Origin: Nocardia sp. BSTN01
GTDB lineage: Bacteria; Actinomycetota; Actinomycetes; Mycobacteriales; Mycobacteriaceae
Assembly: GCF_015354405.1 (NCBI RefSeq)
Contig: NZ_JADKYP010000014.1
Coordinates: 1 to 64,000, forward strand
Direction: 5' to 3'
Length of the DNA: 64,000 nt
Shown here: positions 1-64,000 of the stretch, in pieces
Layout of the letters: every line of letters starts with the position of its first letter
How positions within the stretch are numbered: position 1 is the first letter of the stretch
Position numbers and translations under genes: made by a program
The notes under the pieces: model-generated
The model's input: the letters and a program-made list of their open reading frames with translations, nothing else
What the model was told of the DNA's origin: nothing
Database searches by the model: none

Positions 1-543
1 CCGTCGATCAGTGTGCAGTTGGCCCGCATGGTTCGTGCTGAAGTCGAGTACCGACACCCTCTTGAGCTTCTGCAGGACTATTCGAACGCCGACAAGCACA
101 GGGCCTTGAGGCTGTGCGCGGCCGGTACCCTTTCCACGACCGGCGATGTTCCGCTCGCCGATCTCGACCTGGGGTTCCGGGAACTTGAGGTTGGATCCGT
201 GATTGCCACCGCTGCGCCGAACACGAGTCTCATAGTCGAACTCAATTCGGCCGTCTTGATGGAACGGCCAGGTTCTACAGCGATGGTGGCGCCTGTTGCA
301 GAGCTATCTCATCTCCATAGGTACGTTGCCAACGTTGTAGTGCCCGTGCTGATTACGGGTGTCGAGCTTCCTCGATCATTACCCCCGCAAATTGAACTCG
401 GCGATAACGGCGCTGCGAGCGCCGAACGGATCTCGCGGGGAGAGTGGGCCCCTGCTCCGGAAAGGTGGGCAAGCAAGACTCAAGAGCGCCTTGCCGACTG
501 GGTGGCAAAGCCACCGCTGCGGATGGCCAAACATCAGGGGTAG
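1..543 (+). CDS. Hypothetical protein, 5'-truncated by window edge
   Basis: The reading frame is open from base 1 and ends at a stop at 543, so this is the C-terminal ~180 residues of a longer protein whose start lies outside the window. Near the beginning it has the motif LLQDYSNADKHRALRL, an N-x-DKHR pattern I associate with a family of uncharacterised actinobacterial proteins. The rest has alternating hydrophobic segments like beta strands, followed by a polar tail. There is no signal peptide or membrane segment in the visible part. I assign no function. Confidence 0.6.
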   Translation, partial: PSISVQLARMVRAEVEYRHPLELLQDYSNADKHRALRLCAAGTLSTTGDVPLADLDLGFRELEVGSVIATAAPNTSLIVELNSAVLMERPGSTAMVAPVAELSHLHRYVANVVVPVLITGVELPRSLPPQIELGDNGAASAERISRGEWAPAPERWASKTQERLADWVAKPPLRMAKHQG

Positions 544-686
544 GTGCTCAGGAGCTGCCGCGTTCGTGTGGGTGGCTTCAAATGTGTCTCGCAGCAGCAA
601 AGTTCTCCCACCGGCCAAGTGTGGTGCAGGTCAGCCCGCCCGGGCTTGTCACCGTAGAAGGTGAAGGTCCCTGTTCGGGGGTCTGA

Positions 687-1030
687 ACTAGTTCCTGCCG
701 AGGTTCGAGAGGCGCTGATCGAACCGTTGCGTCAGTGCGCGGACGGCCTCCCGCCAAATATTGGCTTCTTCGATGTCGATGTCAGCGGTTCCGCGCTTGA
801 GGCTCTCGACGTCCTCGCCCCGGTAGCGCGAGCGATTCCCAGTTGTGGGCCTTGATGGGGCAGGACGGGGCGGCAGGCGATCGCTGGCGCGAATACTGTG
901 GCGCCGCGGGAACGAAGCGGACCTGGGAACGCTGCTGTTCTTGGTCCATGACCGGGATGTTCTCGTCCGGGGGGACCGCAGCCTTCTGCGTCGCGAGGTG
1001 GGCGGCGGACGGTATCGGCCGCCCGGCCAC
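687..1030 (-). pseudogene. Small hypothetical protein gene with a single-base frameshift
   Basis: Two minus-strand frames join into one coherent ~113-residue protein if one base is removed from the CCC run at 838-840 (GGG in the sense direction). The upstream frame starts at a GTG at 1030 and carries MDQEQQRSQVRFVPAA then KAHNW. The downstream frame continues NRSRYRGEDVESLKRGTADI and ends FDQRLSNLGRN at the stop at 687. Removing the base gives a seamless HNW-NRSRYRGED. The C-terminal half looks helical and charged, like a small plasmid or phage protein, but I do not recognise the family. Either real decay or a sequencing indel would explain it. Confidence 0.5.
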
Positions 1031-1350
1031 GGTTTAGGCAGTGCAGAGTCTGATCGACAGCTCCGGCACCCACATTGTCCGCCAAATAGTCAACGGCCTC
1101 GAAGGAGTTGCCGACATACCAGCGCTGGCAGCTGTCTCGGAAGCTTTAGTTCGACACCCGTCATCATTCGTACGCCGGTGGGCCATTGCCGCGTCCAGGT
1201 AATCACTGTCCTAGGGCGGTGACGGTTCGATGGTGCATCGTCCCGAGTCACTGCTGACGACTTACCGATTTCATTCCGCTTGCGCTGGCACGTCGACGAG
1301 GACGTGATGGTTCGCCGGATGGCGGTGACGAAGTCGCCGTGGTGGTGTGA
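1031..1350. other. Intergenic region without recognisable gene
   Basis: About 320 bases between the small frameshifted gene and the end of the ComJ-like gene. Short open frames on both strands have no recognisable motif and no convincing ribosome binding site. I see no strong hairpin. Confidence 0.4.
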
Positions 1351-2436
1351 TCAGGCGAAGTCGTGGTTCAGGAATTCGGTGCGGAGTCGAGTGATGAATT
1401 CTGGGTAGTCACGGCCGTATGTGGCGATGCCGGAGCGCACCGCTTCGAGCGCGGCTCTGATCGCGGTGATGTCGTTGCTGACGGCCAGCATGTAGGTTCT
1501 GGCGGCTTCGTACTGTGGGACGAAGTCGGTAGCTCCGGCGATGCCGGGTTCGATGGTCAGCGGTATGGCGGGGTCGGTTTGCAGGCGGTATGTGGTCAGT
1601 GAGTGGTTGGCGAAGTCCGGTGGTGGGGTGGTGCCGTGATCCATCGTGTCGAGGGCGGTGCGGAAGTCGTCGAACTCGACGAGGCCGCTGCGCTCGAAGG
1701 CGCGTCGCGCGCACCAGCGCGCGAGGGCCCGCAGGCGGTCTTCGGACAGGGCATCGATTTCATCGACTAGATCGCGGTCGAGGTCGGCGATTATCGAGGC
1801 GGCGGTGGAGATCGTGAGGTCCTCAGCGAGGCGTCCGGTGGGTGGGCGTCCGCCCCATCGGTTTCGCAGGGCGAAGACAGCCTGCGCTTCGGGGCTGTCG
1901 ATGGTGAACTTGGTCAGGGTCCCGTCAGGGCCTGGGGCATGGAAGTGTTCGTAGTCGACTTGCGGGAGTTGCTTCGTCGGCGGCTCGTGAGCGGTGTCGG
2001 TCTTTCGTAGCCGCGTGATCGAGTCTGTGGGGCGGGTTGTCGGGGTGATCTGGAGTAGGTACTGCTCGGTGGGTTCGGTGGCGATGCCGTCGAAGTCGAT
2101 ATCTCGGCCTCGGGCGTGCGCGCGTACGCGGTAGCGGCCGGCGGGGATGAGGGCGTATCCGTCGGCGACGCGACCATCGACGCTGAGCACTCGTAGGTCC
2201 TCGGGGGCATCGATCACGGTTTCTTCGACGGTTTCCCATTCCTCCAGCGCCGCGGTGGTGTCGTGGGTGTCGACTGTGAGGGTGGCTGGGCCGTAGGCGA
2301 TTCCGGTCAAGATGGTGACGAAGCCGGGGCCGGTCCAGATCAGGGTTCCTTCTGCGGTGACATCGGTGGTGTCGGTGCCGCTGCCGGCGAGCAGGAATTG
2401 ATGGTCGCTGACCTGGACGGTCCCGGTCTGGGTCAT
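1351..2436 (-). CDS. ComJ/Nin-like N-terminal domain protein, candidate nuclease inhibitor (immunity)
   Basis: A 361-residue protein with no signal peptide, so presumably cytoplasmic. Residues 1-130 have a SDHQF motif near residue 10, strand-rich segments, an ALEEWETVEE stretch and GRYRVRAHARGRD. This order resembles ComJ (Nin), the inhibitor of the Bacillus competence nuclease NucA, which carries SYHQF near its start and a G-x-Y segment late in the domain. Residues ~190-361 form an extra helical region I do not recognise. The gene lies 20 bases downstream of the NucA/NucB-type nuclease gene on the same strand, as expected for toxin plus immunity. The ATG start has AAGGGAG about nine bases upstream. 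The ComJ relationship is my reading of short motifs, not a database match; a generic hypothetical protein remains possible. Confidence 0.55.
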   Translation of the reverse strand: MTQTGTVQVSDHQFLLAGSGTDTTDVTAEGTLIWTGPGFVTILTGIAYGPATLTVDTHDTTAALEEWETVEETVIDAPEDLRVLSVDGRVADGYALIPAGRYRVRAHARGRDIDFDGIATEPTEQYLLQITPTTRPTDSITRLRKTDTAHEPPTKQLPQVDYEHFHAPGPDGTLTKFTIDSPEAQAVFALRNRWGGRPPTGRLAEDLTISTAASIIADLDRDLVDEIDALSEDRLRALARWCARRAFERSGLVEFDDFRTALDTMDHGTTPPPDFANHSLTTYRLQTDPAIPLTIEPGIAGATDFVPQYEAARTYMLAVSNDITAIRAALEAVRSGIATYGRDYPEFITRLRTEFLNHDFA

Positions 2437-2456
2437 TTAACTCACTCCCTTGGTGG

Positions 2457-4773
2457 TCAGGATCCCTTCACATAGAAGGTATCGCCGTCGAGTACGCGGT
2501 TTTTCACATAGAACCATCCGGTGATGCCGCCGCCGCGCATGTTGTCTCGCCCCGGCATCATGCACATACTGATCCCCGCCGCGTTCCAGAACGTCACCGG
2601 CACCGACAGGGGGACGACCCAGCCGCTGGGCATTCCTGTGGCACAGCTGCCCTGATAGGTCCTGGCCGGGCCGTTGGCGCCTCCGCCCTGGTTGGTGGAG
2701 GCGAAGGGGTATTCGTCGCACTGCTGGCCCGCCGGGCGGGGGCGCGGTACCCGGTTGCAGGAGATGTTGCGATTGTTCTGGATCTGGGCGTCGTTGGTAG
2801 TGCGGGTCAGCGGTGTGCCGTTCGGTGCTCCGGGAAGACCGCTGGCCTGGGCGTAGCCGATATGGCCGGACAGCGCGGGCACGTTGCGGGTGGTCATGTC
2901 CAAGATCGGTTCCGCGCCGGCGACGATGCAGCCGGAGGTGTTGCGGTTACCGACCTGATCGCAGCGAATCACCGGTGACACACCGGCCTTGGTGGTGACG
3001 GGGTTCGCATTGGATCCGGGCAGTGAGATCGTGAATTCGGCGAAGCCGTTGGTCCGCGAGATCGCTCCGATCCCCACCGGTGAGGACATGGTGTAGTCAC
3101 GCTGGTACGGCGTTTCGGCGACCGGGTGGGGCGGCTCGTTGTTGTTGAAATTGTGGCTGCAGCTACCGTCGCTGGTGCAGTAGACCGACATTGCGTATTG
3201 GGCGGCGTCGAGTCCTCCGGTGACGCCGGTTATGTGCAGGGCCGTGCGCACATTCCAGGTCGTGGAATTCCATGCAGTGGTGAGCTGGTTTTCCTGAACC
3301 ACTCCCAGCGTTCCCAACGGCGCGCCTGTTTCGCGGTCCAGCAGCGCCAATTGCCCTTCGCGCCACATGCATTGATACTTCCGATCGCCAGCCCACTGCC
3401 GGTGGGGAAGGTCCTTGCAGTACGGCTTGTCGAGCACGCTGGTCCAGCTTGCCTGCGGTGCCAGAGCCGGGGCCGGTTCGGGTCGGCACCAGCTGTAGCG
3501 GGGGTTGTCGCCGGTGTCGGTGGGCAGGTCCGTGCACAGCGGCAACTCGCCGAACATCTGCCCGGTGTCGGGCTGGCTCTTCGGTGCGAGGTCGGGCTGG
3601 GGGGCGTTGGTCCAGCCCGGCCCGGTCACCGCCACCCGATCGTCGTCACCACAACCGGGGCAGTTGCCGTCGTCGATGTAGTCCTCTTGCCAGTCGATAT
3701 CGTCGTCTTGCACCGCGGTGGTGGGCCAGCCGATGGTGCCGTATTGGAAGTCTTGATCGAAGGCTTGTCCGCGCTGCCTTTGATCCGACACCGGATACCC
3801 GTAGGGGCCTGCTTCGTAGTTCGTCATCGCCCATTTGGTCAAGATTCCGCCGGACGCCGGGTGCGCACCGGTCGAGGGGGACCAATAGATCATGCCGTGT
3901 TCGAACCGGTTGAACCGGCCGACGCCATCCGGCGCTACGGTTTCGTCGCTCGTCGGGTAGCCGAGATAGCCTGTTTCCCAGCCGGTTTCGCCCCACTTGT
4001 CGCGGATGGCGCCGGCGACGTAATAGGCGTCGTTGAGTTTCCAGTAGATCGTGCCGCCCTGGAAATACTGGCGGCGCCCGATATTGTCGGGGTTGACCAG
4101 CTCGTCGGAGGTCGGATAGCCGAGAACGCCTGCCTCCCAGCCGTTGCGCTGCCAAGCGGCGAAGAAGTGGTTGGCCACCGGATGCGCTCCACCGGCCGGT
4201 GACCAGTAAATCGGGCCGTTCTGGAATGTCGAGCGTTTCCCGACCCCGTCGGGGTTGGTCAGCTCGTTCGACGTCGGCCACAACAGGAAACTGTTCGGGC
4301 CGCCCAGCTCGTTGTATTTGTCGCGGATCGCGCCGCACACCTCATATGGCGCCGGCCAATACACCTGACACCCGGGTGTGGCCAGCGGTTGCGGCGCGCT
4401 CGCGGTCGCCTCCATGGTCTCGGCTTTGTCGGCCTGCTCCCTTGGTGAATCCGTCGGGCACCTTCTCCCGATCCGACCGCATTTTTCCAGGAACCACTGT
4501 GCGATTGGGGTTCTCGGTCGGCTTCCAGGCGCCCGCAGCCGGATTGTGCGGTGGTGTCGGCGCCGACTGTGGTGGGCTCGTCGGCCGCGGCGAGCCGGGT
4601 GGTGGGATGGAGCTGCTCGTCGGCGGTGGCGAGGAGGTCGGTGGTGGATCCGCAAGCGCTACACCGGCACCACCGGTGATCGTCAATGCGACAACGACCG
4701 CGGTGACGAAGGGACGCGCACGTACCGCACGGCGGCGGCCGGTGGCGGGGTAGTGAAGACGTGGTCGAGCCAT
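2457..4773 (-). CDS. Secreted LGFP-repeat protein with C-terminal NucA/NucB-type DNase domain (apparent frameshift)
   Basis: Translation from the ATG at 4773 (AGGGAGG upstream) gives a basic start, a hydrophobic segment TAVVVALTITGGAGVALA typical of a Sec signal peptide, and a Pro/Ser-rich linker. The frame then breaks at the CCC run 4439-4441. Deleting one base restores VPDGFTK-EQADKAETMEA and a ~770-residue protein. Four LGFP-type repeats follow, with GYPTSDE plus F-x-G-x-IYW patterns, a module that binds mycolate/arabinogalactan walls. The C-terminal ~120 residues contain CDEYPFAST, YQGSCATG and LDGDTFYV, matching the DNase_NucA_NucB pattern. I infer an exported, wall-associated nuclease for DNA degradation or contact toxicity. 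It is followed 20 bases later by the ComJ-like gene. The frameshift may be a sequencing error. Confidence 0.75.
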
Positions 4774-5451
4774 GACAACCTCCCTGATCTTCCCCAGTAA
4801 CGTTGCCGCTGAGCCGATTACGCGCTCGCGGCAACCGTCCACGACCATATCGAACATATGTTTGCCCTACTGGTGTGTTGCTGGTCGCGTGTCCGATATG
4901 TTGCGCGTCCGTTATGTCTGGATGTTGGCGCGGTAGCGGATATGACTGTGACTCAGCGGATTTAGGATTCCGTCCCACGAGCAAGGGGGAAATCGCCTTC
5001 AGCTGGGCCGGTTCGAATTCCGGAGGCAGTAGCAGCTTCCGGGCAGCGCTGCGTAGTGGTGTGCGCGGCCGGCGGTGTTCATGTTCGTTGCGCGGCAGTG
5101 CCTGCCGGGTGTTCCCGCTGCGGTCCGGGTCTACTGGCAGGCCAGTAGACGAGTGTGATCCCGCCGACCAGCCGGGATGTTGCTGTGCGCCGGAGTTTCC
5201 AGGTCCGCAGTCGCTACGATTTTCCGCCGACCGCGGTGCTCGAGGTGGTAAAGGACACGGATCGATCAGGCACCGGTGAATTCTGAGCGCCAGGCAATCT
5301 CGATGTCCGGAAAGCGTCGCTTGGCACACGGCTCGCCCTCGGACATCGTGATGTGGGATGGGAGGCCGCACATGTAAGGCCGGACGGCCGCGCTTTCGCG
5401 CCGCGCCCTTCTTCCGCGGAGTTGTTGCCGGCCGGTTCCAGGGGCGCGGTG
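4774..5451. other. Intergenic region between nuclease and nucleoside hydrolase genes
   Basis: About 680 bases that must hold the promoter of the nuclease operon. Open frames here, for example 4803-5279 on the plus strand, are Arg/Cys/Ser-rich and look like non-coding shadow. A short self-complementary CCGGTTCGAATTCCGG lies at 5008-5023 but does not belong to a tRNA. I see no gene. Confidence 0.4.
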
Positions 5452-6387
5452 TCAGATGAGGTGTGCGTAAATTTGTGCCATGACGCAGCCTATGACCTTG
5501 TCACCTTGGGCGGTGGTCGCCACAAGGGCGTTCGGTTCGGCTTTGCGGGGGACCCGGAGTTCGCAGATGGTTGCGCCGCGGCCGATGGTGCGGCTGAGTT
5601 CGACGTCGACCCGGGCAGGGGCGAGTTCGAACAGTTCAGGCCAGAGCAGGTAGGCGGCGGCGGAGGGATCGTGCAATGCCGCGGGCCGGGGTGTGTTCGG
5701 GTCGGTCATGCGTAGGTAGAAGCCGACGTGGTCGGCGACGATATCGGCGCGTTCGGTGCCGATGGTCCGCAGCTGGTGTTCGTGGTCGGGGGTGATGAGG
5801 ACTTGGCGGGTGAGGTTGAGGCCGAACATGCGCAGCGGCGCGCCGGAACGTAGTAACCCGTCGAGTGCTTCGGGGTCGGCGTAGGCGTTGAATTCGGCGG
5901 CGGCGGTGTGGTTGCCGCCGGTCGTCGAGCCGCCCATCCACACCACCGCGTCGATGGCGTCGACCAGTTCGGGGTGGAGCAGCAGCACCACGGCGATGTT
6001 GGTCAGGGGCCCGGTCGCCAGGATCGTGATCGACCTGGTCGCGGCCGAGCGCAGCGTCGAGGCCAAGGCGTGGATCGCGTCGACGGGCTCGGCGGCGCGC
6101 TGAGCGGCGGGGAAGCAGCGGCCCAGGGTACCCATGGCACCGGTGCCGAGGAGCCGTTCGATGGTTTGGGGCTCCTGCGCCAACGGTTTGGCAGCCCCGC
6201 GGTAGATCGGAGTGTCCAGTCCGCAGAACTCGGCGACGGCGAGGGTGTTGGCGGTGGTGTTGTCCAGGCTGGTATTGCCGACCACTGTCGATATCCCCAA
6301 CAGCTGGATCTGTGGTGCGCGCGCGAGCACCATCAACGCGAGTGCATCGTCGAACCCGCTATCGCAGTCCATCCACACAGAACGCAT
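5452..6387 (-). CDS. Nucleoside hydrolase (inosine/uridine-preferring family)
   Basis: A 311-residue protein, the usual size for ribonucleoside hydrolases that cleave the N-glycosidic bond of nucleosides to ribose and free base. The N-terminus has the calcium- and ribose-binding aspartate cluster MDCDSGFDDAL (residues 6-16), close to the family DxDxGxDD. Further on are ATGPLTNIA, VWMGGSTTGGNHT and AAEFNAYADPEA, matching the conserved core; the active-site aspartate segment near the C-terminus is LHDPSAA. The Pro of DCDPG is replaced by Ser. A GAGAGGGGG element precedes the ATG. It stands alone, with long flanking gaps on both sides, and probably serves nucleoside salvage in the cytoplasm. The exact base preference cannot be read. 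Confidence 0.9.
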   Translation of the reverse strand: MRSVWMDCDSGFDDALALMVLARAPQIQLLGISTVVGNTSLDNTTANTLAVAEFCGLDTPIYRGAAKPLAQEPQTIERLLGTGAMGTLGRCFPAAQRAAEPVDAIHALASTLRSAATRSITILATGPLTNIAVVLLLHPELVDAIDAVVWMGGSTTGGNHTAAAEFNAYADPEALDGLLRSGAPLRMFGLNLTRQVLITPDHEHQLRTIGTERADIVADHVGFYLRMTDPNTPRPAALHDPSAAAYLLWPELFELAPARVDVELSRTIGRGATICELRVPRKAEPNALVATTAQGDKVIGCVMAQIYAHLI

Positions 6388-7035
6388 GCATTTCCCCCTC
6401 TCTCACGCACCGCAGCAGGCAGCCGAGATGTTGATCGCCAGAAACGCCGCCTGTGCCACGAGAGCCGCGGCGCGGGGCCACAATATCGGGATCGGGACCT
6501 GGGTGGCGCCCAATTTCGGTGGGCCCAAGATGATGTCGTGCAGGATGGGGCTCGCGTGCGTGGGGCTCGATTGGCTCCGCAAGGCAAGGCCACCCGATAC
6601 CCGCGCGGGCTACTCGTCTCAACTGTCGCGCTGGTACCGCGCAACGAACCGCGCGCGCAATTGCTGCTGTAGGAACACAAAACGATGGCCGCTCTCCCGG
6701 AACACCAGTGACGAATCGTTCGACCGTTCGCCAGTGGGCGGTCGTCCGCGATGCCACTTTGGGCGCTGTCGGTGACAGCGGCAGCGTCGCCCGCGCCCGT
6801 GCCGACGGCGGGCTGGGTTTTGATCCGGAAGTCGTTGGTGTCTTCACATGCGCTCCCGTGGCACTGCTGCCCGTAACTGGTTGTGCTCGACTGTATTTCA
6901 CGCAGAAGTCGACCCGGCAGTATGTCAGTGGTACTCGGTGGAAACGGATGCCAATGTCGGTTCGGCCGGATACCGTGTGAGCGCGACAGATTCATGGTGC
7001 GGATGGTGCCGTCGTAGCGAGGAAGGGGGCGCGCG
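6388..7035. other. Long intergenic region, no gene recognised
   Basis: About 650 bases upstream of the nucleoside hydrolase and of the broken helicase gene. Frames on both strands are open for 100-300 codons but have the Arg/Pro/Ser-rich composition of high-GC shadow frames and no motif. Promoters for the two divergent neighbours should lie here; I could not define them. Confidence 0.4.
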
Positions 7036-7710
7036 GTGGAGGAAGGCTCGATCTCAGAGCTTGCCGTGTTGTGGGGAATGGCGGATTGCACGTTGGCGGT
7101 GCCGCGGTTCGGTGAGCCGGGCTGGTCGTATGAGGAGACTCTGCTACTGGCGTGCCCGAAGGGCATTCGACGGTTCATGTTGCGCGAAAGCCGTTCGAGT
7201 ACAACGGGAAGCAGTTGCGCTACGTCGCGTTGATCTGTCCCGATTGCGCCCACGCGTACGAGATGCGGGACTTCGCGTTCACGTCCTACGCTCAGGTGCG
7301 AAACGCGTCTTCAGGACGCGGGCCCCGGCCACAGCAGGGGAACGCCTCTCGCTCCCGCACCGCTTCACCCGCGAGTCAATCGCGGCCGAGTTATGAGCCA
7401 ACGCACGAGCAGCAAGCGGTGATCGAGGTTGCGAGGGCTGGAAAGCATCTTGTTGTGCAGGCCGGCGCCGGTGCGGGAAAGACCAGCACGCTGGAGTTGG
7501 TGGGTCACGCGTTGGCGGGCAAGAAGGTCGCCTACACCGCCTACAACAGGGTCACCAAGGACGAGGCGAGCCGCCGATTCCCCTCCCACGTCCGCTGCGC
7601 CACCGCGCACGGATTGGCCCACCGGTTTCTGCAGCGCTACCGACATCGACTCGACAACACGCAGCGACAACGGGCCGAAGACCAAGCCAGAATCCTGGGC
7701 ATCCAGCCAG
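7036..7710 (+). pseudogene. UvrD-like helicase, N-terminal remnant (frameshift plus 3' truncation)
   Basis: A GTG start at 7036 with AGGAAGGGGG upstream opens a protein that must shift frame at about 7155-7157 (one base missing after CCC) to read TLLLACP-EGHSTVHVARKP. The region carries CPEGH and ICPDC, a possible zinc-binding knuckle. It continues with a Q-rich linker, then YEPTHEQQAVIE and the Walker A QAGAGAGKTSTL, followed by YTAYNRVTKDEASRRF and ATAHGLAHRF, typical of superfamily 1 UvrD/F-box-type helicases. Homology stops near GIQPG at about 7700, where the sequence becomes the antisense of the methylase-helicase gene. Most of the helicase, including motifs II-VI, is missing, so it cannot be functional. 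It is probably a plasmid or ICE remnant. Confidence 0.7.
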
Positions 7711-10700
7711 GCAGGCGTAGGTGCGAGCCGTCGAACTCGGGGGCGACGATGGTGTTGAACAGCTCGTTGTAGCGGTCGATCAGTCGCTCGCGACGGGCGG
7801 GATCGCCTTGCAGCGCCCACATTTCGAACTCGGTCGCCAACCGGCGCGCTTCGGCCTGCGCGGCGCGGGTGGCACGAGTGTGGAGCTTGTCCCCACCGGT
7901 GGCGGCGTGGAACTCCTTGGATTTGTTGATCTGGATCGGTTTGGAGTTGCACAGCGCGGTCAGGATGTCGATGTGGTCGAAGCGCTTGCCGGCGACACCG
8001 CAGCACGCGACACCCAACTCGTCGGCTTGGGCGTCTTCGAAGTTGTAGCCGCCGTCCTGGTTCGTGTAGAACTTCGGGGCCAGCCCCCACTTCTCGACGT
8101 CGGCGTGCCAATCGTCGTACTCTGGAACATCGATCACCCACTCCCCGGCAACTCGGTCGACGAGCACCGGATGCCCGGCCGGGATGGCGAAGGTGTCGCG
8201 GATGAACTGCGCGTACTCGTTGGGCGGCACCCAGACCGCGCCGAGGCGGATATCGACATCGGTGCGTCGTGCAGGCAGAACCGCGGTCAGTGCTTCGACG
8301 GTTGGCGCGATAGCGGGGATCGGTGTCCACCCGTTCGTCGCTGCGGAGAGCTTCTTGAAGACGTTGCCCGACAGGTAGGACGCGGCACAGATCCAGGTGT
8401 CGGGATCGGCGATCGACCGGAACGCGAGCCCAGTCTCCACCAACTGCTGGGCCGCATCCTCATCAGAAGCGGTGAGCAAGCGGGCAATACGGGGCACGTC
8501 GATGACCCCGGTCTCGTCGAGGCTCACCGCCACCGCGTCTTCGATGCTGGTGGCGTGGGTGATCGGTTGTGCCGCAGTGGCGATCACATCGGAGGTGAGC
8601 AGCGGCCCTTTGCTGGCGCGGCCGGTGTCTTCGTCGAAGACTTCGAGCGCGAACACCAGCGCGATAGTGGGATCGTTGCGCAGGACGCCTTCCAGATGCG
8701 TCTGCTTTCGGAACGGTTCGCGTTCGGGTTCCCACGCTTGTTCCGTGAAACCTTCGAGCACCTCGTCGGGAATAGGCCCTAGGAACGGCTGTCCGGGTTC
8801 GCCTTGTTCGGCACGCCAGGCGGTGGCCGCGGCATCGACGCGTTCGCGGTGGCGCTTCTCGGTGACCGGCGGCGGTTCGACCCAGGTGAATCGGTTGATG
8901 AAGCCGTAGGTTTCGAGATAGCGGTCGTAGCGTCGGTTCAGCTCACCGCGCAGCGCGGATCGTTCGGCGTGATCGCGTCCTTCGAGCTGCGCTTGCACGA
9001 GAGTGGCGGCGACATCCCGTAGTCCGAGCAGCTCCCGCCATTCGGCGATCCGGCGTTTCCCGCGTACCGGGGCCTCGGTCCAGTCGGTGCCGGTGAACAC
9101 CTCGATTCGCCAGAGCTGCTTGTTCCACCGCAATGTGTCAACCGCGACCTCGGTGCTTTCCTCGACTGGCGTGACCAGACCGGTGCCGAAGGCATCGGGA
9201 CTGGCGATGACAGTGGACGCCGGTGTGGCGGTCAACCCCCAGTCCGGCGTCGAGGCCGTTGTCGATGATGCGGGTCAGTCGGCCCGCCACCAGGCGAGCG
9301 AGTTCCTCACCGACGGGGCCGTCGATGTCGAGTGCATCGCGGCTGTATTGGCGCTGTCGCCAGCACAATTCGCCGAGGATGTGATCGGAGTGGGCGAGGA
9401 AGTACTTGTTGAGTTCGACTTCGCGGCGGTACCCGTGCTCGTCACGCACTGTGGTCATCCCCGATTGCAGGTACAGCCGGGTGTCCGCGGTGGGTTCGCG
9501 GCCTTGCTCACGCACTCGCCAGATCAATAAGTCCTGCACCACTCCGGTACCGGCGACGCGCAGGAATGCCTTGGCGGGCAACCGAAGCGCGCCGACCAGA
9601 TCCGCCCGCGCGGCCATATGCTCGCGGGCGGTCGCGTCGCGTATCTCGCTGGTGAAATGCGAAGTCAGAACTGCGACATAGCCGCCGACACCGACCAGGT
9701 CGAGGGATTTGACCAGGAAGTGGTTGTGGATGGAGAAGTTCGCGGCGTTGTGGATCGGATCGTAGAGACGCACTTTCCCGAACGGCACGTTCCCGATCGC
9801 CAAAGCGAACGCGCCCGCCTCCACTCGGGTGTCTTCGAATCCCTCGCAGCGGATCTGCGCCGAGGGATACAGCGCCGCTGCGGCGCGGGCGGTGATCGGA
9901 TCGCACTCCACCCCGACCATCACCGCCTCCGGCGGAGCTTGGTCGATGAAAACTACTGCGCCGCAGCCTGGTTCGAGGACCGGTCCGCCGGAGAATCCGG
10001 CGCGGCCGATGGCCTCCCAGATCGCCTGGGAGACGGTGGGGTCGGTGTAGTGAGCGTTGAGAGTGCCTGCGCGGGCGTGTGCCAACTCCGTGCTGTCGAG
10101 CAGTTCGTGCAGCCGTGTGTGCTCAGCCTGCCATTGCGGGTCGTCGGTGGAGATCCCTGGCAGCGCACCCCACCCGGACCAGGCGGCGATCACCTGCTGT
10201 TCCTCGGGCGTCGCGTAGCGGTCCTCGTTGTCGAGGCGGCGCAGAGTCTCGATTACGCGGAGATTCGCGTGCGCGCGGTCGATCTCCTGCGACGGAACCC
10301 ACAGCCGGGTTCCCGGCTCGAAGTTTACCGGCGCGGGCAGGTCACCGCTCGCCGCTGCGTCCCGAACAGGTGTGGGAGAGGGCGCGGGCTATCGGGCGTG
10401 GTGACGGCCACTTCCAAGGGGGTGGCTGTGATCTGCTGCGCCGAGATATCGGCTTCTTCGAGGTCAGGTGTGGCAGAGCCGGATTCGGCTGCGGACTGGC
10501 TCGCGGCTTCCTGCCATCCGCGTAGGTATTCGTTGATCAGGTGGAGGACGTGGTCGGGGTCGGTGTTGCTGCGTGCCAGCGCCGTCGCCAGATCGGGGTC
10601 GATTGGAGCGGCGGGGTCAGTGCGTCCGTCACGGTAGGCGTCGCGCCCCAGCGCGAGGAAGTCCTCGGGAGCCATTCCCGCCAGCGCGATCGCGGTCGCA

Positions 10701-10726
10701 TCGCGGTCGTCGGCGGCGCTATCCAT
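7700..10726 (-). pseudogene. N6-adenine DNA methylase-helicase (DarB/N12-class type), frameshifted and truncated
   Basis: Three consecutive minus-strand frames form one protein of ~1,000 residues. The first (from MDSAADDRD at 10726; in-frame starts extend to 10873) runs to about 10,380, where one base in a GGG-rich stretch breaks it. The second contains WSGWGALP, the SAM-binding LEPGCG and the catalytic-type IGNVPFG with NFSIHNHFLVKSLDL. At the CCCCC run 9236-9240 an extra base breaks DAGLG-LTATPAST, and the third frame continues to LRLPGW near 7,710. There the gene is cut off and fused to the broken UvrD-like helicase, before any helicase motor motif. Such proteins are large SNF2/DEAD helicase-methylases of plasmids, phages and ICEs, used in restriction evasion. 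The motif order is clear; the exact family is inference. Confidence 0.75.
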
Positions 10727-10790
10727 GGCGGTACCGCTACCCGTGCTGGTCGACGCGGCGGACGCTGCCCGTTCCGGAATAGGTTGCGCC

Positions 10791-11120
10791 TCAGAAGCCC
10801 CCGATCGGCTGGTGGTCGGGCGCGTTCGTGTGGAGGTGAGTACCGACCTCGCGGTACCCGTCGCGATGTGCAACGTCGCTTACGGCACGCGATTGATCGG
10901 AACGCGCGGTGGAACCGGCGAGAAGGTAGCCGAGATGCGCGTCTATGTTGGGGGTTCCGAGGGCCCCACTCCTGGTGAGCCGATTTCGGCTGTTGTGGCG
11001 TGGGAGTTCCGGTCCCGACTCTATGAGGAGCTCGGTCAGTGGTCCGAGTATGTCCGCGGCGAGCGAAGCGAGTGCTTTTACTGGCACCGTGCGGACGTTG
11101 TTCTGGGTCTCGATCTCCAC
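10791..11120 (-). CDS. Hypothetical protein upstream of the methylase-helicase gene
   Basis: A 109-residue frame from a GTG at 11120, with GAAAG just upstream and a TTGACA at about 11140 that could be a -35 box. The first 45 residues (VKALASLAADILGPLTELL) look helical and well formed; the rest is polar with several His. The stop at 10791 is 65 bases from the likely start of the methylase-helicase, suggesting one transcript. A plus-strand frame over the same DNA (10725-11219) is also open, but I prefer the minus strand because of orientation and promoter. I do not recognise the family. It is probably part of the same mobile element. Confidence 0.4.
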   Translation of the reverse strand: MEIETQNNVRTVPVKALASLAADILGPLTELLIESGPELPRHNSRNRLTRSGALGTPNIDAHLGYLLAGSTARSDQSRAVSDVAHRDGYREVGTHLHTNAPDHQPIGGF

Positions 11121-11247
11121 GAGTCTTTCGTACTGCTGAACGTTGTCAACCCCCGCTACGAGCGATGGGTTCGCTCCACCCGGTCAGCTCCGCGCTCTCC
11201 GGGAGCAAAGGAGATGTGATCTCAGCAGCCTATATGACCGTGTGCCG

Positions 11248-11284
11248 CAGCGGCGGGCCCACGTAATGTGTGGGCCCGCCGCTG
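11248..11284. terminator. Hairpin terminator downstream of the MFS exporter
   Basis: A perfect 15-bp inverted repeat: arm 11248-11262 (CAGCGGCGGGCCCAC), 7-base loop, arm 11270-11284. It begins about 20 bases past the stop of the minus-strand MFS gene. There is no U-tract, as is common in actinobacterial terminators. Confidence 0.75.
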
Positions 11285-11304
11285 GTTTCGAGTTTCAGAT
11301 GCGT

Positions 11305-12924
11305 TCAGGCGACCCTGTCCGCGAGCGGCTGTGCCGTGGCCTGGTCGCTGACGTCGTCCTGCCAGCTCTCGTGCAGGTCACGGTTGCGTGTGAAGGCGAA
11401 GCCGATGACCGCGGCGACCGCGAGCAGGACGGCGCCGACGGTCATCATGTTGTTCAGACCGTCCACCACTGCGGAATGGGCGGCAGACACCGCTCGGGGT
11501 CCAATGCCGTCAGGGAGCTGCCCGAGGACCGAAGAGCCCGCTGCGGCAACAGTTTCTCCCTGGTCGTGGGCGGCGCTGCCGATCTGCTGACCAATTTCGG
11601 AGGCGGCGAAGTGGTTGGCGACGCGGGCCTCGAAGAAGGAGCCGAACACCGCGATGCCGAGGGCGACGCCGATCTGCTGGAAGGTTTCGCTGACACCGTT
11701 GGACATGCCGGCTCGGGCAGGCTCGACGACGTTGATCGCCAAGGCGGCGCGGGTGGGGTTGAAGATGCCCATGCCGACGCCGATCAACAGGAAGTTGGCG
11801 AGCAAGGCGGTCCATGAGCTGTCGGACTTCAGTAGCAGTGGAACCGAGATCATGCCTGCGCCGACAGCCAGAGAGCCGATGCCCAGTAGCCATCGGGGGG
11901 AGACCTTGGCGGTCAATGCGCCTGCGACGCCGCCGATCACCATCATGACCGCCGACATCGGCAGTAGGCGCAGGCCCGTGGCCATCGGCGAGTGACCCAG
12001 TTCGATCTGGACGAACGACATGAGCAGGAAGATGGCGGCCAGCGACGATCCCATCAGCAGCACGGTCACCGCGGCGAGGCTGTCGAAACTGACGATCCGG
12101 AACAGTGACAGATCCAGCAGTGCCCGCGGTCCTCTCGCGCGTTCGATGCCGACGAAGACGGCGAGCACGATCGCCGAGGCGATGAACAGGCCGACGATCA
12201 GTGTGCTGCCCCAGCCTTCGGTGTTGCCGCGCAGGATGGCGAAGACCAGCATGGTCATGGCCACGGAGAAGGTGATCAGACCGGCCCAGTCATTGGCGTG
12301 CGGTGTGCGGTCTCCCCGGTCTGGGATGCGCAGTGCGCCGGCGATCACGGCGAAGATGCCCAGCGGTACGTTGACCAGGAAGATCCATCGCCAGTCCAGG
12401 TACTGGGTGAGGACGCCGCCGACCACCGGGCCACCGGCGATGGCAACGCCGTAGCCAGCGGCGAAGACTCCGAGCGCCTGGGCTCGTTCCTTGCCGCTGA
12501 ACTCCTGGGCGATCAAGGCCGGTCCGATCGCGAACAGCGCCGCGGCGCCGACACCCTGGATGCCTCGTGCGATGTTCAAACTCCAACCGTCCCAGGCTAA
12601 TCCGCAAGCCAGGGACGCCGCCGAGAACAGTGCGAATCCGAGGAGGAACATCGACTTGCGGCCGTACCGGTCGGCCAGTGCGCCGCCGGTGAGCAGGAAG
12701 ACGCCGAGGGTGAGTGAGTAGGCGTCGAGCACCCATTGCAGATCGGCGAGATTGCCGATGTCGAACGCGCTGCGCACGCTTGGCAGGGCCACGTTGACCG
12801 AGGTCAAGTCGATCATGAGCATCGAGGTGGCGAGAGTGACGATGCCGAGTGTCCACCAGCGGGCGCTGGCGGGTGGAGCCCCCGACGGGAGGGGGCTCGT
12901 TGTGTCTATATGACGGCCAGACAT
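11305..12924 (-). CDS. MFS drug exporter, DHA2 (EmrB/QacA-like) family
   Basis: A ~539-residue integral membrane protein with about 14 hydrophobic segments, the size and layout of DHA2 proton-driven drug efflux pumps. Visible hallmarks are VNVALP in TM1 (motif D1), LADRYGRKSMFLLG (motif A), and IARGIQGVGAAALFAIGPALI followed by a Gly/Pro-rich AGYGVAIAGGPVVGGVL (motif C), which marks antiporters. The ATG at 12924 is preferred over an upstream in-frame start because GGAGG lies about 10 bases before it. It is divergent from an HxlR regulator 97 bases away, whose binding probably controls it, and is followed by a strong hairpin. The substrate is unknown. Confidence 0.9.
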   Translation of the reverse strand: MSGRHIDTTSPLPSGAPPASARWWTLGIVTLATSMLMIDLTSVNVALPSVRSAFDIGNLADLQWVLDAYSLTLGVFLLTGGALADRYGRKSMFLLGFALFSAASLACGLAWDGWSLNIARGIQGVGAAALFAIGPALIAQEFSGKERAQALGVFAAGYGVAIAGGPVVGGVLTQYLDWRWIFLVNVPLGIFAVIAGALRIPDRGDRTPHANDWAGLITFSVAMTMLVFAILRGNTEGWGSTLIVGLFIASAIVLAVFVGIERARGPRALLDLSLFRIVSFDSLAAVTVLLMGSSLAAIFLLMSFVQIELGHSPMATGLRLLPMSAVMMVIGGVAGALTAKVSPRWLLGIGSLAVGAGMISVPLLLKSDSSWTALLANFLLIGVGMGIFNPTRAALAINVVEPARAGMSNGVSETFQQIGVALGIAVFGSFFEARVANHFAASEIGQQIGSAAHDQGETVAAAGSSVLGQLPDGIGPRAVSAAHSAVVDGLNNMMTVGAVLLAVAAVIGFAFTRNRDLHESWQDDVSDQATAQPLADRVA

Positions 12925-12957
12925 TTCGTTCAACCTCCGAAGGCGTGATCCAAGGTC

Positions 12958-12973
12958 GGTTACCATTGGTTAC
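12958..12973. promoter_or_regulatory. Direct repeats GGTTAC, candidate HxlR operator
   Basis: GGTTAC occurs at 12958-12963 and 12968-12973, exactly 10 bp apart, on one face of the helix. It lies in the gap between the divergent MFS and HxlR genes. The first copy is part of GGTTACC, also present as its complement in the promoter region of the second HxlR gene near 25,970. The binding role is inference. Confidence 0.4.
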
Positions 12974-13021
12974 AGAGGTCATGATGTGTGACCCGAGCTC
13001 GCAGGGGAAGAAGGCACTTCA

Positions 13022-13432
13022 ATGTCACAGAGGAACATCCAGGTGCCCGTGGGGTACGACCTCGAAGAGGATTGCCCTTTCCAGGAGGTCCTCGAGCGTG
13101 TCGCGAGCAAGTGGGTTGTCCAGGTGATTTTGGCCAGCTCGGCAGGTCCGGTCAGGTTCACCGAGCTCGAGAGCGCGATCGACGGGATCAGCCGACGGAT
13201 GCTCACCCTGACGTTGCGTCGCCTCGAACGTGACGGACTAGTCACCCGCACCGTATATCCCTGTGTCCCACCGCGAGTCGAGTACACCGCGACCGAACCA
13301 GCCCTCGAGCTACAGGAAGCGTTCCAGGCCCTCGCCGATTGGGCGTTGCGTCATCGGCCTACGATCGCCGCCGCCCGCCGCGTCTACGACAACAGGGTCT
13401 CAGCTGAGGCTGAGGATTCAATCCTTAGTTGA
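13022..13432 (+). CDS. HxlR-family transcriptional regulator
   Basis: A 136-residue protein with the compact winged-helix of HxlR/DUF24 regulators. CPFQEVLERVASKWVVQVI near the start carries the family's conserved Cys (in sensors such as YodB this Cys reacts with electrophiles). Then come RFTELESAIDGISRRMLTLTLRRLERDGLVTR (recognition helix and start of wing) and a C-terminal dimerisation helix. It is divergent from the MFS exporter across a 97-bp gap with GGTTAC repeats, so it probably represses the pump until a quinone-, aldehyde- or drug-like signal appears. The ATG start is clear. Confidence 0.9.
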   Translation: MSQRNIQVPVGYDLEEDCPFQEVLERVASKWVVQVILASSAGPVRFTELESAIDGISRRMLTLTLRRLERDGLVTRTVYPCVPPRVEYTATEPALELQEAFQALADWALRHRPTIAAARRVYDNRVSAEAEDSILS

Positions 13433-13680
13433 AGATCAAATGAACATCTAGGTTAATTCCTCGGTGGGGAATAGATCACCGCGCGCCATTGTTGCCGGCG
13501 CATTGACGTGACGTGTGGGTATAGCTTTCTTCGGCGACCGCGGGTTATATGCGCAAGTCCTTGTTCGAGTGAGGCCGATCACAAATCATGTTAAATTATC
13601 ATGCTGAATTTGAAAGGACTTTGGCGGGAGGGCACACTCGAAGGGATTTGCTTTCTGAACACTGGGTGGGGGAAGTTGTC

Positions 13681-14586
13681 GTGAGTGAAACCGAAGAGAG
13701 ACGTAGATCTGAGCTGGCTGCTTTTCTGAAGGCTCGGCGCTCTCGCCGTCAACCCGAAGATGCAGGTCTGGTTCGGACCGGCTATCGCAGGACGCCGGGG
13801 CTGCGCCGCGAGGAAGTCGCCGTTCTCGCGAACATCGGCGTCTCCTGGTATAGCTGGCTGGAGCAGGGTCGGCCGATCAAGGCATCAGCGCAGGTGGTCA
13901 ACGCCATCTCGGACGCGCTGGGATTGGATCAGGAGGACCGCGCGCACCTGCGGGTGTTGGCCGGGCTACATGAGTTCGATGTTGTTCCCGTGTCCGAAGA
14001 GAGGGTTTCCCGAATTGTTCGGGATGTGCAGCTCGTTATCGATAATATTGGCGATCCGGCATATATCCTCGACAAATATGGCAGCGTTGAATTTATCAAC
14101 GCTGCAGCTCGGGAGCTGATCTACGCACCGATCGGCTCGAACTGCATGATTCGATTCTTCACCGATGCAGATTATGCCGACAGATTTGTCGATCAAGATG
14201 CTGCCGCGCGGAGCTTGGTAGGACGCTTCCGAAAGCGGGTGGGGAAGTACATAGACGATTCTATACTCGCCGAGACGGTTGATTCGCTCCTCATGCGCAG
14301 TGATTCTTTCGCGTCGCTGTGGCGTGAAATGGCGGTAGGCTCCGATCTGCCCGAAGTCCTGGTCTACCGTCACGATTCACTCGGCCAGCTGCCGATGCGA
14401 ACCACCAGCTTCGCTCTCGAAGCAGACATGGAGCGCACCCTGGTCGTGCATTCTGTCGACGGACCCATGTCCGATGTCGTGCGGCGGCATCTGCAGAACC
14501 GTTCGTGCGCGGACGGCCGAGTGATTGCGTCAGAGCCGACTCAGTGGCATGACCCTGCGTGTGCCCTGACCAGCATCGACGTCTGA
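13681..14586 (+). CDS. MmyB-type XRE transcriptional regulator
   Basis: A ~301-residue protein starting at GTG 13681, chosen because GGGGGAAG precedes it and the family begins near SELAAFLKARR. Residues 10-75 form the HTH, with the family signature RRTPGLRREEVAVLANIGVSWYSWLEQGR. The C-terminal ~180 residues are a PAS-like ligand-binding region (AYILDKYGSVEFINAAAREL) typical of MmyB-like regulators, which in related proteins binds fatty-acid-like ligands. The last ~40 residues drift from the family. An in-frame upstream extension to 13588 is weak. No obvious target gene lies next to it; the next genes downstream are fragments. Third-position GC is somewhat lower than in neighbouring genes. Confidence 0.85.
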   Translation: MSETEERRRSELAAFLKARRSRRQPEDAGLVRTGYRRTPGLRREEVAVLANIGVSWYSWLEQGRPIKASAQVVNAISDALGLDQEDRAHLRVLAGLHEFDVVPVSEERVSRIVRDVQLVIDNIGDPAYILDKYGSVEFINAAARELIYAPIGSNCMIRFFTDADYADRFVDQDAAARSLVGRFRKRVGKYIDDSILAETVDSLLMRSDSFASLWREMAVGSDLPEVLVYRHDSLGQLPMRTTSFALEADMERTLVVHSVDGPMSDVVRRHLQNRSCADGRVIASEPTQWHDPACALTSIDV

Positions 14587-14897
14587 AAGTAGCGGGGGTC
14601 CAAAGGATTCCATTGGGGGGTGGGCGGCCGGAGTGTGGCATGGCGGTCTCCAACCCTTCACGCTCTCGCGGTGTGGGTGTTAGTCGGAGTAACAGGACCG
14701 AGACACCCTGGTTGGCGGTACCGCGCCCCGGCAATATCGACTTGCGGGACAACGGATCTCATCGGCGAGAGCAGTTGTTCCCCTGGTGCTTTCGCATCCG
14801 GTCGAGCCGTTCTGTATTCGAGACGGCGCCCCGCGTCGCCGGTCCCCTTTGACATCTGGCGTCGGCCGTGAGGCGAGTGACTGCGAGGAGGGGATTT
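14587..14897. other. Intergenic stretch before the ketosynthase stub
   Basis: About 310 bases. No credible gene is visible on either strand. It ends in GAGGAGGGG, the ribosome binding site of the ketosynthase fragment. Confidence 0.35.
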
Positions 14898-15020
14898 GTG
14901 ACGTCAGCTGTACATGAAGATGCGATTGCAATCGTCGGTATGTCTTGCCGACTGCCCGGAGCGCGAGATATCGACTCCCTGTGGCGTCTGCTCGACGGAG
15001 CCGATACCGCGGTGAAATCT
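14898..15020 (+). pseudogene. Polyketide synthase ketosynthase N-terminal stub
   Basis: A GTG with GAGGAGGGG seven bases upstream starts MTSAVHEDAIAIVGMSCRLP, then GARDIDSLWRLLDGADTAVKSV. This is the start of a type I PKS ketosynthase domain, whose entry motif is IAIVGMSCRLPGA. Homology stops after about 40 residues at ~15,020, where DNA belonging to a minus-strand recombinase-like gene begins, although the frame remains open to 15449. The catalytic Cys-His-His region is absent. The intact start plus RBS suggests this was the true gene start before a deletion. Confidence 0.75.
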
Positions 15021-15023
15021 GTT

Positions 15024-15490
15024 TCACCGAAAGGACTTCCGGATCGTTCGCAACATCCGGGTGACGCGCATCGATTCCACGGCGCGGTGATCGATGACAT
15101 CGACCTGGCCGGCGAGGTACAACCGTTCGGCGTGGTCGATGTCGGTGGCGGCCATCGACTGGAACCGGCGAGGAACATCGCGGTTGTTCAAAAGCGTCAG
15201 CACTGCGGTTTTGGAGATCCGGTACTGCGCGGCCAGCCGCGCCGCCGAGGCTCCGTCGCGATACGCCTGAATCAGTTCTTCCACCGCTGTGGACGTCAGT
15301 CGACGCTCGATTCTGCGGGGAGCCCGGGAGCTGTCTGCTGTTGTCCGCTCGCGCCTGCGGCGCGGCCCCGAAGGCTGTCCGGAGTGGATTTTCGCGTGGG
15401 TGGCCTCGAGTTTCTGCAGGTCAGCACGTTTGGAATAACGCCCAGCTAGGTCCACAATTCTTAAAATCCCAGGTCGGGCCCTTTTTTCAT
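15024..15490 (-). pseudogene. Recombinase/resolvase-like HTH protein fragment
   Basis: From an ATG at 15490 the minus strand encodes GILRIVDLAGRYSKRADLQ, a basic linker, and RRLTSTAVEELIQAYRDGAS followed by AARLAAQYRISKTAVLTLL, which is a resolvase/Hin-type helix-turn-helix. A second repeat begins (DIDHAERLYLAGQ) and then degenerates into MRVTRMLRTIRKSF before the stop at 15024. No catalytic serine domain is present. The layout resembles the C-terminus of a serine recombinase or a small standalone HTH protein of the same fold. Its 3' end runs into the ketosynthase stub and its start touches the truncated TetR gene, so both ends are junctions. Confidence 0.5.
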
Positions 15491-16076
15491 CCATACGGCG
15501 GCCGAGCATTTCGCCCAGAAAGGATTCGGGAGCGCGACGATCAGAGACATCGCTGCTGCCTGCCGGATCTCGCGTGCTGGGCTCGTGCACTATTTCCCGG
15601 ACAAGGAGGCGCTGCTACAAGCGGTGCTCGAAGAGCGTGACCTCGCGGACCGGAGACGATTCGGGGCGTACGTCCAGGTGCCCGGCGGGCTGGGTATTTT
15701 GCGCGGGATGGTCGAGTTGGCCGCTCACAATCAGCAGACGCCCGGATTGATAGATCTGTTCGTGCGGCTGTCGGCGGAGGCTTCCGATCCGGAACATCCG
15801 GCGCACGAATACTTCGTCGAGCGCTACGACCGGATCCGTCTCGGCACCGCCCGAACACTGCGAAAGGCGCTTCGCGCCGGGTATTTACATGAGGATTCGG
15901 ATCCGGACCGAATCGCTGTGCGCCTGACCGCGCTGATGGACGGCCTGCAAACCCAATGGCAGTTCGACCGTACGATCGATATGGCGCACCACATCCGTGC
16001 GGCCATCTACGAGGTTCTCAGCGGCGAAGGCAGAAAGGCGTTCGAAGCGCTCGCTGTCGGGCCGCCTCTCGCATGA
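15489..16076 (+). pseudogene. TetR-family regulator, N-terminally truncated
   Basis: The frame reads TAAEHFAQKGFGSATIRDIA, then AAACRISRAGLVHYFPDKEALLQAV, a standard TetR HTH, and a ligand-binding domain to the stop at 16076. Upstream of TAAEHF the frame runs into unrelated sequence with a stop and no start codon, so about the first 10-15 residues and the start are missing. The first possible start, GTG at 15585, would lose most of the HTH and could not bind DNA. The break coincides with the start of the recombinase-like fragment, so an insertion or deletion at ~15,489 removed the beginning. Confidence 0.7.
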
Positions 16077-16182
16077 GGCCTGTCGCGTCCCAGCGAACGC
16101 CTCGTGCACACGTCGGCGCGCTTCCTCCGGCTTTCTCGAACCAGCCGACGCTGGACACATCTCACAAGTTAGGGCCCACATC

Positions 16183-16995
16183 ATGAGGTCTTCCTGGATT
16201 TTGGCGTTCGCCGCTGTAGTGACCATGGCCGGGCACACCGCCGCGGTGAACGCGCAGCCACCCGCGCCCGCGATGAACGATTGGGACTGTCGGCCATCGG
16301 CCGCGCATCCACGCCCTGTGGTATTACTGCACGGCATCACCGACAGCACGCACGAGTGGGACGCGCTGGCCCCACGTCTGGCCGAGGCCGGTTACTGTGT
16401 CTTCGCACTCGACTACGGCAAGGATGAGCGAACGTTGTTCCAGGTCAACGGGTTCGGTCCCGTGCGGCGCTCGGCGACGGAAGTCGATGCTTTCATCGAG
16501 GCGGTCCGCACCCGTACCGGTGCCACCCAGGTCGACCTTGTGGCTCATTCGGAAGGCGCTGCGATCGCGCTGTCCTTGGCCGAGCAGGTCGAGCGTGGAG
16601 ACCGGATTCATACCGAAGTTCTGCTGGCGCCACCCACTTTCGGCACAACGCTGTCCGGTGTCGTGGAGGTCGCCGAACGGTCCGGAGTTCGTGGCGTGAC
16701 CGATGCCGTCTTGTCGAATGCGATGTGCCCGGCCTGCGCCGACCTCGAGGCCGGATCACCGTTCATCACCGAACTCGACCGTGCACCGATCGCGGTGGCG
16801 GGCGTGCGCTACCACGTTCTCGCGACGCGTGACGACACCGTCGTCACCCCGCCGGGCACTGCCTCGTTCATCCCGGAGGTCGGTGTGGACAATGTCTTCG
16901 TCCAGGACCTGGCTCCCGGGCATGTCGTCGACCATGCCACTCTCCCACGCGATCCCGTCGTCATGGGGTGGATCACCGCTGCCCTCGACCGATAG
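16183..16995 (+). CDS. Secreted lipase/esterase, alpha/beta-hydrolase fold (LipA/EstA-like)
   Basis: A 270-residue protein starting at ATG 16183 with a Sec signal peptide (residues ~1-26, ILAFAAVVTMAGHTAAVNA). The mature part begins the hydrolase fold with PVVLLHGITDS (oxyanion region HG), then VDLVAHSEGAAIALSLA carrying the nucleophile Ser in AHSEGA. The acid is probably in ATRDDTVVTP and the catalytic His in PGHVVDHATLP. This matches class 2 secreted triacylglycerol lipases of actinobacteria. The nucleophile elbow AHSEG differs from the usual GHSQG. It lies about 100 bases after the broken TetR gene; no regulator is evident. The substrate is probably short- or medium-chain esters. Confidence 0.9.
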   Translation: MRSSWILAFAAVVTMAGHTAAVNAQPPAPAMNDWDCRPSAAHPRPVVLLHGITDSTHEWDALAPRLAEAGYCVFALDYGKDERTLFQVNGFGPVRRSATEVDAFIEAVRTRTGATQVDLVAHSEGAAIALSLAEQVERGDRIHTEVLLAPPTFGTTLSGVVEVAERSGVRGVTDAVLSNAMCPACADLEAGSPFITELDRAPIAVAGVRYHVLATRDDTVVTPPGTASFIPEVGVDNVFVQDLAPGHVVDHATLPRDPVVMGWITAALDR

Positions 16996-17078
16996 GGGGC
17001 ATGGGCGTCCGGCGTACGTGACGACCCGCAGCGCTCACAGCCGCGGGGTGTTGCCCCGCCGGGTGACGTTGCCATCGA

Positions 17079-17372
17079 CTACGACCACGTCTCGTCCATA
17101 TCGGCCCGCTGTGTCCGCGGTGCTGGTGACGCGTTCCCTGTTCCGGTCGTGAGGACAAGATCGGCGCCGTGCTGGGTGAGCAAGGCAGCGACGGCTCCGC
17201 CCATTCCGCCGTCGAAGAAGGCGAAGGAGCGCAAGTGGTATGCGCGATGGTCGTGGGCGCAAGGCGTCGGGACCCGGTCGCCTTGCCCCCCTGGAGTTCC
17301 GGTCAGGGCGGCGGCTGTGACCGCGGCGATCAGCGTGAGCAGTTGTCGTCGGCCCGGTCTCGCAGGATCCAT
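17079..17372 (-). CDS. Small putative exported protein, possibly truncated
   Basis: A 97-residue frame from an ATG at 17372 with AGGAA six bases upstream. It opens PGRRQLLTLIAAVTAAALTG, a twin-Arg/hydrophobic leader compatible with export. It continues RSFAFFDGGMGGAVAALLTQ and ADLVLTTGTGNASPAP. An overlapping frame (ending at 17038) reads GRYGRDVVVVDGN, which would fit on after QRAD if about four bases were missing near 17,093, so the natural protein may have been longer. The family is not recognised with confidence; a DJ-1/PfpI-like C-terminus is only a guess. Confidence 0.4.
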   Translation of the reverse strand: MDPARPGRRQLLTLIAAVTAAALTGTPGGQGDRVPTPCAHDHRAYHLRSFAFFDGGMGGAVAALLTQHGADLVLTTGTGNASPAPRTQRADMDETWS

Positions 17373-17513
17373 CGCTTTTTCCTGGTAGGGCGGTGTTTTG
17401 GCAGGACCTCGTTTCCGGCTCGAACGTAGCATTCGCCGGGCCTCGCAAACCGGACCCGGCGGCCGGCGCGTGCGTCGGTTTCGATCGGGTGGGAGATTGG
17501 AAGGATGGCCTGA

Positions 17514-18266
17514 ATGAACATGGTCGCTACGCCCGGATGGGAATTGGCTGCGGTATGTGCGGTTCTGGTGTGTGCGGCAGCGGCGGTGTACCGGGTGGCG
17601 CGGCTGGGGTCGATCCTGATCGTTCCGGGCGCCGCGATGCGCGCGGTCGCGCAGCTGAGTGTGGTCGCGCTGGTTCTGGCCGCAGCTTTGGCGAGGGTGT
17701 GGTCGTCGCTGCTGGTGCTGGGCGCGATGTTCGCCGCGGCGGTGTTCACGGCTGCGCGCCGGGCGCGGGCGGGCCGATCCGGGGTATGGCTGGCGGTGGC
17801 TGTGGGTCTCGGCTGGTGTGTGGTGCTTGTGCCGCTGGTGGGGACTGGGATCGTTCCGATCGCGGGCGTGGCGATCGTGCCGATCGGTGGAATCATCCTC
17901 GGCGGCACGATGACCGCCACATCGTTGGCGGCGCGGAGAGCCTTGGATACGATCGAGCACCGCCGCGGTGAGATCGAGGCCGCGCTGAGCCTGGGAATGT
18001 CCGAACGAGACGCCCACCTCGAGATGATTCGCTCCACGGCCGCCGACGCCTTGCTGCCCGGAGTCGATCAGACCCGCACCGTAGGTGTGGTGACACTGCC
18101 GGGAGCGTTCGTCGGGGTTCTGGTCGCCAGCGGTTCGGCGACACAGGCGGCCGCGGTCCAGGTGCTCGTGCTGCTCGGATTGCTGTTGGCCCAGTCATGT
18201 GCGGTGGCGGCCACCATCGAACTGGTGGCACGTGGCCACGTGCGCCGCGCCGCCGGCAGGCGGTGA
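17514..18266 (+). CDS. ABC transporter permease, UPF0014 (FetB/YbbM) family
   Basis: A 250-residue protein with about seven hydrophobic segments, the size of UPF0014 permeases such as E. coli FetB, implicated in iron homeostasis. Family features are the central GIVPIAGVAIVPIGGIILGG (TM pair), then TATSLAARRALDTI, RRGEIEAALSLGMSERDA and QTRTVGVVTLPGAFVGVLV, which form the conserved cytoplasmic coupling loop and following helix. The ATPase partner (FetA-like) is not adjacent, which is common when the gene is orphaned. The start at 17514 fits the family length. Confidence 0.85.
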   Translation: MNMVATPGWELAAVCAVLVCAAAAVYRVARLGSILIVPGAAMRAVAQLSVVALVLAAALARVWSSLLVLGAMFAAAVFTAARRARAGRSGVWLAVAVGLGWCVVLVPLVGTGIVPIAGVAIVPIGGIILGGTMTATSLAARRALDTIEHRRGEIEAALSLGMSERDAHLEMIRSTAADALLPGVDQTRTVGVVTLPGAFVGVLVASGSATQAAAVQVLVLLGLLLAQSCAVAATIELVARGHVRRAAGRR

Positions 18267-18411
18267 TCGCCTCAGCCTGTAGGAAATGCGTTAAGAAATC
18301 CTGTGAGGGTCCGGCCCGGAGGCGCCTCAGTGCAGGATGAGCATCGACGACCTGATCGGTCGTCGAGTGGCAGGTTGTGCCGTGGGTGATTTCGGGGACA
18401 GGAGCGTGGGG

Positions 18412-18924
18412 ATGCGGATGGTCCGGTTCGCTACCGCCGCGGTCGTTGCGGTGGGGCTGCTGACCGGTTGTTCGAGTCATCCGCCGCAGGCGGAGGTGCG
18501 CCAAGCTGTGGACCCGAATTTCCTTGCCGGGTGCGGTCCGGTGGGGGAGCCGGTGATCGCGCGGGCGGTCGACAGGTCGACCGCGATCAAACAGTCCTCG
18601 CCGCCGACGTGTGCGTGGGCCGCGTCGGGTCCGGACGCAGACACCGTCGATGTGACCTATGCCTGGTTGTCCGGTGACACGCTCGCCCGCGAGCTACAGA
18701 TCGCGCAGCAGTCCGGGTATCAGGTGGAGAAGTTCGTGGTGAAACGCTTCGCGGGCTTCTACTGGCACGATCCCCGCGATCCCGGCCACTGCGGGGCCAC
18801 TGCCGCTGACACCGGCACGGTCACCTGGTGGGTGCGAAACCGTTCGCACACACCACATCCCGATGACCCGTGCGCCGCGGCCATGACGCTGATGCAGCAG
18901 ACGTTGTTGATCGACGGCACGTGA
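18412..18924 (+). CDS. DUF3558-like lipoprotein
   Basis: Starting at ATG 18412 (GGAG eight bases upstream) the ~170-residue protein has a signal peptide and lipobox LLTGCSS, so it should be lipidated at Cys and held on the outer face of the membrane. The mature domain has several Cys (AGCGPVGE, PPTCAW, GHCGAT, DDPCAA) and a strand-rich body ending MTLMQQTLL, like DUF3558 lipoproteins common in Nocardia and Mycobacterium. The function is unknown. A bidirectional hairpin follows at 18932. Confidence 0.75.
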   Translation: MRMVRFATAAVVAVGLLTGCSSHPPQAEVRQAVDPNFLAGCGPVGEPVIARAVDRSTAIKQSSPPTCAWAASGPDADTVDVTYAWLSGDTLARELQIAQQSGYQVEKFVVKRFAGFYWHDPRDPGHCGATAADTGTVTWWVRNRSHTPHPDDPCAAAMTLMQQTLLIDGT

Positions 18925-18931
18925 GCGATAT

Positions 18932-18959
18932 GGTCCGCGCAGCGCGGTCTGCGCGGACC
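18932..18959. terminator. Hairpin between convergent genes
   Basis: The inverted repeat GGTCCGCGCA (18932-18941), 8-base loop, TGCGCGGACC (18950-18959) sits in the 53-bp gap between the ends of the lipoprotein and Nramp-like genes. It probably terminates both strands. Confidence 0.7.
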
Positions 18960-18977
18960 CCATCCGATTCGGTTTGT

Positions 18978-20729
18978 CTACCCGGTGATGGATTGGGCGA
19001 GCTTCACCGCCACCAAGATCACAGCGATGAGCAGGTAGCCGCGAAGGGCGAGCATCCCAGCCGTGCGGAGCGGCGAAAAGGCCGGGCGTGGAAGGGTTTC
19101 CAACGCGGGAGTGCGCCACGTGTCGCGATCCTGTTCGCGGATTTTCCTGCGTTCGCAGCGGCTGAGCGCGGTGGCGTCGAGCTCCTCGATCTGGTCGGGA
19201 TCGAGTCCACCCAGTTCGGTGGCGGTGCGTTCGATCGATCGGCGGGCGCTGCGATGCCGCGACAGCCCAAGGCCGATGCCGCTGATCCCGCCGGCCGATA
19301 CTCCTGCGGCGAAACCGATTTCGAGTGTGCGGGTCGACAGGTGCGGGAAGAATGTCGCGGCGGTCAGCGCGAGTGACAGCAGCACCAGCGACCAGACGAT
19401 GATGCCGGCGACGATGTTTTGCCGGGTGGTGTTGACCCACGGCCCGAGCACCGCCTTGTCGTTGCACAGCAGCACGAGAAACACGGTGGCCGAGGGCAGC
19501 AGCACACCCGCGAGTGCTTGCACACCCTGGGTCAGTAGTCCGAGGACGTGGTCGGGGCTGAACGACACGGCGGCCGCGGCCGCCAGCAGCGCGGCATATC
19601 CCAGGTAGAAGGCGGGTGCTTCGCTGATCTTCCAGTGCAGCGAATGCCGTCGGCCCAGGGTGTCGCCGAGCGCGTAGGTGGTGGCCAACCCGACCGCGTT
19701 GGCGCCGATCAGTGATGCGTCGAGCAGCAGGATCGCGAACATTGCCCCCACGGTGGTCCCTGCGTGCTGTTTCAGCCCTTCGGCGACCGCGCCTGCGTCG
19801 CTGAACGTTCCGACGGCGTCGGTGCCGGCCAGTCCGAAGGCGGTGGCGGCCATGATCGCGACCGCGCCGAGCACGACTACGACGATGCCGACCCACAGAT
19901 CGATGCGCTCGTAGCGGATCCAGCGCGGGGTGATGCGTTTGTCGACGATGTTGGACTGCTGGAAGAACAGCTGCCACGGCGCGACAGTGGTGCCGACGAT
20001 CGCGACGATGATCAGCAGTAACGTCGAGTTCAGCCCGCCCGGAAACGACGGGACGAAGCCCTTCGCCGTCGCAGACAGGCTCGGGTGCGCGAGAAAGGCC
20101 AGCGGGAACATCACGATGTCGACCGCGATGAGCGCGAACAGCAATCGCTCCCAGCGACGGAACGAGCCTGCGGCCACCACCGTGAACAACAGCACCGCGG
20201 CCACAGGCACCGAAATCCCTTTCGGCAGCCCGAAGTAGCTCAACGCCAATGCGACACCGATGAATTCGGTGACGATGGTGAGTGCGTTGACGACGAACAG
20301 ATCGCCGACGCTGAACGCGCCCCAGAACTTGCCGAACCGGTCGAAGATCAGCCGCGCGTGTCCGACACCGGCGACAGCGCCCAGGCGCACCACCATTTCC
20401 TGGTTGACGTAGAGCACCGGAATCAGCAGCACCAGCGTCCACACCAGCGCCATGCCGTAGTTCTGTCCGGCTTGGGCGTAGGTCGCGACCCCGCCGGCGT
20501 CGTTGTCGCCGACCATCACGATCAGGCCCGGACCGATGACCGCGAGCAGCATCCGCAGACGCTGCCCGCGGCTACGCCCCTCGACCGTGTCGTGTCGGCC
20601 GATGGTGCCGAGCGCGCCGACGATATCGCCGACGTGCGCGGAATCCATCACCGCCGTCGACTGCGTGGTGTGCTCGTTCGGCGTCGCGGTGTCGGTGCGG
20701 CGGTCGTCCCCGCCTGAGTAGAAGGCCAT
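18978..20729 (-). CDS. Nramp-family divalent metal transporter with atypical metal-site motifs
   Basis: A ~583-residue membrane protein with about 11 hydrophobic segments, starting at ATG 20729 (GGGAAGGA seven bases upstream). The TM1 unwound region, normally DPGN, reads GDNDAGGVATYAQAGQNYG. In TM6 the usual MPH motif is replaced in VGTTVAPWQLFFQQS, so the metal-coordinating Met is absent. Such substitutions occur in Nramp relatives proposed to carry Mg2+ rather than transition metals. A ~100-residue hydrophilic tail with a charged linker precedes the last TM helix. It probably forms an operon with the 58-aa gene 50 bases upstream. The ion specificity is inference; Mn2+ remains possible. Confidence 0.85.
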   Translation of the reverse strand: MAFYSGGDDRRTDTATPNEHTTQSTAVMDSAHVGDIVGALGTIGRHDTVEGRSRGQRLRMLLAVIGPGLIVMVGDNDAGGVATYAQAGQNYGMALVWTLVLLIPVLYVNQEMVVRLGAVAGVGHARLIFDRFGKFWGAFSVGDLFVVNALTIVTEFIGVALALSYFGLPKGISVPVAAVLLFTVVAAGSFRRWERLLFALIAVDIVMFPLAFLAHPSLSATAKGFVPSFPGGLNSTLLLIIVAIVGTTVAPWQLFFQQSNIVDKRITPRWIRYERIDLWVGIVVVVLGAVAIMAATAFGLAGTDAVGTFSDAGAVAEGLKQHAGTTVGAMFAILLLDASLIGANAVGLATTYALGDTLGRRHSLHWKISEAPAFYLGYAALLAAAAAVSFSPDHVLGLLTQGVQALAGVLLPSATVFLVLLCNDKAVLGPWVNTTRQNIVAGIIVWSLVLLSLALTAATFFPHLSTRTLEIGFAAGVSAGGISGIGLGLSRHRSARRSIERTATELGGLDPDQIEELDATALSRCERRKIREQDRDTWRTPALETLPRPAFSPLRTAGMLALRGYLLIAVILVAVKLAQSITG

Positions 20730-20779
20730 CGCCGGTCCTTCCCTTTCTGAAATCTTCTGCAGTACAGGGTTTTCCGGTT

Positions 20780-20956
20780 TCAGCGGTGGTAGGTGTGGCC
20801 GCCGAGAGAGGCGGTGACGACCGCGTGTGGAATGTGTGCCGACCGCAGGTTGTGGCGCTCCGCGGGCGTGAGGTGGTAGCGGGCACGTATACGTCGAGCC
20901 GATGCGCTCAACACGTCGCCCAGGCGGTCGGGACGCGGGAAGGTGGGGAAGGACAT
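20780..20956 (-). CDS. 58-residue conserved-looking small protein upstream of the Nramp-like gene
   Basis: An ATG at 20956 with GAGGAG about eight bases upstream encodes MSFPTFPRPDRLGDVLSA, then a basic helix ARRIRARYHLTPAERHNLRS, ending GGHTYHR. It has no membrane segment. The stop is 50 bases before the transporter's ATG, so the two are probably co-transcribed. The clean RBS, orientation and amino-acid composition support a real gene. The role is unknown; a regulator or partner of the transporter is a guess. Confidence 0.6.
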   Translation of the reverse strand: MSFPTFPRPDRLGDVLSASARRIRARYHLTPAERHNLRSAHIPHAVVTASLGGHTYHR

Positions 20957-21083
20957 GATCGTGCTCCTCGCGGAATCGCAGCCGCCGCATCATGTTTCAC
21001 GAAATACGGGCACGCGAGAGCGGCCGGACGCTGCTTCGGCGACAAGGGCCGCCGAAAGCGTCGGATGCGGTGTCTCGCCGTGA

Positions 21084-21167
21084 TCAGGCCGTGAAGTGGC
21101 CGCAGCAAGCTGAGTGGGAAACGGAATGTCGAACCGGACTCGGATACGGACTATCGCCGGAATTCAT
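21084..21167 (-). CDS. 27-residue mini-ORF, possible leader peptide
   Basis: A near-perfect ribosome binding site AAGGAGGTG precedes an ATG at 21167. The peptide reads MNSGDSPYPSPVRHSVSHSA, then CCGHFTA and a stop at 21084, about 125 bases before the 58-aa gene of the Nramp operon. Such a strong site on a tiny frame upstream of a transporter suggests a translated leader. Whether it attenuates is not visible; I found no clear antiterminator pair. Confidence 0.35.
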   Translation of the reverse strand: MNSGDSPYPSPVRHSVSHSACCGHFTA

Positions 21168-21702
21168 CTCGTCCCTCACCTCCTTGCCGCCGGGACGCAC
21201 GCGCACGTCATACATTGTCGAAACAACAGCTGGGAGACATCGCCGCGAAAGCGGCCGATGGGCACCCCTCTCGTCAGAGCTTCGGCACTGTACGACGTAT
21301 CCCCTTGCGGGAGAAGCCACTTCGGATCATCCCTTAATCCGGAAAGATCTGTCCTAATCCTGGGCGTCTCTCGACGTCGTCGGATCAGTGGCCTGTGTTC
21401 GTACAGGAGCCTCGCCTAGCGAGGTGCTGACCGAGCAATTCTGCACCGCGGGCGAAACTCTGTCAACCGAGGTGATCCGAGACACAGCGAAGTGTGAAAG
21501 GTGTTGCAGCAGTGGCTGTTCGCGTCTGCGTGTTGTCGGCCGCGGTCGGCGGGGACGGCTACGGTCGGTGAAAAGTGATCGAAATCCGTGCACGCAGCCC
21601 GCGCCATGCTTCGCGCAGCGTCCACCTGATGACCTTGCCGACCGGCGACGTCCACGTCGTGGGAGAGGGGTCGGCTGCGGGAAGTATCGATCGAGCATGC
21701 GG
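21168..21702. other. Intergenic region upstream of the Nramp operon
   Basis: About 530 bases with no credible gene on either strand. The promoter of the leader/58-aa/Nramp unit should lie in its left part. I looked for M-box and yybP-ykoY-type metal riboswitch signatures and did not find them. Confidence 0.35.
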
Positions 21703-21730
21703 GCCCTCGGAAACGTCGGTTTCCGAGGGC
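21703..21730. terminator. Hairpin terminator after a membrane-protein remnant
   Basis: A perfect 12-bp inverted repeat GCCCTCGGAAAC (21703-21714), loop GTCG, GTTTCCGAGGGC (21719-21730). It lies 22 bases past the stop of the minus-strand remnant and would end its transcript. Confidence 0.7.
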
Positions 21731-21752
21731 TCGCGACGCGGTCTGTCAACGG

Positions 21753-21935
21753 TCAGTTCTGGGGTTTGTTGATCGTGTTGAAGAACTGGATGGCGCTGGC
21801 GACTGCCACCGGCCCGCCGAGGATCACGGTGCCCGCCGAGGCACCGAGAGCGGCGCCGGCGGCGGCGCCCGCCAGGCAACCGCCGGGGGCTCCGGCGAAG
21901 AAGATCGGCGGCATCAATGCGGTGCCGACGACCGC
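21753..21935 (-). pseudogene. C-terminal remnant of a Gly/Ala-rich Nocardia-type membrane or secreted protein
   Basis: The minus strand reads TALMPPIFFAGAPGGCLAG, AAAGAALGASAGTVILGG and AIQFFNTINKPQN before the stop at 21753. This is a typical glycine/alanine-rich hydrophobic C-terminus of a family of small Nocardia membrane or exported proteins. Upstream, at about 21,935, the frame runs into the PHB-depolymerase-like sequence of the opposite strand, so the N-terminus has been lost. The terminator just downstream is preserved. Confidence 0.55.
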
Positions 21936-21939
21936 GCCG

Positions 21940-22399
21940 GCCCGATCGGCACATCCCGATCATCGCTTTCCACGGCAATGCGGACCAGATCGTTTCCTAC
22001 AACGGGGGTGTGGGGCCGGTCGGCCAGAACCTTCCCGCTTCGGACGGCTCCCCCCGCACCGCGGGACAGCAAATGGGTGATCCCGGTGCCGCGGGCGAAA
22101 TCATCAGTACGCAAAGTGTGCCGGATCAGGCCGCGGCATGGGCGGCACGCAACGGATGCGGCTCGACTCCTGCTGTCGAACGGGTGGCAGCCGACGTGAC
22201 CCGGACGGTCTACCCGTGTGCGGCCGGCGGTTCGACCGAGTTGTACACGGTCGAGGGGGGTGGTCACAACTGGCCGGGCGGGGACGCCTCGACCGTGCAG
22301 GAGCTGATCGTCGGACATCAGACGCGTTCGATCAGTGCCACCCAGATCATCTGGGACTTCTTCCGGTCACATCCACTCGAGGGCCCGATCGCATCCTGA
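21940..22399 (+). pseudogene. PHB-depolymerase-like (LpqC-type) esterase, C-terminal remnant
   Basis: The plus frame carries IPIIAFHGNADQIVSYNGG, WAARNGCGSTP, DVTRTVYPCAAGGSTELYTV, GGGHNWPGG and QTRSISATQIIWDFFRSHPL to the stop at 22399. These are the acid (Asp in HGNAD) and His (GGGHNWPG) of secreted polyhydroxybutyrate-depolymerase/feruloyl-esterase-like hydrolases of the LpqC type. The signal peptide and nucleophile GxSxG half are absent. The sequence begins abruptly at a junction with a divergently oriented membrane-protein remnant. The first possible start (21917) gives unrelated Arg-rich residues, so the gene is inactive. Confidence 0.75.
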
Positions 22400-22407
22400 C
22401 CGCACAC

Positions 22408-22432
22408 GACCCGCAGCCATCGGCTGCGGGTC
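22408..22432. terminator. Hairpin terminator of the esterase remnant
   Basis: An 11-bp inverted repeat GACCCGCAGCC (22408-22418), loop ATC, GGCTGCGGGTC (22422-22432), nine bases after the stop. Confidence 0.75.
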
Positions 22433-22751
22433 ACCGCGCGGGCGGGTAATGTTTCAGTTCGGTGATATCCCGGCCGACGCCTTGCCGCCCGATCAAACGG
22501 CCCTTGCGGTACAGAAAGCGCTTCATCCCGAATTCGTGTCGTACGCACGCCCACTCCGTGGCTCCCGGCGTGGATTTCCATTTCGCGGACCTCGCCGTCC
22601 GGCCGCAGGACGCGTCTCGAAGAACGGCTCGCGCACCCGGTTTGCTCGGAACCGCGGGGTGACCACTGTCCGTGCCGGCTGGCGGTGTCTCGATCGGTCT
22701 GTGCTCGCGACGGCGGACAAGCCCAGATGTGCCGGCACGTATCCGAATTCG
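22433..22751. other. Intergenic, no gene recognised
   Basis: About 320 bases between the esterase remnant's terminator and the end of a minus-strand secreted-protein gene. Open frames here are unconvincing and no repeat is evident. Confidence 0.35.
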
Positions 22752-23117
22752 TCACTGCCCGGGGATGCGGCAACGATCGGTCGTGACGTCCAACTGGCCG
22801 TTGATGATGTTCTGGTGGACAAACACCGTGCCGTTGCAGATGTAGGCGAGGTCGTTATCCCTGGGCTGGATGAGAGTCGCTTCCTCGACCTTCCCGCTGG
22901 TGGGCGTGCCCGGGCCGGCCTGGCAGTTCTGCCCCTTGATGGCCTTGGTTCCGTCTAGTTCCGTCACACCGAACCCTTGCTCGGCGATGTCGCAGGTGTA
23001 GACCGGCAGCGGACCGAGCGGCTCGGCTGAGGCCGTCGGCGCCCACACTGTCACCGCGGCCGCGGCGGCGAGGAAAGCAGTGGGCAGAAGGCGCCGGGTG
23101 CAACGAGCATCACGCAT
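22752..23117 (-). CDS. Small secreted protein, unknown function
   Basis: A 121-residue protein from ATG 23117 with AGGAGG seven bases upstream. Residues 1-33 are a Sec signal peptide (RRLLPTAFLAAAAAVTVWAP, cleavage near TASAEP). The mature ~88 residues contain four Cys (VYTCDIAE, GQNCQAG, AYICNGT, DRCRIPGQ), suggesting two disulfides. The domain ends in QLDVTTDRCRIPGQ. The type is common among Nocardia exported proteins but has no assigned role. Confidence 0.8.
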   Translation of the reverse strand: MRDARCTRRLLPTAFLAAAAAVTVWAPTASAEPLGPLPVYTCDIAEQGFGVTELDGTKAIKGQNCQAGPGTPTSGKVEEATLIQPRDNDLAYICNGTVFVHQNIINGQLDVTTDRCRIPGQ

Positions 23118-23471
23118 TTTCGACCTCCTGGGGTGTCGTACCGATCCGGTCGTGCCGCCACGAGGCCGGCTTCTCCCCGCGACAGCGCAAGAAACGTGCT
23201 GGACAAGCTGATCGACAGGCCACCCGCGCTTACGCGCGGCGCCGGGCAGACAACCCGACGCGACCACGGTAGGCGCACCGCCCGCACCGGCCGACACGTC
23301 CGCTCACCCCGGCGTGTCCGACTCCCGAACCTGTGCACCTGCAGAGTCGGACATGGTGTGGCTCGAGGCCGAACGGGCCGCTTCGGCATGGGACCGGGGC
23401 GACTGCTGGTGGCTCTTGCGTTGGCAGGATTAGGTACCGGAACGCGGTAGTGGTCGCGAGGGGGATTCTCC
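23118..23471. other. Intergenic, no gene recognised
   Basis: About 350 bases between the secreted-protein start and the end of the three-domain reductase gene. Frames on both strands are Arg/Pro-rich and motif-free. The promoter of the secreted protein should be near 23,130-23,200. Confidence 0.35.
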
Positions 23472-25322
23472 TCACTCACCGATTTGGATCGCGTGGTCAT
23501 TGCCCGTGCCACCGCCGAAGTCTGCCGCTTCGTTTCGGCTGGCCCGCGTCGAATTCGACGACCGTGTGGCCGGTGCTGGCGTCAGTCGGACGACGGGGAT
23601 GGTCCGCCCAGTTGCCGCGGCGATTCGGCGGAATTTGGCGTAGGGCGCGAACACGGCAGTTCCGAGATGCCACAACCGCTCTCGCTCGGCGTCGTCGCGA
23701 ACGACCGCGGCGCGCATCGGCATTCCGGCGAATTTCACGTCGGGGTTCTGCCGCAGGTTGTAGTACCAAGCGGGGTTGGTCGGTTGCCCGCCGTTGAGGG
23801 CGATGACGATCACGTCGTGGTCGTCGTGGAAGTACAAGACGGGATTTCGCCGTGGTGCGCCGGTTTTGGCGCCTCGGGTTTCCAGAACAGCGGTCGGCAA
23901 CATCAAGGGCAGCCCGAAACGTTCTCCGGTCACGGCCATCACGTAGCGATCGAGTTTCCAGAACAGATTCGGCATGAGCTGCCGGACCGGTTCCGAACCG
24001 ATGAACCCGGCGTAGGTACGGTAGACCCAGCCGCGGCGCCGATAGGGAGATCGGACCGTGGGCCGTGCATTTTCTGATGTCACCGCAGTGGCACCGATGG
24101 CGGCGTACAAGCCGGTCAGGGCAACCAGCGCTATACCCCCGCGCAGCGGCACGTCGCGCCGCAGGAGATGGGTAAGGCCGGTGAGTGTGTCGGCTACGTC
24201 GACCCCCAGTGCGAGTCGCTTCCAGCGATCGCGTTCTTGTTGCTGAGCGGTGAGATATCCCAGTCCCATGGCCAGGGCCCGAGCACCGTAGATCCTCGTC
24301 ATGTAGGTCAGTTCCGGTGAACCGGTGACACCGGTCAGCTCGGCGAATCGGCGTGGTGCTGCCAGGGACATGACCGCCAGCCCGATCCGCCCGATCGCCA
24401 GCAGGGTCGGTGCATCGGTCATCGTGGCCTCAGACGCGTGACCGGCGATCACGTCGTCGAGGATCTGGTCCAGACGGCGGGGTGTGAGGTCGGCGAGGCC
24501 TGTTGCCCGCTGTGGGTCGACGACGTAGTCGTATTCGTTACTGCTGAGCAGGTATCGGCAGAACGCGTAGTTCTGACCCGTCGCCGCCGCGACGAGCGCG
24601 GCGTCGAGCTGGGGGGTGGCCAGCGGGGTCGGCGCAATCATCGGGCGGCGGCCGAGCCGGGCCGCGATCGCGCGAAGCAGTTGTTCGTGGGTGGGTTCCG
24701 CGCTCGCGGGGACGTCGAGAATCCGGCCGGCCAGGTCCTCACGCGTGCCCGCCGCGATGATCGCCTCGGTGACGGTATCAGGGTCGGTGACCGAGACTCG
24801 GTTCGACCGCCAAGGCCCCAGTGGGATGATCGGGAACCGTTGCGCCACGCGGAGATACGGCAGTATCGCCCGTGAGCCGTCACCAACGACCATGCCTGCC
24901 CGCAGCGTTGTCATGCCCGGGATCCCGTCACGCAGGATCTGCTCCACCTGAAGCCGATTGCGTTGATACCGCGGCGGGGCGATGCCCTCGGGCGGGGCCA
25001 GCATGGTGAAGAACACCCCGCGTGCCAGTCCGGCTCGGCGGGCCGCGTCGACGAACCGGTGCGCGGCGATGATGTCGCGCTGATCGGTGCGGTTGTCGGT
25101 CGCGTCCAAGGCGTGCACGAAATAGAACGCGACGTCGACTTCGTCCAGGGCTTCGTCGAGACCGGTTCCGGCGACGACATCACCGGTCACGACCTCGTGC
25201 AGCTCCGGTATCGCCCTGTTCGGGTCGCGGGCCAAGCCCCGCACGAAATGGCCCTCGGCCAGGAGTCGGCGGGTCACGTTTCGGCCGTTGTATCCGCTGG
25301 CCCCGACGATGAGCGCCTTCAT
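23472..25322 (-). CDS. Three-domain fusion: NAD(P)-binding epimerase-like, helical/membrane linker, deazaflavin (DDN-type) reductase
   Basis: A ~616-residue protein from ATG 25322. Residues 1-~290 are an NAD(P)-binding atypical short-chain dehydrogenase domain (GASGYNGRNVTRRLL dinucleotide loop, like NmrA/SDR_a5). Residues ~310-425 are mostly hydrophobic helices (AIGRIGLAVMSLAAP, GIALVALTGLYAAIG), like the DUF4267-type segment. Residues ~440-590 match the F420-dependent nitroreductase DDN fold (VLETRGAKTG-x-PRRNPVLYF and NPAWYYNLRQNPDV). The last ~25 residues are atypical. Its ATG overlaps the stop of the SnoaL-like gene (ATGA), so translation is coupled. It probably performs an F420- or flavin-linked reduction together with NAD(P) chemistry; the substrate is unknown. 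Confidence 0.8.
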   Translation of the reverse strand: MKALIVGASGYNGRNVTRRLLAEGHFVRGLARDPNRAIPELHEVVTGDVVAGTGLDEALDEVDVAFYFVHALDATDNRTDQRDIIAAHRFVDAARRAGLARGVFFTMLAPPEGIAPPRYQRNRLQVEQILRDGIPGMTTLRAGMVVGDGSRAILPYLRVAQRFPIIPLGPWRSNRVSVTDPDTVTEAIIAAGTREDLAGRILDVPASAEPTHEQLLRAIAARLGRRPMIAPTPLATPQLDAALVAAATGQNYAFCRYLLSSNEYDYVVDPQRATGLADLTPRRLDQILDDVIAGHASEATMTDAPTLLAIGRIGLAVMSLAAPRRFAELTGVTGSPELTYMTRIYGARALAMGLGYLTAQQQERDRWKRLALGVDVADTLTGLTHLLRRDVPLRGGIALVALTGLYAAIGATAVTSENARPTVRSPYRRRGWVYRTYAGFIGSEPVRQLMPNLFWKLDRYVMAVTGERFGLPLMLPTAVLETRGAKTGAPRRNPVLYFHDDHDVIVIALNGGQPTNPAWYYNLRQNPDVKFAGMPMRAAVVRDDAERERLWHLGTAVFAPYAKFRRIAAATGRTIPVVRLTPAPATRSSNSTRASRNEAADFGGGTGNDHAIQIGE

Positions 25323-25894
25323 TTGCGAATACCCTTCGCACACAGTCGCTTCCGCGAATCAGTCACCGGGATTCGATCGCCGGTAGCCGAATCAGCGTGC
25401 GGTCCGGGGTGTCGGTATTGCAGACGGAGCGCGGTGACGGCGATGCGGGGAGCGGTGATCAGTACACGGAACTGGGCCCACCGTGATGTGCGGGGCCGCG
25501 CATCCAAATGCACTGACATCCAGTGGTGGACCACCAGGCCGCCGCGGAAGGTCCAGATCTCGGCGCCGGTCACGCAACCTCGGACGCCGAAGGTGCCGTC
25601 GAGCGTGAGCACCACACAATCGTCGGTGGCGCATTGCGGATATTTGCGCACCCGGAACCGATGTCGGCGCCAGAGCTCGGCCATCAGCGTCGCCGCGGGC
25701 CGAATCGCATCGATCCCCTCGTGGCGTTCGCGTGCGCCGTCGACGATCCAGTCGGCCACCGCGTCCGGGTGATACAGCCCCAGCCACCCCTCGGTCGATG
25801 CGAGGTTGGTCAATCGCTGCGCTCGCGCGGCGAACGCGGCCCCATCGACGACTGCGCCGTCGGTCGTCGCGTCATCGCAGGCTGATACAGACAT
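25319..25894 (-). CDS. SnoaL/NTF2-like protein
   Basis: A 191-residue protein from ATG 25894 (GAGAGGGGAC upstream). It has a cone-shaped NTF2-type pattern: a helical N-terminal third (AARAQRLTNLASTEGWLGLY), HPDAVADWIVDGARERHEG, and strands CVVLTLDGTFGVRG and EIWTFRGGLVVHHWMSVHL. Such domains serve as isomerases, cyclases or hydrolases for small hydrophobic molecules, or as ligand-binding subunits. It is translationally coupled to the three-domain reductase downstream (ATGA overlap) and divergent from an HxlR-SCP2 regulator. The substrate is unknown. Confidence 0.7.
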   Translation of the reverse strand: MSVSACDDATTDGAVVDGAAFAARAQRLTNLASTEGWLGLYHPDAVADWIVDGARERHEGIDAIRPAATLMAELWRRHRFRVRKYPQCATDDCVVLTLDGTFGVRGCVTGAEIWTFRGGLVVHHWMSVHLDARPRTSRWAQFRVLITAPRIAVTALRLQYRHPGPHADSATGDRIPVTDSRKRLCAKGIRK

Positions 25895-25968
25895 ACAGAG
25901 TCCCCTCTCGATGATGGGTGCGCGCTGCGATATGGCTGAAGCCGCCGCGCCCCAGGCGATTCGGAGGT

Positions 25969-26007
25969 GGTAACCGCTCCGGTAGGACCACCTGCGATCA
26001 CGGTAAC
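25969..26007. promoter_or_regulatory. Paired GGTAAC elements in divergent promoter region
   Basis: GGTAACC at 25969-25975 and GGTAAC at 26002-26007 lie between the SnoaL-like gene and the HxlR-SCP2 regulator. An unusually AT-rich stretch with a likely -10 follows (26008-26045). GGTAACC is the complement of the GGTTACC seen by the other HxlR gene at 12958. Operator function is inferred. Confidence 0.4.
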
Positions 26008-26070
26008 ATAAGAAATAGAAGTAGAGATAAATTTTAGAACTACGCTTCGCTTTGATATTCCGCTGATAGG

Positions 26071-26784
26071 GTGGCGAACGTGGCGCGACGTACATATGAG
26101 CAGTTCTGCGGCCTGGCGCATGCGCTGGACGTGGTCGGTGAGCGGTGGACCTTGCTGATCGTGCGGGAGCTGATGTCTGGCCCGAAGCGATACTCCGACC
26201 TCGCCGCGGCACTCGACGGCATCGGCACCAGCCTGCTCGCCACGCGGGTCCGCCAGCTCGAAACCGACGGCATCGCGCGGCGCACGCTAAGTGCCCCGCC
26301 GGGCGCCTCGGTGGTCTACGAGCTCACCGCGACCGGGCGCGAATTGGCCCGCGCGGTGATCCCATTGGCGTTGTGGGGCGCCCGGCACTATATGAGCGAT
26401 GAATCAGCCTCCGGCGAGAGCTACCGCCCCGAGTGGGCGCTGGTCTTCCTCGCCGACGACCTCGACCCCGCAACCCTGGCAGGGGTGACCGCCAACTATG
26501 ACTTCCATATCGACGAGAACACCGTCCGCCTCCACATCGCCGACGGACACGCCACCGTGACCGCCCCCGACGCGACGCCCGCGAACGCCGAACTGACCTC
26601 CGACGCAGTCACTCTCGCTGCCATCGCAGGCGGCCGCACCACCATCAGCGATGCCGTCACCAACCGGCGACTCCGAGCAGAAGGCAACCCCGAAGCACTG
26701 CAGACACTGCTGTTGATCCTCGACACGCAGCTGACGAGCCACCTGACCCGGATCGGCGGCCCAGCACACCAACCCGAGCAATAG
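26071..26784 (+). CDS. HxlR regulator fused to SCP2-like sterol/lipid-binding domain
   Basis: A ~237-residue protein. Residues 1-105 are an HxlR winged helix: QFCGLAHALDVVGERWTLLI, RYSDLAAALDGIGTSLLATR, LETDGIARR. Residues ~130-225 form an SCP2-like domain (YDFHIDENTVRLHIADGHA, LTSDAVTLAAIAGGR), as in many actinobacterial HxlR proteins. It is probably a repressor that senses a hydrophobic ligand. It is divergent from the SnoaL/three-domain reductase operon with a ~175-bp gap containing GGTAAC elements. GTG at 26071 or at 26080 could be the start. Confidence 0.85.
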   Translation: MANVARRTYEQFCGLAHALDVVGERWTLLIVRELMSGPKRYSDLAAALDGIGTSLLATRVRQLETDGIARRTLSAPPGASVVYELTATGRELARAVIPLALWGARHYMSDESASGESYRPEWALVFLADDLDPATLAGVTANYDFHIDENTVRLHIADGHATVTAPDATPANAELTSDAVTLAAIAGGRTTISDAVTNRRLRAEGNPEALQTLLLILDTQLTSHLTRIGGPAHQPEQ

Positions 26785-26889
26785 GGAGCCACCGACGCCT
26801 ACAGGCGACGTTCACCGAACGCGGGCACCTGACCGACACTCCCCGCTGGGCCGACAACAAACGATCTCGATGCCCGAAGCACTCTTGTT

Positions 26890-27099
26890 GTTGAGCAGGT
26901 CAGGTCCGCGGTGGGCGGCGGGGACACCGACTTCCGCTACGACGTCGGCGCGATGGCGACCCACGCCCAGCGTGATCTGGTGAAACGGCATGTGTCCGAG
27001 GCGGTTTCGGCCGGAGCCACCGTGCTCGCAGGCGGAAAGCCCACCGGCACGGGCACGTTTTTCGAACCGACGGTGCTGGTCGAGTCGACCACTCGATGA
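26890..27099 (+). pseudogene. Aldehyde dehydrogenase fragment
   Basis: The frame reads VEQVRSAVGGGDTDFRYDVG, then AMATHAQRDLVKRHVSEAVS, AGATVLAGGKP and GTFFEPTVLVESTTR before a stop at 27099. This is a central stretch of an NAD-dependent aldehyde dehydrogenase, from the region after the catalytic Cys up to the FEPTVL motif. Neither the cofactor-binding start nor the catalytic Cys/Glu segments are present. No ribosome binding site or plausible start precedes it, so it is a deletion scar. Confidence 0.7.
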
Positions 27100-27203
27100 G
27101 CTGCGCAGCGGAGAGTATTGCGATGTCGGACTCGGTTCTGCATCAGCGGCGGGGTCCGGGCCGGTCCTTGCGCGCCCGCTCGGTTGCAGGAATGTAGTGG
27201 GTC

Positions 27204-27692
27204 GTGCGAGCCTGTTCATCCGTGGGGATCGGACAGCGGCTTCGCTGGCAGACGCCGGGAGTAGAGCTGCAATCGAACAAGTCTGCGTCGGCGGCAGATG
27301 CGCCTGTGGCATGGCAGGACGTGATCAGTGCACTGAACCGCCTCGCGCCTGAAATTGCGGCAACCTGCCGTGCGCGGCAGGTTCCGTCCCGCGAGCGGTC
27401 ACTGCTGACTGGACGGGGGTGGCTTCTCGACTTCTATCCCAGTGCGCGACTGCAGTTGCGGATCGATTGGACCGGCGGCTGGGCGTTCATGCACCGCCCC
27501 ATCCCTCAACCCGGCGCATACCGGGCTCTTCCCGGGCATGGAGCGAAGAAGATCTCCACCAACGATGCTCGTCTGCATTGGGAGAGCCGAGTAGCCGGAG
27601 ATCCCAGCGCCCGCTCGACGTTCACAGAACCTGCTCTGCGTGAAAGTTTCCGGAATCAGCTCGCACGTCTGTCGCCGACCGGGACGCAGTGA
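27204..27692 (+). CDS. Hypothetical protein (uncertain)
   Basis: An open frame of up to 162 residues, with a better-looking core from about 27,306 (WQDVISALNRLAPEIAATC, GWLLDFYPSARLQLRIDWTG, ALRESFRNQLARL). Codon choice is only moderately GC-rich at third positions. The stop overlaps a GTG (GTGA at 27689) opening a second short frame that soon loses coding character. No family is recognised and the upstream part may not be translated. It could be a remnant. Confidence 0.35.
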   Translation: MRACSSVGIGQRLRWQTPGVELQSNKSASAADAPVAWQDVISALNRLAPEIAATCRARQVPSRERSLLTGRGWLLDFYPSARLQLRIDWTGGWAFMHRPIPQPGAYRALPGHGAKKISTNDARLHWESRVAGDPSARSTFTEPALRESFRNQLARLSPTGTQ

Positions 27693-27875
27693 GTAGCTTG
27701 CCGGCGCGGGATCGGTTGGCCCGTGTGGAGCGTCGTGTCCTTGACCGTGGCGGTGTCCGCGCACTGGAACACATCGCTGCAGGAGTCCGGCCCCAAGTCG
27801 CCGCGCAGCCCGTCGCGGAGAGCGTGACGAGTGCGGGCTCGGATTCATCGGGAGGTCCGGGGGTAGGCCGGGGGC

Positions 27876-28331
27876 ATGGGTGTCATCGACGAGGACATGC
27901 GCTCGATCGTGGACAGCGCCAAACTGGGGTTCGTCGCCACGGTGTGCGCGGACGGATCACCGAACCTTTCCCCGAAGGGGACCGTGCGGGTGTACGACGA
28001 CGACCATCTGGTGTTCCTGAATCAGGCGTCGCCGGGCACGGTCGCCAACTTGCGGCGTGATCCCCGACTGGAGATCAACGTCGTCGACTTCCTCAAACGC
28101 CGCGGGTACCGGTTCAAGGGAACCGCCGATTTTCACGGCCCCGGCAGCCCGGTGTTCGAGTGGATTCACGACTGGTTGCTCGCCACACAGGGACCGGGAT
28201 ATCCCGCGATCGAGGCGGTACTGGTAACCGTCGACCGCGCCTTGCCGGTGGACTCGCCGGCCTACCAGTTCGGGCATGCCACGGAGTCCGAACTGCGGGC
28301 GGCCTGGGCCGAAACGTACGGGGTCGAGTAA
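27876..28331 (+). CDS. Pyridoxamine 5'-phosphate oxidase-family split-barrel flavoprotein
   Basis: A 151-residue protein with the PPOX split-barrel pattern: GFVATVCADGSPNLSPKGTV near the start, VFLNQASPGTVANLRRDPRL, then EINVVDFLKRRGYRFKGTA. Such proteins bind FMN or F420 and reduce small molecules. It lacks the residues of true PdxH, so it is not a vitamin B6 enzyme. It lies 59 bases ahead of a quinone-oxidoreductase-like gene on the same strand, so the two may form a redox operon. Confidence 0.85.
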   Translation: MGVIDEDMRSIVDSAKLGFVATVCADGSPNLSPKGTVRVYDDDHLVFLNQASPGTVANLRRDPRLEINVVDFLKRRGYRFKGTADFHGPGSPVFEWIHDWLLATQGPGYPAIEAVLVTVDRALPVDSPAYQFGHATESELRAAWAETYGVE

Positions 28332-28390
28332 GTCCCCAGGGGCTGTGTCCGGCGTGACGGCGCCGCATCGGCCGAAAGGAGGCACGCACG

Positions 28391-29386
28391 ATGGCCGGGA
28401 TTCCGGACATGATGTACGCGGCCTACGTGGAGGCGCTCGGCCCGGCCGATGCGATCCGCTACGGGCGGTTGCCCGTCCCGCAGATCGGGCCCACCGATGT
28501 GCTGGTGGCCGTCCACGCGGTCACGGTCGACCCGGTGGACACATTCGTGCGGTCGGGGGCGTATGCGACGCCGACTCCTTTCCCGTTCGTCATCGGCCGC
28601 GACCTGGTCGGAAACGTCGCGGCGGTCGGCGACGGTGTCGCTGGTTATGCGGTCGGGGACACGGTGTGGTGCAACAGTCTGGGCCACGGTGGCCGGCAGG
28701 GTTCGTTCGCGCAGTACGCGGTTGTCCCGGTCGACCGGCTGTACCACCTGCCCGACGGTGTGGATCCCGTTCAGGCGGTCGGTGTCGCACATCCGGGCGC
28801 CACGGCATGGTTGGGGCTATTCCGGCACGCTCGGCTCGAGCTGGGAGATGCCGTATATATCGGCGGCGGCGCCGGAAACGTCGGCGATGCGGCGGTCCGC
28901 CTGGCGCGTGCGGCCGGCGCCCGGGTGATCGCGTCCGCCTCCGGGAACGGGCTCGAACGTGTCCGGGATGCGGGGGCGGCCGGGGTGATCGACTACCGGG
29001 ACCCCGACATGGTCGAGCAGATCCGGGCGGCGGCGCCCGAGGGGTTGGACGTGTATTGGGACACCTCGGGCCACCACGACTTCGACGTCGCGATCGCATT
29101 GCTGGCCCGCGGGGGCCGGCTCCTGCTGACAGCGGCCGGACCACAGGCGCGGGTGCCGCTACCCGTCGCCCGCGCCTACACCCACGACGTCACCGTGGCT
29201 GGGTTCGCGATCAGCAACGCCACCGTCACAGACCTGGCCGCCGCCGCGACCGTGCTCAACCAGAAGCTCGCCGACCGAACCCTGACCGCACGAATCGCCG
29301 AGACGATGCCCCTGGCGCGAGCAGCCGACGCGCACCACCGTCTCGAAAAGGGCGGCGTCCACGGGCGGCTCATCCTGATGCCGTGA
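28391..29386 (+). CDS. Medium-chain dehydrogenase/quinone oxidoreductase-like protein
   Basis: A 331-residue protein of the MDR superfamily. It has an N-terminal GroES-like fold (VLVAVHAVTVDPVDTFVRSG, VIGRDLVGNVAAVGDGV) and a Rossmann domain with the nucleotide loop GGGAGNVGDAAVRLA and ARAAGARVIASA. No structural zinc cysteines are seen, as in NADPH:quinone reductases. AAAGGAGG precedes the ATG. It is probably co-transcribed with the PPOX-like gene 59 bases upstream. It likely reduces quinones or enones with NADPH. Confidence 0.85.
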   Translation: MAGIPDMMYAAYVEALGPADAIRYGRLPVPQIGPTDVLVAVHAVTVDPVDTFVRSGAYATPTPFPFVIGRDLVGNVAAVGDGVAGYAVGDTVWCNSLGHGGRQGSFAQYAVVPVDRLYHLPDGVDPVQAVGVAHPGATAWLGLFRHARLELGDAVYIGGGAGNVGDAAVRLARAAGARVIASASGNGLERVRDAGAAGVIDYRDPDMVEQIRAAAPEGLDVYWDTSGHHDFDVAIALLARGGRLLLTAAGPQARVPLPVARAYTHDVTVAGFAISNATVTDLAAAATVLNQKLADRTLTARIAETMPLARAADAHHRLEKGGVHGRLILMP

Positions 29387-29623
29387 CGAGGAACCGGAAC
29401 GGTGTGGGCAAATGTTCCGGGCCGGCTTGGGCTGCACCGTGGTGGCTGATTTCCGTTGCCGTCGCCTCGGCTCCGGGCTGTCGAATCAGATTCCGGCTGC
29501 GAGGTTTTCGAGTGTTCGGAGGCCATCCCGTTTCGCGTAATGCGCTGCCGGGCTTTGCGCTGCGGGGCGCAAGCCGGACGACCAGTGATGCCGGGCCGTT
29601 CGCGGCGTGGGACGCTCTCGGTG

Positions 29624-29929
29624 CTACGGCATGTCGTGGTGTTCGTCGGCGGTTGCTGGGCGGGCGTACATGTGGCCGTCGCGGATGCCGAATTCGATGC
29701 GGCAGGGAAAGGTCGGGACTTCGGCGTCGGCGCGGTGATGATGGGTGACGAGCATGGCCATGGCCCAGTCGCGCAGCGGCACGGGCAGGGTGACCGTGGT
29801 TCCGTCGCGTAGTCGTAGGCGGGGCTCGCCGCCGCCGAGGGGGTCGGCGATGGCGATTCCGGCGATGTCGAGGATCAGGCCGGTATCGGTCGCGGAGGCG
29901 ACCACGGGTGGGTCCAGCGCGAGAACCAT
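29624..29929 (-). CDS. Small hypothetical protein
   Basis: A 101-residue frame with strand-rich character: LILDIAGIAIADPLGGGEPR, LRLRDGTTVTLPVPLRDWAM, FGIRDGHMYARPA. No signal peptide or membrane helix. Codon third positions are strongly G/C. It resembles short uncharacterised proteins seen in nocardiae, but I assign no family. Confidence 0.5.
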   Translation of the reverse strand: MVLALDPPVVASATDTGLILDIAGIAIADPLGGGEPRLRLRDGTTVTLPVPLRDWAMAMLVTHHHRADAEVPTFPCRIEFGIRDGHMYARPATADEHHDMP

Positions 29930-30261
29930 ATCGGCAACTTAGCCGCCGATCCCGTCGTGATCACGGTGTGCGGGCTCGTGTCGGCCGCGGGTTTTTTCCG
30001 GCAGGTCTATGCACTGTGACCAGCATCGTTGCCGACGAGCGGATGTGCGTGCACTATCGAAATCGGCCGATCAAGGATGCTCGTGCGGGGCCGAGCGGGC
30101 CCGGCCGCCGGATGCGTGAGATCCCTTGGCGACTTGTCACTTTCCCATTGTGAACGGTGACTCCGGTCCCGGTCACCGCGCGGCCGATGGTCCACGCCGG
30201 CCTCGGCAGAACTTGGCGGCGGTAGCAGCGAACGGAATCGTCGCGGAGAGGAGCGAATGCG
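29930..30261. other. Intergenic, no gene recognised
   Basis: About 330 bases upstream of a split-barrel gene. No motif-bearing frame is visible. The only clear element is GAGAGGAGCG just before the next ATG. Confidence 0.35.
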
Positions 30262-30786
30262 ATGACAGACACCCTGACCGATATTCCCACCGCACCCCTT
30301 CGGCTCGCCCGGCCCGCCCCGGTCGCGCGGGCGACGTCGGCCCGCCCGGTCCCGGTGACCGGGGTCGCGAGCGAGTGGCAGGAGGCGAAGACGGTGCTCG
30401 TCACCCGTGTCGCCGGGCCCGGGCAGTTGGTGACCGTGCCACGGCTGGTTATCCCTATCGGGTTGGGCCAGTTGGCGTTTCGTGTGTCGTCGCAGTCTCC
30501 GGAAGCCGACGATGTGATGCGTGACGGCCGGGTGCTGGTCCAGGCCGGTGATCGGCGCGGACGTCCGGCGCTGGGATCTCACCAGCGTCAGGGACACGCG
30601 CAGGTCGTGACCGCGGGCACGCTGGTGTCGTTCGTTCAGGCCGAGATCGAGGCCAAGTATCGGTGGCGAATTCCGCTGGCGAAGTTCGGTCACCGGCTGG
30701 CGCGGGGAAACGCCCCCTACGGCGACGTCGTCGTTCTCGTCACGGTTCAGGATTCTCCGTCTCGAATGCTGCCCCCGGTACCTTGA
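30262..30786 (+). CDS. PPOX-class split-barrel protein (possibly F420-dependent)
   Basis: A 174-residue protein. After a Pro/Ala-rich N-terminal ~45 residues it has a split-barrel pattern: DGRVLVQAGDRRGRPALGSH, GHAQVVTAGTLVSFVQAEIE, AKYRWRIPLAKFGHRLARGN and APYGDVVVLVTV, resembling F420/FMN-dependent PPOX-class proteins. The extended N-terminus is unusual; a GAGAGGAGCG site supports the annotated ATG. A perfect hairpin 30 bases downstream ends the transcript, so it is monocistronic. Confidence 0.7.
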   Translation: MTDTLTDIPTAPLRLARPAPVARATSARPVPVTGVASEWQEAKTVLVTRVAGPGQLVTVPRLVIPIGLGQLAFRVSSQSPEADDVMRDGRVLVQAGDRRGRPALGSHQRQGHAQVVTAGTLVSFVQAEIEAKYRWRIPLAKFGHRLARGNAPYGDVVVLVTVQDSPSRMLPPVP

Positions 30787-30816
30787 CCGACGCCTGCCGC
30801 GTGTCGCTGAACGAAG

Positions 30817-30853
30817 CGATGCCGCCGGGGTGGCGATCGGCCCGGCGGCATCG
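30817..30853. terminator. Hairpin terminator
   Basis: A perfect 13-bp inverted repeat CGATGCCGCCGGG (30817-30829), 11-base loop, CCCGGCGGCATCG (30841-30853), 30 bases past the stop of the split-barrel gene. The remaining bases to 31125 show nothing recognisable. Confidence 0.75.
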
Positions 30854-31125
30854 CGACGACTCTCGCGTAGCCCGTCATGCCTTCGGCCTACGCGCGGGCC
30901 GGCGCCGGGCAGGACGTCGGCCTCACTCCTCTGTTACCCGCTCCGCCATTGACAGCAAACCTTCAGCGCTCGGATTCGAGCCAAAATCGCGTGCCGCGCG
31001 GACGTATTCGATTGACGTTTCCCTCCACGTCACCGTAGGTGCACCGAGTCGACGAATGGCATGCCATCAGCGCGCGCGGCGGGTTTGCTACCGCAGGTCG
31101 CTGCGGAATAAGAACGATCGTGGCG

Positions 31126-32547
31126 TTACCGAGGTGAGGAGTTCGTGGTCTGCTCCTGGATCCGGGGGAAGGGCTGCTCGGCTTCGAGAAGGTAGGCCAG
31201 TTCGATCAGCGTGCGTTCGTCGCCGTATGCGGCCGACAGCTGCACCCCGACCGGCAGGCCGTCGGGAGTGCGGCCCATGGGCAGCGAGATGGCCAGGGTG
31301 CCGGCGATGTTGTTCAGCGGCGTATAGCTGACGTAACGGGTCAGCCGGTCGATGAGTTCGGGGAAGGGAACGGTCGGTGCGATGTGGCCCAGTGGCGGTG
31401 TCGCGTGCGAGAGTACCGGCGACACAACGACTTCCAGCCGGGCGAACATGCGCGCGTAGGCGGCTGGGATGCCGCGCAAACGGCGCAGTGCCGCCGGTGT
31501 CCGGTGCAGGTTGCGCCGGTGATGGGCGCGCAATCCGCGCGTGAGCCCGTCGGTGGCGGCCGCGTCGAACGAGCGATCCAGGATGAGCTTGCCCGTGCTG
31601 ACCGCTAGATCGGCCAGCAGCGCCCAGTATTGGACGAAATCGGCGGCGAACTGATCGGTGACCGGGAGCGCGATCGGCTCGATGACGTGCCCGGCCTTCT
31701 CCAGCAGCGTGGCGGTGTGCTCGACCGCGTCCCGGGTGGGCGCGTCGACCTCGGCGCCGGTGACGCTGTGCATGAGCAGCCCGACCCGCAGCCGTCGTTG
31801 CGCCGGGCCTCGGACTTCGCCGATGGGAGCAAGTTTCGGGTTGCGCCAGACGTTCTCGGCCGCGGCGACGAATGCCGCGGTGTCGCGCACGGTGCGGGTG
31901 AGCACACCCTCGGAGATCATGTGGATCGGCACATGCCGCACCTGTTCGCCGTCGATATGGCGGCCGCGGCTCGGCTTGAGCCCGACGAGTCCGCCGCATG
32001 CGGCTGGGATGCGGATGGATCCGCCCCCGTCGTTGGCGTGCGCGATCGGAACCACACCCGCGGCGACGAGTGCGGCCGAACCGCCCGACGACGCGCCGAC
32101 CGAGCGGTCCAGATCCCATGGGTTGCGCGTGGGCGGTTCGGTCATGAATTCGGTGGTGGCGTTGAAGCCGAACTCCGGTAGTCGCGATTTGCCGAGCAAC
32201 GTCAGCCCGGTGCCGAGGAACTGGTCGGTGTAGGCGCCGTTCTTCACGGCGGGCCGGGCCCGGAACGCCTCGCTACCGTGGTTGGTCGGCAGGCCCGCGA
32301 CGTCGGAGTTGTCCTTCACGAAGGTCGGCACGCCGTAGAGGGCGGCATCGGAGCGCCAGTGGTAGCGCGGGGCGTCGTAGATCGCGCAGGCGACGGCATC
32401 GAGTCGCGGGTCCACCGCGCGCGCCCGCTCGATGGCGGCGGCGGCGAGCTCCTGCGGGCTGACCGAGCCGTCGCGGACCAGTTCGGCGAGGGCGACCGCG
32501 TCGTGCTCGGCGAGCGCATCGTCGCGAAATGCGTGAAGGGACGTCAT
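31126..32547 (-). CDS. Amidase (amidase-signature family)
   Basis: A ~473-residue protein from ATG 32547, full length for the family. It carries the Ser-cisSer-Lys triad: Lys in TFVKDNSDVAG, and the signature DLDRSVGASSGGSAALVAAG with both serines, followed by ANDGGGSIRIPAACGGLVGL. The C-terminal FTHLxx-type end is replaced by TLAISLPMGRTPDGLPVGVQ, also typical. It hydrolyses amide bonds of small substrates in the cytoplasm; the substrate is unknown. It is divergent from a TetR gene, with a palindrome between them at 32593. An in-frame extension to 32772 overlaps that regulator and is not used. Confidence 0.9.
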   Translation of the reverse strand: MTSLHAFRDDALAEHDAVALAELVRDGSVSPQELAAAAIERARAVDPRLDAVACAIYDAPRYHWRSDAALYGVPTFVKDNSDVAGLPTNHGSEAFRARPAVKNGAYTDQFLGTGLTLLGKSRLPEFGFNATTEFMTEPPTRNPWDLDRSVGASSGGSAALVAAGVVPIAHANDGGGSIRIPAACGGLVGLKPSRGRHIDGEQVRHVPIHMISEGVLTRTVRDTAAFVAAAENVWRNPKLAPIGEVRGPAQRRLRVGLLMHSVTGAEVDAPTRDAVEHTATLLEKAGHVIEPIALPVTDQFAADFVQYWALLADLAVSTGKLILDRSFDAAATDGLTRGLRAHHRRNLHRTPAALRRLRGIPAAYARMFARLEVVVSPVLSHATPPLGHIAPTVPFPELIDRLTRYVSYTPLNNIAGTLAISLPMGRTPDGLPVGVQLSAAYGDERTLIELAYLLEAEQPFPRIQEQTTNSSPR

Positions 32548-32592
32548 GGCGGCTGAGTCTAGAAGAATGTACAGACTCTGCCCAGAGGGAAA

Positions 32593-32608
32593 CTGTAAGA
32601 AATTACAG
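32593..32608. promoter_or_regulatory. Perfect palindrome, candidate TetR operator
   Basis: CTGTAA-GAAA-TTACAG, a perfect 6-bp inverted repeat with a 4-base spacer, lies in the 82-bp gap between the divergent amidase and TetR genes. Its position suits control of both promoters by the TetR protein. Confidence 0.6.
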
Positions 32609-32629
32609 AGATGGCCTAGGCTTGGCCGC

Positions 32630-33310
32630 GTGACCCCGCGCCGCCACCGTCCCAGCGCCCAGGCTCGACGCGAAGCCCTGCTCGCGGCCGCTGTCGAGGT
32701 CACCGCGGCCGTGGGCGTGGCCGGAGTGACCCACCGCGCGGTCACCGAAAAAGCCGGGCTGCCGCTCACCACGGTCGGCTACTTCTTCGACTCGATCGAC
32801 GCGCTGACCGAGGAAGCGCTGCGCGTCTACACCGACGCCGACGCCGATACCCAGGTCGCGCTCGCCGAGGCGCTGGCCGAGGCGCACAGCACACCCGACG
32901 AGATCGCCGCCGCGCTGTCGGCGGCCGCGACCCCGCGCTCGCCGGAGACGCCGGCGTTGTTCGAGGCCTATCTGCACGCCGCGCGGCATCCGGAGTTCCG
33001 CGACGCCGCCGCGCGGGCACTGGATGCCGCACGCCGGGCCGCCGCCGCGGGCGTTCGCGCGGCCGGATCGCCGGAACCCGACACCGCCGCACCGGCATTC
33101 ACGGCCTTGGCCCACGGGCTGGCGCTGCACGAAATGGCCGTACCGGGCGCGCTGCCGCCGGATTCGGTACACGCGGCGTTCCGGGCGCTGTTTCTGGGAT
33201 TTCTGCTCGACAACGGACATGTCGAGCTGGCTCTGAGACTGCGGCGACAAGGGTCGGTGGACGACGAGGCGACCGAGGGTGACGGGCGATCAGCCGAACT
33301 CGATGCCTGA
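32630..33310 (+). CDS. TetR-family regulator
   Basis: Started at GTG 32630, 21 bases after the palindrome, giving ~226 residues. The HTH reads ARREALLAAAVEVTAAVGVA, then GVTHRAVTEKAGLPLTTVGY and FFDSIDALTEEAL. The ligand-binding domain is Ala/Glu-rich. An upstream in-frame ATG at 32567 would run translation through the operator and adds residues unlike the family. It probably represses the divergent amidase and itself. Confidence 0.85.
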   Translation: MTPRRHRPSAQARREALLAAAVEVTAAVGVAGVTHRAVTEKAGLPLTTVGYFFDSIDALTEEALRVYTDADADTQVALAEALAEAHSTPDEIAAALSAAATPRSPETPALFEAYLHAARHPEFRDAAARALDAARRAAAAGVRAAGSPEPDTAAPAFTALAHGLALHEMAVPGALPPDSVHAAFRALFLGFLLDNGHVELALRLRRQGSVDDEATEGDGRSAELDA

Positions 33311-33445
33311 CAACGGGTTTCGGTCACGCATGCGACCTGCGAGGAAGACGCCGATTTCGCCGGACGCCGCGAGGTGCAATACCTGAAGGCGTTCGAGTCG
33401 GTGGGTCGACGTCCGACATGCGCCTCGCGGCGACGCCGGGCGGAT

Positions 33446-34081
33446 TCAGTGAGTTCGGGGGCCGAGGACGAGTCCGAGTAGCGCGGCGACGATGCCGGTG
33501 CAGGTGTCGACGAGCCGGTCGCGCTCGATGGTCAGGTGCCCGTCGGTCCATTCCAGATACACCGACGTCAACGCTCCGGCCAGTGCGGTGCCGATGGTGG
33601 CGAGCGCGGCATCACTGCTGGCGAACAGATCCCCGGCGCTGTCGCCCAAGAGCGGAGCCAGAGCCCGGATCACCGCAGGGGTGCGGCGGGTGATGTGTGC
33701 CCGTAAATCGTCGTCGGCCAACGGTTCACGCAACAGCACGCGCGCCCGCCGCGGGTCCTCGTCGAAGAAATCGGCGCAGGTTTGCAGCGCCGATCGGATC
33801 GCCGCATACGGGTCGGTGCCCGCGCCGATCACCGACAGCCGTTCGCGCAACGCCGCTTCCACCCGGTCGTAGACGGCGAGGATCAGCGTTTCGCGGCCGT
33901 CGAAACTTTCGTAGAAATAGCGCGGGCTCAGATTCGCCTGTCGCGTCACCGCCCGCATCGTGACCGCCCCGGCTCCCGCTGTCCCGAGCAGGTCGAAAGC
34001 GCAATCCAGCAACAGTTCACGGCGTTCGCCGGAACGGTCCTGCAGCGTCTGGCCTCGCCAGAGTTTGGGTGCGGTGCTCAC
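33446..34081 (-). CDS. TetR-family regulator
   Basis: A ~211-residue protein from GTG 34081 (VSTAPKLWRGQTL). The HTH is RRELLLDCAFDLLGTAGAGA, VTMRAVTRQANLSPRYFYES and FDGRETLILAVYD. The C-terminal domain (FFDEDPRRARVLLREPLADD) is typical of TetR_C subfamilies seen with lipid and steroid genes. It is divergent from an NTF2-like gene; a TGATTC/GAATCA palindrome sits in the shared promoter. An in-frame extension to 34108 lacks a good RBS. Confidence 0.88.
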   Translation of the reverse strand: MSTAPKLWRGQTLQDRSGERRELLLDCAFDLLGTAGAGAVTMRAVTRQANLSPRYFYESFDGRETLILAVYDRVEAALRERLSVIGAGTDPYAAIRSALQTCADFFDEDPRRARVLLREPLADDDLRAHITRRTPAVIRALAPLLGDSAGDLFASSDAALATIGTALAGALTSVYLEWTDGHLTIERDRLVDTCTGIVAALLGLVLGPRTH

Positions 34082-34125
34082 AGGATCATCCTCGCATCCC
34101 GCCCGCACACCTCATTGACATCACC

Positions 34126-34142
34126 TGATTCTACATGAATCA
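34126..34142. promoter_or_regulatory. Palindrome with promoter, candidate TetR operator
   Basis: TGATTC-TACAT-GAATCA is a perfect 6-bp inverted repeat (arms 34126-34131 and 34137-34142). A TTGACA at 34115-34120 would place the -10 box of the plus-strand promoter over the right arm, so bound repressor would block RNA polymerase. Confidence 0.6.
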
Positions 34143-34212
34143 TACGATTCACCTCGAGGCGCGCCGCACCGGCACCGTGGCCGGTCGCGCCGATCGTGTG
34201 AAGGGGTCGCTC

Positions 34213-34947
34213 ATGTTCGACGAGGAACAGTTCCAGCAGGCGCTGCGGCAGCCGCGGTTGTCGAAACCGGTACCGGAATTCCTGAATTCCAATCGGGCCG
34301 TACCGATTCGGGCGATCCCCGAGGCCGAACTGCAGGCCGGCACCCTCGAGTGGTTCGGTGAGTTCGAACGTAAACTCGAGCTCTACGGCAAGCTCGGCGT
34401 CGATCTGAGCTGGGTCATGGAATGGGCCAAGAAGTACTGGTGGAGCTTTCTGGTCCGGGATATGAGCCTCAACCACGAGCTCTACGCACCCGACATCCGC
34501 TACACCGACGTCACGACGTTCGGGCGCACCATCGTGGGCATCGACGAATTCGTGAAGTACAACTTCGCCTTCTTCGACGCCATCCCGGACTGGCGCTACG
34601 ACCCGCTGCCGAATCAGGTGTATCTGGACGTGACGCCGGAAGGCACGGTGCGCACCGTGATCCGCTACATCGGCAGCGGGCACTGGACCGGCCCGCTGCG
34701 CCTGTACCCCTACGACGAGTCGGCGCCGGTGATCTACGGCAACGGGCGCTTCATCCAGTGCCCGGCGGTCGACCGCTACCACTTCAACGCCGACGGGCTC
34801 ATGGAAGAAGGCGAAACCCTCTACGACTTCCTCGACGCCACTCAGCGCGGCGGAGTCCTGCCCCGCGACGACAGCTGGCAGTTCCGTGCACTCATGGCCG
34901 CCTCCAAACTCCCCGCACTCCTCGCCCGGATCGGGACAGTGCGGTAG
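34213..34947 (+). CDS. NTF2/SnoaL-like protein, ~244 residues
   Basis: Started at ATG 34213 (AAGGGG upstream) rather than 34135, which lies inside the operator. The N-terminal ~90 residues are an unusual extension rich in charge and aromatics (GKLGVDLSWVMEWAKKYWWS). The rest follows the NTF2 pattern: ELYAPDIRYTDVTTFGRTIV, GIDEFVKYNFAFFDAIPDWR, then strands ending YGNGRFIQCPAVDRYHFNAD. Ketosteroid-isomerase/SnoaL relatives act on sterol- or polyketide-like molecules. It is controlled presumably by the divergent TetR. An Mce fragment begins 20 bases downstream, hinting at a former lipid-uptake context. Confidence 0.75.
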   Translation: MFDEEQFQQALRQPRLSKPVPEFLNSNRAVPIRAIPEAELQAGTLEWFGEFERKLELYGKLGVDLSWVMEWAKKYWWSFLVRDMSLNHELYAPDIRYTDVTTFGRTIVGIDEFVKYNFAFFDAIPDWRYDPLPNQVYLDVTPEGTVRTVIRYIGSGHWTGPLRLYPYDESAPVIYGNGRFIQCPAVDRYHFNADGLMEEGETLYDFLDATQRGGVLPRDDSWQFRALMAASKLPALLARIGTVR

Positions 34948-34967
34948 CGGGTGGCCGGGGCGGGGGA

Positions 34968-35280
34968 GTGGCGAAGCCGTTGATCGGCTTCGGAATGTTC
35001 GCTCTCGTCGCGGTCCTGGTGATCACCACGGTCTGGAATACGCTCGCGCGCACGGTTTCCGGTGGCACACACAGCTATTCGGCGACCCCGCGCGATGCGA
35101 GTGGTGCTCGACGGATTTCAGCCGCTGTTCCATACGCTGAATACGCAACAGGTCAACGATCTGTCCGACCACGGCGACGGCTACATCTGCAGCCTCGACA
35201 TCTCCCGGTACGGCGTGCTGCTGCGCCGCGGGCTCGTCCCGCAGATCGGCGGGAACTCTCGCTCGCCCATGTGCAGGGGA
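34968..35280 (+). pseudogene. Mce-family protein, internally deleted remnant
   Basis: A GTG at 34968 starts VAKPLIGFGMFALVAVLVIT, then TVWNTLARTVSGGTHSYSAT, the membrane-anchored start of an Mce substrate-binding protein. At about 35,085 the sequence jumps frame and homology to VVLDGFQPLFHTLNTQQVND, an internal Mce helical motif, then to YICSLDISRYGVLLRRGLVP with QIGGNS, which fits an Mce C-terminal tail. So the N-terminus, a middle piece and an end piece are joined with large internal losses. No other mce or yrbE gene is nearby. It cannot form the Mce beta-barrel. Confidence 0.65.
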
Positions 35281-36001
35281 GCGTTGGCCGTTTGCCCCTG
35301 CCTCTCTTCGTCAGCGCCAGCCGACCTGAGTTCTATCAGCCTACTGCTATATGCGCATCTACTTATTAGATCCCACAGTTTCTCCCACTCGCTGACAGGG
35401 ATAGCTGCGGACAAAAGAACAGCCAGGATGGTCCGGGCCGATCGTCGGTGCGGGGTGGCAACGGAGCCAGCAGTACGGCGAGCAAGGGGCGTGTGACGCA
35501 GCCTGATTCGGGCCTCCGCGCCGGACTGCGGGAGGTAACCGCGGAATTCGAGTAGCGGTCTACTCGGGTCGGCGGCGCGGTCGGTCCATACGCTGACAGC
35601 AACGTAGAAAGTTGATTCCTCGGCGTGGCTCGAACGGATGAAAGTAACGACGTCACCGCCGCAGAGGGATCCGGGTTTCGGTGCTGCTCAGCGCATTACG
35701 GTGTAGGCGAGCGTGAACGGCGCCCCGGTTTCACAGCGGCGGTGCGGCTCGGCTTATCGCCGCACAGCACCGCCGGCGCCACAGCACACCGGTCCGGTCG
35801 GTCATCGTCCGCTGTGCAGCCATTTCGTCGTGCCTGGCAAAGTATTCCGATACGATGCCCGGCCGGTCGATGCCCGGCAGGTCTTCTCCGATCGCGTATC
35901 CGGCCATTGCCAGCGTCGTGGCCACGTACTTGTGCGGCTGTCCGGTCCGGACTCGGTTGTTCGCCAACGGGGGGCGGTGGCTGGGTTCGTGATGGCCGAC
36001 C
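35281..36001. other. Non-coding or decayed region
   Basis: About 720 bases, with a locally lower-GC patch near 35,330-35,430. No recognisable gene is visible on either strand. The open frames between 35,625 and 36,173 are mutually overlapping and mostly motif-free. Confidence 0.35.
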
Positions 36002-36173
36002 GCCGAGTCGGTGGTGGCCGGACGACACGAAGACCCGCGCGTACCGCGAATCCCGAGGAACGCGCGCAGCTGTGGCCGCGAATCACCGAGGCCTACCGGG
36101 GTTACGCGAACTACCAGACGCGGACTACGCGGGCGATCCGGTGGTCATCCGCGAACTCGGGGAAGCGCTCTGA
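36002..36173 (+). pseudogene. DDN-type deazaflavin reductase, C-terminal fragment
   Basis: One plus frame reads TANPEERAQLWPRITEAYRG followed by YANYQTRTTRAI; an adjacent frame continues PVVIRELGEAL to a stop at 36173. Joined by a one-base shift near 36,137 they give the usual C-terminus of F420-dependent nitroreductase (DDN) proteins: ERA-LWP, Y-x-x-YQ-RT-R-IPVVI. The cofactor-binding front half is missing or unreadable. Confidence 0.5.
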
Positions 36174-36319
36174 CCACACGTTCGCGGTTACTCCGTGCGC
36201 CCATGCCCGCATCCGAACCCCGTCGCTGAACATCGGCCGCGAGGTCGTCGCGTCGAGCGAATCGTAAGCTGGTGGCATACGGAATGCCTAGGCCCCGCAT
36301 CCACCGACTGGAGACCCTG

Positions 36320-37168
36320 GTGACAGATAGCCGATCAGCCTCGAATCCGCGACGCACGATCGTCATCACCGGTGCCAGCGACGGCATCGGAGCGGTGACC
36401 GCGCGGGCGCTGGCCGCTCCCGACGTCGACCTCGTCATCGTCGGCCGGTCGGCGCACAAACTCGCCGCCGTGACCGCCGACACCGGTGCCACCGCCTTCA
36501 CGGCCGATTTCGCCGTCCTCGACGATGTGCGCGGTCTCGCCGAGCAGATCGGTGAACATGCCGGCGCGATCGACGTGCTGCTCAACAACGCGGGCGGCCT
36601 GTTCGAGTCGCAGCAGCGGACCGTCGACGGGCACGAACCCAACTTCCAGATCAACCACCTGGCCCCGTTCCTGCTCACCAATCTGCTGCACGACAAACTC
36701 GCCGCCAACGGTGCGCTCGTGCTGAACACCGCGAGCGTCGGCAACCTATTCGGGCGCGTCGACATCTCCGACCTCGACTACCGGCGCCGCCGCGCCTTCG
36801 GATGGCGCGCCTACGGGACGAGCAAGCTGATGAACATCATGTTCACCCGCGGTATCGCCCAGCGCTGGACATCGGATGGAATCGTCTCCGCCGCAGTTCA
36901 TCCCGGCCCCGTAGCCTCGAGCTTCGGCCGTGACTCCCGCGCCGTCGGCCTGCTCTACCGCACTCCGCTGCGCCACGTCGGCACCATCACTCCCGCCCGC
37001 GGCGCCGAACCCCTGATCGACCTGGCCCGCCGCGGCGCCGACCCGGAAATCAACGGCGTCTACTTCCACCGCCACCGAGCAAAAGGCCCCGAGTCGCCCC
37101 AAGCCCACAACCGCCGCCTCATCGACGAACTGTGGTCCGCCTCAGCCGATCTCGTCGGACTGGATTGA
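36320..37168 (+). CDS. Short-chain dehydrogenase/reductase
   Basis: A ~282-residue classical SDR started at GTG 36320 (GGAG upstream). It has the cofactor motif TGASDGIG (residues ~16-23), LLNNAGG, the catalytic Ser in LNTASVGN, and YGTSK with the catalytic Tyr/Lys, then VHPGPVASSFG. It resembles retinol-dehydrogenase-like, NADP-linked actinobacterial SDRs. It stands alone; its 3' end overlaps the convergent small membrane-protein gene by 27 bases. Confidence 0.9.
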   Translation: MTDSRSASNPRRTIVITGASDGIGAVTARALAAPDVDLVIVGRSAHKLAAVTADTGATAFTADFAVLDDVRGLAEQIGEHAGAIDVLLNNAGGLFESQQRTVDGHEPNFQINHLAPFLLTNLLHDKLAANGALVLNTASVGNLFGRVDISDLDYRRRRAFGWRAYGTSKLMNIMFTRGIAQRWTSDGIVSAAVHPGPVASSFGRDSRAVGLLYRTPLRHVGTITPARGAEPLIDLARRGADPEINGVYFHRHRAKGPESPQAHNRRLIDELWSASADLVGLD

Positions 37169-37318
37169 GATCGAGCCTCGCCTGGCGCGCCGATGACCGC
37201 GGCGTAGGTCCTTGTCCTCGTCGGCCGAGCGGGGCTTGCGCTCCCTCGGCGGCCAGTACAACACCGCGTAGTAGACAGCGACCGACAGCAGGCATACGAC
37301 GATCAGAAGACCGAGCAT
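37142..37318 (-). CDS. 58-residue single-pass membrane protein
   Basis: ATG 37318 with GGAAAGGA upstream. Residues 1-20 are one membrane helix (MLGLLIVVCLLSVAVYYAVL), followed by a strongly charged cytoplasmic tail (RERKPRSADEDKDLRRGHRR). The 3' end overlaps the convergent SDR gene. It lies just after the overlapping 37303-37626 gene on the same strand, so it may be the last gene of a small operon. The function is unknown. Confidence 0.6.
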   Translation of the reverse strand: MLGLLIVVCLLSVAVYYAVLYWPPRERKPRSADEDKDLRRGHRRARRGSISIQSDEIG

Positions 37319-37626
37319 CCGAATCCTTTCCGGTGCTTTATTTCTGGCCACTTCGCGAATGACAGGCGCGGCGATACGGTCTCGACGTCCGCCAGCGCCA
37401 TGACGGCGTTGAGTGTGAGCGCGTCCATGTGCTCCGGCGACGGGGTGAGCACAGCATCGACATCGGCGTCCCGTACGAGATCCGGCAGTGGCACGAGACT
37501 CGCCCCAGGCCACACGAGCGCGTAGCCGAGATGCCGCGCCAACCTCCTCAGTTGCGCCGCATGCCATTGCGCTGTCTCGCTGACGTCGTCTGCGATCCAT
37601 GCGAGCGCTGTCGGCTCAGCTCTCAT
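37303..37626 (-). CDS. Hypothetical protein with resolvase-N-like fold pattern
   Basis: A 107-residue protein from ATG 37626: ALAWIADDVSETAQWHAAQL, RRLARHLGYALVWPGAS, DVDAVLTPSPEHMDALTLNA, LADVETVSPRLSFAKW. The alternation of a short strand, a helix, and a late VxTPSPEH resembles small actinobacterial proteins reminiscent of a degenerate resolvase N-terminal fold, with no catalytic Ser. Its start overlaps the end of the preceding 60-aa gene by 11 bases, a sign of translational coupling. The cellular role is unknown. Confidence 0.55.
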   Translation of the reverse strand: MRAEPTALAWIADDVSETAQWHAAQLRRLARHLGYALVWPGASLVPLPDLVRDADVDAVLTPSPEHMDALTLNAVMALADVETVSPRLSFAKWPEIKHRKGFGCSVF

Positions 37627-37798
37627 CGCCGTCGACTTCGGCGATATACGGCGCGACGTTGTCGAGCATCGCGGATTTCGTCTCGTTTCCCTCAACACGC
37701 ATCGACAGGCACTCCCCGGTTCGAAGGGCTTTCGGTATCGCATCCGGCGCCGGAGAGGTTGTCTCAACCCGGCGCGGGGACGTATCGCAATGATGCAC
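37616..37798 (-). CDS. Small hypothetical protein overlapping the next gene
   Basis: Up to 60 residues from ATG 37798, or 28 residues from an internal ATG at 37702 (MRVEGNETKSAMLDNVAPYI). The C-terminus AEVDGDES is acidic. The overlap with the start of the 107-aa gene and the position next to the XRE regulator suggest one operon divergent from that regulator. I do not recognise the family. Confidence 0.4.
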   Translation of the reverse strand: MHHCDTSPRRVETTSPAPDAIPKALRTGECLSMRVEGNETKSAMLDNVAPYIAEVDGDES

Positions 37799-37813
37799 TC
37801 CCCAGGCGTGGAT

Positions 37814-37838
37814 GTCTAGTCTAGTCGCATGAGTCTAG
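37814..37838. promoter_or_regulatory. Three GTCTAG repeats, candidate XRE operator
   Basis: GTCTAG occurs at 37814-37819, 37819-37824 and 37833-37838, in the gap between the small minus-strand genes and the XRE gene. TAGAAT just after (37842-37847) could be a -10 box. CTAG is a rare tetramer in high-GC DNA, so the clustering is notable. Autoregulation is inferred. Confidence 0.45.
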
Positions 37839-37882
37839 ATATAGAATCGGCCACGTAGGCCAACCGACGAGAGGCATTACCA

Positions 37883-38515
37883 GTGAGCGTGACGGGCGAC
37901 GTCATCCGGCAACGGAGAAAGGTCCTTGGCTACTCACAGACCCGGCTTGCGAAGTTGGTGGATGCGGACCAGAAGACCGTGTCTCGTTGGGAGACAGGCG
38001 AAACCGAACCAGTTGTGTCGGACCTCGTCCGGCTCTCCGAGGTGTTGGACGTGTCACTGAACACGCTCGCGGGCAAGACCGCCGTCGGACTCGAATTCTC
38101 TGGTGACTGGTGGTACTCGGGGCAGGCATTCGGCGACGCCGGGGAACGAATCGACACGCTCGAACTGCATATCGAGCAAGACGGATTGTGGCTGCAACTC
38201 GCCGGCGCCCGGGCCCGGCCGGTGTCGGAAGGGTCCTACGCGTGGACCGGTGAAATGAAGCTCTACGACTCCGAAGCGTTCATGGGGTGGTATGTCGCTG
38301 CTGACGGAAATGTGCGATCGAAGGGAACGCTGTATTTCGAACTTCACCCGCACGGCCAGATGATGAGGGGCGGATGGGTCGGTCAGTCGTATGTTGCACC
38401 GGTTGTGCAAGGTTGGTGTGCGGTCGCGCGGGAACGTTGGGTCGCGGAGGCCTTGGTCCGTGACATGGCCCGAACTGAGGGACAATTGAAGGCATGGCCG
38501 ACACTGAAACCGTAG
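37883..38515 (+). CDS. XRE-family regulator with C-terminal sensor-like domain
   Basis: A 210-residue protein from GTG 37883. Residues 5-60 are a Cro/CI-type HTH (VIRQRRKVLGYSQTRLAKLV, KTVSRWETGETEPVVSDLVR). Residues ~70-195 form an unassigned strand-rich domain: GLEFSGDWWYSGQAFGDAGE, LHIEQDGLWLQLAGA, YFELHPHGQMMRGGWVGQSY, VVQGWCAVAR. I have a vague memory of this tail on other actinobacterial HTH proteins but no name. The last 22 bases overlap the CutA gene, so the two are co-translated. Confidence 0.75.
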   Translation: MSVTGDVIRQRRKVLGYSQTRLAKLVDADQKTVSRWETGETEPVVSDLVRLSEVLDVSLNTLAGKTAVGLEFSGDWWYSGQAFGDAGERIDTLELHIEQDGLWLQLAGARARPVSEGSYAWTGEMKLYDSEAFMGWYVAADGNVRSKGTLYFELHPHGQMMRGGWVGQSYVAPVVQGWCAVARERWVAEALVRDMARTEGQLKAWPTLKP

Positions 38516-38826
38516 TAGACGTTTCGATTACTGCCAGCGACCCGGAATTTCTGGCCGGGCTGGTCCGTGAACTAGTGGAAGCCCGATATGTGGCCTGCGG
38601 CAATATCGTTCCCGGCATCCGCAGTATCTACCGGTGGGACGGCGCAGTGCAAGACGACGGGGAGTCGTTGGCTATTCTGCACACTCGGCGATCGCGGGTG
38701 GATGACATCTTGGCGTTCCTGAAAGACAAGCATCCGGACGAGACACCGCAGGTGATAGCCACGGAAGCGGTCCAGACCCATCCGGGATATCGGGATTGGG
38801 TCTTGGACAGCACCCGACCGCGCTAG
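38494..38826 (+). CDS. cutA: CutA-like divalent-cation tolerance protein
   Basis: A 110-residue protein, full length for the trimeric CutA1 fold. It has DVSITASDPEFLAGLVRELV, the hallmark YVACGNIVPGIRSIYRWDGA and HPDETPQVIATEA with a C-terminal GYRDWVLD. CutA binds divalent metal ions; the E. coli protein was linked to copper tolerance, but its true role is unsettled. It overlaps the XRE regulator gene by 22 bases, so that regulator probably governs it. Confidence 0.9.
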   Translation: MADTETVVDVSITASDPEFLAGLVRELVEARYVACGNIVPGIRSIYRWDGAVQDDGESLAILHTRRSRVDDILAFLKDKHPDETPQVIATEAVQTHPGYRDWVLDSTRPR

Positions 38827-38931
38827 CCGCAGCGGAGGCGCGACAAGTGAGTCGGCATCCGTCCCGGGACCGGACTTCTCGCGGGGCGAGGACATCGGAT
38901 CGCCAGCCCGATGAGCTCGTGCTCGAGCGGG

Positions 38932-39744
38932 CTACTTGGTGCGCAGGCAGACGATGAGGGTGGTTTGTAGGTTGTAGGTGCTGCGGGTCTCTGTGTAGTA
39001 CGCGTCCGAGTCGGGATACGCACTGCCGCAGAGGGTCTCGGCGGAGTCGGACTCGGTGGAACCCGGCGCCTGGGGGAAACCCGGAGTCGGCGCCGGGCGC
39101 GACAGGGTGCCGAGGACGGTTGCCTGGGCGCGCGGATCGTCGCAGGGCAGGACCTGAACGTTGGCGTTGTCGTCGTCCTGTCCGCCGCTGGGCCGGTGCG
39201 TGTTCCAGACACATTGGCCCGCAGTGAAAGTAGTGGCCGGGATCGGGGTGCGGATGGTGCTCGGATAGGTGCCGTTGGGGGAACCGGCGGGCGAGTACGA
39301 CGAATGCTTCGTGTTCGGATCGGATCCGGCTGCGGCGATGATGCCGGCGATAGCGAGGAACGGCAGCAGAACGGCGAGGATCTGTGGCCGACGATAGAGC
39401 GGCTTACCGGGATCCATCGGTTGGTAGGGGCTGCCGGGAATCGGCGGCGGCAGTTGGCCGATCTCGTAGCGGCAGTACAGGTTCCACAGGATGGTGAGCG
39501 GGTTGGCGATGAAGGACACGATGCCCCACCAGCCCTGCCACAGACTTTCGCCGGTCATCTGCCGGAAGGTCGCCAGGCCGCAGTCGCGGCAGAATGGGCC
39601 GGACGCCTTGCGGAATTGCATGACGATGAGCAGGCCGCGGTGGGCGCGAATGTTCACGGTGGCCGCCGGTGTGGCGCCGCAGTAGTTGCAGTAGACGCCG
39701 TTGGCGGTGGAGTGCTCGGCAGACAGCGGTGACACGTCGGTCAC
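38932..39744 (-). CDS. Zinc-ribbon membrane protein with exported C-terminal domain
   Basis: A 270-residue protein. The N-terminus has two CxxC knuckles (VYCNYCGA and PFCRDCGLATF), likely a zinc ribbon. A hydrophobic stretch (WGIVSFIANPLTILWNLYC) and a second helix ILAVLLPFLAIAGIIAAAG follow, separated by a Pro-rich segment. The remaining ~130 residues have three Cys (GQCVW, LPCDDP, LCGSAY) and should face outside, like LppU-type domains. The layout is frequent in nocardiae, sometimes labelled toxin-antitoxin, without proof. The function is unknown. Confidence 0.75.
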   Translation of the reverse strand: MTDVSPLSAEHSTANGVYCNYCGATPAATVNIRAHRGLLIVMQFRKASGPFCRDCGLATFRQMTGESLWQGWWGIVSFIANPLTILWNLYCRYEIGQLPPPIPGSPYQPMDPGKPLYRRPQILAVLLPFLAIAGIIAAAGSDPNTKHSSYSPAGSPNGTYPSTIRTPIPATTFTAGQCVWNTHRPSGGQDDDNANVQVLPCDDPRAQATVLGTLSRPAPTPGFPQAPGSTESDSAETLCGSAYPDSDAYYTETRSTYNLQTTLIVCLRTK

Positions 39745-39961
39745 GTTCCCCCCAGAAATTTTCGGTTGAGCGCGCAGTGCCGGGGAATTGAATCACATTC
39801 GGCGCTCCTCGTGCGGAATGACTCCGAACGGTTGCTCCACCCCGATCGGTTCGCGACTCGGTAGTACATTGTCGTCGGGTTCCCAGGAGGTTCCGGCTGA
39901 CCGCGCGGCAGTCGGTCGTCGAGTTCGGTGCGTACCAGCGATGCGGCGTCAGGGAGGAAAT

Positions 39962-40540
39962 GTGGATATCACCCAGTTGATCCTCGATGACCATCACGAG
40001 CAGCGGCGGTTGTTCGCGATTCTGGAGCAGATCGACCGGGGGGACACCGGGGCGCTGGCGGCGATCTGGGACAGGTTGGCGGCCTTTCTCGAGTTGCATG
40101 CGCAGGCCGAGGAGGAGATCTTCTACCCCGCGTTGCTGCAGGTGGGGATCGCGGCTCGGCGAGCGAGCGGGGCGGAGGACGAGACGCTCGACGCGATCGG
40201 TGACCACAACGAGATCAAGGACGCGGTCGCAGACGTAGGGCGGCACCAGGTCGGCACCGACGAGTGGTTTGCGGCGGTCGCGGCGGCGAATCTGGCCAAC
40301 AGTGACCATATGGCCGAGGAAGAACGTGAGGGGCTCACCGATTTCCGCCGCCTGGCCGGGTTGCAGCGCCGCCATCAACTCGCGGTTGCCTTCGCCGCGT
40401 ACGAGGCGCGCAACTACGCCGGTGTCGTGTCCGTCGACAAAGACCCTGCCGGCTATGTCCGCGCGGCGGAGGCGGCATTGCGATCGGAGGCCAACGGATC
40501 GCTCAGCGTGGGTAGTTTGAAGCGAATCCCACCCGGCTGA
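39962..40540 (+). CDS. Hemerythrin HHE-domain protein
   Basis: A ~192-residue protein from GTG 39962 with AGGGAGGAA upstream. It has the di-iron ligand pattern of HHE proteins: LILDDHHEQRRLF, LELHAQAEEEIFYPALL, DHNEIKDAVADV and ANSDHMAEEEREGL. Such proteins bind O2, NO or reactive oxygen through a non-haem di-iron centre. A longer in-frame reading to 39788 adds a Ser/Arg-rich segment with no RBS and is not used. It is followed 139 bases later by a FAD monooxygenase gene. Confidence 0.88.
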   Translation: MDITQLILDDHHEQRRLFAILEQIDRGDTGALAAIWDRLAAFLELHAQAEEEIFYPALLQVGIAARRASGAEDETLDAIGDHNEIKDAVADVGRHQVGTDEWFAAVAAANLANSDHMAEEEREGLTDFRRLAGLQRRHQLAVAFAAYEARNYAGVVSVDKDPAGYVRAAEAALRSEANGSLSVGSLKRIPPG

Positions 40541-40679
40541 GCACTTCACGGTGGGGTCGAAGGACGGCGACGTTCGCTGATCGAGTTCTCGGCGAATATC
40601 CGCGTGGGCGTGGCACTCTGGAGACGTGCCTCTCCCGGCGGGTGGCCGCCGGCACGACAACGCTAGGAGGTCGCAGGAC

Positions 40680-41729
40680 ATGGTGAGCGTTATCGGTGGT
40701 GGGATCGCGGGCAGTTGCCTGGCCGGTGGTCTCGCACGGCGAGGGCATCGGGTAGCGGTCTACGAACAACAGCGCCCAGGACCCGGAGCCGGGGCCTTCC
40801 TGTTCATCGACGGGCGCGGACACGACGCGATGGAGGCGATGGGCGTCGATCGATCGGCGCTGCACGAGGTTTCGTATCCGCTGGCGGGACTCGACTACGA
40901 GGACAGCCGCGGGCGGCGTAGCGCAATGCCCAGTCGCGGCCATCGTTTCTGGTTGCGCCGCAACCTGATGGGCGTGCTGTCGGAGTTCGTCGCGGGCTCC
41001 GCCGCCGAGCTGCGCTACGGCGAACCGATCACCGGCGTGACCGTGGGCGAGGACAACCCCACGATCCGGCGCGGCTCCGAAGTCGTCACCGCCGAGGGGC
41101 TGTTGATCGGCGCCGACGGTATCGATTCCGTGGTCCGCGCGTCCGTGGAACCCGACCGCACTCCCGTCTACGCCGGTGACGTCGTGCTCTACGGAATGAC
41201 CGGCACGCCACTGGATCCGCCGCCGCCCACCACCCCCGCGGTCCTCCACTTCTACGCCGAGGTCGCCGAAGACGGCAGCGCCGGAAGCACGTTCGGCCAC
41301 ATCTGGCGACCCGAGGATCCGGCGGCCCTGTGGTTCGTGCGGATCCCGCGCGATCCGCTTCCCGGTACTCGCGACGATATCGGGATGCGACCGGTCGACG
41401 AGTGGGCCGAAACCGTCCTGACCGCAACGCCTTCCAGCCGAGCGTTGGTGTCGGCCTTCCTGTCGCGGACGGAACTGGTGCACGTCAGCAACGCCCGCAA
41501 CGTCCCGCTGGAAAGCGCACGCGCACCGCAGGATTCGGTCATCCTCATCGGTGACGCCGACCACGCGATCACTCCGGCCGCCGGAGTGGGCGCCCGCGAC
41601 GCGCTCGAGGACGCCCGCGCGGTCTTCGACGCGATCGTCGGCACCGCCTCACCCGCCGAAGCGATGACGCAACGCCGCAAACAGATCGTCACCGACCGTG
41701 AGGCGGCTCAGCGGGCGCGGCGGCGATGA
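40680..41729 (+). CDS. FAD-dependent monooxygenase (class A type)
   Basis: A ~349-residue protein from ATG 40680 (AGGAGG upstream). The N-terminus has the FAD dinucleotide fold SVIGGGIAGSCLAGGLARRG, then LLIGADGIDSVVRASV (DG motif) and LIGDADHAITPAAGVGARDA (GD motif), the three signatures of aromatic hydroxylase-type flavoprotein monooxygenases. NAD(P)H-dependent hydroxylation or epoxidation of a small molecule is likely. It has no partner gene and ends three bases before the convergent DUF1232 gene. Confidence 0.88.
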   Translation: MVSVIGGGIAGSCLAGGLARRGHRVAVYEQQRPGPGAGAFLFIDGRGHDAMEAMGVDRSALHEVSYPLAGLDYEDSRGRRSAMPSRGHRFWLRRNLMGVLSEFVAGSAAELRYGEPITGVTVGEDNPTIRRGSEVVTAEGLLIGADGIDSVVRASVEPDRTPVYAGDVVLYGMTGTPLDPPPPTTPAVLHFYAEVAEDGSAGSTFGHIWRPEDPAALWFVRIPRDPLPGTRDDIGMRPVDEWAETVLTATPSSRALVSAFLSRTELVHVSNARNVPLESARAPQDSVILIGDADHAITPAAGVGARDALEDARAVFDAIVGTASPAEAMTQRRKQIVTDREAAQRARRR

Positions 41730-41732
41730 CGG

Positions 41733-42149
41733 TCACTGAACCGGTAGCCCTGTGAGCCGGGCGAGGGCGGTGTAGCCGTCGTCGGTGCCGGGCCAGTGGG
41801 CGCGGACCGCCTCCGGGCCGGCGGTGCGGACGACGCTGCGCAGGACCGCGGTGACGATGATGGCGTCGTCGGCGTATCCGATGAGGGGGATGATGTCGGG
41901 GATCAGGTCCAGGGGTGAGGCGAGGTAGGCCAGCACCAGCCAGAGCCGGATCCGCACGCCGCGCGGCAGGGATCGGTCGGCGGCCAGGCGGCGGATCAGG
42001 CGCAAGGTGTCGGGCAGGATCCGCACCGCTTCGCGCAGCAGGTTGCCGCGCGGCCGGACGATGATCAGCGCCGTGATCAGCGCGGTCCAGCACACGATGA
42101 GCGCGGCGGCGACCGCGATCAGCAGATCCCACCACCACGAGCCGGTCAT
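41733..42149 (-). CDS. DUF1232 (YkvA-type) membrane protein
   Basis: A 138-residue protein. It has an N-terminal membrane helix (WWWDLLIAVAAALIVCWTAL) and the DUF1232 signature RLWLVLAYLASPLDLIPDII followed by PLIGYADDAIIV. The family is widespread and uncharacterised. It lies convergent to the FAD monooxygenase with a 3-bp gap. Confidence 0.88.
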   Translation of the reverse strand: MTGSWWWDLLIAVAAALIVCWTALITALIIVRPRGNLLREAVRILPDTLRLIRRLAADRSLPRGVRIRLWLVLAYLASPLDLIPDIIPLIGYADDAIIVTAVLRSVVRTAGPEAVRAHWPGTDDGYTALARLTGLPVQ

Positions 42150-42318
42150 GATCGGTATCCCACCATCACGTGTCGTGTCGGCCGGCGGTGGGGCCCCGGC
42201 GCCGGTTGTGTTCGGTTTCCCTTACCGGAGCAGTACTCGGCCGAGGTTTGCCCATAGCTTGCCCTAGTGTGCGGCGGTACCGTATAGACAAGCCTCCGCC
42301 GTCGGATGGGAGAGCATC

Positions 42319-42810
42319 GTGAGCGACGAATCGGCTCGCAAGACATTCACCGAACTCAAGGAACGCGCCGGGCGCCGTCTCGTCAGCGGACCGGAGCGTT
42401 CGTTCATCCCGGACGCCGATCTCGACGAGTTCTGGGCCACGCTGGAGCCCGCGACCATCGATTTCATGATCGGTGAATGGCAGGGCGGCGAATTCGACAC
42501 CGGCCACCGGGAGAACGGAACGCTGGCCCTCATCAACTGGTTCGGCAAGACGTTCGATTCGGCCACCGATGTGAAGCCGCTGGTCTGTCTGGACGCCGAC
42601 GGTAGCAAATACTCGAACACCGACAACGGCGAAGGCAGCCTCTGGATGGAGGAATTTCGCGGCGAGGTCACCGCGACGATGGTCTTCGACGGGCAGCCCG
42701 TACACGACCATTTCAAGAAGATCGACGACGACGCCGTGATGGGCATCATGGACGGCAAGTACGCCCTCGACAACGGCCGCTACGCCTACTTCTATCTCGA
42801 ACGGGCCTGA
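42319..42810 (+). CDS. GXWXG/DUF4334-domain protein
   Basis: A 163-residue protein from GTG 42319. It shows the GXWXG motif MIGEWQGGEFDTGH with the downstream NWFGKTFDSATDVKPLVC, then EGSLWMEEFRGEVTATMVFD and HDHFKKIDDDAVMGIMDGK, which define the paired GXWXG and DUF4334 domains. Proteins of this type are lipocalin-like and probably bind hydrophobic ligands; the role is unknown. Confidence 0.85.
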   Translation: MSDESARKTFTELKERAGRRLVSGPERSFIPDADLDEFWATLEPATIDFMIGEWQGGEFDTGHRENGTLALINWFGKTFDSATDVKPLVCLDADGSKYSNTDNGEGSLWMEEFRGEVTATMVFDGQPVHDHFKKIDDDAVMGIMDGKYALDNGRYAYFYLERA

Positions 42811-42897
42811 TTTGGCGTCGATGAGTGCGCGGTGATCGACGGAATCGGTGTCGAACCGCGTCGATGAATTTCGAGCGCGCACACCGTCTATCCCGTT

Positions 42898-43449
42898 ATG
42901 AGGCGACTGAGCTACGGGATCAGCATGTCCCTGGACGGCTACATCAACGACCGCGACGGCAGCATCGACTGGTCGAATCCGGACGACGAGTTGCACCAGT
43001 TTCACAACGACCGGTATCGGGACATCGAGATTTCCCTGCACGGTCGTCGCCTGTACGAGCTGATGGCCGACTACTGGCCGCACGTGCGTGCGGACGCGCC
43101 GCCCATCCAGCGTGAATTCGGCAGGTTGTGGACGGAGAAGCCGAAGTTCGTCTTTTCCCGGACACTGACCGAGGTGCACTGGAACAGCACGCTGGTCGGT
43201 GAGAACGCCGTCGAGGAGGTGCGCAGGCTGAAGGCCGAGGGCGACGGCGTCATGGAGGTCGGGGGTGCGAGTCTCGCGGCGTCGCTCATTCCGCACGGGC
43301 TCATCGACGAGTATCAAGTGTTCGTGCTGCCCGTGGTGCTCGGCGGCGGCACACCGATGTTTCCGCTTCTGGACCAGCGTATTTCGCTCCGGTTGGCGGA
43401 GACGCGGCATTTCGACACGGCGGTGATGTTGCGCTACGTCGTCGACTGA
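42898..43449 (+). CDS. Dihydrofolate reductase-like (RibD C-terminal) protein
   Basis: A 183-residue protein with the DHFR/RibD_C fold: SYGISMSLDGYINDRDG at the start, GRRLYELMADYWPH, KFVFSRTLTEVHWNSTLV, and GVMEVGGASLAASLIPHGLI with a VLPVVLGGGTPMFP end. Actinobacterial members are usually NADPH-linked reductases of unknown substrate and not folate enzymes. It starts at an ATG without a strong RBS. Confidence 0.88.
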   Translation: MRRLSYGISMSLDGYINDRDGSIDWSNPDDELHQFHNDRYRDIEISLHGRRLYELMADYWPHVRADAPPIQREFGRLWTEKPKFVFSRTLTEVHWNSTLVGENAVEEVRRLKAEGDGVMEVGGASLAASLIPHGLIDEYQVFVLPVVLGGGTPMFPLLDQRISLRLAETRHFDTAVMLRYVVD

Positions 43450-43581
43450 GGACGCCCATGGAACTCGGTCGCCGTTGTGCACCCGCTCTCGCTCGGGCAC
43501 AGTTCGGTGCGGCGGTGACGGGGTCGTCGGCCGCCGGTTGGTGATCGTTCCAGGCTCGGGTAGCGGAAAGCAGGCGATGCG

Positions 43582-44433
43582 GTGGGTGTGTATGTGGTGA
43601 CCGGGGCGGCGTCCGGGATGGGGCGGGCCGCGGCGGAGAAGTTGCGCGAGCGGGGCCATACGGTGGTCGGGGTCGATCTGCGGGACGCACAGGTGGTCGC
43701 GGATCTGTCGACTCCGGCCGGACGCCGCACCGCGATCGACAGTGTGCTCGCGCAGGTGGACGGGCATCTCGACGGCGCGATCCTGGCGGCGGGAGTGGGG
43801 CCGGTGCCCGGTGCGGACCGGCCGCGGCTGATCTTCGAGGTGAACTATCGCGGCGTCGTCGACCTGCTCGACGGCTGGCGCTCGGCGCTGGCGCGCGCGG
43901 ACGAGGCGAAAGTCGTTGTGTTCGGCAGCAATTCGACGACCACCACGCCGCTGGTGCCGCGCCGGGCGATCCGTGCGCTGCTGGCGGGTGACACCGAGAG
44001 GGCGCTGCGGGCATTGCGGATCTTCGGCGGGAATGCGCCGTCGATCGCGTACGGGACGTCGAAGATCGCGGTGAGTCACTGGGTGCGCCGCCAGGCGACG
44101 ACCGCGCGGTGGGCCGGGGCGGGGATCCGGCTCAATGCCCTGGCACCCGGCGCGGTGCTGACGCCGCTGCTGGAGAAGCAGCTCGCGACTCCGGCCGAGG
44201 CCAAGAATATCGAGCGTTTCCCGGTTCCGATCGGCGGGTTCGGCGATCCGGGCGATCTGGCCGAGTGGGCGGTGTTCATGCTGTCGCCGGCGGCGCGTTT
44301 CCTGTGCGGCAGTATCGTTTTCGTCGACGGCGGCAGTGATGCCTACTTCCGTGCCGACGATTGGCCGCGCGCTGTCCCGCTACGCAAGCTGCCCGGTTAT
44401 CTGTGGCGATTCTTCGGCTCGGGCCCGCGCTGA
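43582..44433 (+). CDS. Short-chain dehydrogenase/reductase
   Basis: A 283-residue SDR. Residues ~6-13 are TGAASGMG; then VDLRDAQVVADLSTPAGR, a shortened middle with AAGVGPVPG, the catalytic Ser in VFGSNSTTTTP, and YGTSKIAVSHWVRRQA with Tyr/Lys, followed by LNALAPGAVLTPLL and FVDGGSDAYFRADD. An 18-residue insert around RAIRALLAGDTERALRALRI before the active site is typical of 3-alpha-HSD-like members acting on steroids. It is convergent to the amine oxidase gene with a 13-bp gap. Confidence 0.88.
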   Translation: MGVYVVTGAASGMGRAAAEKLRERGHTVVGVDLRDAQVVADLSTPAGRRTAIDSVLAQVDGHLDGAILAAGVGPVPGADRPRLIFEVNYRGVVDLLDGWRSALARADEAKVVVFGSNSTTTTPLVPRRAIRALLAGDTERALRALRIFGGNAPSIAYGTSKIAVSHWVRRQATTARWAGAGIRLNALAPGAVLTPLLEKQLATPAEAKNIERFPVPIGGFGDPGDLAEWAVFMLSPAARFLCGSIVFVDGGSDAYFRADDWPRAVPLRKLPGYLWRFFGSGPR

Positions 44434-44446
44434 ACGCTTCGGGCCC

Positions 44447-45805
44447 TCACACCGCGGCGAGTTCGCGTCGCAGCACCTCGCTCGCGGCGCGTTCGCCCGA
44501 GCGAACCGCTCCGTCGACCCACCCGCACATGACGGCCGAACTTTCGGTTCCGGCCCAGTGGATGCGTCCACACGGTTCGCGCAGCGCACGGCCGAACTCG
44601 GTGAGCACCCCGGTCGGCAAATGACTGAGCATTCCGCCGCCGGAATAGCGTTCGGCACTCCAGTCCTGCTCGACGTAGTCGACCGGGGAACCGGCCTTGT
44701 TCCCGAACCTGGTGACCAGTTCACGCACTATCGCCGCCCGGCGTTCGGTGGCGTCGAGCCGGCCGAGCTGTCGTGCGGTCGGCCCCTCCGTGATGACGCA
44801 CAGGACTCCGGGCCGCGCGGTATCGGTGCAGGCGTCGATGGTGACGGTGGCCGGCGACCCCGGCGCGGCCGACTGCCCGGACAATCCGTCGTGCCGCCAG
44901 AACGGCTCGTCGTAGACGACGGAGGTCTTGATGATCGAGCCACTCGGCACGCGCTGATGCAGGAACGAGCGATCGACCGGCAGCATCGGCTCGTACCGGA
45001 TCTGACCGGCGACCGCGAGTGGGACGGCGACGATCGCCCGATGAGCGCGCAGCGTCGACGCTCCGGCGTGCACGGTCACCCCGGCCTCGTCCTGCTCGAT
45101 GCCGTGCACCGGCTGCGACAGGTGAATGGAGTCGCCGAGCTGGTCCGCCATCGCGCCGGAGATCGCACCCATACCGCCCACGGGCCGCGAGTCCTGGGCG
45201 CCGCCGCGGATGCTGAACATGAAGCCCGGCCCGCCTCCGGACGCCATCTGATACAGCGCGAAAAGCATCGACACTTCCGAGGCGGCGGAGGTGTAGCTGC
45301 CCGCGATGGCGGTCTCGAGCAGATCGTGCGCGGCCTTCGACCGGATGCGAGTCAGCCACTGCGCCAACGTGATCCGATCCCATTTCTGCGCCTTCCGGGC
45401 GTCCCACGGCGCCTCGAGCGGGATCGACTTGCACAGGTGAGCGAGTTCGGCGAAGCCGGCGCCGAGGTTGAGCGCGGCCCACGGACTCATCGTCCACGGG
45501 ATCGTGCCGGTGTAGCGGTACTGCTCGCCGTCGACGACCATCATCGCCTCGCCGTCGGTGTACTGCCGGTAGCTCCCGATCCCGAATTCGCCCATCAGGG
45601 CACGGATGCGGTCCTGTCCGGGCCCGATCCAGGCGCCGCCGCGGTCGATCCAGCAACCGTCCGGGCGCATCTCGGTGAACGTGCGCCCGCCGAGCCGGTC
45701 ACGCGCTTCGAGCAGCGCCACCGATCGACCTGCCTGCTTCAGTCGCAGCGCGGCGGTCAATCCGGCGAATCCGCCACCGATCACGCAACAGTCCACGTCT
45801 GTCAT
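44447..45805 (-). CDS. Flavin monoamine oxidase-like protein
   Basis: A ~452-residue protein from ATG 45805. It has VIGGGFAGLTAALRLKQAGR (FAD dinucleotide loop), LLEARDRLGGRTFTEM (typical MAO motif) and a C-terminal HWAGTESSAVMCGWVDGAVR, where the second FAD motif lies. The Cys for covalent FAD attachment of mammalian MAO is not obvious. It oxidises amines to aldehydes with H2O2 release. A short 123-bp gap separates it from the MFS gene on the same strand. Confidence 0.88.
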   Translation of the reverse strand: MTDVDCCVIGGGFAGLTAALRLKQAGRSVALLEARDRLGGRTFTEMRPDGCWIDRGGAWIGPGQDRIRALMGEFGIGSYRQYTDGEAMMVVDGEQYRYTGTIPWTMSPWAALNLGAGFAELAHLCKSIPLEAPWDARKAQKWDRITLAQWLTRIRSKAAHDLLETAIAGSYTSAASEVSMLFALYQMASGGGPGFMFSIRGGAQDSRPVGGMGAISGAMADQLGDSIHLSQPVHGIEQDEAGVTVHAGASTLRAHRAIVAVPLAVAGQIRYEPMLPVDRSFLHQRVPSGSIIKTSVVYDEPFWRHDGLSGQSAAPGSPATVTIDACTDTARPGVLCVITEGPTARQLGRLDATERRAAIVRELVTRFGNKAGSPVDYVEQDWSAERYSGGGMLSHLPTGVLTEFGRALREPCGRIHWAGTESSAVMCGWVDGAVRSGERAASEVLRRELAAV

Positions 45806-45964
45806 CGAGAGCCGCCTTCGTGTCGACGTTCTCCGGGCCACTATCGGGCCACGGCACCGCTCGCATCCACGACTTCGTCGCTACGCACCACTTCGGTCGG
45901 ATCGACATCGCAGGTGGGCAATTTTATAGCAAACCATCAGGGCGGCGGTCCGGAAATCCGGCGC

Positions 45965-47341
45965 CTATCCCAGCCGGCCGGTCGAGACGGCTGCCGGCAG
46001 CCCGTCGCGGGGAACTAGTGCGATGCGCCTGCCCGAGATCCGTAGCCGCAGACCGGCGGCACGGGCGAGGACGACACCGATCAGCGCTGCCGATGCCGCC
46101 GAGACCGCCCCGCAGGCGAACAGCCCGAGCCGGGGGCCGAACTCCTCGGTGAGCCATCCCACGATCGGTCCGCCGATAGGGGTGCCGCCGGTGAAGACCA
46201 TCATGTACAGCGACATCACCCGCCCCCGCATGGCGGGGTCGGTCTCCAGTTGCACCATCGAGTTGCCGGAGGTGTTGAAGGTGAGCCCGAGCAGGCCCAC
46301 CACCGCGAGCAGGACGGTGAAGAGCCAATAGTCCGGTGCGAAGGCGGTGACCGCCTCGAGTGCGCCGAAGCCGACGGCGGTGGCGACCAGCATGCGCATC
46401 CGAACCCGCCCGCGGCGGCTGGCCAGCAGCGCGCCCGCGAGCGAACCCACGGCCAGTGCGGTGTTGAGCAGCCCGTACTTGCCGGCGTCGACGTCGAAGA
46501 CGTGATAGGCGAACCCCGACAGCACGGTGGGGAAGTTGTAGCCGAAGGTGCCGATGAAGCCCACCATGACGATCGGCCAGAGCAGTTGCGGATGTGCTCG
46601 CACGTAGCGCAGACCGTCGCGCAGTTGCCCTTTCCGCCGGGGCAGGCGCGGCACCGGTGTCAGCTCCGACGGTCGCATGGCCAGCAGACCGGCGATGACG
46701 GCGGCGAAGGAGCAGGCGTTGATCGCGAAGGCCCAGCCGGAACCGACGGCGGCGATCAACGCTCCGGCGACCGCCGGCCCGACCAGTCGCGCGGCCTGGA
46801 AATTCGCGGAGTTCAGGCTGACGGCATTGCGCAGTCGCCGGCGGCCGACGATTTCCGGGACGAACGATTGACGGGTCGGGTTGTCGACCACGGTCACCAT
46901 GCCCAGCAGCAGCGCCAGCAGGTAGACGTGCCACACCTCGACCGTGCCGGTCAGCGTCAGGGCCGCGAGTACCGCGGCGAGCACGCCCATGGTGGCCTGG
47001 GTGAGGACCAGCAGCCCCCGTTTGGGAAAGCGGTCGGCGATGACGCCGCCGTAGAGACCGAACAGCAGCATCGGCAGGAACTGCATGGCAGTGGTGATGC
47101 CCACGGCGAACGAGCTACCGGTGAGCCCGAGCACCAGCCAGTCCTGCGCGATCCGCTGCATCCAGGTGCCGGTGTTCGAAACCACCTGTCCCGCAAAGTA
47201 GTAGCGATAGTTCGGGACGGTGAGGGAGGCGAACATCCCGCCCGTGCGTTCCGGCGGTGCCGGTGGCGGTGCGGGCAGATCGGGCGGAAGCGAATCGGGG
47301 GCGGTGGTGGTCTGGTAATCGTCGGTGCGGCTCGCGGTCAA
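45965..47341 (-). CDS. MFS transporter (EntS/MFS_3-like)
   Basis: A 458-residue membrane protein with about 12 hydrophobic segments after a ~35-residue Pro-rich cytoplasmic N-terminus. Motifs are GTWMQRIAQDWLVLGLTGSS in TM1-2 and LFGLYGGVIADRFPKRGLLV (motif A), then NPTRQSFVPEIVGRRRLRNA, a pattern of the MFS_3 subgroup (EntS-type exporters). The substrate is unknown. Upstream lies an AT-rich promoter region shared with the divergent KimA-like gene. Confidence 0.88.
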   Translation of the reverse strand: MTASRTDDYQTTTAPDSLPPDLPAPPPAPPERTGGMFASLTVPNYRYYFAGQVVSNTGTWMQRIAQDWLVLGLTGSSFAVGITTAMQFLPMLLFGLYGGVIADRFPKRGLLVLTQATMGVLAAVLAALTLTGTVEVWHVYLLALLLGMVTVVDNPTRQSFVPEIVGRRRLRNAVSLNSANFQAARLVGPAVAGALIAAVGSGWAFAINACSFAAVIAGLLAMRPSELTPVPRLPRRKGQLRDGLRYVRAHPQLLWPIVMVGFIGTFGYNFPTVLSGFAYHVFDVDAGKYGLLNTALAVGSLAGALLASRRGRVRMRMLVATAVGFGALEAVTAFAPDYWLFTVLLAVVGLLGLTFNTSGNSMVQLETDPAMRGRVMSLYMMVFTGGTPIGGPIVGWLTEEFGPRLGLFACGAVSAASAALIGVVLARAAGLRLRISGRRIALVPRDGLPAAVSTGRLG

Positions 47342-47612
47342 AACTGCCTTTCCTGCGTTCGGCTCCTTGTTCGGTGAAGAGCAACGTTCGGTTGCTGCGG
47401 ACGGGCCGGAGGGCGGATACGGCGTGGCGCCGGACGGGTTCCGACCACCGATCCACGTTGCTTAGCCTATCTAATTAACTATAATGCACGGGATCCCGCT
47501 ACCGGCCGGCGATTTCTGTGCGGTTGGCGACACGATGGCGGCGGATTCTTTACGTTTTCCCTACGCCTCGCGGCCGCCGGGTCCGGGTTTACCGGATTTA
47601 GGCTGATTAATC
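47342..47612. promoter_or_regulatory. Divergent promoter region with AT-rich core
   Basis: A 271-bp gap between the divergent MFS and KimA-like genes. Its core at 47461-47485 (TTAGCCTATCTAATTAACTA) is strikingly AT-rich, contains the self-complementary TTAATTA and could be a promoter or a MarR-type site for the MFS gene. I looked for a c-di-AMP riboswitch before the KimA-like gene and did not recognise one. Confidence 0.35.
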
Positions 47613-49607
47613 GTGGTTTCACCGATCGACGTCGCCAAACGAGTTGTGCTGGGACGACCGTTTCGCAGCGATCGGCTCGGTGAGACGCTGTTGCCCAAAC
47701 GGCTGGCATTACCGATTTTCGCCAGCGATCCGCTGTCCTCGGTGGCGTATGCGACCCAGGAAATTCTGCTCATCCTGACTCTGGGCGGCCTCAGCTACCT
47801 GTATCTCACACCGTGGGTGGCCGGCGGTGTCGTGGTGCTGCTGGCGGTGGTCGCGTTGTCGTATCGCCAAGTCGTGCGCGCCTATCCCTCGGGGGGCGGA
47901 TCCTACGAGGTCGTCGCCGAAAACCTTGGTGCGATACCGGGTTTGGTGGTGGCGGCGGCGCTGCTGGTCGACTACGTCATGACCGTGGCCGTATCGGTCG
48001 CGGCGGGGGTGGACAACATCATCTCCGCCGCGCCGGCGTTGAACCCGCATCGGGTGCTGATCGATATCGGGTTCATCGTGGCGCTGACCGCGATGAACCT
48101 GCGCGGGGTGCGCGAATCCGGCCGCGCGTTCGCCGTGCCGACCTACGGATTCGTCGCCGGCGTCATGGTGATGATCTCGATCGGCCTGATCGAGACACTG
48201 ATCGGACACCCACCGGTCGCCGAGAGCGCGCACTACCAGATCCACGCCGCGCACGCCGGCCTCGGTACGGCCGCGGTGGCGTTTCTCGCGCTGCGGGCGT
48301 TTTCCTCGGGGTGCACGGCGCTGACCGGCGCCGAAGCGATCTCCAACGGGGTACCGGCGTTCCGGAAACCCAAGTCGCTCAACGCGGCCCGCACGATGAC
48401 CGCGATGGGTGTGCTGGCGATCGTCATGTTCACCGGGGTGACCGCGCTGGCCATGATCACCCACACGCGCGTCGCCGAGAACACCTGCGATCTGATCGGA
48501 TTTCCCGGGGATTGCCGCACCGACGCCCAGAAGACCGTGATCGCGCAGATCGCGGGGGCGGTGTTCGGCGACACCAGCGCGGGCTTCTACTACCTGATGG
48601 TCACCACCGCGCTGATCCTGATCCTCGCCGCGAACACCGCCTACAACGGGTTCCCGCTGCTGACCTCGATCCTGGCTCAGCACCGCTACCTGCCGCGGCA
48701 ATTGCACACTCGCGGCGACCGGCTCGCCTACTCCAACGGCATCGTCCTGCTGGCCGCGGTCGCCGCCGGGCTGATCTACGCCTTCGACGGGCAGACCACC
48801 AGGCTCATTCAGCTCTACATCGTCGGCGTGTTCACCTCGTTCACGCTGTGCCAGACCGGCATGGTCCGGCACTGGAATCGCGAGCTGCGCGGCGTGACGG
48901 CCCCGGCGCAACGACAACGCATCCACCGCGCCCGGGCGATCAACGCGTTCGGCGCCTGCTTCACCGGCGTCGTGCTGGTCGTGGTCATGATCACCAAATT
49001 CGGCCACGGCGCCTATCTCGTGGTCATCGCGATGCCGTTGCTGGTGCTGATGATGTACCTCATCCACACCCACTATTCGGCGGTGCGCGCCGAACTCGAC
49101 ATCGACCCCGGCGAGGAGACGACGCTGCCCGGCCGGGTGCACGCGATCGTCCTGGTTTCGGACTGGCACAAGGCCACTCGGCGAGCGGTGCAATTCGCGC
49201 GCGCCACCCGTCCCGACACCCTCACAGCGATCACGGTCAACGTCGACGACAGTGACACACGGGCGCTGACCCAGTCCTGGGAGAGCCACGATGTCTCCAT
49301 CCCGCTGAAGGTCGTGGAATCGCCCTACCGCGAAATCACACGCCCCGTCATCGAATACATCAAACGGGTCCGTCGCTCACGGCCCCGGGACGTCGTCAGC
49401 GTCTACATTCCGGAGTACGTCGTCGGGCACTGGTGGGAAAACCTGCTCCACAACCAGAGTTCGCTGCGGCTCAAGGCGCGCCTGCTGTTCGAACCGGGTG
49501 TGATGGTCACCAGCGTGCCCTATCAGTTGCGCTCCTCGCGAAATCGCAAGCCGCCCACCGTCACACCGAGCCCCGGGCAGGTCCGCCGCGGAATCGTCGC
49601 ACCCTGA
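47613..49607 (+). CDS. APC-family permease, KimA-like potassium transporter
   Basis: A 664-residue protein with ~12 membrane helices followed by a ~170-residue cytoplasmic tail. The N-terminus LPIFASDPLSSVAYATQEIL and YPSGGGSYEVVAENLG match KUP/KimA-type APC transporters. The tail (HAIVLVSDWHKATRRAVQFA, TLTAITVNVDDSD, EYVVGHWWENLLHNQSSLRL) is a Usp-like domain, the part to which c-di-AMP binds in KimA. High-affinity, proton-coupled K+ uptake is therefore likely. It ends 19 bases before the convergent P450 gene. Confidence 0.82.
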   Translation: MVSPIDVAKRVVLGRPFRSDRLGETLLPKRLALPIFASDPLSSVAYATQEILLILTLGGLSYLYLTPWVAGGVVVLLAVVALSYRQVVRAYPSGGGSYEVVAENLGAIPGLVVAAALLVDYVMTVAVSVAAGVDNIISAAPALNPHRVLIDIGFIVALTAMNLRGVRESGRAFAVPTYGFVAGVMVMISIGLIETLIGHPPVAESAHYQIHAAHAGLGTAAVAFLALRAFSSGCTALTGAEAISNGVPAFRKPKSLNAARTMTAMGVLAIVMFTGVTALAMITHTRVAENTCDLIGFPGDCRTDAQKTVIAQIAGAVFGDTSAGFYYLMVTTALILILAANTAYNGFPLLTSILAQHRYLPRQLHTRGDRLAYSNGIVLLAAVAAGLIYAFDGQTTRLIQLYIVGVFTSFTLCQTGMVRHWNRELRGVTAPAQRQRIHRARAINAFGACFTGVVLVVVMITKFGHGAYLVVIAMPLLVLMMYLIHTHYSAVRAELDIDPGEETTLPGRVHAIVLVSDWHKATRRAVQFARATRPDTLTAITVNVDDSDTRALTQSWESHDVSIPLKVVESPYREITRPVIEYIKRVRRSRPRDVVSVYIPEYVVGHWWENLLHNQSSLRLKARLLFEPGVMVTSVPYQLRSSRNRKPPTVTPSPGQVRRGIVAP

Positions 49608-49626
49608 TCGGTGACCTTCGCCGCGA

Positions 49627-50895
49627 TCAGCGCTCGGCTCGGCCGGTGACGGTGTCGACATCGACGAGCAGATGGCGTGGCCCCCGGAAGATCTGGTTGC
49701 GCCGATACGGCGGCGGATCGACGACCAGCCGTGGGGTCGCCACGCGGCGCAGGAAGATCTCGAGCGCGAGATCGACTTCCAGCCGGGCCAGTGGGCCGCC
49801 CGGACAGGTGTGAATGCCACTGCCCCAGCCGAAATGCTCGTTGTCTGGGCGCTGGAGGTCGAATCGGTTCGGGTCGGTGAATCGGTTCGGGTCGCGGTTG
49901 GCGGCGGCGTAGACCAGATGTACCGCGGCCCCTTCCGGGATGACGGTGCCGGCGATCTCGATATCGGCGGTGACGCTGCGGCTCGGGAAGAACTGCACCG
50001 CCGCCTGCAAACGCTGCACCTCTTCGACCGCGCGGGGGATCAGTTGCGGTCGATCGCGTACCTGATCGTAGGCGCCGGGATTGCGCAGAAGCGTCATCAC
50101 ACAATTGGCGATGGTGTTGACCGTCGAGTCGTGACCGGCGATCAACAGCAGGACCGCATTGGCCAATACTTGTTCGGCCGGCATGGGGCCGTCGGGGCCG
50201 TCGTCGTGCAGTAGTCGCGACAGCAGCCCTGGGCCCGGCTCGCGCTGGAGCTGTTCGATCAGGTCCGCCAGATATCGGGTGAGGGCGTCACGGCCGGCGT
50301 GGGCCTTGCCGGCGCGAATACTGCCGTCTTCGGTATCCGCATCCGGGCCCAGATCGGTGCCGGTCAGCATGTCGTAGATCCAGGCATGGAAGCGCGGCTC
50401 GTCCGCGAGCGGGATGCCGAGAATCGTGGAGATCACCGTCACCGGTACCGGATAGGCGTAGTCGTCGACCACGTCCAGTCGTGTCTCGCCGCGTGCCGCG
50501 AAGTCGTCGAGCAGCTTGTCGCACAACCGGACGATGACGGGTTCCATGCCGGGAATGACGTGCGGGGAGTGCGGTGGGCCGAAGTGGCGCATCACCTGGC
50601 GGCGCGCCCGATCGTGCGCGGGAGGATCCGAGGCGATGATGCTCTGCCTGCGAGCGGGCGGCGGCGTGCTCGCCGCGTCGGTGCCCGCCAGGGGATTGCC
50701 CAGTGGGCTGCGGCTGATATCGGAGCTGACCCGGGGGTCGTGCGCCAGGGTCAGCAGTTCCTGATATCCCGTCACCACGTACAGGTTGTCGGCCACGCGC
50801 GCGACCGGGGTCCGGCGGAGCTGGTCGAAGTAGGGGTACGGGTCGGCGCGGTGTTCGTATTTCATCGCCTCGGCCCAGGCGGTCGCCGCGGTCAT
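49627..50895 (-). CDS. Cytochrome P450
   Basis: A ~422-residue soluble P450 from ATG 50895 (GAGGAGG upstream). It has the I-helix LLLIAGHDSTVNTIANCV, the ExxR region AVEEVQRLQAA, and the haem-binding loop FGWGSGIHTCPGGPLARLE with the Cys thiolate. It is the last gene of an operon: ferredoxin, FAD reductase, P450, with 13 bases separating it from the reductase. The set is a self-contained class I monooxygenase. The substrate is unknown. Confidence 0.92.
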   Translation of the reverse strand: MTAATAWAEAMKYEHRADPYPYFDQLRRTPVARVADNLYVVTGYQELLTLAHDPRVSSDISRSPLGNPLAGTDAASTPPPARRQSIIASDPPAHDRARRQVMRHFGPPHSPHVIPGMEPVIVRLCDKLLDDFAARGETRLDVVDDYAYPVPVTVISTILGIPLADEPRFHAWIYDMLTGTDLGPDADTEDGSIRAGKAHAGRDALTRYLADLIEQLQREPGPGLLSRLLHDDGPDGPMPAEQVLANAVLLLIAGHDSTVNTIANCVMTLLRNPGAYDQVRDRPQLIPRAVEEVQRLQAAVQFFPSRSVTADIEIAGTVIPEGAAVHLVYAAANRDPNRFTDPNRFDLQRPDNEHFGWGSGIHTCPGGPLARLEVDLALEIFLRRVATPRLVVDPPPYRRNQIFRGPRHLLVDVDTVTGRAER

Positions 50896-50908
50896 GCTGC
50901 CTCCTCGC

Positions 50909-52300
50909 TCAATGGAATTCGGCGCCTCGTGAGGTGGGGTCATGGCCGGTCAGCACCACATCGGGAATGCCGGTCGGCACCCGCGGGTCGGGGAAGCGGG
51001 CCGGTATGGGCGCCGGGTAGGCGGCTCGGTCGTAGCCTGGCGGGGGCGGCGGAAACGGCGCCGAACGTTCGATCATCGCCGCGTAGTAGGGGAGCCATTT
51101 GCCGTGGTCGAACGTCACCGCGCCGACGATGCGGCCGCGCCGGCCGTAGACGGCGGCGAACCGATACTCCTCGGGACGGCCTTGGGTGAACGCGATCTCG
51201 TCGCCGAACGAGCAGACCCCCACACCTTTGATGTTCACCCCGAATTGGGCCGACCAGAACGACGGCAGCGGTAGGTGCGGTCGCCGTTCGGTCTCGAGGC
51301 TGATCATGTTGTTCGCGGCGACCTGCGCACCGCACACCGCGTTGTCCCAATGCTCCATCGAGATGAACTGATACTCGTAGAGCACGTGCGGCTGCCGGGC
51401 GACATCGCCGGCCACGAAGATGTTGTCGGTCACCACCCCGTTGATGTCGAAGGCACGACAGCCCGCATCACATCCGACGCCCCAGAAACCGGCGGCCAGC
51501 CCGGCGCCCTGCAACCATTCGACATTGCGGATCGACCCCAATGACGCGACCACCACATCGACGTCCAGTGTGGTTCCGTCCGAGAGGCGGGCCCGGCGCA
51601 CCCGTCCGTCGGAGTCGCCGTCGAGGGACCGGACGGACACACCGGTGCGCAGGTCGACTCCCGCACCGCGCTGCATCCGTGCGGCGATATCGCCGATCAC
51701 CCCGCCGAGCGGGCCGATCAGTGGTCCGCCGCCGCGTTCGGCGACGGTGACCGGCACGCCGCGCTCGCGGCACACCGAGGCCAGCTCCGAGCCGATGAAT
51801 CCCGAGCCGACGACCAGGACGCGCTGCGGATTCGCGTTCAGCGCGGCCTGCAGGCCCGCCGCGTCTTCGCGGGTGCGCACCGTGAACACTCCGCGCAGGG
51901 CGCCCTCGGCCGGGTTCGGCCAGGGCCGGGCCCGAACGCCGGTGGCGATGAGCAGCCGGTCGTAGGGCACCGTGTCGCCGGTGGCCAGCAGGACCCGCCG
52001 GTTCACGCGATCCAAGCCGGTGGCGGCCACTCCCAGCCGCCATTCCGCGTCGACCGCCCGCATCCGCGGAAGTGCGGTGTGATCGGCGCCGACCCATCCC
52101 TGCAGGACCTGTTTCGACAGCGGCGGACGGTCGTACGGTTCGTGCGGCTCGTCGCCGATGAGGGTCAGGCTTCCGTGAAAGCCTCTGTCCCGCAACGCTT
52201 CCGCCGCGCGCAGTCCGGCCAGCGAGGCGCCCACGATGACGATGCGGCCTTCCGCTCGGAATGTCTCGACCAGGTCCGCCATCAGCGAGGCGGTCCTCAT
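50909..52300 (-). CDS. FAD-dependent ferredoxin reductase
   Basis: A ~463-residue protein. The N-terminus RIVIVGASLAGLRAAEALRD is the FAD loop, EPYDRPPLSKQVLQG is the putidaredoxin-reductase-like signature, RVLVVGSGFIGSELASVCRE is the NAD(P)H loop, and VTDNIFVAGDVARQPH closes FAD binding. It accepts electrons from NAD(P)H and passes them to the adjacent ferredoxin. ATG 52300 overlaps the ferredoxin stop (ATGA). An internal ATG a few codons later (MADLVETF) is possible. The C-terminal ~60 residues are Pro-rich and unusual. Confidence 0.9.
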   Translation of the reverse strand: MRTASLMADLVETFRAEGRIVIVGASLAGLRAAEALRDRGFHGSLTLIGDEPHEPYDRPPLSKQVLQGWVGADHTALPRMRAVDAEWRLGVAATGLDRVNRRVLLATGDTVPYDRLLIATGVRARPWPNPAEGALRGVFTVRTREDAAGLQAALNANPQRVLVVGSGFIGSELASVCRERGVPVTVAERGGGPLIGPLGGVIGDIAARMQRGAGVDLRTGVSVRSLDGDSDGRVRRARLSDGTTLDVDVVVASLGSIRNVEWLQGAGLAAGFWGVGCDAGCRAFDINGVVTDNIFVAGDVARQPHVLYEYQFISMEHWDNAVCGAQVAANNMISLETERRPHLPLPSFWSAQFGVNIKGVGVCSFGDEIAFTQGRPEEYRFAAVYGRRGRIVGAVTFDHGKWLPYYAAMIERSAPFPPPPPGYDRAAYPAPIPARFPDPRVPTGIPDVVLTGHDPTSRGAEFH

Positions 52301-52515
52301 GTCGCGGGCTCCGCCTCGTCGGGAGTGTAGGTTTCCACCAGGATGGCCTGGACCGGGCACGATGCCGCCGCCCGCAAGACCCGGTGACGCTGTTCGTCGT
52401 CCGGGTTGGGGTTGTAGGTCAGTGCCTCCTCGCCCAGTAATCGCAGCACTTGCGGTGCCAGCGGAACGCACTGCGCGTATCCCTGACACTTGTTCAGATC
52501 GACCACGATGCGCAT
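52297..52515 (-). CDS. [3Fe-4S]-type ferredoxin for the P450
   Basis: A 72-residue ferredoxin: VDLNKCQGYAQCVPLAPQVL and AASCPVQAIL. The ligands are Cys-x5-Cys plus a later Cys-Pro, with Tyr where a [4Fe-4S] protein would have the second Cys (CQGYAQC), as in [3Fe-4S] ferredoxins paired with actinobacterial P450s. Its stop overlaps the reductase start. It transfers single electrons from the reductase to the P450. Confidence 0.9.
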   Translation of the reverse strand: MRIVVDLNKCQGYAQCVPLAPQVLRLLGEEALTYNPNPDDEQRHRVLRAAASCPVQAILVETYTPDEAEPAT

Positions 52516-52693
52516 GCCCTCAGCTCCTCGTTCGAACCGAGTCCCTATCGGCCGGACAGCCCCGCGACCGCTGCGGGCCGATCAGCACTGATACCCGCGA
52601 GGGTCGACGTGAACTCCCGGAGGAGGACACGTCCCGAATGCCGGATGCCGTGCGGGCATCTCACAATGGATTCGTAGCGGCCGGGCCGACGGG

Positions 52694-53191
52694 TTATCGC
52701 CGGCGGCGAGGTGCTGCCGAGCGAGGTGGCGCCGCGCGCATGTGGTCGCGCACCGGCGACAGCAGGTCGGCCAGCGTCGTGGTGTCCTCGCGTGACAACG
52801 GTTCGAACAGTTGCTGATTGACGACCTCGGTGTGGCCGGGCAGCACCTCGGCGAGCAGCGCCCGGCCGGCATCGGTGATCGTGACCGTGACGCCGCGCTC
52901 GTCGTCCGCGGAGGGTGCGCGCGTGACCAGGCCCGCCTTCTCGAGCAGACCTGCCTGATAGGTCAATCCGCTGCGGCTGTAGACGACGCCGTCGGCCAGG
53001 TCGGTCATGCGCTCGCTGCCGGTGGGGGAGTCGAGGCCGAGCCGCGCCAGAAGCTGGAACTGCACGTAGCTCAGGTCGCCGGCGTCTCGCAGCTGTTGCT
53101 CGACCGCGTGTCGCAGCAGGCCGGCCACCTCCATGAGGGCGAAGTACGCGCCCAGTTGGGCGGCGTCCAGGGGCCGTGGAGTGTCGGACAT
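52694..53191 (-). CDS. MarR-family regulator
   Basis: A ~165-residue protein from ATG 53191. MarR layout: an N-terminal dimer helix, YVQFQLLARLGLDSPTGSER, MTDLADGVVYSRSGLTYQAG, LLEKAGLVTRAPSADDERGV with the wing DDERG and a C-terminal helix. It ends in an Arg-rich tail. It is divergent from a quinone-oxidoreductase-like gene; three operator-like boxes occupy the 113-bp gap, strongly suggesting it represses that gene and itself. Confidence 0.9.
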   Translation of the reverse strand: MSDTPRPLDAAQLGAYFALMEVAGLLRHAVEQQLRDAGDLSYVQFQLLARLGLDSPTGSERMTDLADGVVYSRSGLTYQAGLLEKAGLVTRAPSADDERGVTVTITDAGRALLAEVLPGHTEVVNQQLFEPLSREDTTTLADLLSPVRDHMRAAPPRSAAPRRRR

Positions 53192-53211
53192 GGCACGACT
53201 GTACAACTCTT

Positions 53212-53281
53212 GCTTCGATTTCGAAACTCTTGCTTCGAATTCAAAGCACTGCTACCGTGGCCAAGTACTTCGAGTTCGAAG
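53212..53281. promoter_or_regulatory. Three CTTCGA-N-TTCGAAG-like boxes, MarR operators
   Basis: Box 1 around 53212-53227 (CTTCGATTTCGAAA), box 2 at 53232-53247 (GCTTCGAATTCAAAGC) and box 3 at 53268-53281 (CTTCGAGTTCGAAG). Boxes 1 and 2 are centred 20 bp apart, two helical turns; box 3 is 35 bp on. They fill the divergent MarR/oxidoreductase promoter. Confidence 0.65.
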
Positions 53282-53304
53282 CACATCGAGAGTGAGGCAC
53301 CACG

Positions 53305-54249
53305 ATGAAGGCGATTCGATTTCACGAGTACGGCGATCCCGGCGTTCTTCGCTACGAGGACGTCGACCTGCCCGTTCCCGGTCCCGGCCAGGTGCGGGTG
53401 CGTGTCGCGGCGACGGCGTTCAACGCCGTCGACGGCAATATTCGCGCGGGGTTCATGCAGGGCCCGATGCCGCTGACCCTGCCGCACATTCCCGGCCTGG
53501 ACGTCGCGGGAACCGTCGACGCACTCGGCGAGGGTGTGGCCGAGTGGGCGGTCGGTGAGCGGGTCGTCGGCTTCCTGCCGTTCACCGACGACGGCGCCGC
53601 GGCGGAGTACGTCCTCGCGCCCGCGGCGATTCTCGCGGCGGCGCCGGTGAGTATCCCGCTGGCCGATGCGGCCGCGCTGCCGGTGGTCGGCCTCACGGCG
53701 TGGCAGGCGCTGTTCGACCACGCCGAACTGAAGCCTGGCCAGCGGATTCTCATCAGCGGCGCCGGTGGGGCCGTGGGGGGTTATGCGCTACAGCTGGCCA
53801 AGGCGGCCGGCGCCTATGTGATCGCCACCGCCAGCCCGCGCAGCCGCGAGCGCGTCGCGGCGAGGGGTGCCGACGAAGTCGTCGACCACACCACCACCGA
53901 GGTGGCCGCCGCGGTGACCGAGCCGGTCGACGTCGTGCTCAATCTCGCGCCGATCAGCCCGGCCGAGTTCGCGGCACTGGCCGGACTGGTCCACGACGGC
54001 GGCGTCGTGGTCGGCACCACCGTGTGGATGCCCGCTCCGGCGGACGAGGCACGCGGTGTGCGCGCGGTCGACGTCTACGTCCGCAGCGACGCGCGGCAAC
54101 TGGCGGAACTCGTTGCGCGCGTGGACCTTCGCGAGCTGATCGTGGACGTCGACGAGCGTGCTCCGCTGGCCGAGCTGGCGTCGGTGCACACCCGGGCGGG
54201 CGCGGGGACGCTGCCGGGCAAGGTCGTCGTCCTCGCGGCCGCGGACTGA
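53305..54249 (+). CDS. NADP-dependent quinone-oxidoreductase-like MDR protein
   Basis: A 314-residue MDR protein. It has the N-terminal MKAIRFHEYGDPGVLRYEDV, IPGLDVAGTVDALGEGVAEW, and the Rossmann loop GAGGAVGGYALQLAKAAGAY. No structural zinc-binding cysteines are visible. Short length and motifs fit NADPH:quinone reductase/enoyl reductase-like members. It is controlled by the divergent MarR through three operator-like boxes, so a role in electrophile or quinone detoxification is likely. Confidence 0.9.
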   Translation: MKAIRFHEYGDPGVLRYEDVDLPVPGPGQVRVRVAATAFNAVDGNIRAGFMQGPMPLTLPHIPGLDVAGTVDALGEGVAEWAVGERVVGFLPFTDDGAAAEYVLAPAAILAAAPVSIPLADAAALPVVGLTAWQALFDHAELKPGQRILISGAGGAVGGYALQLAKAAGAYVIATASPRSRERVAARGADEVVDHTTTEVAAAVTEPVDVVLNLAPISPAEFAALAGLVHDGGVVVGTTVWMPAPADEARGVRAVDVYVRSDARQLAELVARVDLRELIVDVDERAPLAELASVHTRAGAGTLPGKVVVLAAAD

Positions 54250-54291
54250 GCTGCCGCGAGAGCTCTCGAAAGCCCGGGCGCGGGGACCGGA

Positions 54292-55095
54292 CTACTTGCG
54301 GGCGACGCCCGCGTAGGCCGACACCTGCGCGTCCGTCTTCTTCGGCGGCGCGACCCCGTCGGGGCGCCAGCGGTGGGGCACCTCGACACCCGGCTCGACC
54401 AGGTCCATGCCGTCGAAGAAGCGCGCGAACTCGTCACGGCTGCGGACCTGGCACGGCAGGCCGCTGCGGCGGTAGATCTCGACCACGGTCGCTATCGCCG
54501 TCGGATCGAAGTCCGGGGTGACGTGGGTCATCACCAGGTAGGAGCCGGGTACGAACCGCTTCATCAGCGTCTCGATGATGCCGTAGGCGCCGTGCTCGTC
54601 GGGCACGAAATGCATCAGCGCGTTGAGGCTGACCGCGACCGGCTGGGTCAGATCCAGCGTCTCGTGCAATTCCGGGGCGTCGAGAATCGCTTCCGGGGTG
54701 GTGACGTCGGCGGAGATGTAGTTGGTGCGTCCCTCCGGGGAGCTGATCATCAACGCCCGGGCGTGGACGAGCACGATCGGATCGTTGTCGACGTAGACGA
54801 CCCGCGAGTCGGGGGCGACCTCCTGGGCCACCTGATGCAGATTCGGCTCGGTGGGGATACCCGTTCCGATATCGAGGAATTGACGAATCCCCGCGTTCGC
54901 CAGGAATCGTGTGACGCGGTGGATGAAGGCCCTGTTCTGCCGTGCGGCCGTCCGCACTCCGGGCCAGGTCGCCACGACCTTCTCGGCCGCTTCCGCATCC
55001 GCGCTGTAGTGGTCCTGGCCGCCGAGGTAGTAGTCGTACATGCGGGCGGTGTGGGGCTGGTTCTGTCGCAGGTCGACAGGGGCGCCGGATTCCAC
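54292..55095 (-). CDS. SAM-dependent methyltransferase, DUF574 (PF04672) family
   Basis: A ~267-residue protein from GTG 55095 (VESGAPVDLRQNQPHTARMY). It has the family signature RMYDYYLGGQDHYSADAEAA, FIHRVTRFLANAGIRQFLDI with GTGIPTEPN (SAM loop), and RVVYVDNDPIVLVHARALM. The family is abundant in actinomycetes, often in secondary-metabolite regions, with mostly unknown substrates. It stands alone here and is convergent to the MDR gene. Confidence 0.92.
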   Translation of the reverse strand: MESGAPVDLRQNQPHTARMYDYYLGGQDHYSADAEAAEKVVATWPGVRTAARQNRAFIHRVTRFLANAGIRQFLDIGTGIPTEPNLHQVAQEVAPDSRVVYVDNDPIVLVHARALMISSPEGRTNYISADVTTPEAILDAPELHETLDLTQPVAVSLNALMHFVPDEHGAYGIIETLMKRFVPGSYLVMTHVTPDFDPTAIATVVEIYRRSGLPCQVRSRDEFARFFDGMDLVEPGVEVPHRWRPDGVAPPKKTDAQVSAYAGVARK

Positions 55096-55312
55096 GGTCG
55101 CAGTCCTTTCCGAGATGAAGTGGCCCTGGCGAAATGCGGTGCGCCGGGTCGAACGTGTTGCGGGCAACGGGAATCGGGGATCCGGCCGATTCCCGCACGC
55201 CGTGTGAGTCTACCCGGCACCCTCGGCGCGCATCGGGTGTCCGACGATCCCGCCCGGCGCACCGGGCGCCGACGAGAAGGGCGGGCCGGCGCGGGCGTGG
55301 TAAGCATGTCGA

Positions 55313-56125
55313 GTGGGTGCGCGTGAGAGAAACAACGTGGCCGTCCTCGGCTCGGCGGACGGGCCGACGGTGCTGCTCGCGCACGGATTCGGCTGTGACC
55401 AGAACATGTGGCGCCTGGTCACCCCGATTCTGGCGCGGCGTTTCCGGGTGGTGCTGTTCGATCATGTCGGCTCGGGCCGCTCGGACGTCTCGGCGTGGTC
55501 GGCCGAACGGTACGGCGACCTGCACGCGTACGCCGAGGACATCGTCGATATCTGTGCCGAGTTGAATCTGCGGGACGTGGTGCTGGTCGGCCATTCGGTG
55601 TCGGCGACGATCGCGGTGCTGGCGGTCGTGCGGGCGCCGGAGTGGTTCGCGAAGCTGGTGCTGGTAACGCCGTCACCGCGGTATATCGACGAAGGTGACT
55701 ACCGTGGCGGATTCAGCCGCGCCGATATCGCGGAATTGCTCGACGCGCTCGAGGCGAATTATCTGGGCTGGTCGGCGTCCATGGCTCCGGTGATCATGGG
55801 CAATCCGGATCGGCCCGAACTGGGCGCCGAGCTGACCGAGAGTTTCTGCCGCATGGATCCCGCGATCGCGCGGGTCTTCGCGCGCGCGACCTTTCTGTCC
55901 GACAATCGCGCCGACCTGCGGCAGGTGAGTGTGCCGACGCTGATTCTGGAAACCGCGCAGGATCCGATCGCCCCGCGCGAGGTCGGCCGATTCGTCCGCG
56001 ATCAGATCGCGGGAAGTGAACTGGTCACCCTCGATGCCACCGGGCACTGCCCGCAGTTGAGCGCCCCCGAACTCACCGCCGCCGCCATCGAGGCGTTCGC
56101 CGGCCGGGCCGCGATGAGCCGATGA
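55313..56125 (+). CDS. rsbQ-like: RsbQ-like alpha/beta-hydrolase
   Basis: A 270-residue protein close in layout to Bacillus RsbQ, the energy-stress partner of phosphatase RsbP and a relative of plant D14/KAI2. The start ARERNNVAVLGSADGPTVLL with AHGFGCDQNMWRLV, FDHVGSGRSDV and DIVDICAELNLRDVVLVGHS are near-matches to RsbQ. The triad is Ser in GHSVSA, Asp in AQDPIAP and His in ATGHCPQLS. The stop overlaps the start of the PAS-phosphatase gene, so RsbQ and RsbP act as one module, presumably sensing a small hydrophobic cue. Confidence 0.85.
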   Translation: MGARERNNVAVLGSADGPTVLLAHGFGCDQNMWRLVTPILARRFRVVLFDHVGSGRSDVSAWSAERYGDLHAYAEDIVDICAELNLRDVVLVGHSVSATIAVLAVVRAPEWFAKLVLVTPSPRYIDEGDYRGGFSRADIAELLDALEANYLGWSASMAPVIMGNPDRPELGAELTESFCRMDPAIARVFARATFLSDNRADLRQVSVPTLILETAQDPIAPREVGRFVRDQIAGSELVTLDATGHCPQLSAPELTAAAIEAFAGRAAMSR

Positions 56126-57366
56126 TGATGTGCCGGCCGGGTGAGGCGGACCATCGCGACAGCGAGCGGTCGCCGAACGCCGATCCCGTGTTCTCGGCGA
56201 TGCTGGAAGACAGTGCAGAGGACCTCTACGACCACGCGCCCTGCGGTTATCTGTCCACCCTGATGGACGGCACGATCGCGAAAATCAACAGCACCCTGGT
56301 GGCCTGGCTGGGCCACGAGCAGTCCGAGCTGATCGGGCGCCGCGCATTCACCGATCTTCTCGCGGTGGGCGCGCGCATCTACTACGAGACCCATATGGCG
56401 CCGATGCTGGCCATGCACGGCCAGGTCAACGGCCTGGCGCTGGATCTGCGGTGCGCCGACGGAACCAGACTGCCGGTGCTGGTGACCTCGGTGGTGAAAT
56501 GCGGCCCCGACGGCACCGCGCAGCTGATCCGCACCACGATCTTCGATGCGCGCGAACGCCGCGCCTACGAACAGGAACTGCTGCGCGCTCGCCAGGCCGC
56601 CGAGCGTGAACGCGAACGGGCCCTCACCCTGGCCACGACGTTGCAACGCAGCCTGTTGCCGTCCGAACTGCCGGTGGTGCCGGGAATGCAGGTCGCCGCC
56701 TACTACCATCCGGCCTCCGTCGACGAGGTCGGCGGCGACTTCTACGACCTGTTTCCGCTCACACCCGACACCTGGGGATTCTTCCTCGGCGACGTCTGCG
56801 GTAAAGGCGCCGACGCCGCGGTGGTGACGTCCTCGGCGCGGTACACGATGCGCGCCGCGGCGGTCTACGACCCGGAACCGCTGGCTGTGCTGGCGCATCT
56901 CAATACGGTGCTGTGCCGCGAATTCCCCACCGGCGCACCGCGTTTCTGCACCGTGGTCTACGGTTCGCTGCGACCGACTCCTGATGGCGCCACGCTCACG
57001 CTGGCCGCCGGCGGGCATCCACCTCCGGTGGTGATCCGGGCGGACGGCACCACCGAGGTGATCGAGACGCCGGGCGGCATGCTGGTCGGAGCACTTCCCG
57101 ACGCCGTATTCGCCGGCCGCACAGTGCGTCTCGGTCCCGGCGACACGGTGCTGCTCTACAGCGACGGCCTCACCGAGGCCCGCGTCCGTGGCCGCGAACG
57201 CCTCGGTGAGGAACGTCTCCACGAGTTCATCGACGCCCTCGGCCCGGTCACCGCGCCCGCGTTGGTCGCCGCGTTGACCGAGATGCTCGCCGGATTCGAC
57301 GGTGTCGACGACGACACCGCCCTGCTCGCGCTCGGCGTCCCGGCGACCGCGGCTCGGTCGGCGTAG
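56122..57366 (+). CDS. rsbP-like: RsbP-like PAS-domain PP2C phosphatase
   Basis: A 414-residue protein overlapping rsbQ-like by four bases. Residues ~30-150 are a PAS domain (CGYLSTLMDGTIAKINSTLV, WLGHEQSELIGRRAF). A coiled linker (RARQAAERERERALTLATTL) leads to a SpoIIE/PP2C domain from ~180: LQRSLLPSELPVVPGMQVAA, VGGDFYDLFPL, GDVCGKGADAAVVTS, DTVLLYSDGLTEAR and DDDTALLAL. Metal-binding aspartates are present. In Bacillus RsbP dephosphorylates the anti-anti-sigma factor RsbV; no RsbV/RsbW gene is adjacent here, so the target lies elsewhere. Confidence 0.88.
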   Translation: MMMCRPGEADHRDSERSPNADPVFSAMLEDSAEDLYDHAPCGYLSTLMDGTIAKINSTLVAWLGHEQSELIGRRAFTDLLAVGARIYYETHMAPMLAMHGQVNGLALDLRCADGTRLPVLVTSVVKCGPDGTAQLIRTTIFDARERRAYEQELLRARQAAERERERALTLATTLQRSLLPSELPVVPGMQVAAYYHPASVDEVGGDFYDLFPLTPDTWGFFLGDVCGKGADAAVVTSSARYTMRAAAVYDPEPLAVLAHLNTVLCREFPTGAPRFCTVVYGSLRPTPDGATLTLAAGGHPPPVVIRADGTTEVIETPGGMLVGALPDAVFAGRTVRLGPGDTVLLYSDGLTEARVRGRERLGEERLHEFIDALGPVTAPALVAALTEMLAGFDGVDDDTALLALGVPATAARSA

Positions 57367-57411
57367 ACGTGTTCCGTTGGCGCGTACCGAGTTTCGCCGA
57401 AGCGCTCTCGG

Positions 57412-58272
57412 CTACTTGCCGCTGAAGACCGGGAACTTGCCGGCGTCGCCGTAATCCCGGATCTGTTCCATGTTCCGCAGCGTGTGCATGTCGTCGTCGG
57501 AGATCACGAAGTCGACCTGGGCGTTGCTTCGCATGTGTTCCGGGTTCGCCGTTTTCGGCAGCGGGAGAGTGCCGAGTTGCAGGGTGTAGCGGATGCACAG
57601 CTGGGGCACGGTCACTCCGTAGCGGTCCGCCATCGCGGCGATGTCCCGGTTGTTCAGTATCTCCCCGTGCGCGATGGGGGGAGTAGGCCTGCACGAGGAT
57701 GTCCTTGCTCTCGCAGTAGCCGATGAGGTCGGCCGGGGTGTTTCCGACGTGGACGAGCAGTTGATTCACCTGTGGTGCGACCGTGCAGGCCGCGAGGATG
57801 TTGTCGAGGTCGTGCTGTTCGAAGTTGGAGACGCCGATGGAACGGAGCTTGCCCGCCCGATACGCGTCTTCGAGCGCACGCCACGCCTCCCGATTGCCGT
57901 CCGCGTAGTCCCCGCCGCGGAAATCGGACCAGGGCTGCGGGCTGTGGATCAGCATGAGGTCGATGTGGTCGAGCCCCATCCTGGCGAGGGAACCGTCGAT
58001 GGCGGCGGCCGCATCCGCGTAGTTCTTGATCTCCGCCGCGAGTTTGCTGGATACGAACAGCTCGTCCCGCCCGACACCACTGGTGCGGACCCCTTCGCCG
58101 ACGCCTCGTTCGTTCCCGTACGCCTGCGCGGTGTCGATGTTGCGGTATCCGATGCCGACGGCATCGACCACCGCCCGGGCGGCCTTGTCGTCGTCGATGA
58201 ACCAGGTGCCCAAGCCCAGCTTGGGCGTCCGCACCCCGTTGGACAGCGTGTACGTCTCGTTCAGAACCATCG
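57412..58272 (-). CDS. Aldo-keto reductase (apparent single-base frameshift)
   Basis: From ATG 58272, residues 1-~198 match aldo-keto reductases: LGLGTWFIDDDKAARAVVDA, GYRNIDTAQAYGNERGVGEG (Asp, Tyr), KLAAEI (catalytic Lys region), IDLMLIHSPQPWSDF (His), SIGVSNFEQHDL. At the GGGGGG run 57676-57681 (CCCCCC in sense) one extra base breaks QAYSP-IAHGEILNNRDI; the right frame resumes RYGVTVPQLCIRYTLQLGTL and LPKTANPEHM to 57412. Restoring gives ~286 residues, full length, with the NADPH-binding end. Either a sequencing indel or a recent mutation explains it. Confidence 0.8.
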
Positions 58273-58534
58273 TTTCTCCATTCCTTCGCCGGGCACCGAC
58301 TCGGTCGCTCACCGATCCGGCCGCCGGCATCAGGACGGCGCGGATCGGCGTCTAGGCGGCGACTACCCACAACAGCCCGGCTACACCGCCACCGAGGCAG
58401 TTGTCGGCGAACGGATGCGGCAACACCGCGACGGCGTGGTCGCGGGGAACGGCTCCGCAATCCGATGCAACCTGTTCTAATCGGAGTGGGCGGGAGGGAA
58501 CCCGGACCGTATCGACGCCGAGCGGAGTGAGATC

Positions 58535-60736
58535 GTGCCCCTAGCTCTGACCGCGGATCAGGCGGCGCTGGCGCAGGCCGTCAGCGGATTCGCCGACCGC
58601 CACCACACCCGGGAATACACCCGCAAGCACACCGACCGGCTCGCCGCCGGCGAACTGCCCACCTTCTGGGCGGACCTGGTCGCACTGGGACTGCCCGGTG
58701 TGCATCTGCCGGACGAGGTGGGCGGGCAGGGGGGAACGCTCGACGAGATGGCGGTGGTGCTCGCCGAATCCGGGCGGTCGCTGTTACCCGGGCCGCTGCT
58801 GCCCTCGGTGATCACGAGTGCCATCGTGGCGTCGGCGGAAACCGTTGCGACGGTGAGTGATACGTTGCGTCGGTTCGCCGAGGGCGGGACCGGTGCGACG
58901 GTGGATGCGGGTCACGGGGTGCGGTTCGCCGACGGCGGTTCGAGTGGTGAGACCGGCCCGGTGCTGGGCGCGGCCGCGGCCGACGTGCTGCTGGTGGCCG
59001 CCGCCGACGGCGACCGCATCCGTTGGTTCCTGGTGGAACGCGACGCCCCGGGCGTGCAGATCGAGGCGTGTGCCGGATCGGATCTGGGCCGCGATCTCGC
59101 CGTCGTCCGCTTGCGCGATGTCGCCGGAATCGAGCTCACCGGCATCGACACCGGCTATGCCGAGGCGGTCGCCACCGCGTTCATGGCCGCCGAAGCCGCC
59201 GGAGTGATTCGCTGGTGTTCGGACACTGCCACCGAATACATCAAGGCGCGCAAGCAGTTCGGCCGTCCCGTCGGTTCCTTTCAGGCCGTGCAGCATCGTG
59301 CCGCGCAACTGCTGATCACCAGTGAGCTCGCCACCTCGGCGGCCTGGGACGCGGTGCGCGGTCTCGCCGACGAGCCGGCGCAGCGCACGCACGCCGCGGC
59401 CGGTGCCGCGCTCACCACCCTCGGCAATGCCGTGCACGCGGCCGTGGAATGTCTGTGCCTGCACGGCGCGATCGGTTTCACCTGGGAGCACGACCTGCAC
59501 CTGTACTGGCGGCGGGCCATATCTTTGGCCGGTCTCGGCGGTTCCCCGGAGAGCTGGGAACGCCGCCTCGGCGAGGTCGCGCTCGATGGTCCGCGCACGT
59601 TCGCGGTGCCACTGCCGGAAACCGATTCCTCGTTCCGCGCATGGGTGTCGGAGATTCTGGATCGTGCCGCCGCCCTGGACAATCCGACTCCCGGGAAGAT
59701 CGGTGACCACGACGCCACCAATACCGGTCCTCGCCGCACGCTGCTCGCCGATTCCGGGCTGGTCTCGCCGCCGATGCCGAAACCGTGGGGAATCGAGGCG
59801 GGCCCACTGGAGCAGTTGATCCTGCAGGACGAATACGACCGGCACGGAATCGCGCAGCCCTCCATGGGAATCGGCCAGTGGGTGGTGCCGATCGTGCTCC
59901 AGCGCGGCACCCCCGAACAGCTCGCCCGGCTGGCCGCGCCGGCACTGCGGGGCGAACAGATCTGGTGTCAGCTGATGAGCGAACCGGAAGCGGGTTCGGA
60001 TGTGGCGTCGCTGAGCTTGCGCGCCACCAGGGACGGCGACGGCTGGCGGCTCAACGGCCAGAAGATCTGGACCACGCTGGCGCATCGCTGCGACTGGGGA
60101 CTGCTGCTGGCCCGCACCGATCCCGAGGCCGAACGTCATCGCGGCCTGACCATGTTCCTGGTCGATATGCACGGTGCGGGCGTGACGGTCCGCCCGATCA
60201 CCCAGTCCAGCGGTCAGGCCGAATTCAACGAGGTGTTCTTCGATGACGCCTTCGTCGGGGACGACATGGTCCTCGGCGAGGTCGGCCAGGGCTGGGCGCT
60301 GACGCTGGAAACCCTTGCCCAGGAACGGCTTTTCATCGGCGGCGTCCGCGACCCGGGACACAACTCCCGCATCGTCGGCATCATCGAACGCGCGGAGTAC
60401 GCGGGCAGCCGAGAGAACGCCCTGCGCGTGCTGGGCCGGATCAGTGCGCGCGGAGCCGCCATCTCGGCGATGAATCTGCGCGAGACCATTCGGCGCCTCG
60501 GCGGTCACGGAATCGGCCCGGCCACCAGTATGTCCAAGGCCGCGGCCTCGATGCTGCACACCGACGCCGCGGCCGCCGCGCTCGAACTCATCGGCCCCGC
60601 GGCGGCGCTGAACGAGAAGGACTGCGAGGTCGTTCTCCACGAACTCGACATCCCGAGCTGGGTGATCGGCGGCGGGACCCTGGAAATCCAGCTCAATACC
60701 ATCGCCACCCTGGTCATGGGTTTGCCGCGGAAATAG
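58535..60736 (+). CDS. Fused two-domain acyl-CoA dehydrogenase (FadE22-like)
   Basis: A 733-residue protein made of two acyl-CoA dehydrogenase units. Residues 1-~370 are an ACAD without clear catalytic Glu (FWADLVALGLPGVHLPDEVG, KARKQFGRPVGSFQAVQHRA). Residues ~400-733 are a second, complete-looking unit (WCQLMSEPEAGSDVASLSLR, WRLNGQKIWTT, QERLFIGGVRD, GGGTLEIQLNTIATLVMGLP). Such heterotetramer-like fusions oxidise acyl-CoA, often sterol side chains, in mycobacteria. With the neighbouring CYP136-like P450 and TetR genes it matches, from memory, the Rv3057c-Rv3061c locus, where the fused gene is fadE22. Confidence 0.88.
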   Translation: MPLALTADQAALAQAVSGFADRHHTREYTRKHTDRLAAGELPTFWADLVALGLPGVHLPDEVGGQGGTLDEMAVVLAESGRSLLPGPLLPSVITSAIVASAETVATVSDTLRRFAEGGTGATVDAGHGVRFADGGSSGETGPVLGAAAADVLLVAAADGDRIRWFLVERDAPGVQIEACAGSDLGRDLAVVRLRDVAGIELTGIDTGYAEAVATAFMAAEAAGVIRWCSDTATEYIKARKQFGRPVGSFQAVQHRAAQLLITSELATSAAWDAVRGLADEPAQRTHAAAGAALTTLGNAVHAAVECLCLHGAIGFTWEHDLHLYWRRAISLAGLGGSPESWERRLGEVALDGPRTFAVPLPETDSSFRAWVSEILDRAAALDNPTPGKIGDHDATNTGPRRTLLADSGLVSPPMPKPWGIEAGPLEQLILQDEYDRHGIAQPSMGIGQWVVPIVLQRGTPEQLARLAAPALRGEQIWCQLMSEPEAGSDVASLSLRATRDGDGWRLNGQKIWTTLAHRCDWGLLLARTDPEAERHRGLTMFLVDMHGAGVTVRPITQSSGQAEFNEVFFDDAFVGDDMVLGEVGQGWALTLETLAQERLFIGGVRDPGHNSRIVGIIERAEYAGSRENALRVLGRISARGAAISAMNLRETIRRLGGHGIGPATSMSKAAASMLHTDAAAAALELIGPAAALNEKDCEVVLHELDIPSWVIGGGTLEIQLNTIATLVMGLPRK

Positions 60737-60763
60737 CCCATCACCGTCGCGCCGCCGGAACCG

Positions 60764-60800
60764 CGTTGTTCCCGCAGCCGTATCGAACTGCGGGACAACG
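60764..60800. terminator. Bulged hairpin between convergent genes
   Basis: CGTTGTTCCCGCAG (60764-60777) and CTGCGGGACAACG (60788-60800) pair with one bulged T. The hairpin sits in the 68-bp gap between the fused acyl-CoA dehydrogenase and the P450, ending both transcripts. Confidence 0.65.
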
Positions 60801-60804
60801 GGTT

Positions 60805-62148
60805 TCAGTTGCGGACGAAGGTGATGGGCAGCCCGTCCTTCGGATAGGGCAGCGAGTGGTAGTCCAGCGGTGGGACGTAGGCGGGGTCCACCCGCCAGTG
60901 ATAGTCGCGCAGCAGGCGATGCATGATCGACTTCACCTCGAGTCCGCCGAAATGCATGCCGATACATTTGTGCGCGCCGCCGCCGAAGGGCTCCCACGCG
61001 AAGCGATGCGATTTGTCCTCGCGGCGTTCGGGGCCGAAGCGGTCGGGATCGAAGGTGTGCGGGTCGGTCCAGTACTGCGGCATCAGGTGGGTGAACTGGA
61101 TTCCGATGACGACATCGGTGTCGGCCGGAATCCGAACCCCTTGGATCACAGTGTCTTTCACCGCGTAGCGGACCAGGACCGGGACCGGAGCCCGCAGTCG
61201 CAGCGCCTCGCGCATCACCAGATCGATGGACTCCAGCCGCTCGAGTTCGGCCATCGACGGCGCGGGACCCAGTGCCGATGCCTCACTGCGGCAACGCTCC
61301 TGCCATTCCGGATGCTGTCCCAGATACTGCAGGATCGTGGAGGTGGTGATGGTGGAGGTGTCGTGGGCGGCCATCATCAGGAAGATCATGTGGTTGACCA
61401 CGTCGTCGTCGCTGAATCGGGCCCCGTCCTCGTCTTCGATATGGCACAGCACCGAGAAGATGTCGTCGGTCTGTTCGGCGCGTTTGGCTGGTAGGTAGTG
61501 GCGCAGAAATTCGTCGAGCACCTTCCGGCCGCGGTAGGCCTTACCCCAGCGCGTGAACGGCACATTGCCGCGCACGATTCCGGCCGCGGCCTGCACACAT
61601 GCGATGAACGCCTTGTTGATCCGGTCCATCTCGGCCGGTGTGGTGTCCGCGGCGCCGCCCATGAACAGATCGGCGGCGATATCGAGGGTGAGCTGCTTGA
61701 GTTTCCAGTACGCGGGGAAGGATTCGTTCTCGCCCCAGTGCGCGACACCCTGTTCGATCGCCGGATGCAGCCGCTCGGTATAGGCCTGCAGGCGGGGACG
61801 GGTGAACGCCTGCTGCATGATTCGCCGATGCCGCTTGTGCTCGTCGAAGTCGATGAGCATGAGCCCGCCGTGGAAGAACGGGCCGACCAGCCGCGACCAG
61901 GCGGGCTCGTTGGCCAGCGCCCCGTCCTTGTTCAGCAGTGCTTCCCCGCAGGCGTCGGGACCGAGCAGCAACGCCGCGGTCCGGCCGAGGGAATACATCG
62001 GGGCGACGGGCCCGTAGTGATCCCATTCCCGCTGGAACAGCGCCAGCGGGTCCTGGGCGTATTGCAGCAGTTGCCCGAGCACCGGGTAGCCGCGATCCTC
62101 CCGCCGCTGGGTCGGGAGAGGCCTGGTCTCCAGGGCGTCAGCCGTCAT
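60805..62148 (-). CDS. Cytochrome P450, CYP136-like
   Basis: A ~447-residue P450 from ATG 62148 (GAGGTG upstream). It has the I-helix MMAAHDTSTITTSTILQYLG, ExxR in DLVMREALRLRAPVPVL, and the haem loop WEPFGGGAHKCIGMHFGGLE. PVLGQLLQYAQDPLALFQRE near the start and the GGGAHKCIG loop recall eukaryote-like CYP51/CYP26-type and mycobacterial CYP136. Its divergent TetR neighbour and the convergent FadE22-like gene give the same arrangement as around Rv3059, as I remember it. No redox partner is adjacent. The substrate is probably a lipid or sterol. Confidence 0.85.
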   Translation of the reverse strand: MTADALETRPLPTQRREDRGYPVLGQLLQYAQDPLALFQREWDHYGPVAPMYSLGRTAALLLGPDACGEALLNKDGALANEPAWSRLVGPFFHGGLMLIDFDEHKRHRRIMQQAFTRPRLQAYTERLHPAIEQGVAHWGENESFPAYWKLKQLTLDIAADLFMGGAADTTPAEMDRINKAFIACVQAAAGIVRGNVPFTRWGKAYRGRKVLDEFLRHYLPAKRAEQTDDIFSVLCHIEDEDGARFSDDDVVNHMIFLMMAAHDTSTITTSTILQYLGQHPEWQERCRSEASALGPAPSMAELERLESIDLVMREALRLRAPVPVLVRYAVKDTVIQGVRIPADTDVVIGIQFTHLMPQYWTDPHTFDPDRFGPERREDKSHRFAWEPFGGGAHKCIGMHFGGLEVKSIMHRLLRDYHWRVDPAYVPPLDYHSLPYPKDGLPITFVRN

Positions 62149-62162
62149 CGCACACCTCGTCT

Positions 62163-62183
62163 CTGTGATGCCGCTCACGTCAC
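62163..62183. promoter_or_regulatory. TGTGA-N11-TCACA inverted repeat, candidate TetR site
   Basis: TGTGA (62163-62167) and TCACA (62179-62183) form an inverted repeat in the 99-bp gap between the P450 and the divergent TetR gene. TTGATC at 62215-62220 may be the -35 box of the TetR promoter, which would leave a very short or absent leader. Confidence 0.4.
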
Positions 62184-62247
62184 AGCCTGATTCAGGAAGG
62201 GCGTCCTGTCAACCTTGATCGTGAAGTCGCTGTGGCATGCTGGGGCC

Positions 62248-62859
62248 ATGGCCGTGCAATCAGGGGTCTATCGCGGAGCGACCGCCGCCGAACGGGCCAC
62301 CGAACGCCGGTCGCGCCTGCTGGACGCGGGTCTCACGGTGTGGTCCGATGCGGGAACCCGGACGACGATGACCGCGGTCTGCGCCGAGGCCGGACTCAGC
62401 GAGCGCTACTTCTACGAAAGTTTCACCGGACTCGACGCCCTGCTCGAAGCCGTCCTGAACGAGATCGCCGTCGAAATCGAGGACAACAGTCGCAGCGCCG
62501 CCGAGGCCGCCGGAGACGATCCGGAAGCGCGCATGCGGGCATCGATCGGCGCGTTCGTGCGGCTGCTGGTCGAGGATCCGCGCAAGGGCCGGGTCGCGAT
62601 CGTCGAATCGGTGGCGTTTGCGCACTTGCGCAGGCGCCGTACGGAATTGCTCCGGCACCTGGCGCACGAGTCGGCGATCGAAGTACGAACGTGGCTCGGC
62701 GATTCCGGCCGCAGCCGGGCCGCCGACGAAACCTCGGGTCTGCTGTTCATCGGCGGCATGGCCGAACTGGTCACCGCCTGGCTCGACGGCGCCATCGAGT
62801 TGACCGCCGAGGAGATGGTCGAGGCGGCGTGCCGGGCACTGCGTGGTCTCTATCGCTGA
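62248..62859 (+). CDS. TetR-family regulator of the P450 locus
   Basis: A ~203-residue protein from ATG 62248. HTH: ERRSRLLDAGLTVWSDAGTR, TTMTAVCAEAGLSERYFYES, FTGLDALLEAVL. The C-terminal domain includes VEDPRKGRVAIVESVAFAHL. It is divergent from the CYP136-like gene and probably controls it. Its 3' end overlaps the convergent TetR gene by 10 bases. The start is near the putative promoter, so the mRNA may be leaderless. Confidence 0.88.
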   Translation: MAVQSGVYRGATAAERATERRSRLLDAGLTVWSDAGTRTTMTAVCAEAGLSERYFYESFTGLDALLEAVLNEIAVEIEDNSRSAAEAAGDDPEARMRASIGAFVRLLVEDPRKGRVAIVESVAFAHLRRRRTELLRHLAHESAIEVRTWLGDSGRSRAADETSGLLFIGGMAELVTAWLDGAIELTAEEMVEAACRALRGLYR

Positions 62860-63434
62860 ATGCCGGTGGTGAGAATGGTCGCGAGTTCGCGGTAGGCGTC
62901 GGCGTCGTCGAGGCCGGTTTCGGTACGGACGCCGCCCTGCTGGATGCGGACCATCATGGTCGCGGCGAGGTCGGCGGCGAACGCCGCGTGGACTTCCCGG
63001 AATTCGCCGGCCGCGACGCCGTCGTCGACGAGTTCGCGGACCCTTCCGGCGGCGAGGCGGGTGTTCTGCTCGTACACCTCTCGCGCCGGTGCGAAGGCGT
63101 CCAGGTCGGTCATGAACTGCTCGGACGCGGCGCCGAGTACGGCTCCGACGGCCGACAGATAGGCGATGATGCGTGCGCGGGCCCCGGTGGTGGTGGCGAT
63201 GCGCTGCTCGACGTCCTCGGTGGCGCGCCGGAAGAAGTGCACGGTGGCGGCGCGGACCAGCTGTTCCTTACTGCCGGCCAGGGTGTAGAGCGTGCTCTTG
63301 GAACACCGCAGCCGCGAGGCGATCTCGTCGAGGGTCAGATGGGCGAAGCCCTCGGTCAGGAAGAGGTCGACCAGGGCGTCGAACAGTTCGGTACGCCGCC
63401 GGGTCCCGAAACCGCCACGAGTCGTCTGCGTCAT
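62850..63434 (-). CDS. TetR-family regulator of the second acyl-CoA dehydrogenase
   Basis: A ~194-residue protein from ATG 63434. HTH: RRTELFDALVDLFLTEGFAH, LTLDEIASRLRCSKSTLYTL, AGSKEQLVRAATVHFF. The C-terminal region includes AVGAVLGAASEQFMTDLDAF and VYEQNTRLAAGRVRELVDDG. It is divergent from an acyl-CoA dehydrogenase gene; the shared promoter carries AGTACT elements, including a perfect CAGTACTC-N12-GAGTACTG inverted repeat. It therefore probably controls that gene and itself. Confidence 0.9.
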   Translation of the reverse strand: MTQTTRGGFGTRRRTELFDALVDLFLTEGFAHLTLDEIASRLRCSKSTLYTLAGSKEQLVRAATVHFFRRATEDVEQRIATTTGARARIIAYLSAVGAVLGAASEQFMTDLDAFAPAREVYEQNTRLAAGRVRELVDDGVAAGEFREVHAAFAADLAATMMVRIQQGGVRTETGLDDADAYRELATILTTGIQR

Positions 63435-63442
63435 GCCTGAAT

Positions 63443-63506
63443 AGTACTCAAACGAGTCTTGCAGTACCGTTCGCCGGACAGTACTCTGGCCGATAACCGA
63501 GTACTG
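63443..63506. promoter_or_regulatory. AGTACT elements and an 8-bp inverted repeat, TetR operators
   Basis: AGTACT at 63443-63448, CAGTACC at 63462-63468, then a perfect CAGTACTC (63479-63486)-N12-GAGTACTG (63499-63506). They lie between the divergent TetR and acyl-CoA dehydrogenase genes. Confidence 0.6.
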
Positions 63507-63533
63507 CCATGCGTGGCCGAGAGGGAGGATGTC

Positions 63534-64000
63534 GTGGCTGTCGATCGATTGCTGCCCACCGACGAGGCGCACGAGCTGATCCAGCTCACCCGTGACATCG
63601 CGGACAAGGCGCTCGCGCCGATCGTCGATGAGCACGAGCGGTCGGAGTCGTATCCGAGCGGTGTCTTCGCCACCCTCGGCGAGGCGGGGTTGCTGAGTCT
63701 GCCGTATCCGCAGGAGTGGGGCGGTGGCGGCCAGCCCTACGAGGTGTATCTGCAGGTGCTCGAGGAGATCGCGGCGCGGTGGGCGGCGGTCGCGGTCGCG
63801 GTGAGCGTACACAGCCTCGCGTGTCATCCGCTGATGATGTTCGGGACCGAGGAACAGCAGCGTCGCTGGTTGCCGGAGATGCTGGGCGGCACCACGATCG
63901 GTGCCTACAGCCTGTCCGAGCCGCAGGCCGGATCCGATGCCGCGGCGGTGGCGTGCAAGGCCGTGCCCGCCGACGGCGGGTATCGGCTCAACGGCACCAA
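63534..64000 (+). CDS. Acyl-CoA dehydrogenase, N-terminal part (cut by window edge)
   Basis: GTG 63534 with GAGGGAGGA upstream. The visible 155 residues include LIQLTRDIADKALAPIVDEH, LLSLPYPQEWGGGGQPYEVY, RWLPEMLGGTTIGAYSLSEP and QAGSDAAAV, typical of FAD acyl-CoA dehydrogenases (LSEP-x-AGSD is the flavin/substrate motif). The C-terminal catalytic half is beyond the window. It is divergent from a TetR regulator with AGTACT sites, and belongs to the fatty-acid or sterol oxidation cluster. Confidence 0.9.
   Translation, partial: MAVDRLLPTDEAHELIQLTRDIADKALAPIVDEHERSESYPSGVFATLGEAGLLSLPYPQEWGGGGQPYEVYLQVLEEIAARWAAVAVAVSVHSLACHPLMMFGTEEQQRRWLPEMLGGTTIGAYSLSEPQAGSDAAAVACKAVPADGGYRLNGT

Follow-up and report, generated by a model that had tools for sequence, protein, structure and literature searches.

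What would a Nocardia gain from a gene for an LGFP-repeat protein that ends in a NucA/NucB-type nuclease domain, followed directly by a gene for a ComJ-like protein: the uptake of DNA, the turnover of extracellular DNA, or the poisoning of other cells? The locus lies in a stretch of 64,000 nucleotides of Nocardia sp. BSTN01 (NZ_JADKYP010000014.1, positions 1 to 64,000), called the window here. We conclude that it is probably a toxin-immunity cassette, in a mycolic-acid bacterium, acting like the Tox-ComI/ComJ kind. The basis of this reading is the identity of the domains, the ComJ fold of the partner, the gene order, the class-wide linkage of the two genes, the swapping of tails, and the absence of the nuclease from loci that keep the partner. 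To our knowledge, few protein weapons are known in bacteria with a mycolic-acid envelope.

Organization of the locus

The features of the locus, all on the minus strand, are as follows.

1351..2436 (-): ComJ-like partner gene, 361 aa, from the ORF listing; structure model with mean pLDDT 91.4
1369..1899 (-): C-terminal helical domain of the partner, about residues 180-356, from DSSP of the model
2035..2436 (-): N-terminal ComJ-fold domain of the partner, residues 1-134
2437..2456 (-): intergenic gap of 20 bp, nuclease stop to partner start
2457..4655 (-): LGFP repeats, middle region and NucA/NucB domain, one frame without a signal peptide as sequenced
2460..2975 (-): NucA/NucB-type tail; PF14040 match 2679-2816, DE dyad 2712-2717
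2976..3665 (-): middle region, about 230 aa, between the LGFP head and the nuclease tail
3666..4430 (-): conserved LGFP head, common to relatives with unrelated tails; PF08310, 226 bits
4342..4857 (-): signal-peptide frame and Pro/Ser/Thr-rich linker; ATG at 4773, by eye

The LGFP-NucB frame and the signal-peptide frame are offset by one base, and both are open at 4342-4655 (ORF listing). The first-pass annotation had described a single protein starting at 4773; a signal peptide is seen by eye in the other frame, and no single frame is open from 4773 to 2457. It had correctly placed the start of the partner ORF 20 bp past the nuclease stop (ORF listing), and LGFP repeats are present in the nuclease ORF as it claimed, Pfam PF08310 finding five stretches at E ≤ 1 against the four counted earlier. 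In Nocardia veterana (L051), which is 89% identical to the two-gene block of the window (1349-4928), the corresponding gene is uninterrupted over 811 aa, with the signal peptide (by eye) in frame, and the partner gene lies 16 bp downstream. Because of the one-base offset here and the single frame in N. veterana, the window nuclease gene is taken to be either broken or misassembled, the latter being possible since the assembly of the source strain is a draft of 206 contigs. With the nuclease gene split in this way in the assembly, the strain may have only the antidote in functional form.

Upstream of the cassette, positions 5452-6387 (-) of the window encode an inosine-uridine nucleoside hydrolase (PF01156, 269 bits), and a counterpart of the DNA at 5448-6526 is found before the N. 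veterana cassette too, at a different spacing. PADLOC gave no match.

The nuclease tail

The relationship of the C-terminal domain to NucA/NucB, proposed in the first reading, is borne out by PF14040, which scores 36.5 bits against a cut-off of 23.8 on the window tail and covers only positions 12-63 of the 100 in the profile; the homologous tails of L044 and L140 match positions 9-99 and 19-99, respectively. The metal-binding and catalytic residues of NucB are Asp, Glu and Asn, in the motifs DRDE and DNRG (PMC5758888). The window reads CDEY and DNMRGG, the equivalence being judged by eye, and D317, E318, N375 and H268 do not vary among six aligned sequences, one of them that of the window, so that the presumed catalytic and metal-binding residues appear to be retained. 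The structure model of the tail, built from six sequences only, reached a pLDDT of 32 and was unusable, as was that of the middle region (2976..3665), to which Pfam gave no match. A sequence profile of the tail run against the PDB returned no NucB structure, only a chance match to talin. A phage-lysin reading was suggested by the match of the LGFP repeats to the endolysin family phrog_2998 (PHROGs) and was rejected because the tail is a nuclease.

The partner protein

The start of the partner had been likened to that of ComJ. Comparison of its structure model with B. subtilis ComJ (4MQD) upholds this, the N-terminal domain being predicted to fold like ComJ; the alignment behind the model drew on the set of 18 loci described below, leaving out L062 and L068, which are partial matches. 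Sequence searches do not make the connection: Pfam and NCBIfam gave no match to the partner at E ≤ 1, PF11033 (ComJ) gave none in the source genome at E ≤ 10, the partner profiles A1, A2 and A4 found no ComJ in the PDB, and tblastn of ComJ against plasmids was without a match. The partner is filed under the ComJ fold and not under PF11033. No signal peptide is seen in it by eye.

The helical domain is also matched in distant proteins, for example those of L011, L013 and L015. It looks like an accessory, as short partners consisting of the ComJ-like domain alone adjoin NucB at other loci. The source genome has a second ComJ-like domain (G000:C124:26294-26752, E 7.6e-13), in a frame of 365 aa.

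Linkage of the two genes across the class

The two genes had been expected to occur together, and they do so widely in the class; with the conservation of the block in N. veterana, this speaks against a chance arrangement in the window. PF14040 is found at E ≤ 1e-5 in 32 of 394 class genomes and the ComJ-like domain at E ≤ 1e-4 in 97, the source genome being among both; a ComJ-like match is present in 30 of the 32 NucB genomes compared with 67 of the 362 others, counts in which genomes of one lineage are not independent. Of the 32 NucB genomes, 11 contributed rows to the ComJ-like profile (A4), and once these are set aside the figures are 19 of 21 against 67 of 362. A profile made without sequences from paired loci still matches at 10 of 29 at E ≤ 5e-6, with an eleventh at E 0.001. 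Among the matches listed, at least 22 of 50 NucB matches are no more than 1.5 kb from a ComJ-like domain, which lies downstream in 21 cases (17 on the same strand, four convergent) and upstream in one; the other 28 have no ComJ-like neighbour among the matches listed. Conversely, 67 genomes have ComJ-like genes without PF14040 at E ≤ 1e-5. Distances between NucB domains correlate with those between their partners (r 0.89, 20 pairs, L043 left out; 0 of 5000 permutations), also when one Nocardia is kept (r 0.79, 15 pairs; 0 of 5000 permutations). The correlation is evidence of joint inheritance and not of binding.

Partner genes beside a reduced or missing nuclease

In the set of relatives (79 genomes including the source), the partner query matches 15 genomes and PF14040 eight, seven of them above the cut-off. 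The locus sample consisted of 18 ComJ-like loci from the genome scan, eight of which have NucB sequence immediately before the ComJ-like gene. The NucB domain is in an open frame at five (L051, L053, L055, L056 and L057, of which L053 is at a contig edge and L056 headless), and only C-terminal pieces of it are found at L052, L054 and L060. No NucB sequence was detected at the remaining ten loci (L058, L059, L061-L068). L061 and L063-L067 form a separate ComJ-like subgroup at 32-34% identity; their hosts are Kitasatospora, Rhodococcus, Rhodococcoides, Williamsia and N. jejuensis, and no NucB was found next door. Some handles apparently denote the same locus (L018/L052, L020/L056, L021/L058, L022/L067, L127/L057, L128/L055 and L144/L053).

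The flanks of N. brasiliensis IFM 10847 (L057) are 94-96% identical to those of its relatives L058 and L059, which retain the partner and lack a block of about 2.5 kb. The limits of this block lie within 12 bp of those of the LGFP-NucB gene of L057. NucB tips also stand upstream of the partner in L018 (the locus of L052), L023 and L019, the last adjoining an IS3-like transposase fragment (named by eye). At L023 the ComJ-like gene itself is broken, and at L024 NucB and ComJ-like sequences are both fragments, on opposite strands. Another ComJ-like type, which starts with DYGQF, occurs in Nocardia at L026-L029, where tblastn found no NucB; at L027 and L029 it is placed after a trpB-like gene (judged from sequence).

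These loci bear on whether the window itself holds a decaying toxin, with a nuclease pseudogene and an inhibitor kept alone as protection from neighbours. The one-base offset would fit such a history, as would L052, L058 and L059, where the partner outlives a nuclease that is cut down or absent, and the frame-split or headless relatives L129 and L056. The LGFP-NucB frame is nevertheless open for 732 codons with a third-position G+C of 0.80 (simple gene caller) and keeps the presumed catalytic residues, and the offset may be an error of the 206-contig draft. We regard decay at this locus as a serious possibility, though one somewhat short of even; it is compatible with, and not opposed to, a toxin-immunity function.

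Exchange of tails and partners on the LGFP head

A search with the LGFP region found matches at E ≤ 1e-30 in 67 of 79 genomes of the genus. Twenty places, the window included, stand apart at ≥58% identity (≥54% by tblastn), the rest being at about 50% or less. The heads were compared in 20 genes, namely the window, L051 and 18 of the 19 other places (not L144, whose head is partial), and are 57-96% identical to the window head. Their tails are of several kinds. Eight genes have NucB-homologous tails, L129 being counted only by way of a second, frame-offset ORF; five form a papain-like group, of which the two members tested (L131 and L135) fall under C92 in Pfam; two form a group without assignment; and five are singletons, among them L137 with DUF6973. 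In 16 genes with unsplit tails of at least 100 aa, the tails are without similarity in 89 of 120 pairs at E ≤ 1e-4 and in 57 even at E ≤ 10, where chance matches are let in; a looser count, in which the frame-split L129 and very short tails are scored as different, gives 158 of 190. Heads may be up to 89% identical despite non-homologous tails, as between L134 (C92 group) and L044 (NucB).

The partners vary with the tail type. A ComJ-like domain is found at four of the 18 head-relative loci, of which L127, L128 and L144 have window-type NucB tails and L138 has a convergent ComJ-like gene beside a head with a tail of no assigned family. At L140 (NucB), an SMI1_KNR4 (SUKH) partner comes directly after the nuclease gene, and at L048 a NucB gene and a lipoprotein-like gene are followed by a ComJ-like domain fused to SMI1_KNR4 (7280-8524). 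The partner in L044 and L129 is a small protein, membrane-anchored by eye. Outside Nocardia, the head that bears the NucB tail is LGFP-like in L180 (by eye) and lectin-, carbohydrate-binding- or Ig-like in L176, L177, L178 and L186; ComJ-like genes lie downstream at L176 and L177, and L186 is followed by an ankyrin protein. One head with exchanged C-terminal domains, a mark of polymorphic toxins, is found here, and so is another such mark, a candidate immunity gene directly downstream.

Other arrangements were seen on the same head. At L131-L135, the head with a papain-like tail precedes a protein of about 390-440 aa that starts like a lipoprotein or membrane protein, possibly a second toxin-partner pair. 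At L137 (2419-4104), a head with a DUF6973 tail (66.9 bits) is followed by a hydrophobic ORF of 103 aa, from which DUF6973 may be a toxin domain. Small proteins with a membrane-like start lie beside NucB or ComJ-like genes at L044 (5650-6186), L045 (5899-6318), L129 and L019 (7352-7630); by eye they share a short motif around PST/PTT..F..D, which resembles a stretch within the LGFP-NucB protein of L044.

Two other functions have to be weighed against these findings. It is conceivable that the genes serve to take up or scavenge DNA as a surface pair of nuclease and inhibitor, like NucA-Nin, in which a wall-bound DNase would cut outside DNA and the inhibitor would tune it; the Bacillus NucA-ComJ pair is tied to competence (PMC5758888, PMC3482391), and export and an envelope-binding head would be compatible with such a role. 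We consider it unlikely, in that the heads of relatives bear non-nuclease tails, a SUKH domain replaces or joins the partner in two relatives, PF14040 is patchy (8 of the 79 genomes in the set of relatives) and inhibitor genes survive without the nuclease. A housekeeping extracellular DNase for the turnover of envelope or biofilm DNA, with an inhibitor that only guards the cytosol before export, has a precedent in B. licheniformis NucB, a secreted biofilm-degrading DNase (PMC5758888), and agrees poorly with the patchy presence, the swapping of tails and the inhibitor genes without an adjoining nuclease; its chances are slighter again. Swapped tails on one head, changing partners that include SUKH proteins, and an antidote that outlasts its toxin strengthen the toxin-immunity reading and favour a role in conflict over competence or housekeeping.

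Discussion

In the mechanism that we infer, the intact first gene would give a Sec-exported protein whose LGFP head would bind the cell envelope; the C-terminal NucA/NucB-type domain would then enter a rival or sibling cell and cut its DNA. The cytosolic partner would bind and block the nuclease through its N-terminal ComJ-fold domain, so that the producer and its kin survive, and the benefit would lie in competition. The initial proposal of an exported, wall-anchored DNase with an immunity protein agrees with the fold, the co-occurrence and the tail swapping, and fails in the single frame as sequenced. Neither outcome named in advance as fatal to it was seen: the tail scores above the PF14040 cut-off, the partner is predicted to have the ComJ fold and the genes are widely linked. 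Several features of the sequences can be held against the cassette: the split of the window gene, the absence of a partner-ComJ link from sequence profiles, the failure of the tail profile to reach a NucB structure in the PDB, unpaired NucB and ComJ-like genes, the broken ComJ-like genes of L023 and L024 (at L024 with the NucB fragment on the opposite strand), and the ComJ-like gene beside a non-NucB tail at L138.

A broader reading has two parts that must hold together: that mycolate bacteria have undescribed LGFP-headed polymorphic toxins with swapped C-terminal enzymes (several NucB variants, a papain-like C92 amidase, DUF6973 and tails without an assigned family), and that ComJ-fold proteins, which present profiles miss, make up an immunity superfamily against NucA/NucB toxins that is widespread in actinobacteria. 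We see the arguments for and against this joint reading as evenly balanced. The toxin-immunity reading itself would give a likely function to a domain present in 97 of 394 class genomes, on which Pfam scored nothing above the cut-off in the window partner or in two relatives tested. Should the LGFP head serve for delivery, protein toxins would have a new way into bacteria that have a mycolic-acid envelope. The putative nuclease-inhibitor pairs may also serve for testing how Nin/ComJ blocks NucA, a question left open in PMC5758888.

NucA-ComJ has already been proposed as a toxin-immunity pair (PMC3482391). NucA/ComI toxins with ComJ immunity are described there, with the proposal that a system of this kind gave rise to the Bacillus pair (Zhang et al. 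2012); SUKH is a known immunity superfamily that is listed with Tox-ComI, and Actinobacteria are included in the Tox-ComI row and not in the Imm-ComJ row (PMC3482391). LGFP is not mentioned in the first 300,000 of the 357,715 characters of PMC3482391. Neither LGFP-headed polymorphic toxins nor ComJ-like immunity in actinobacteria turned up in a literature search that covered few subscription papers. The anchoring of proteins to the wall by LGFP repeats is a proposal in the literature (PMC3314691).

Compared with known systems, the cassette resembles B. subtilis NucA-ComJ (Nin) in its NucA/NucB-type nuclease and the adjacent gene for a ComJ-fold protein. Unlike in Bacillus, the nuclease is preceded by an LGFP head and a 230-aa middle region, and the putative inhibitor carries an additional helical domain and escapes PF11033. 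With the Tox-ComI/Imm-ComJ systems, as presented in PMC3482391, it shares the swapped tails and the placing of an immunity gene, ComJ or SUKH, after a nuclease tail, and it differs from them in its LGFP-repeat head and in an inhibitor recognizable only by fold. It has tandem LGFP repeats, matched by phrog_2998, in common with the surface proteins and endolysins of PF08310; in contrast to these, window-type repeats bear toxin-like tails.
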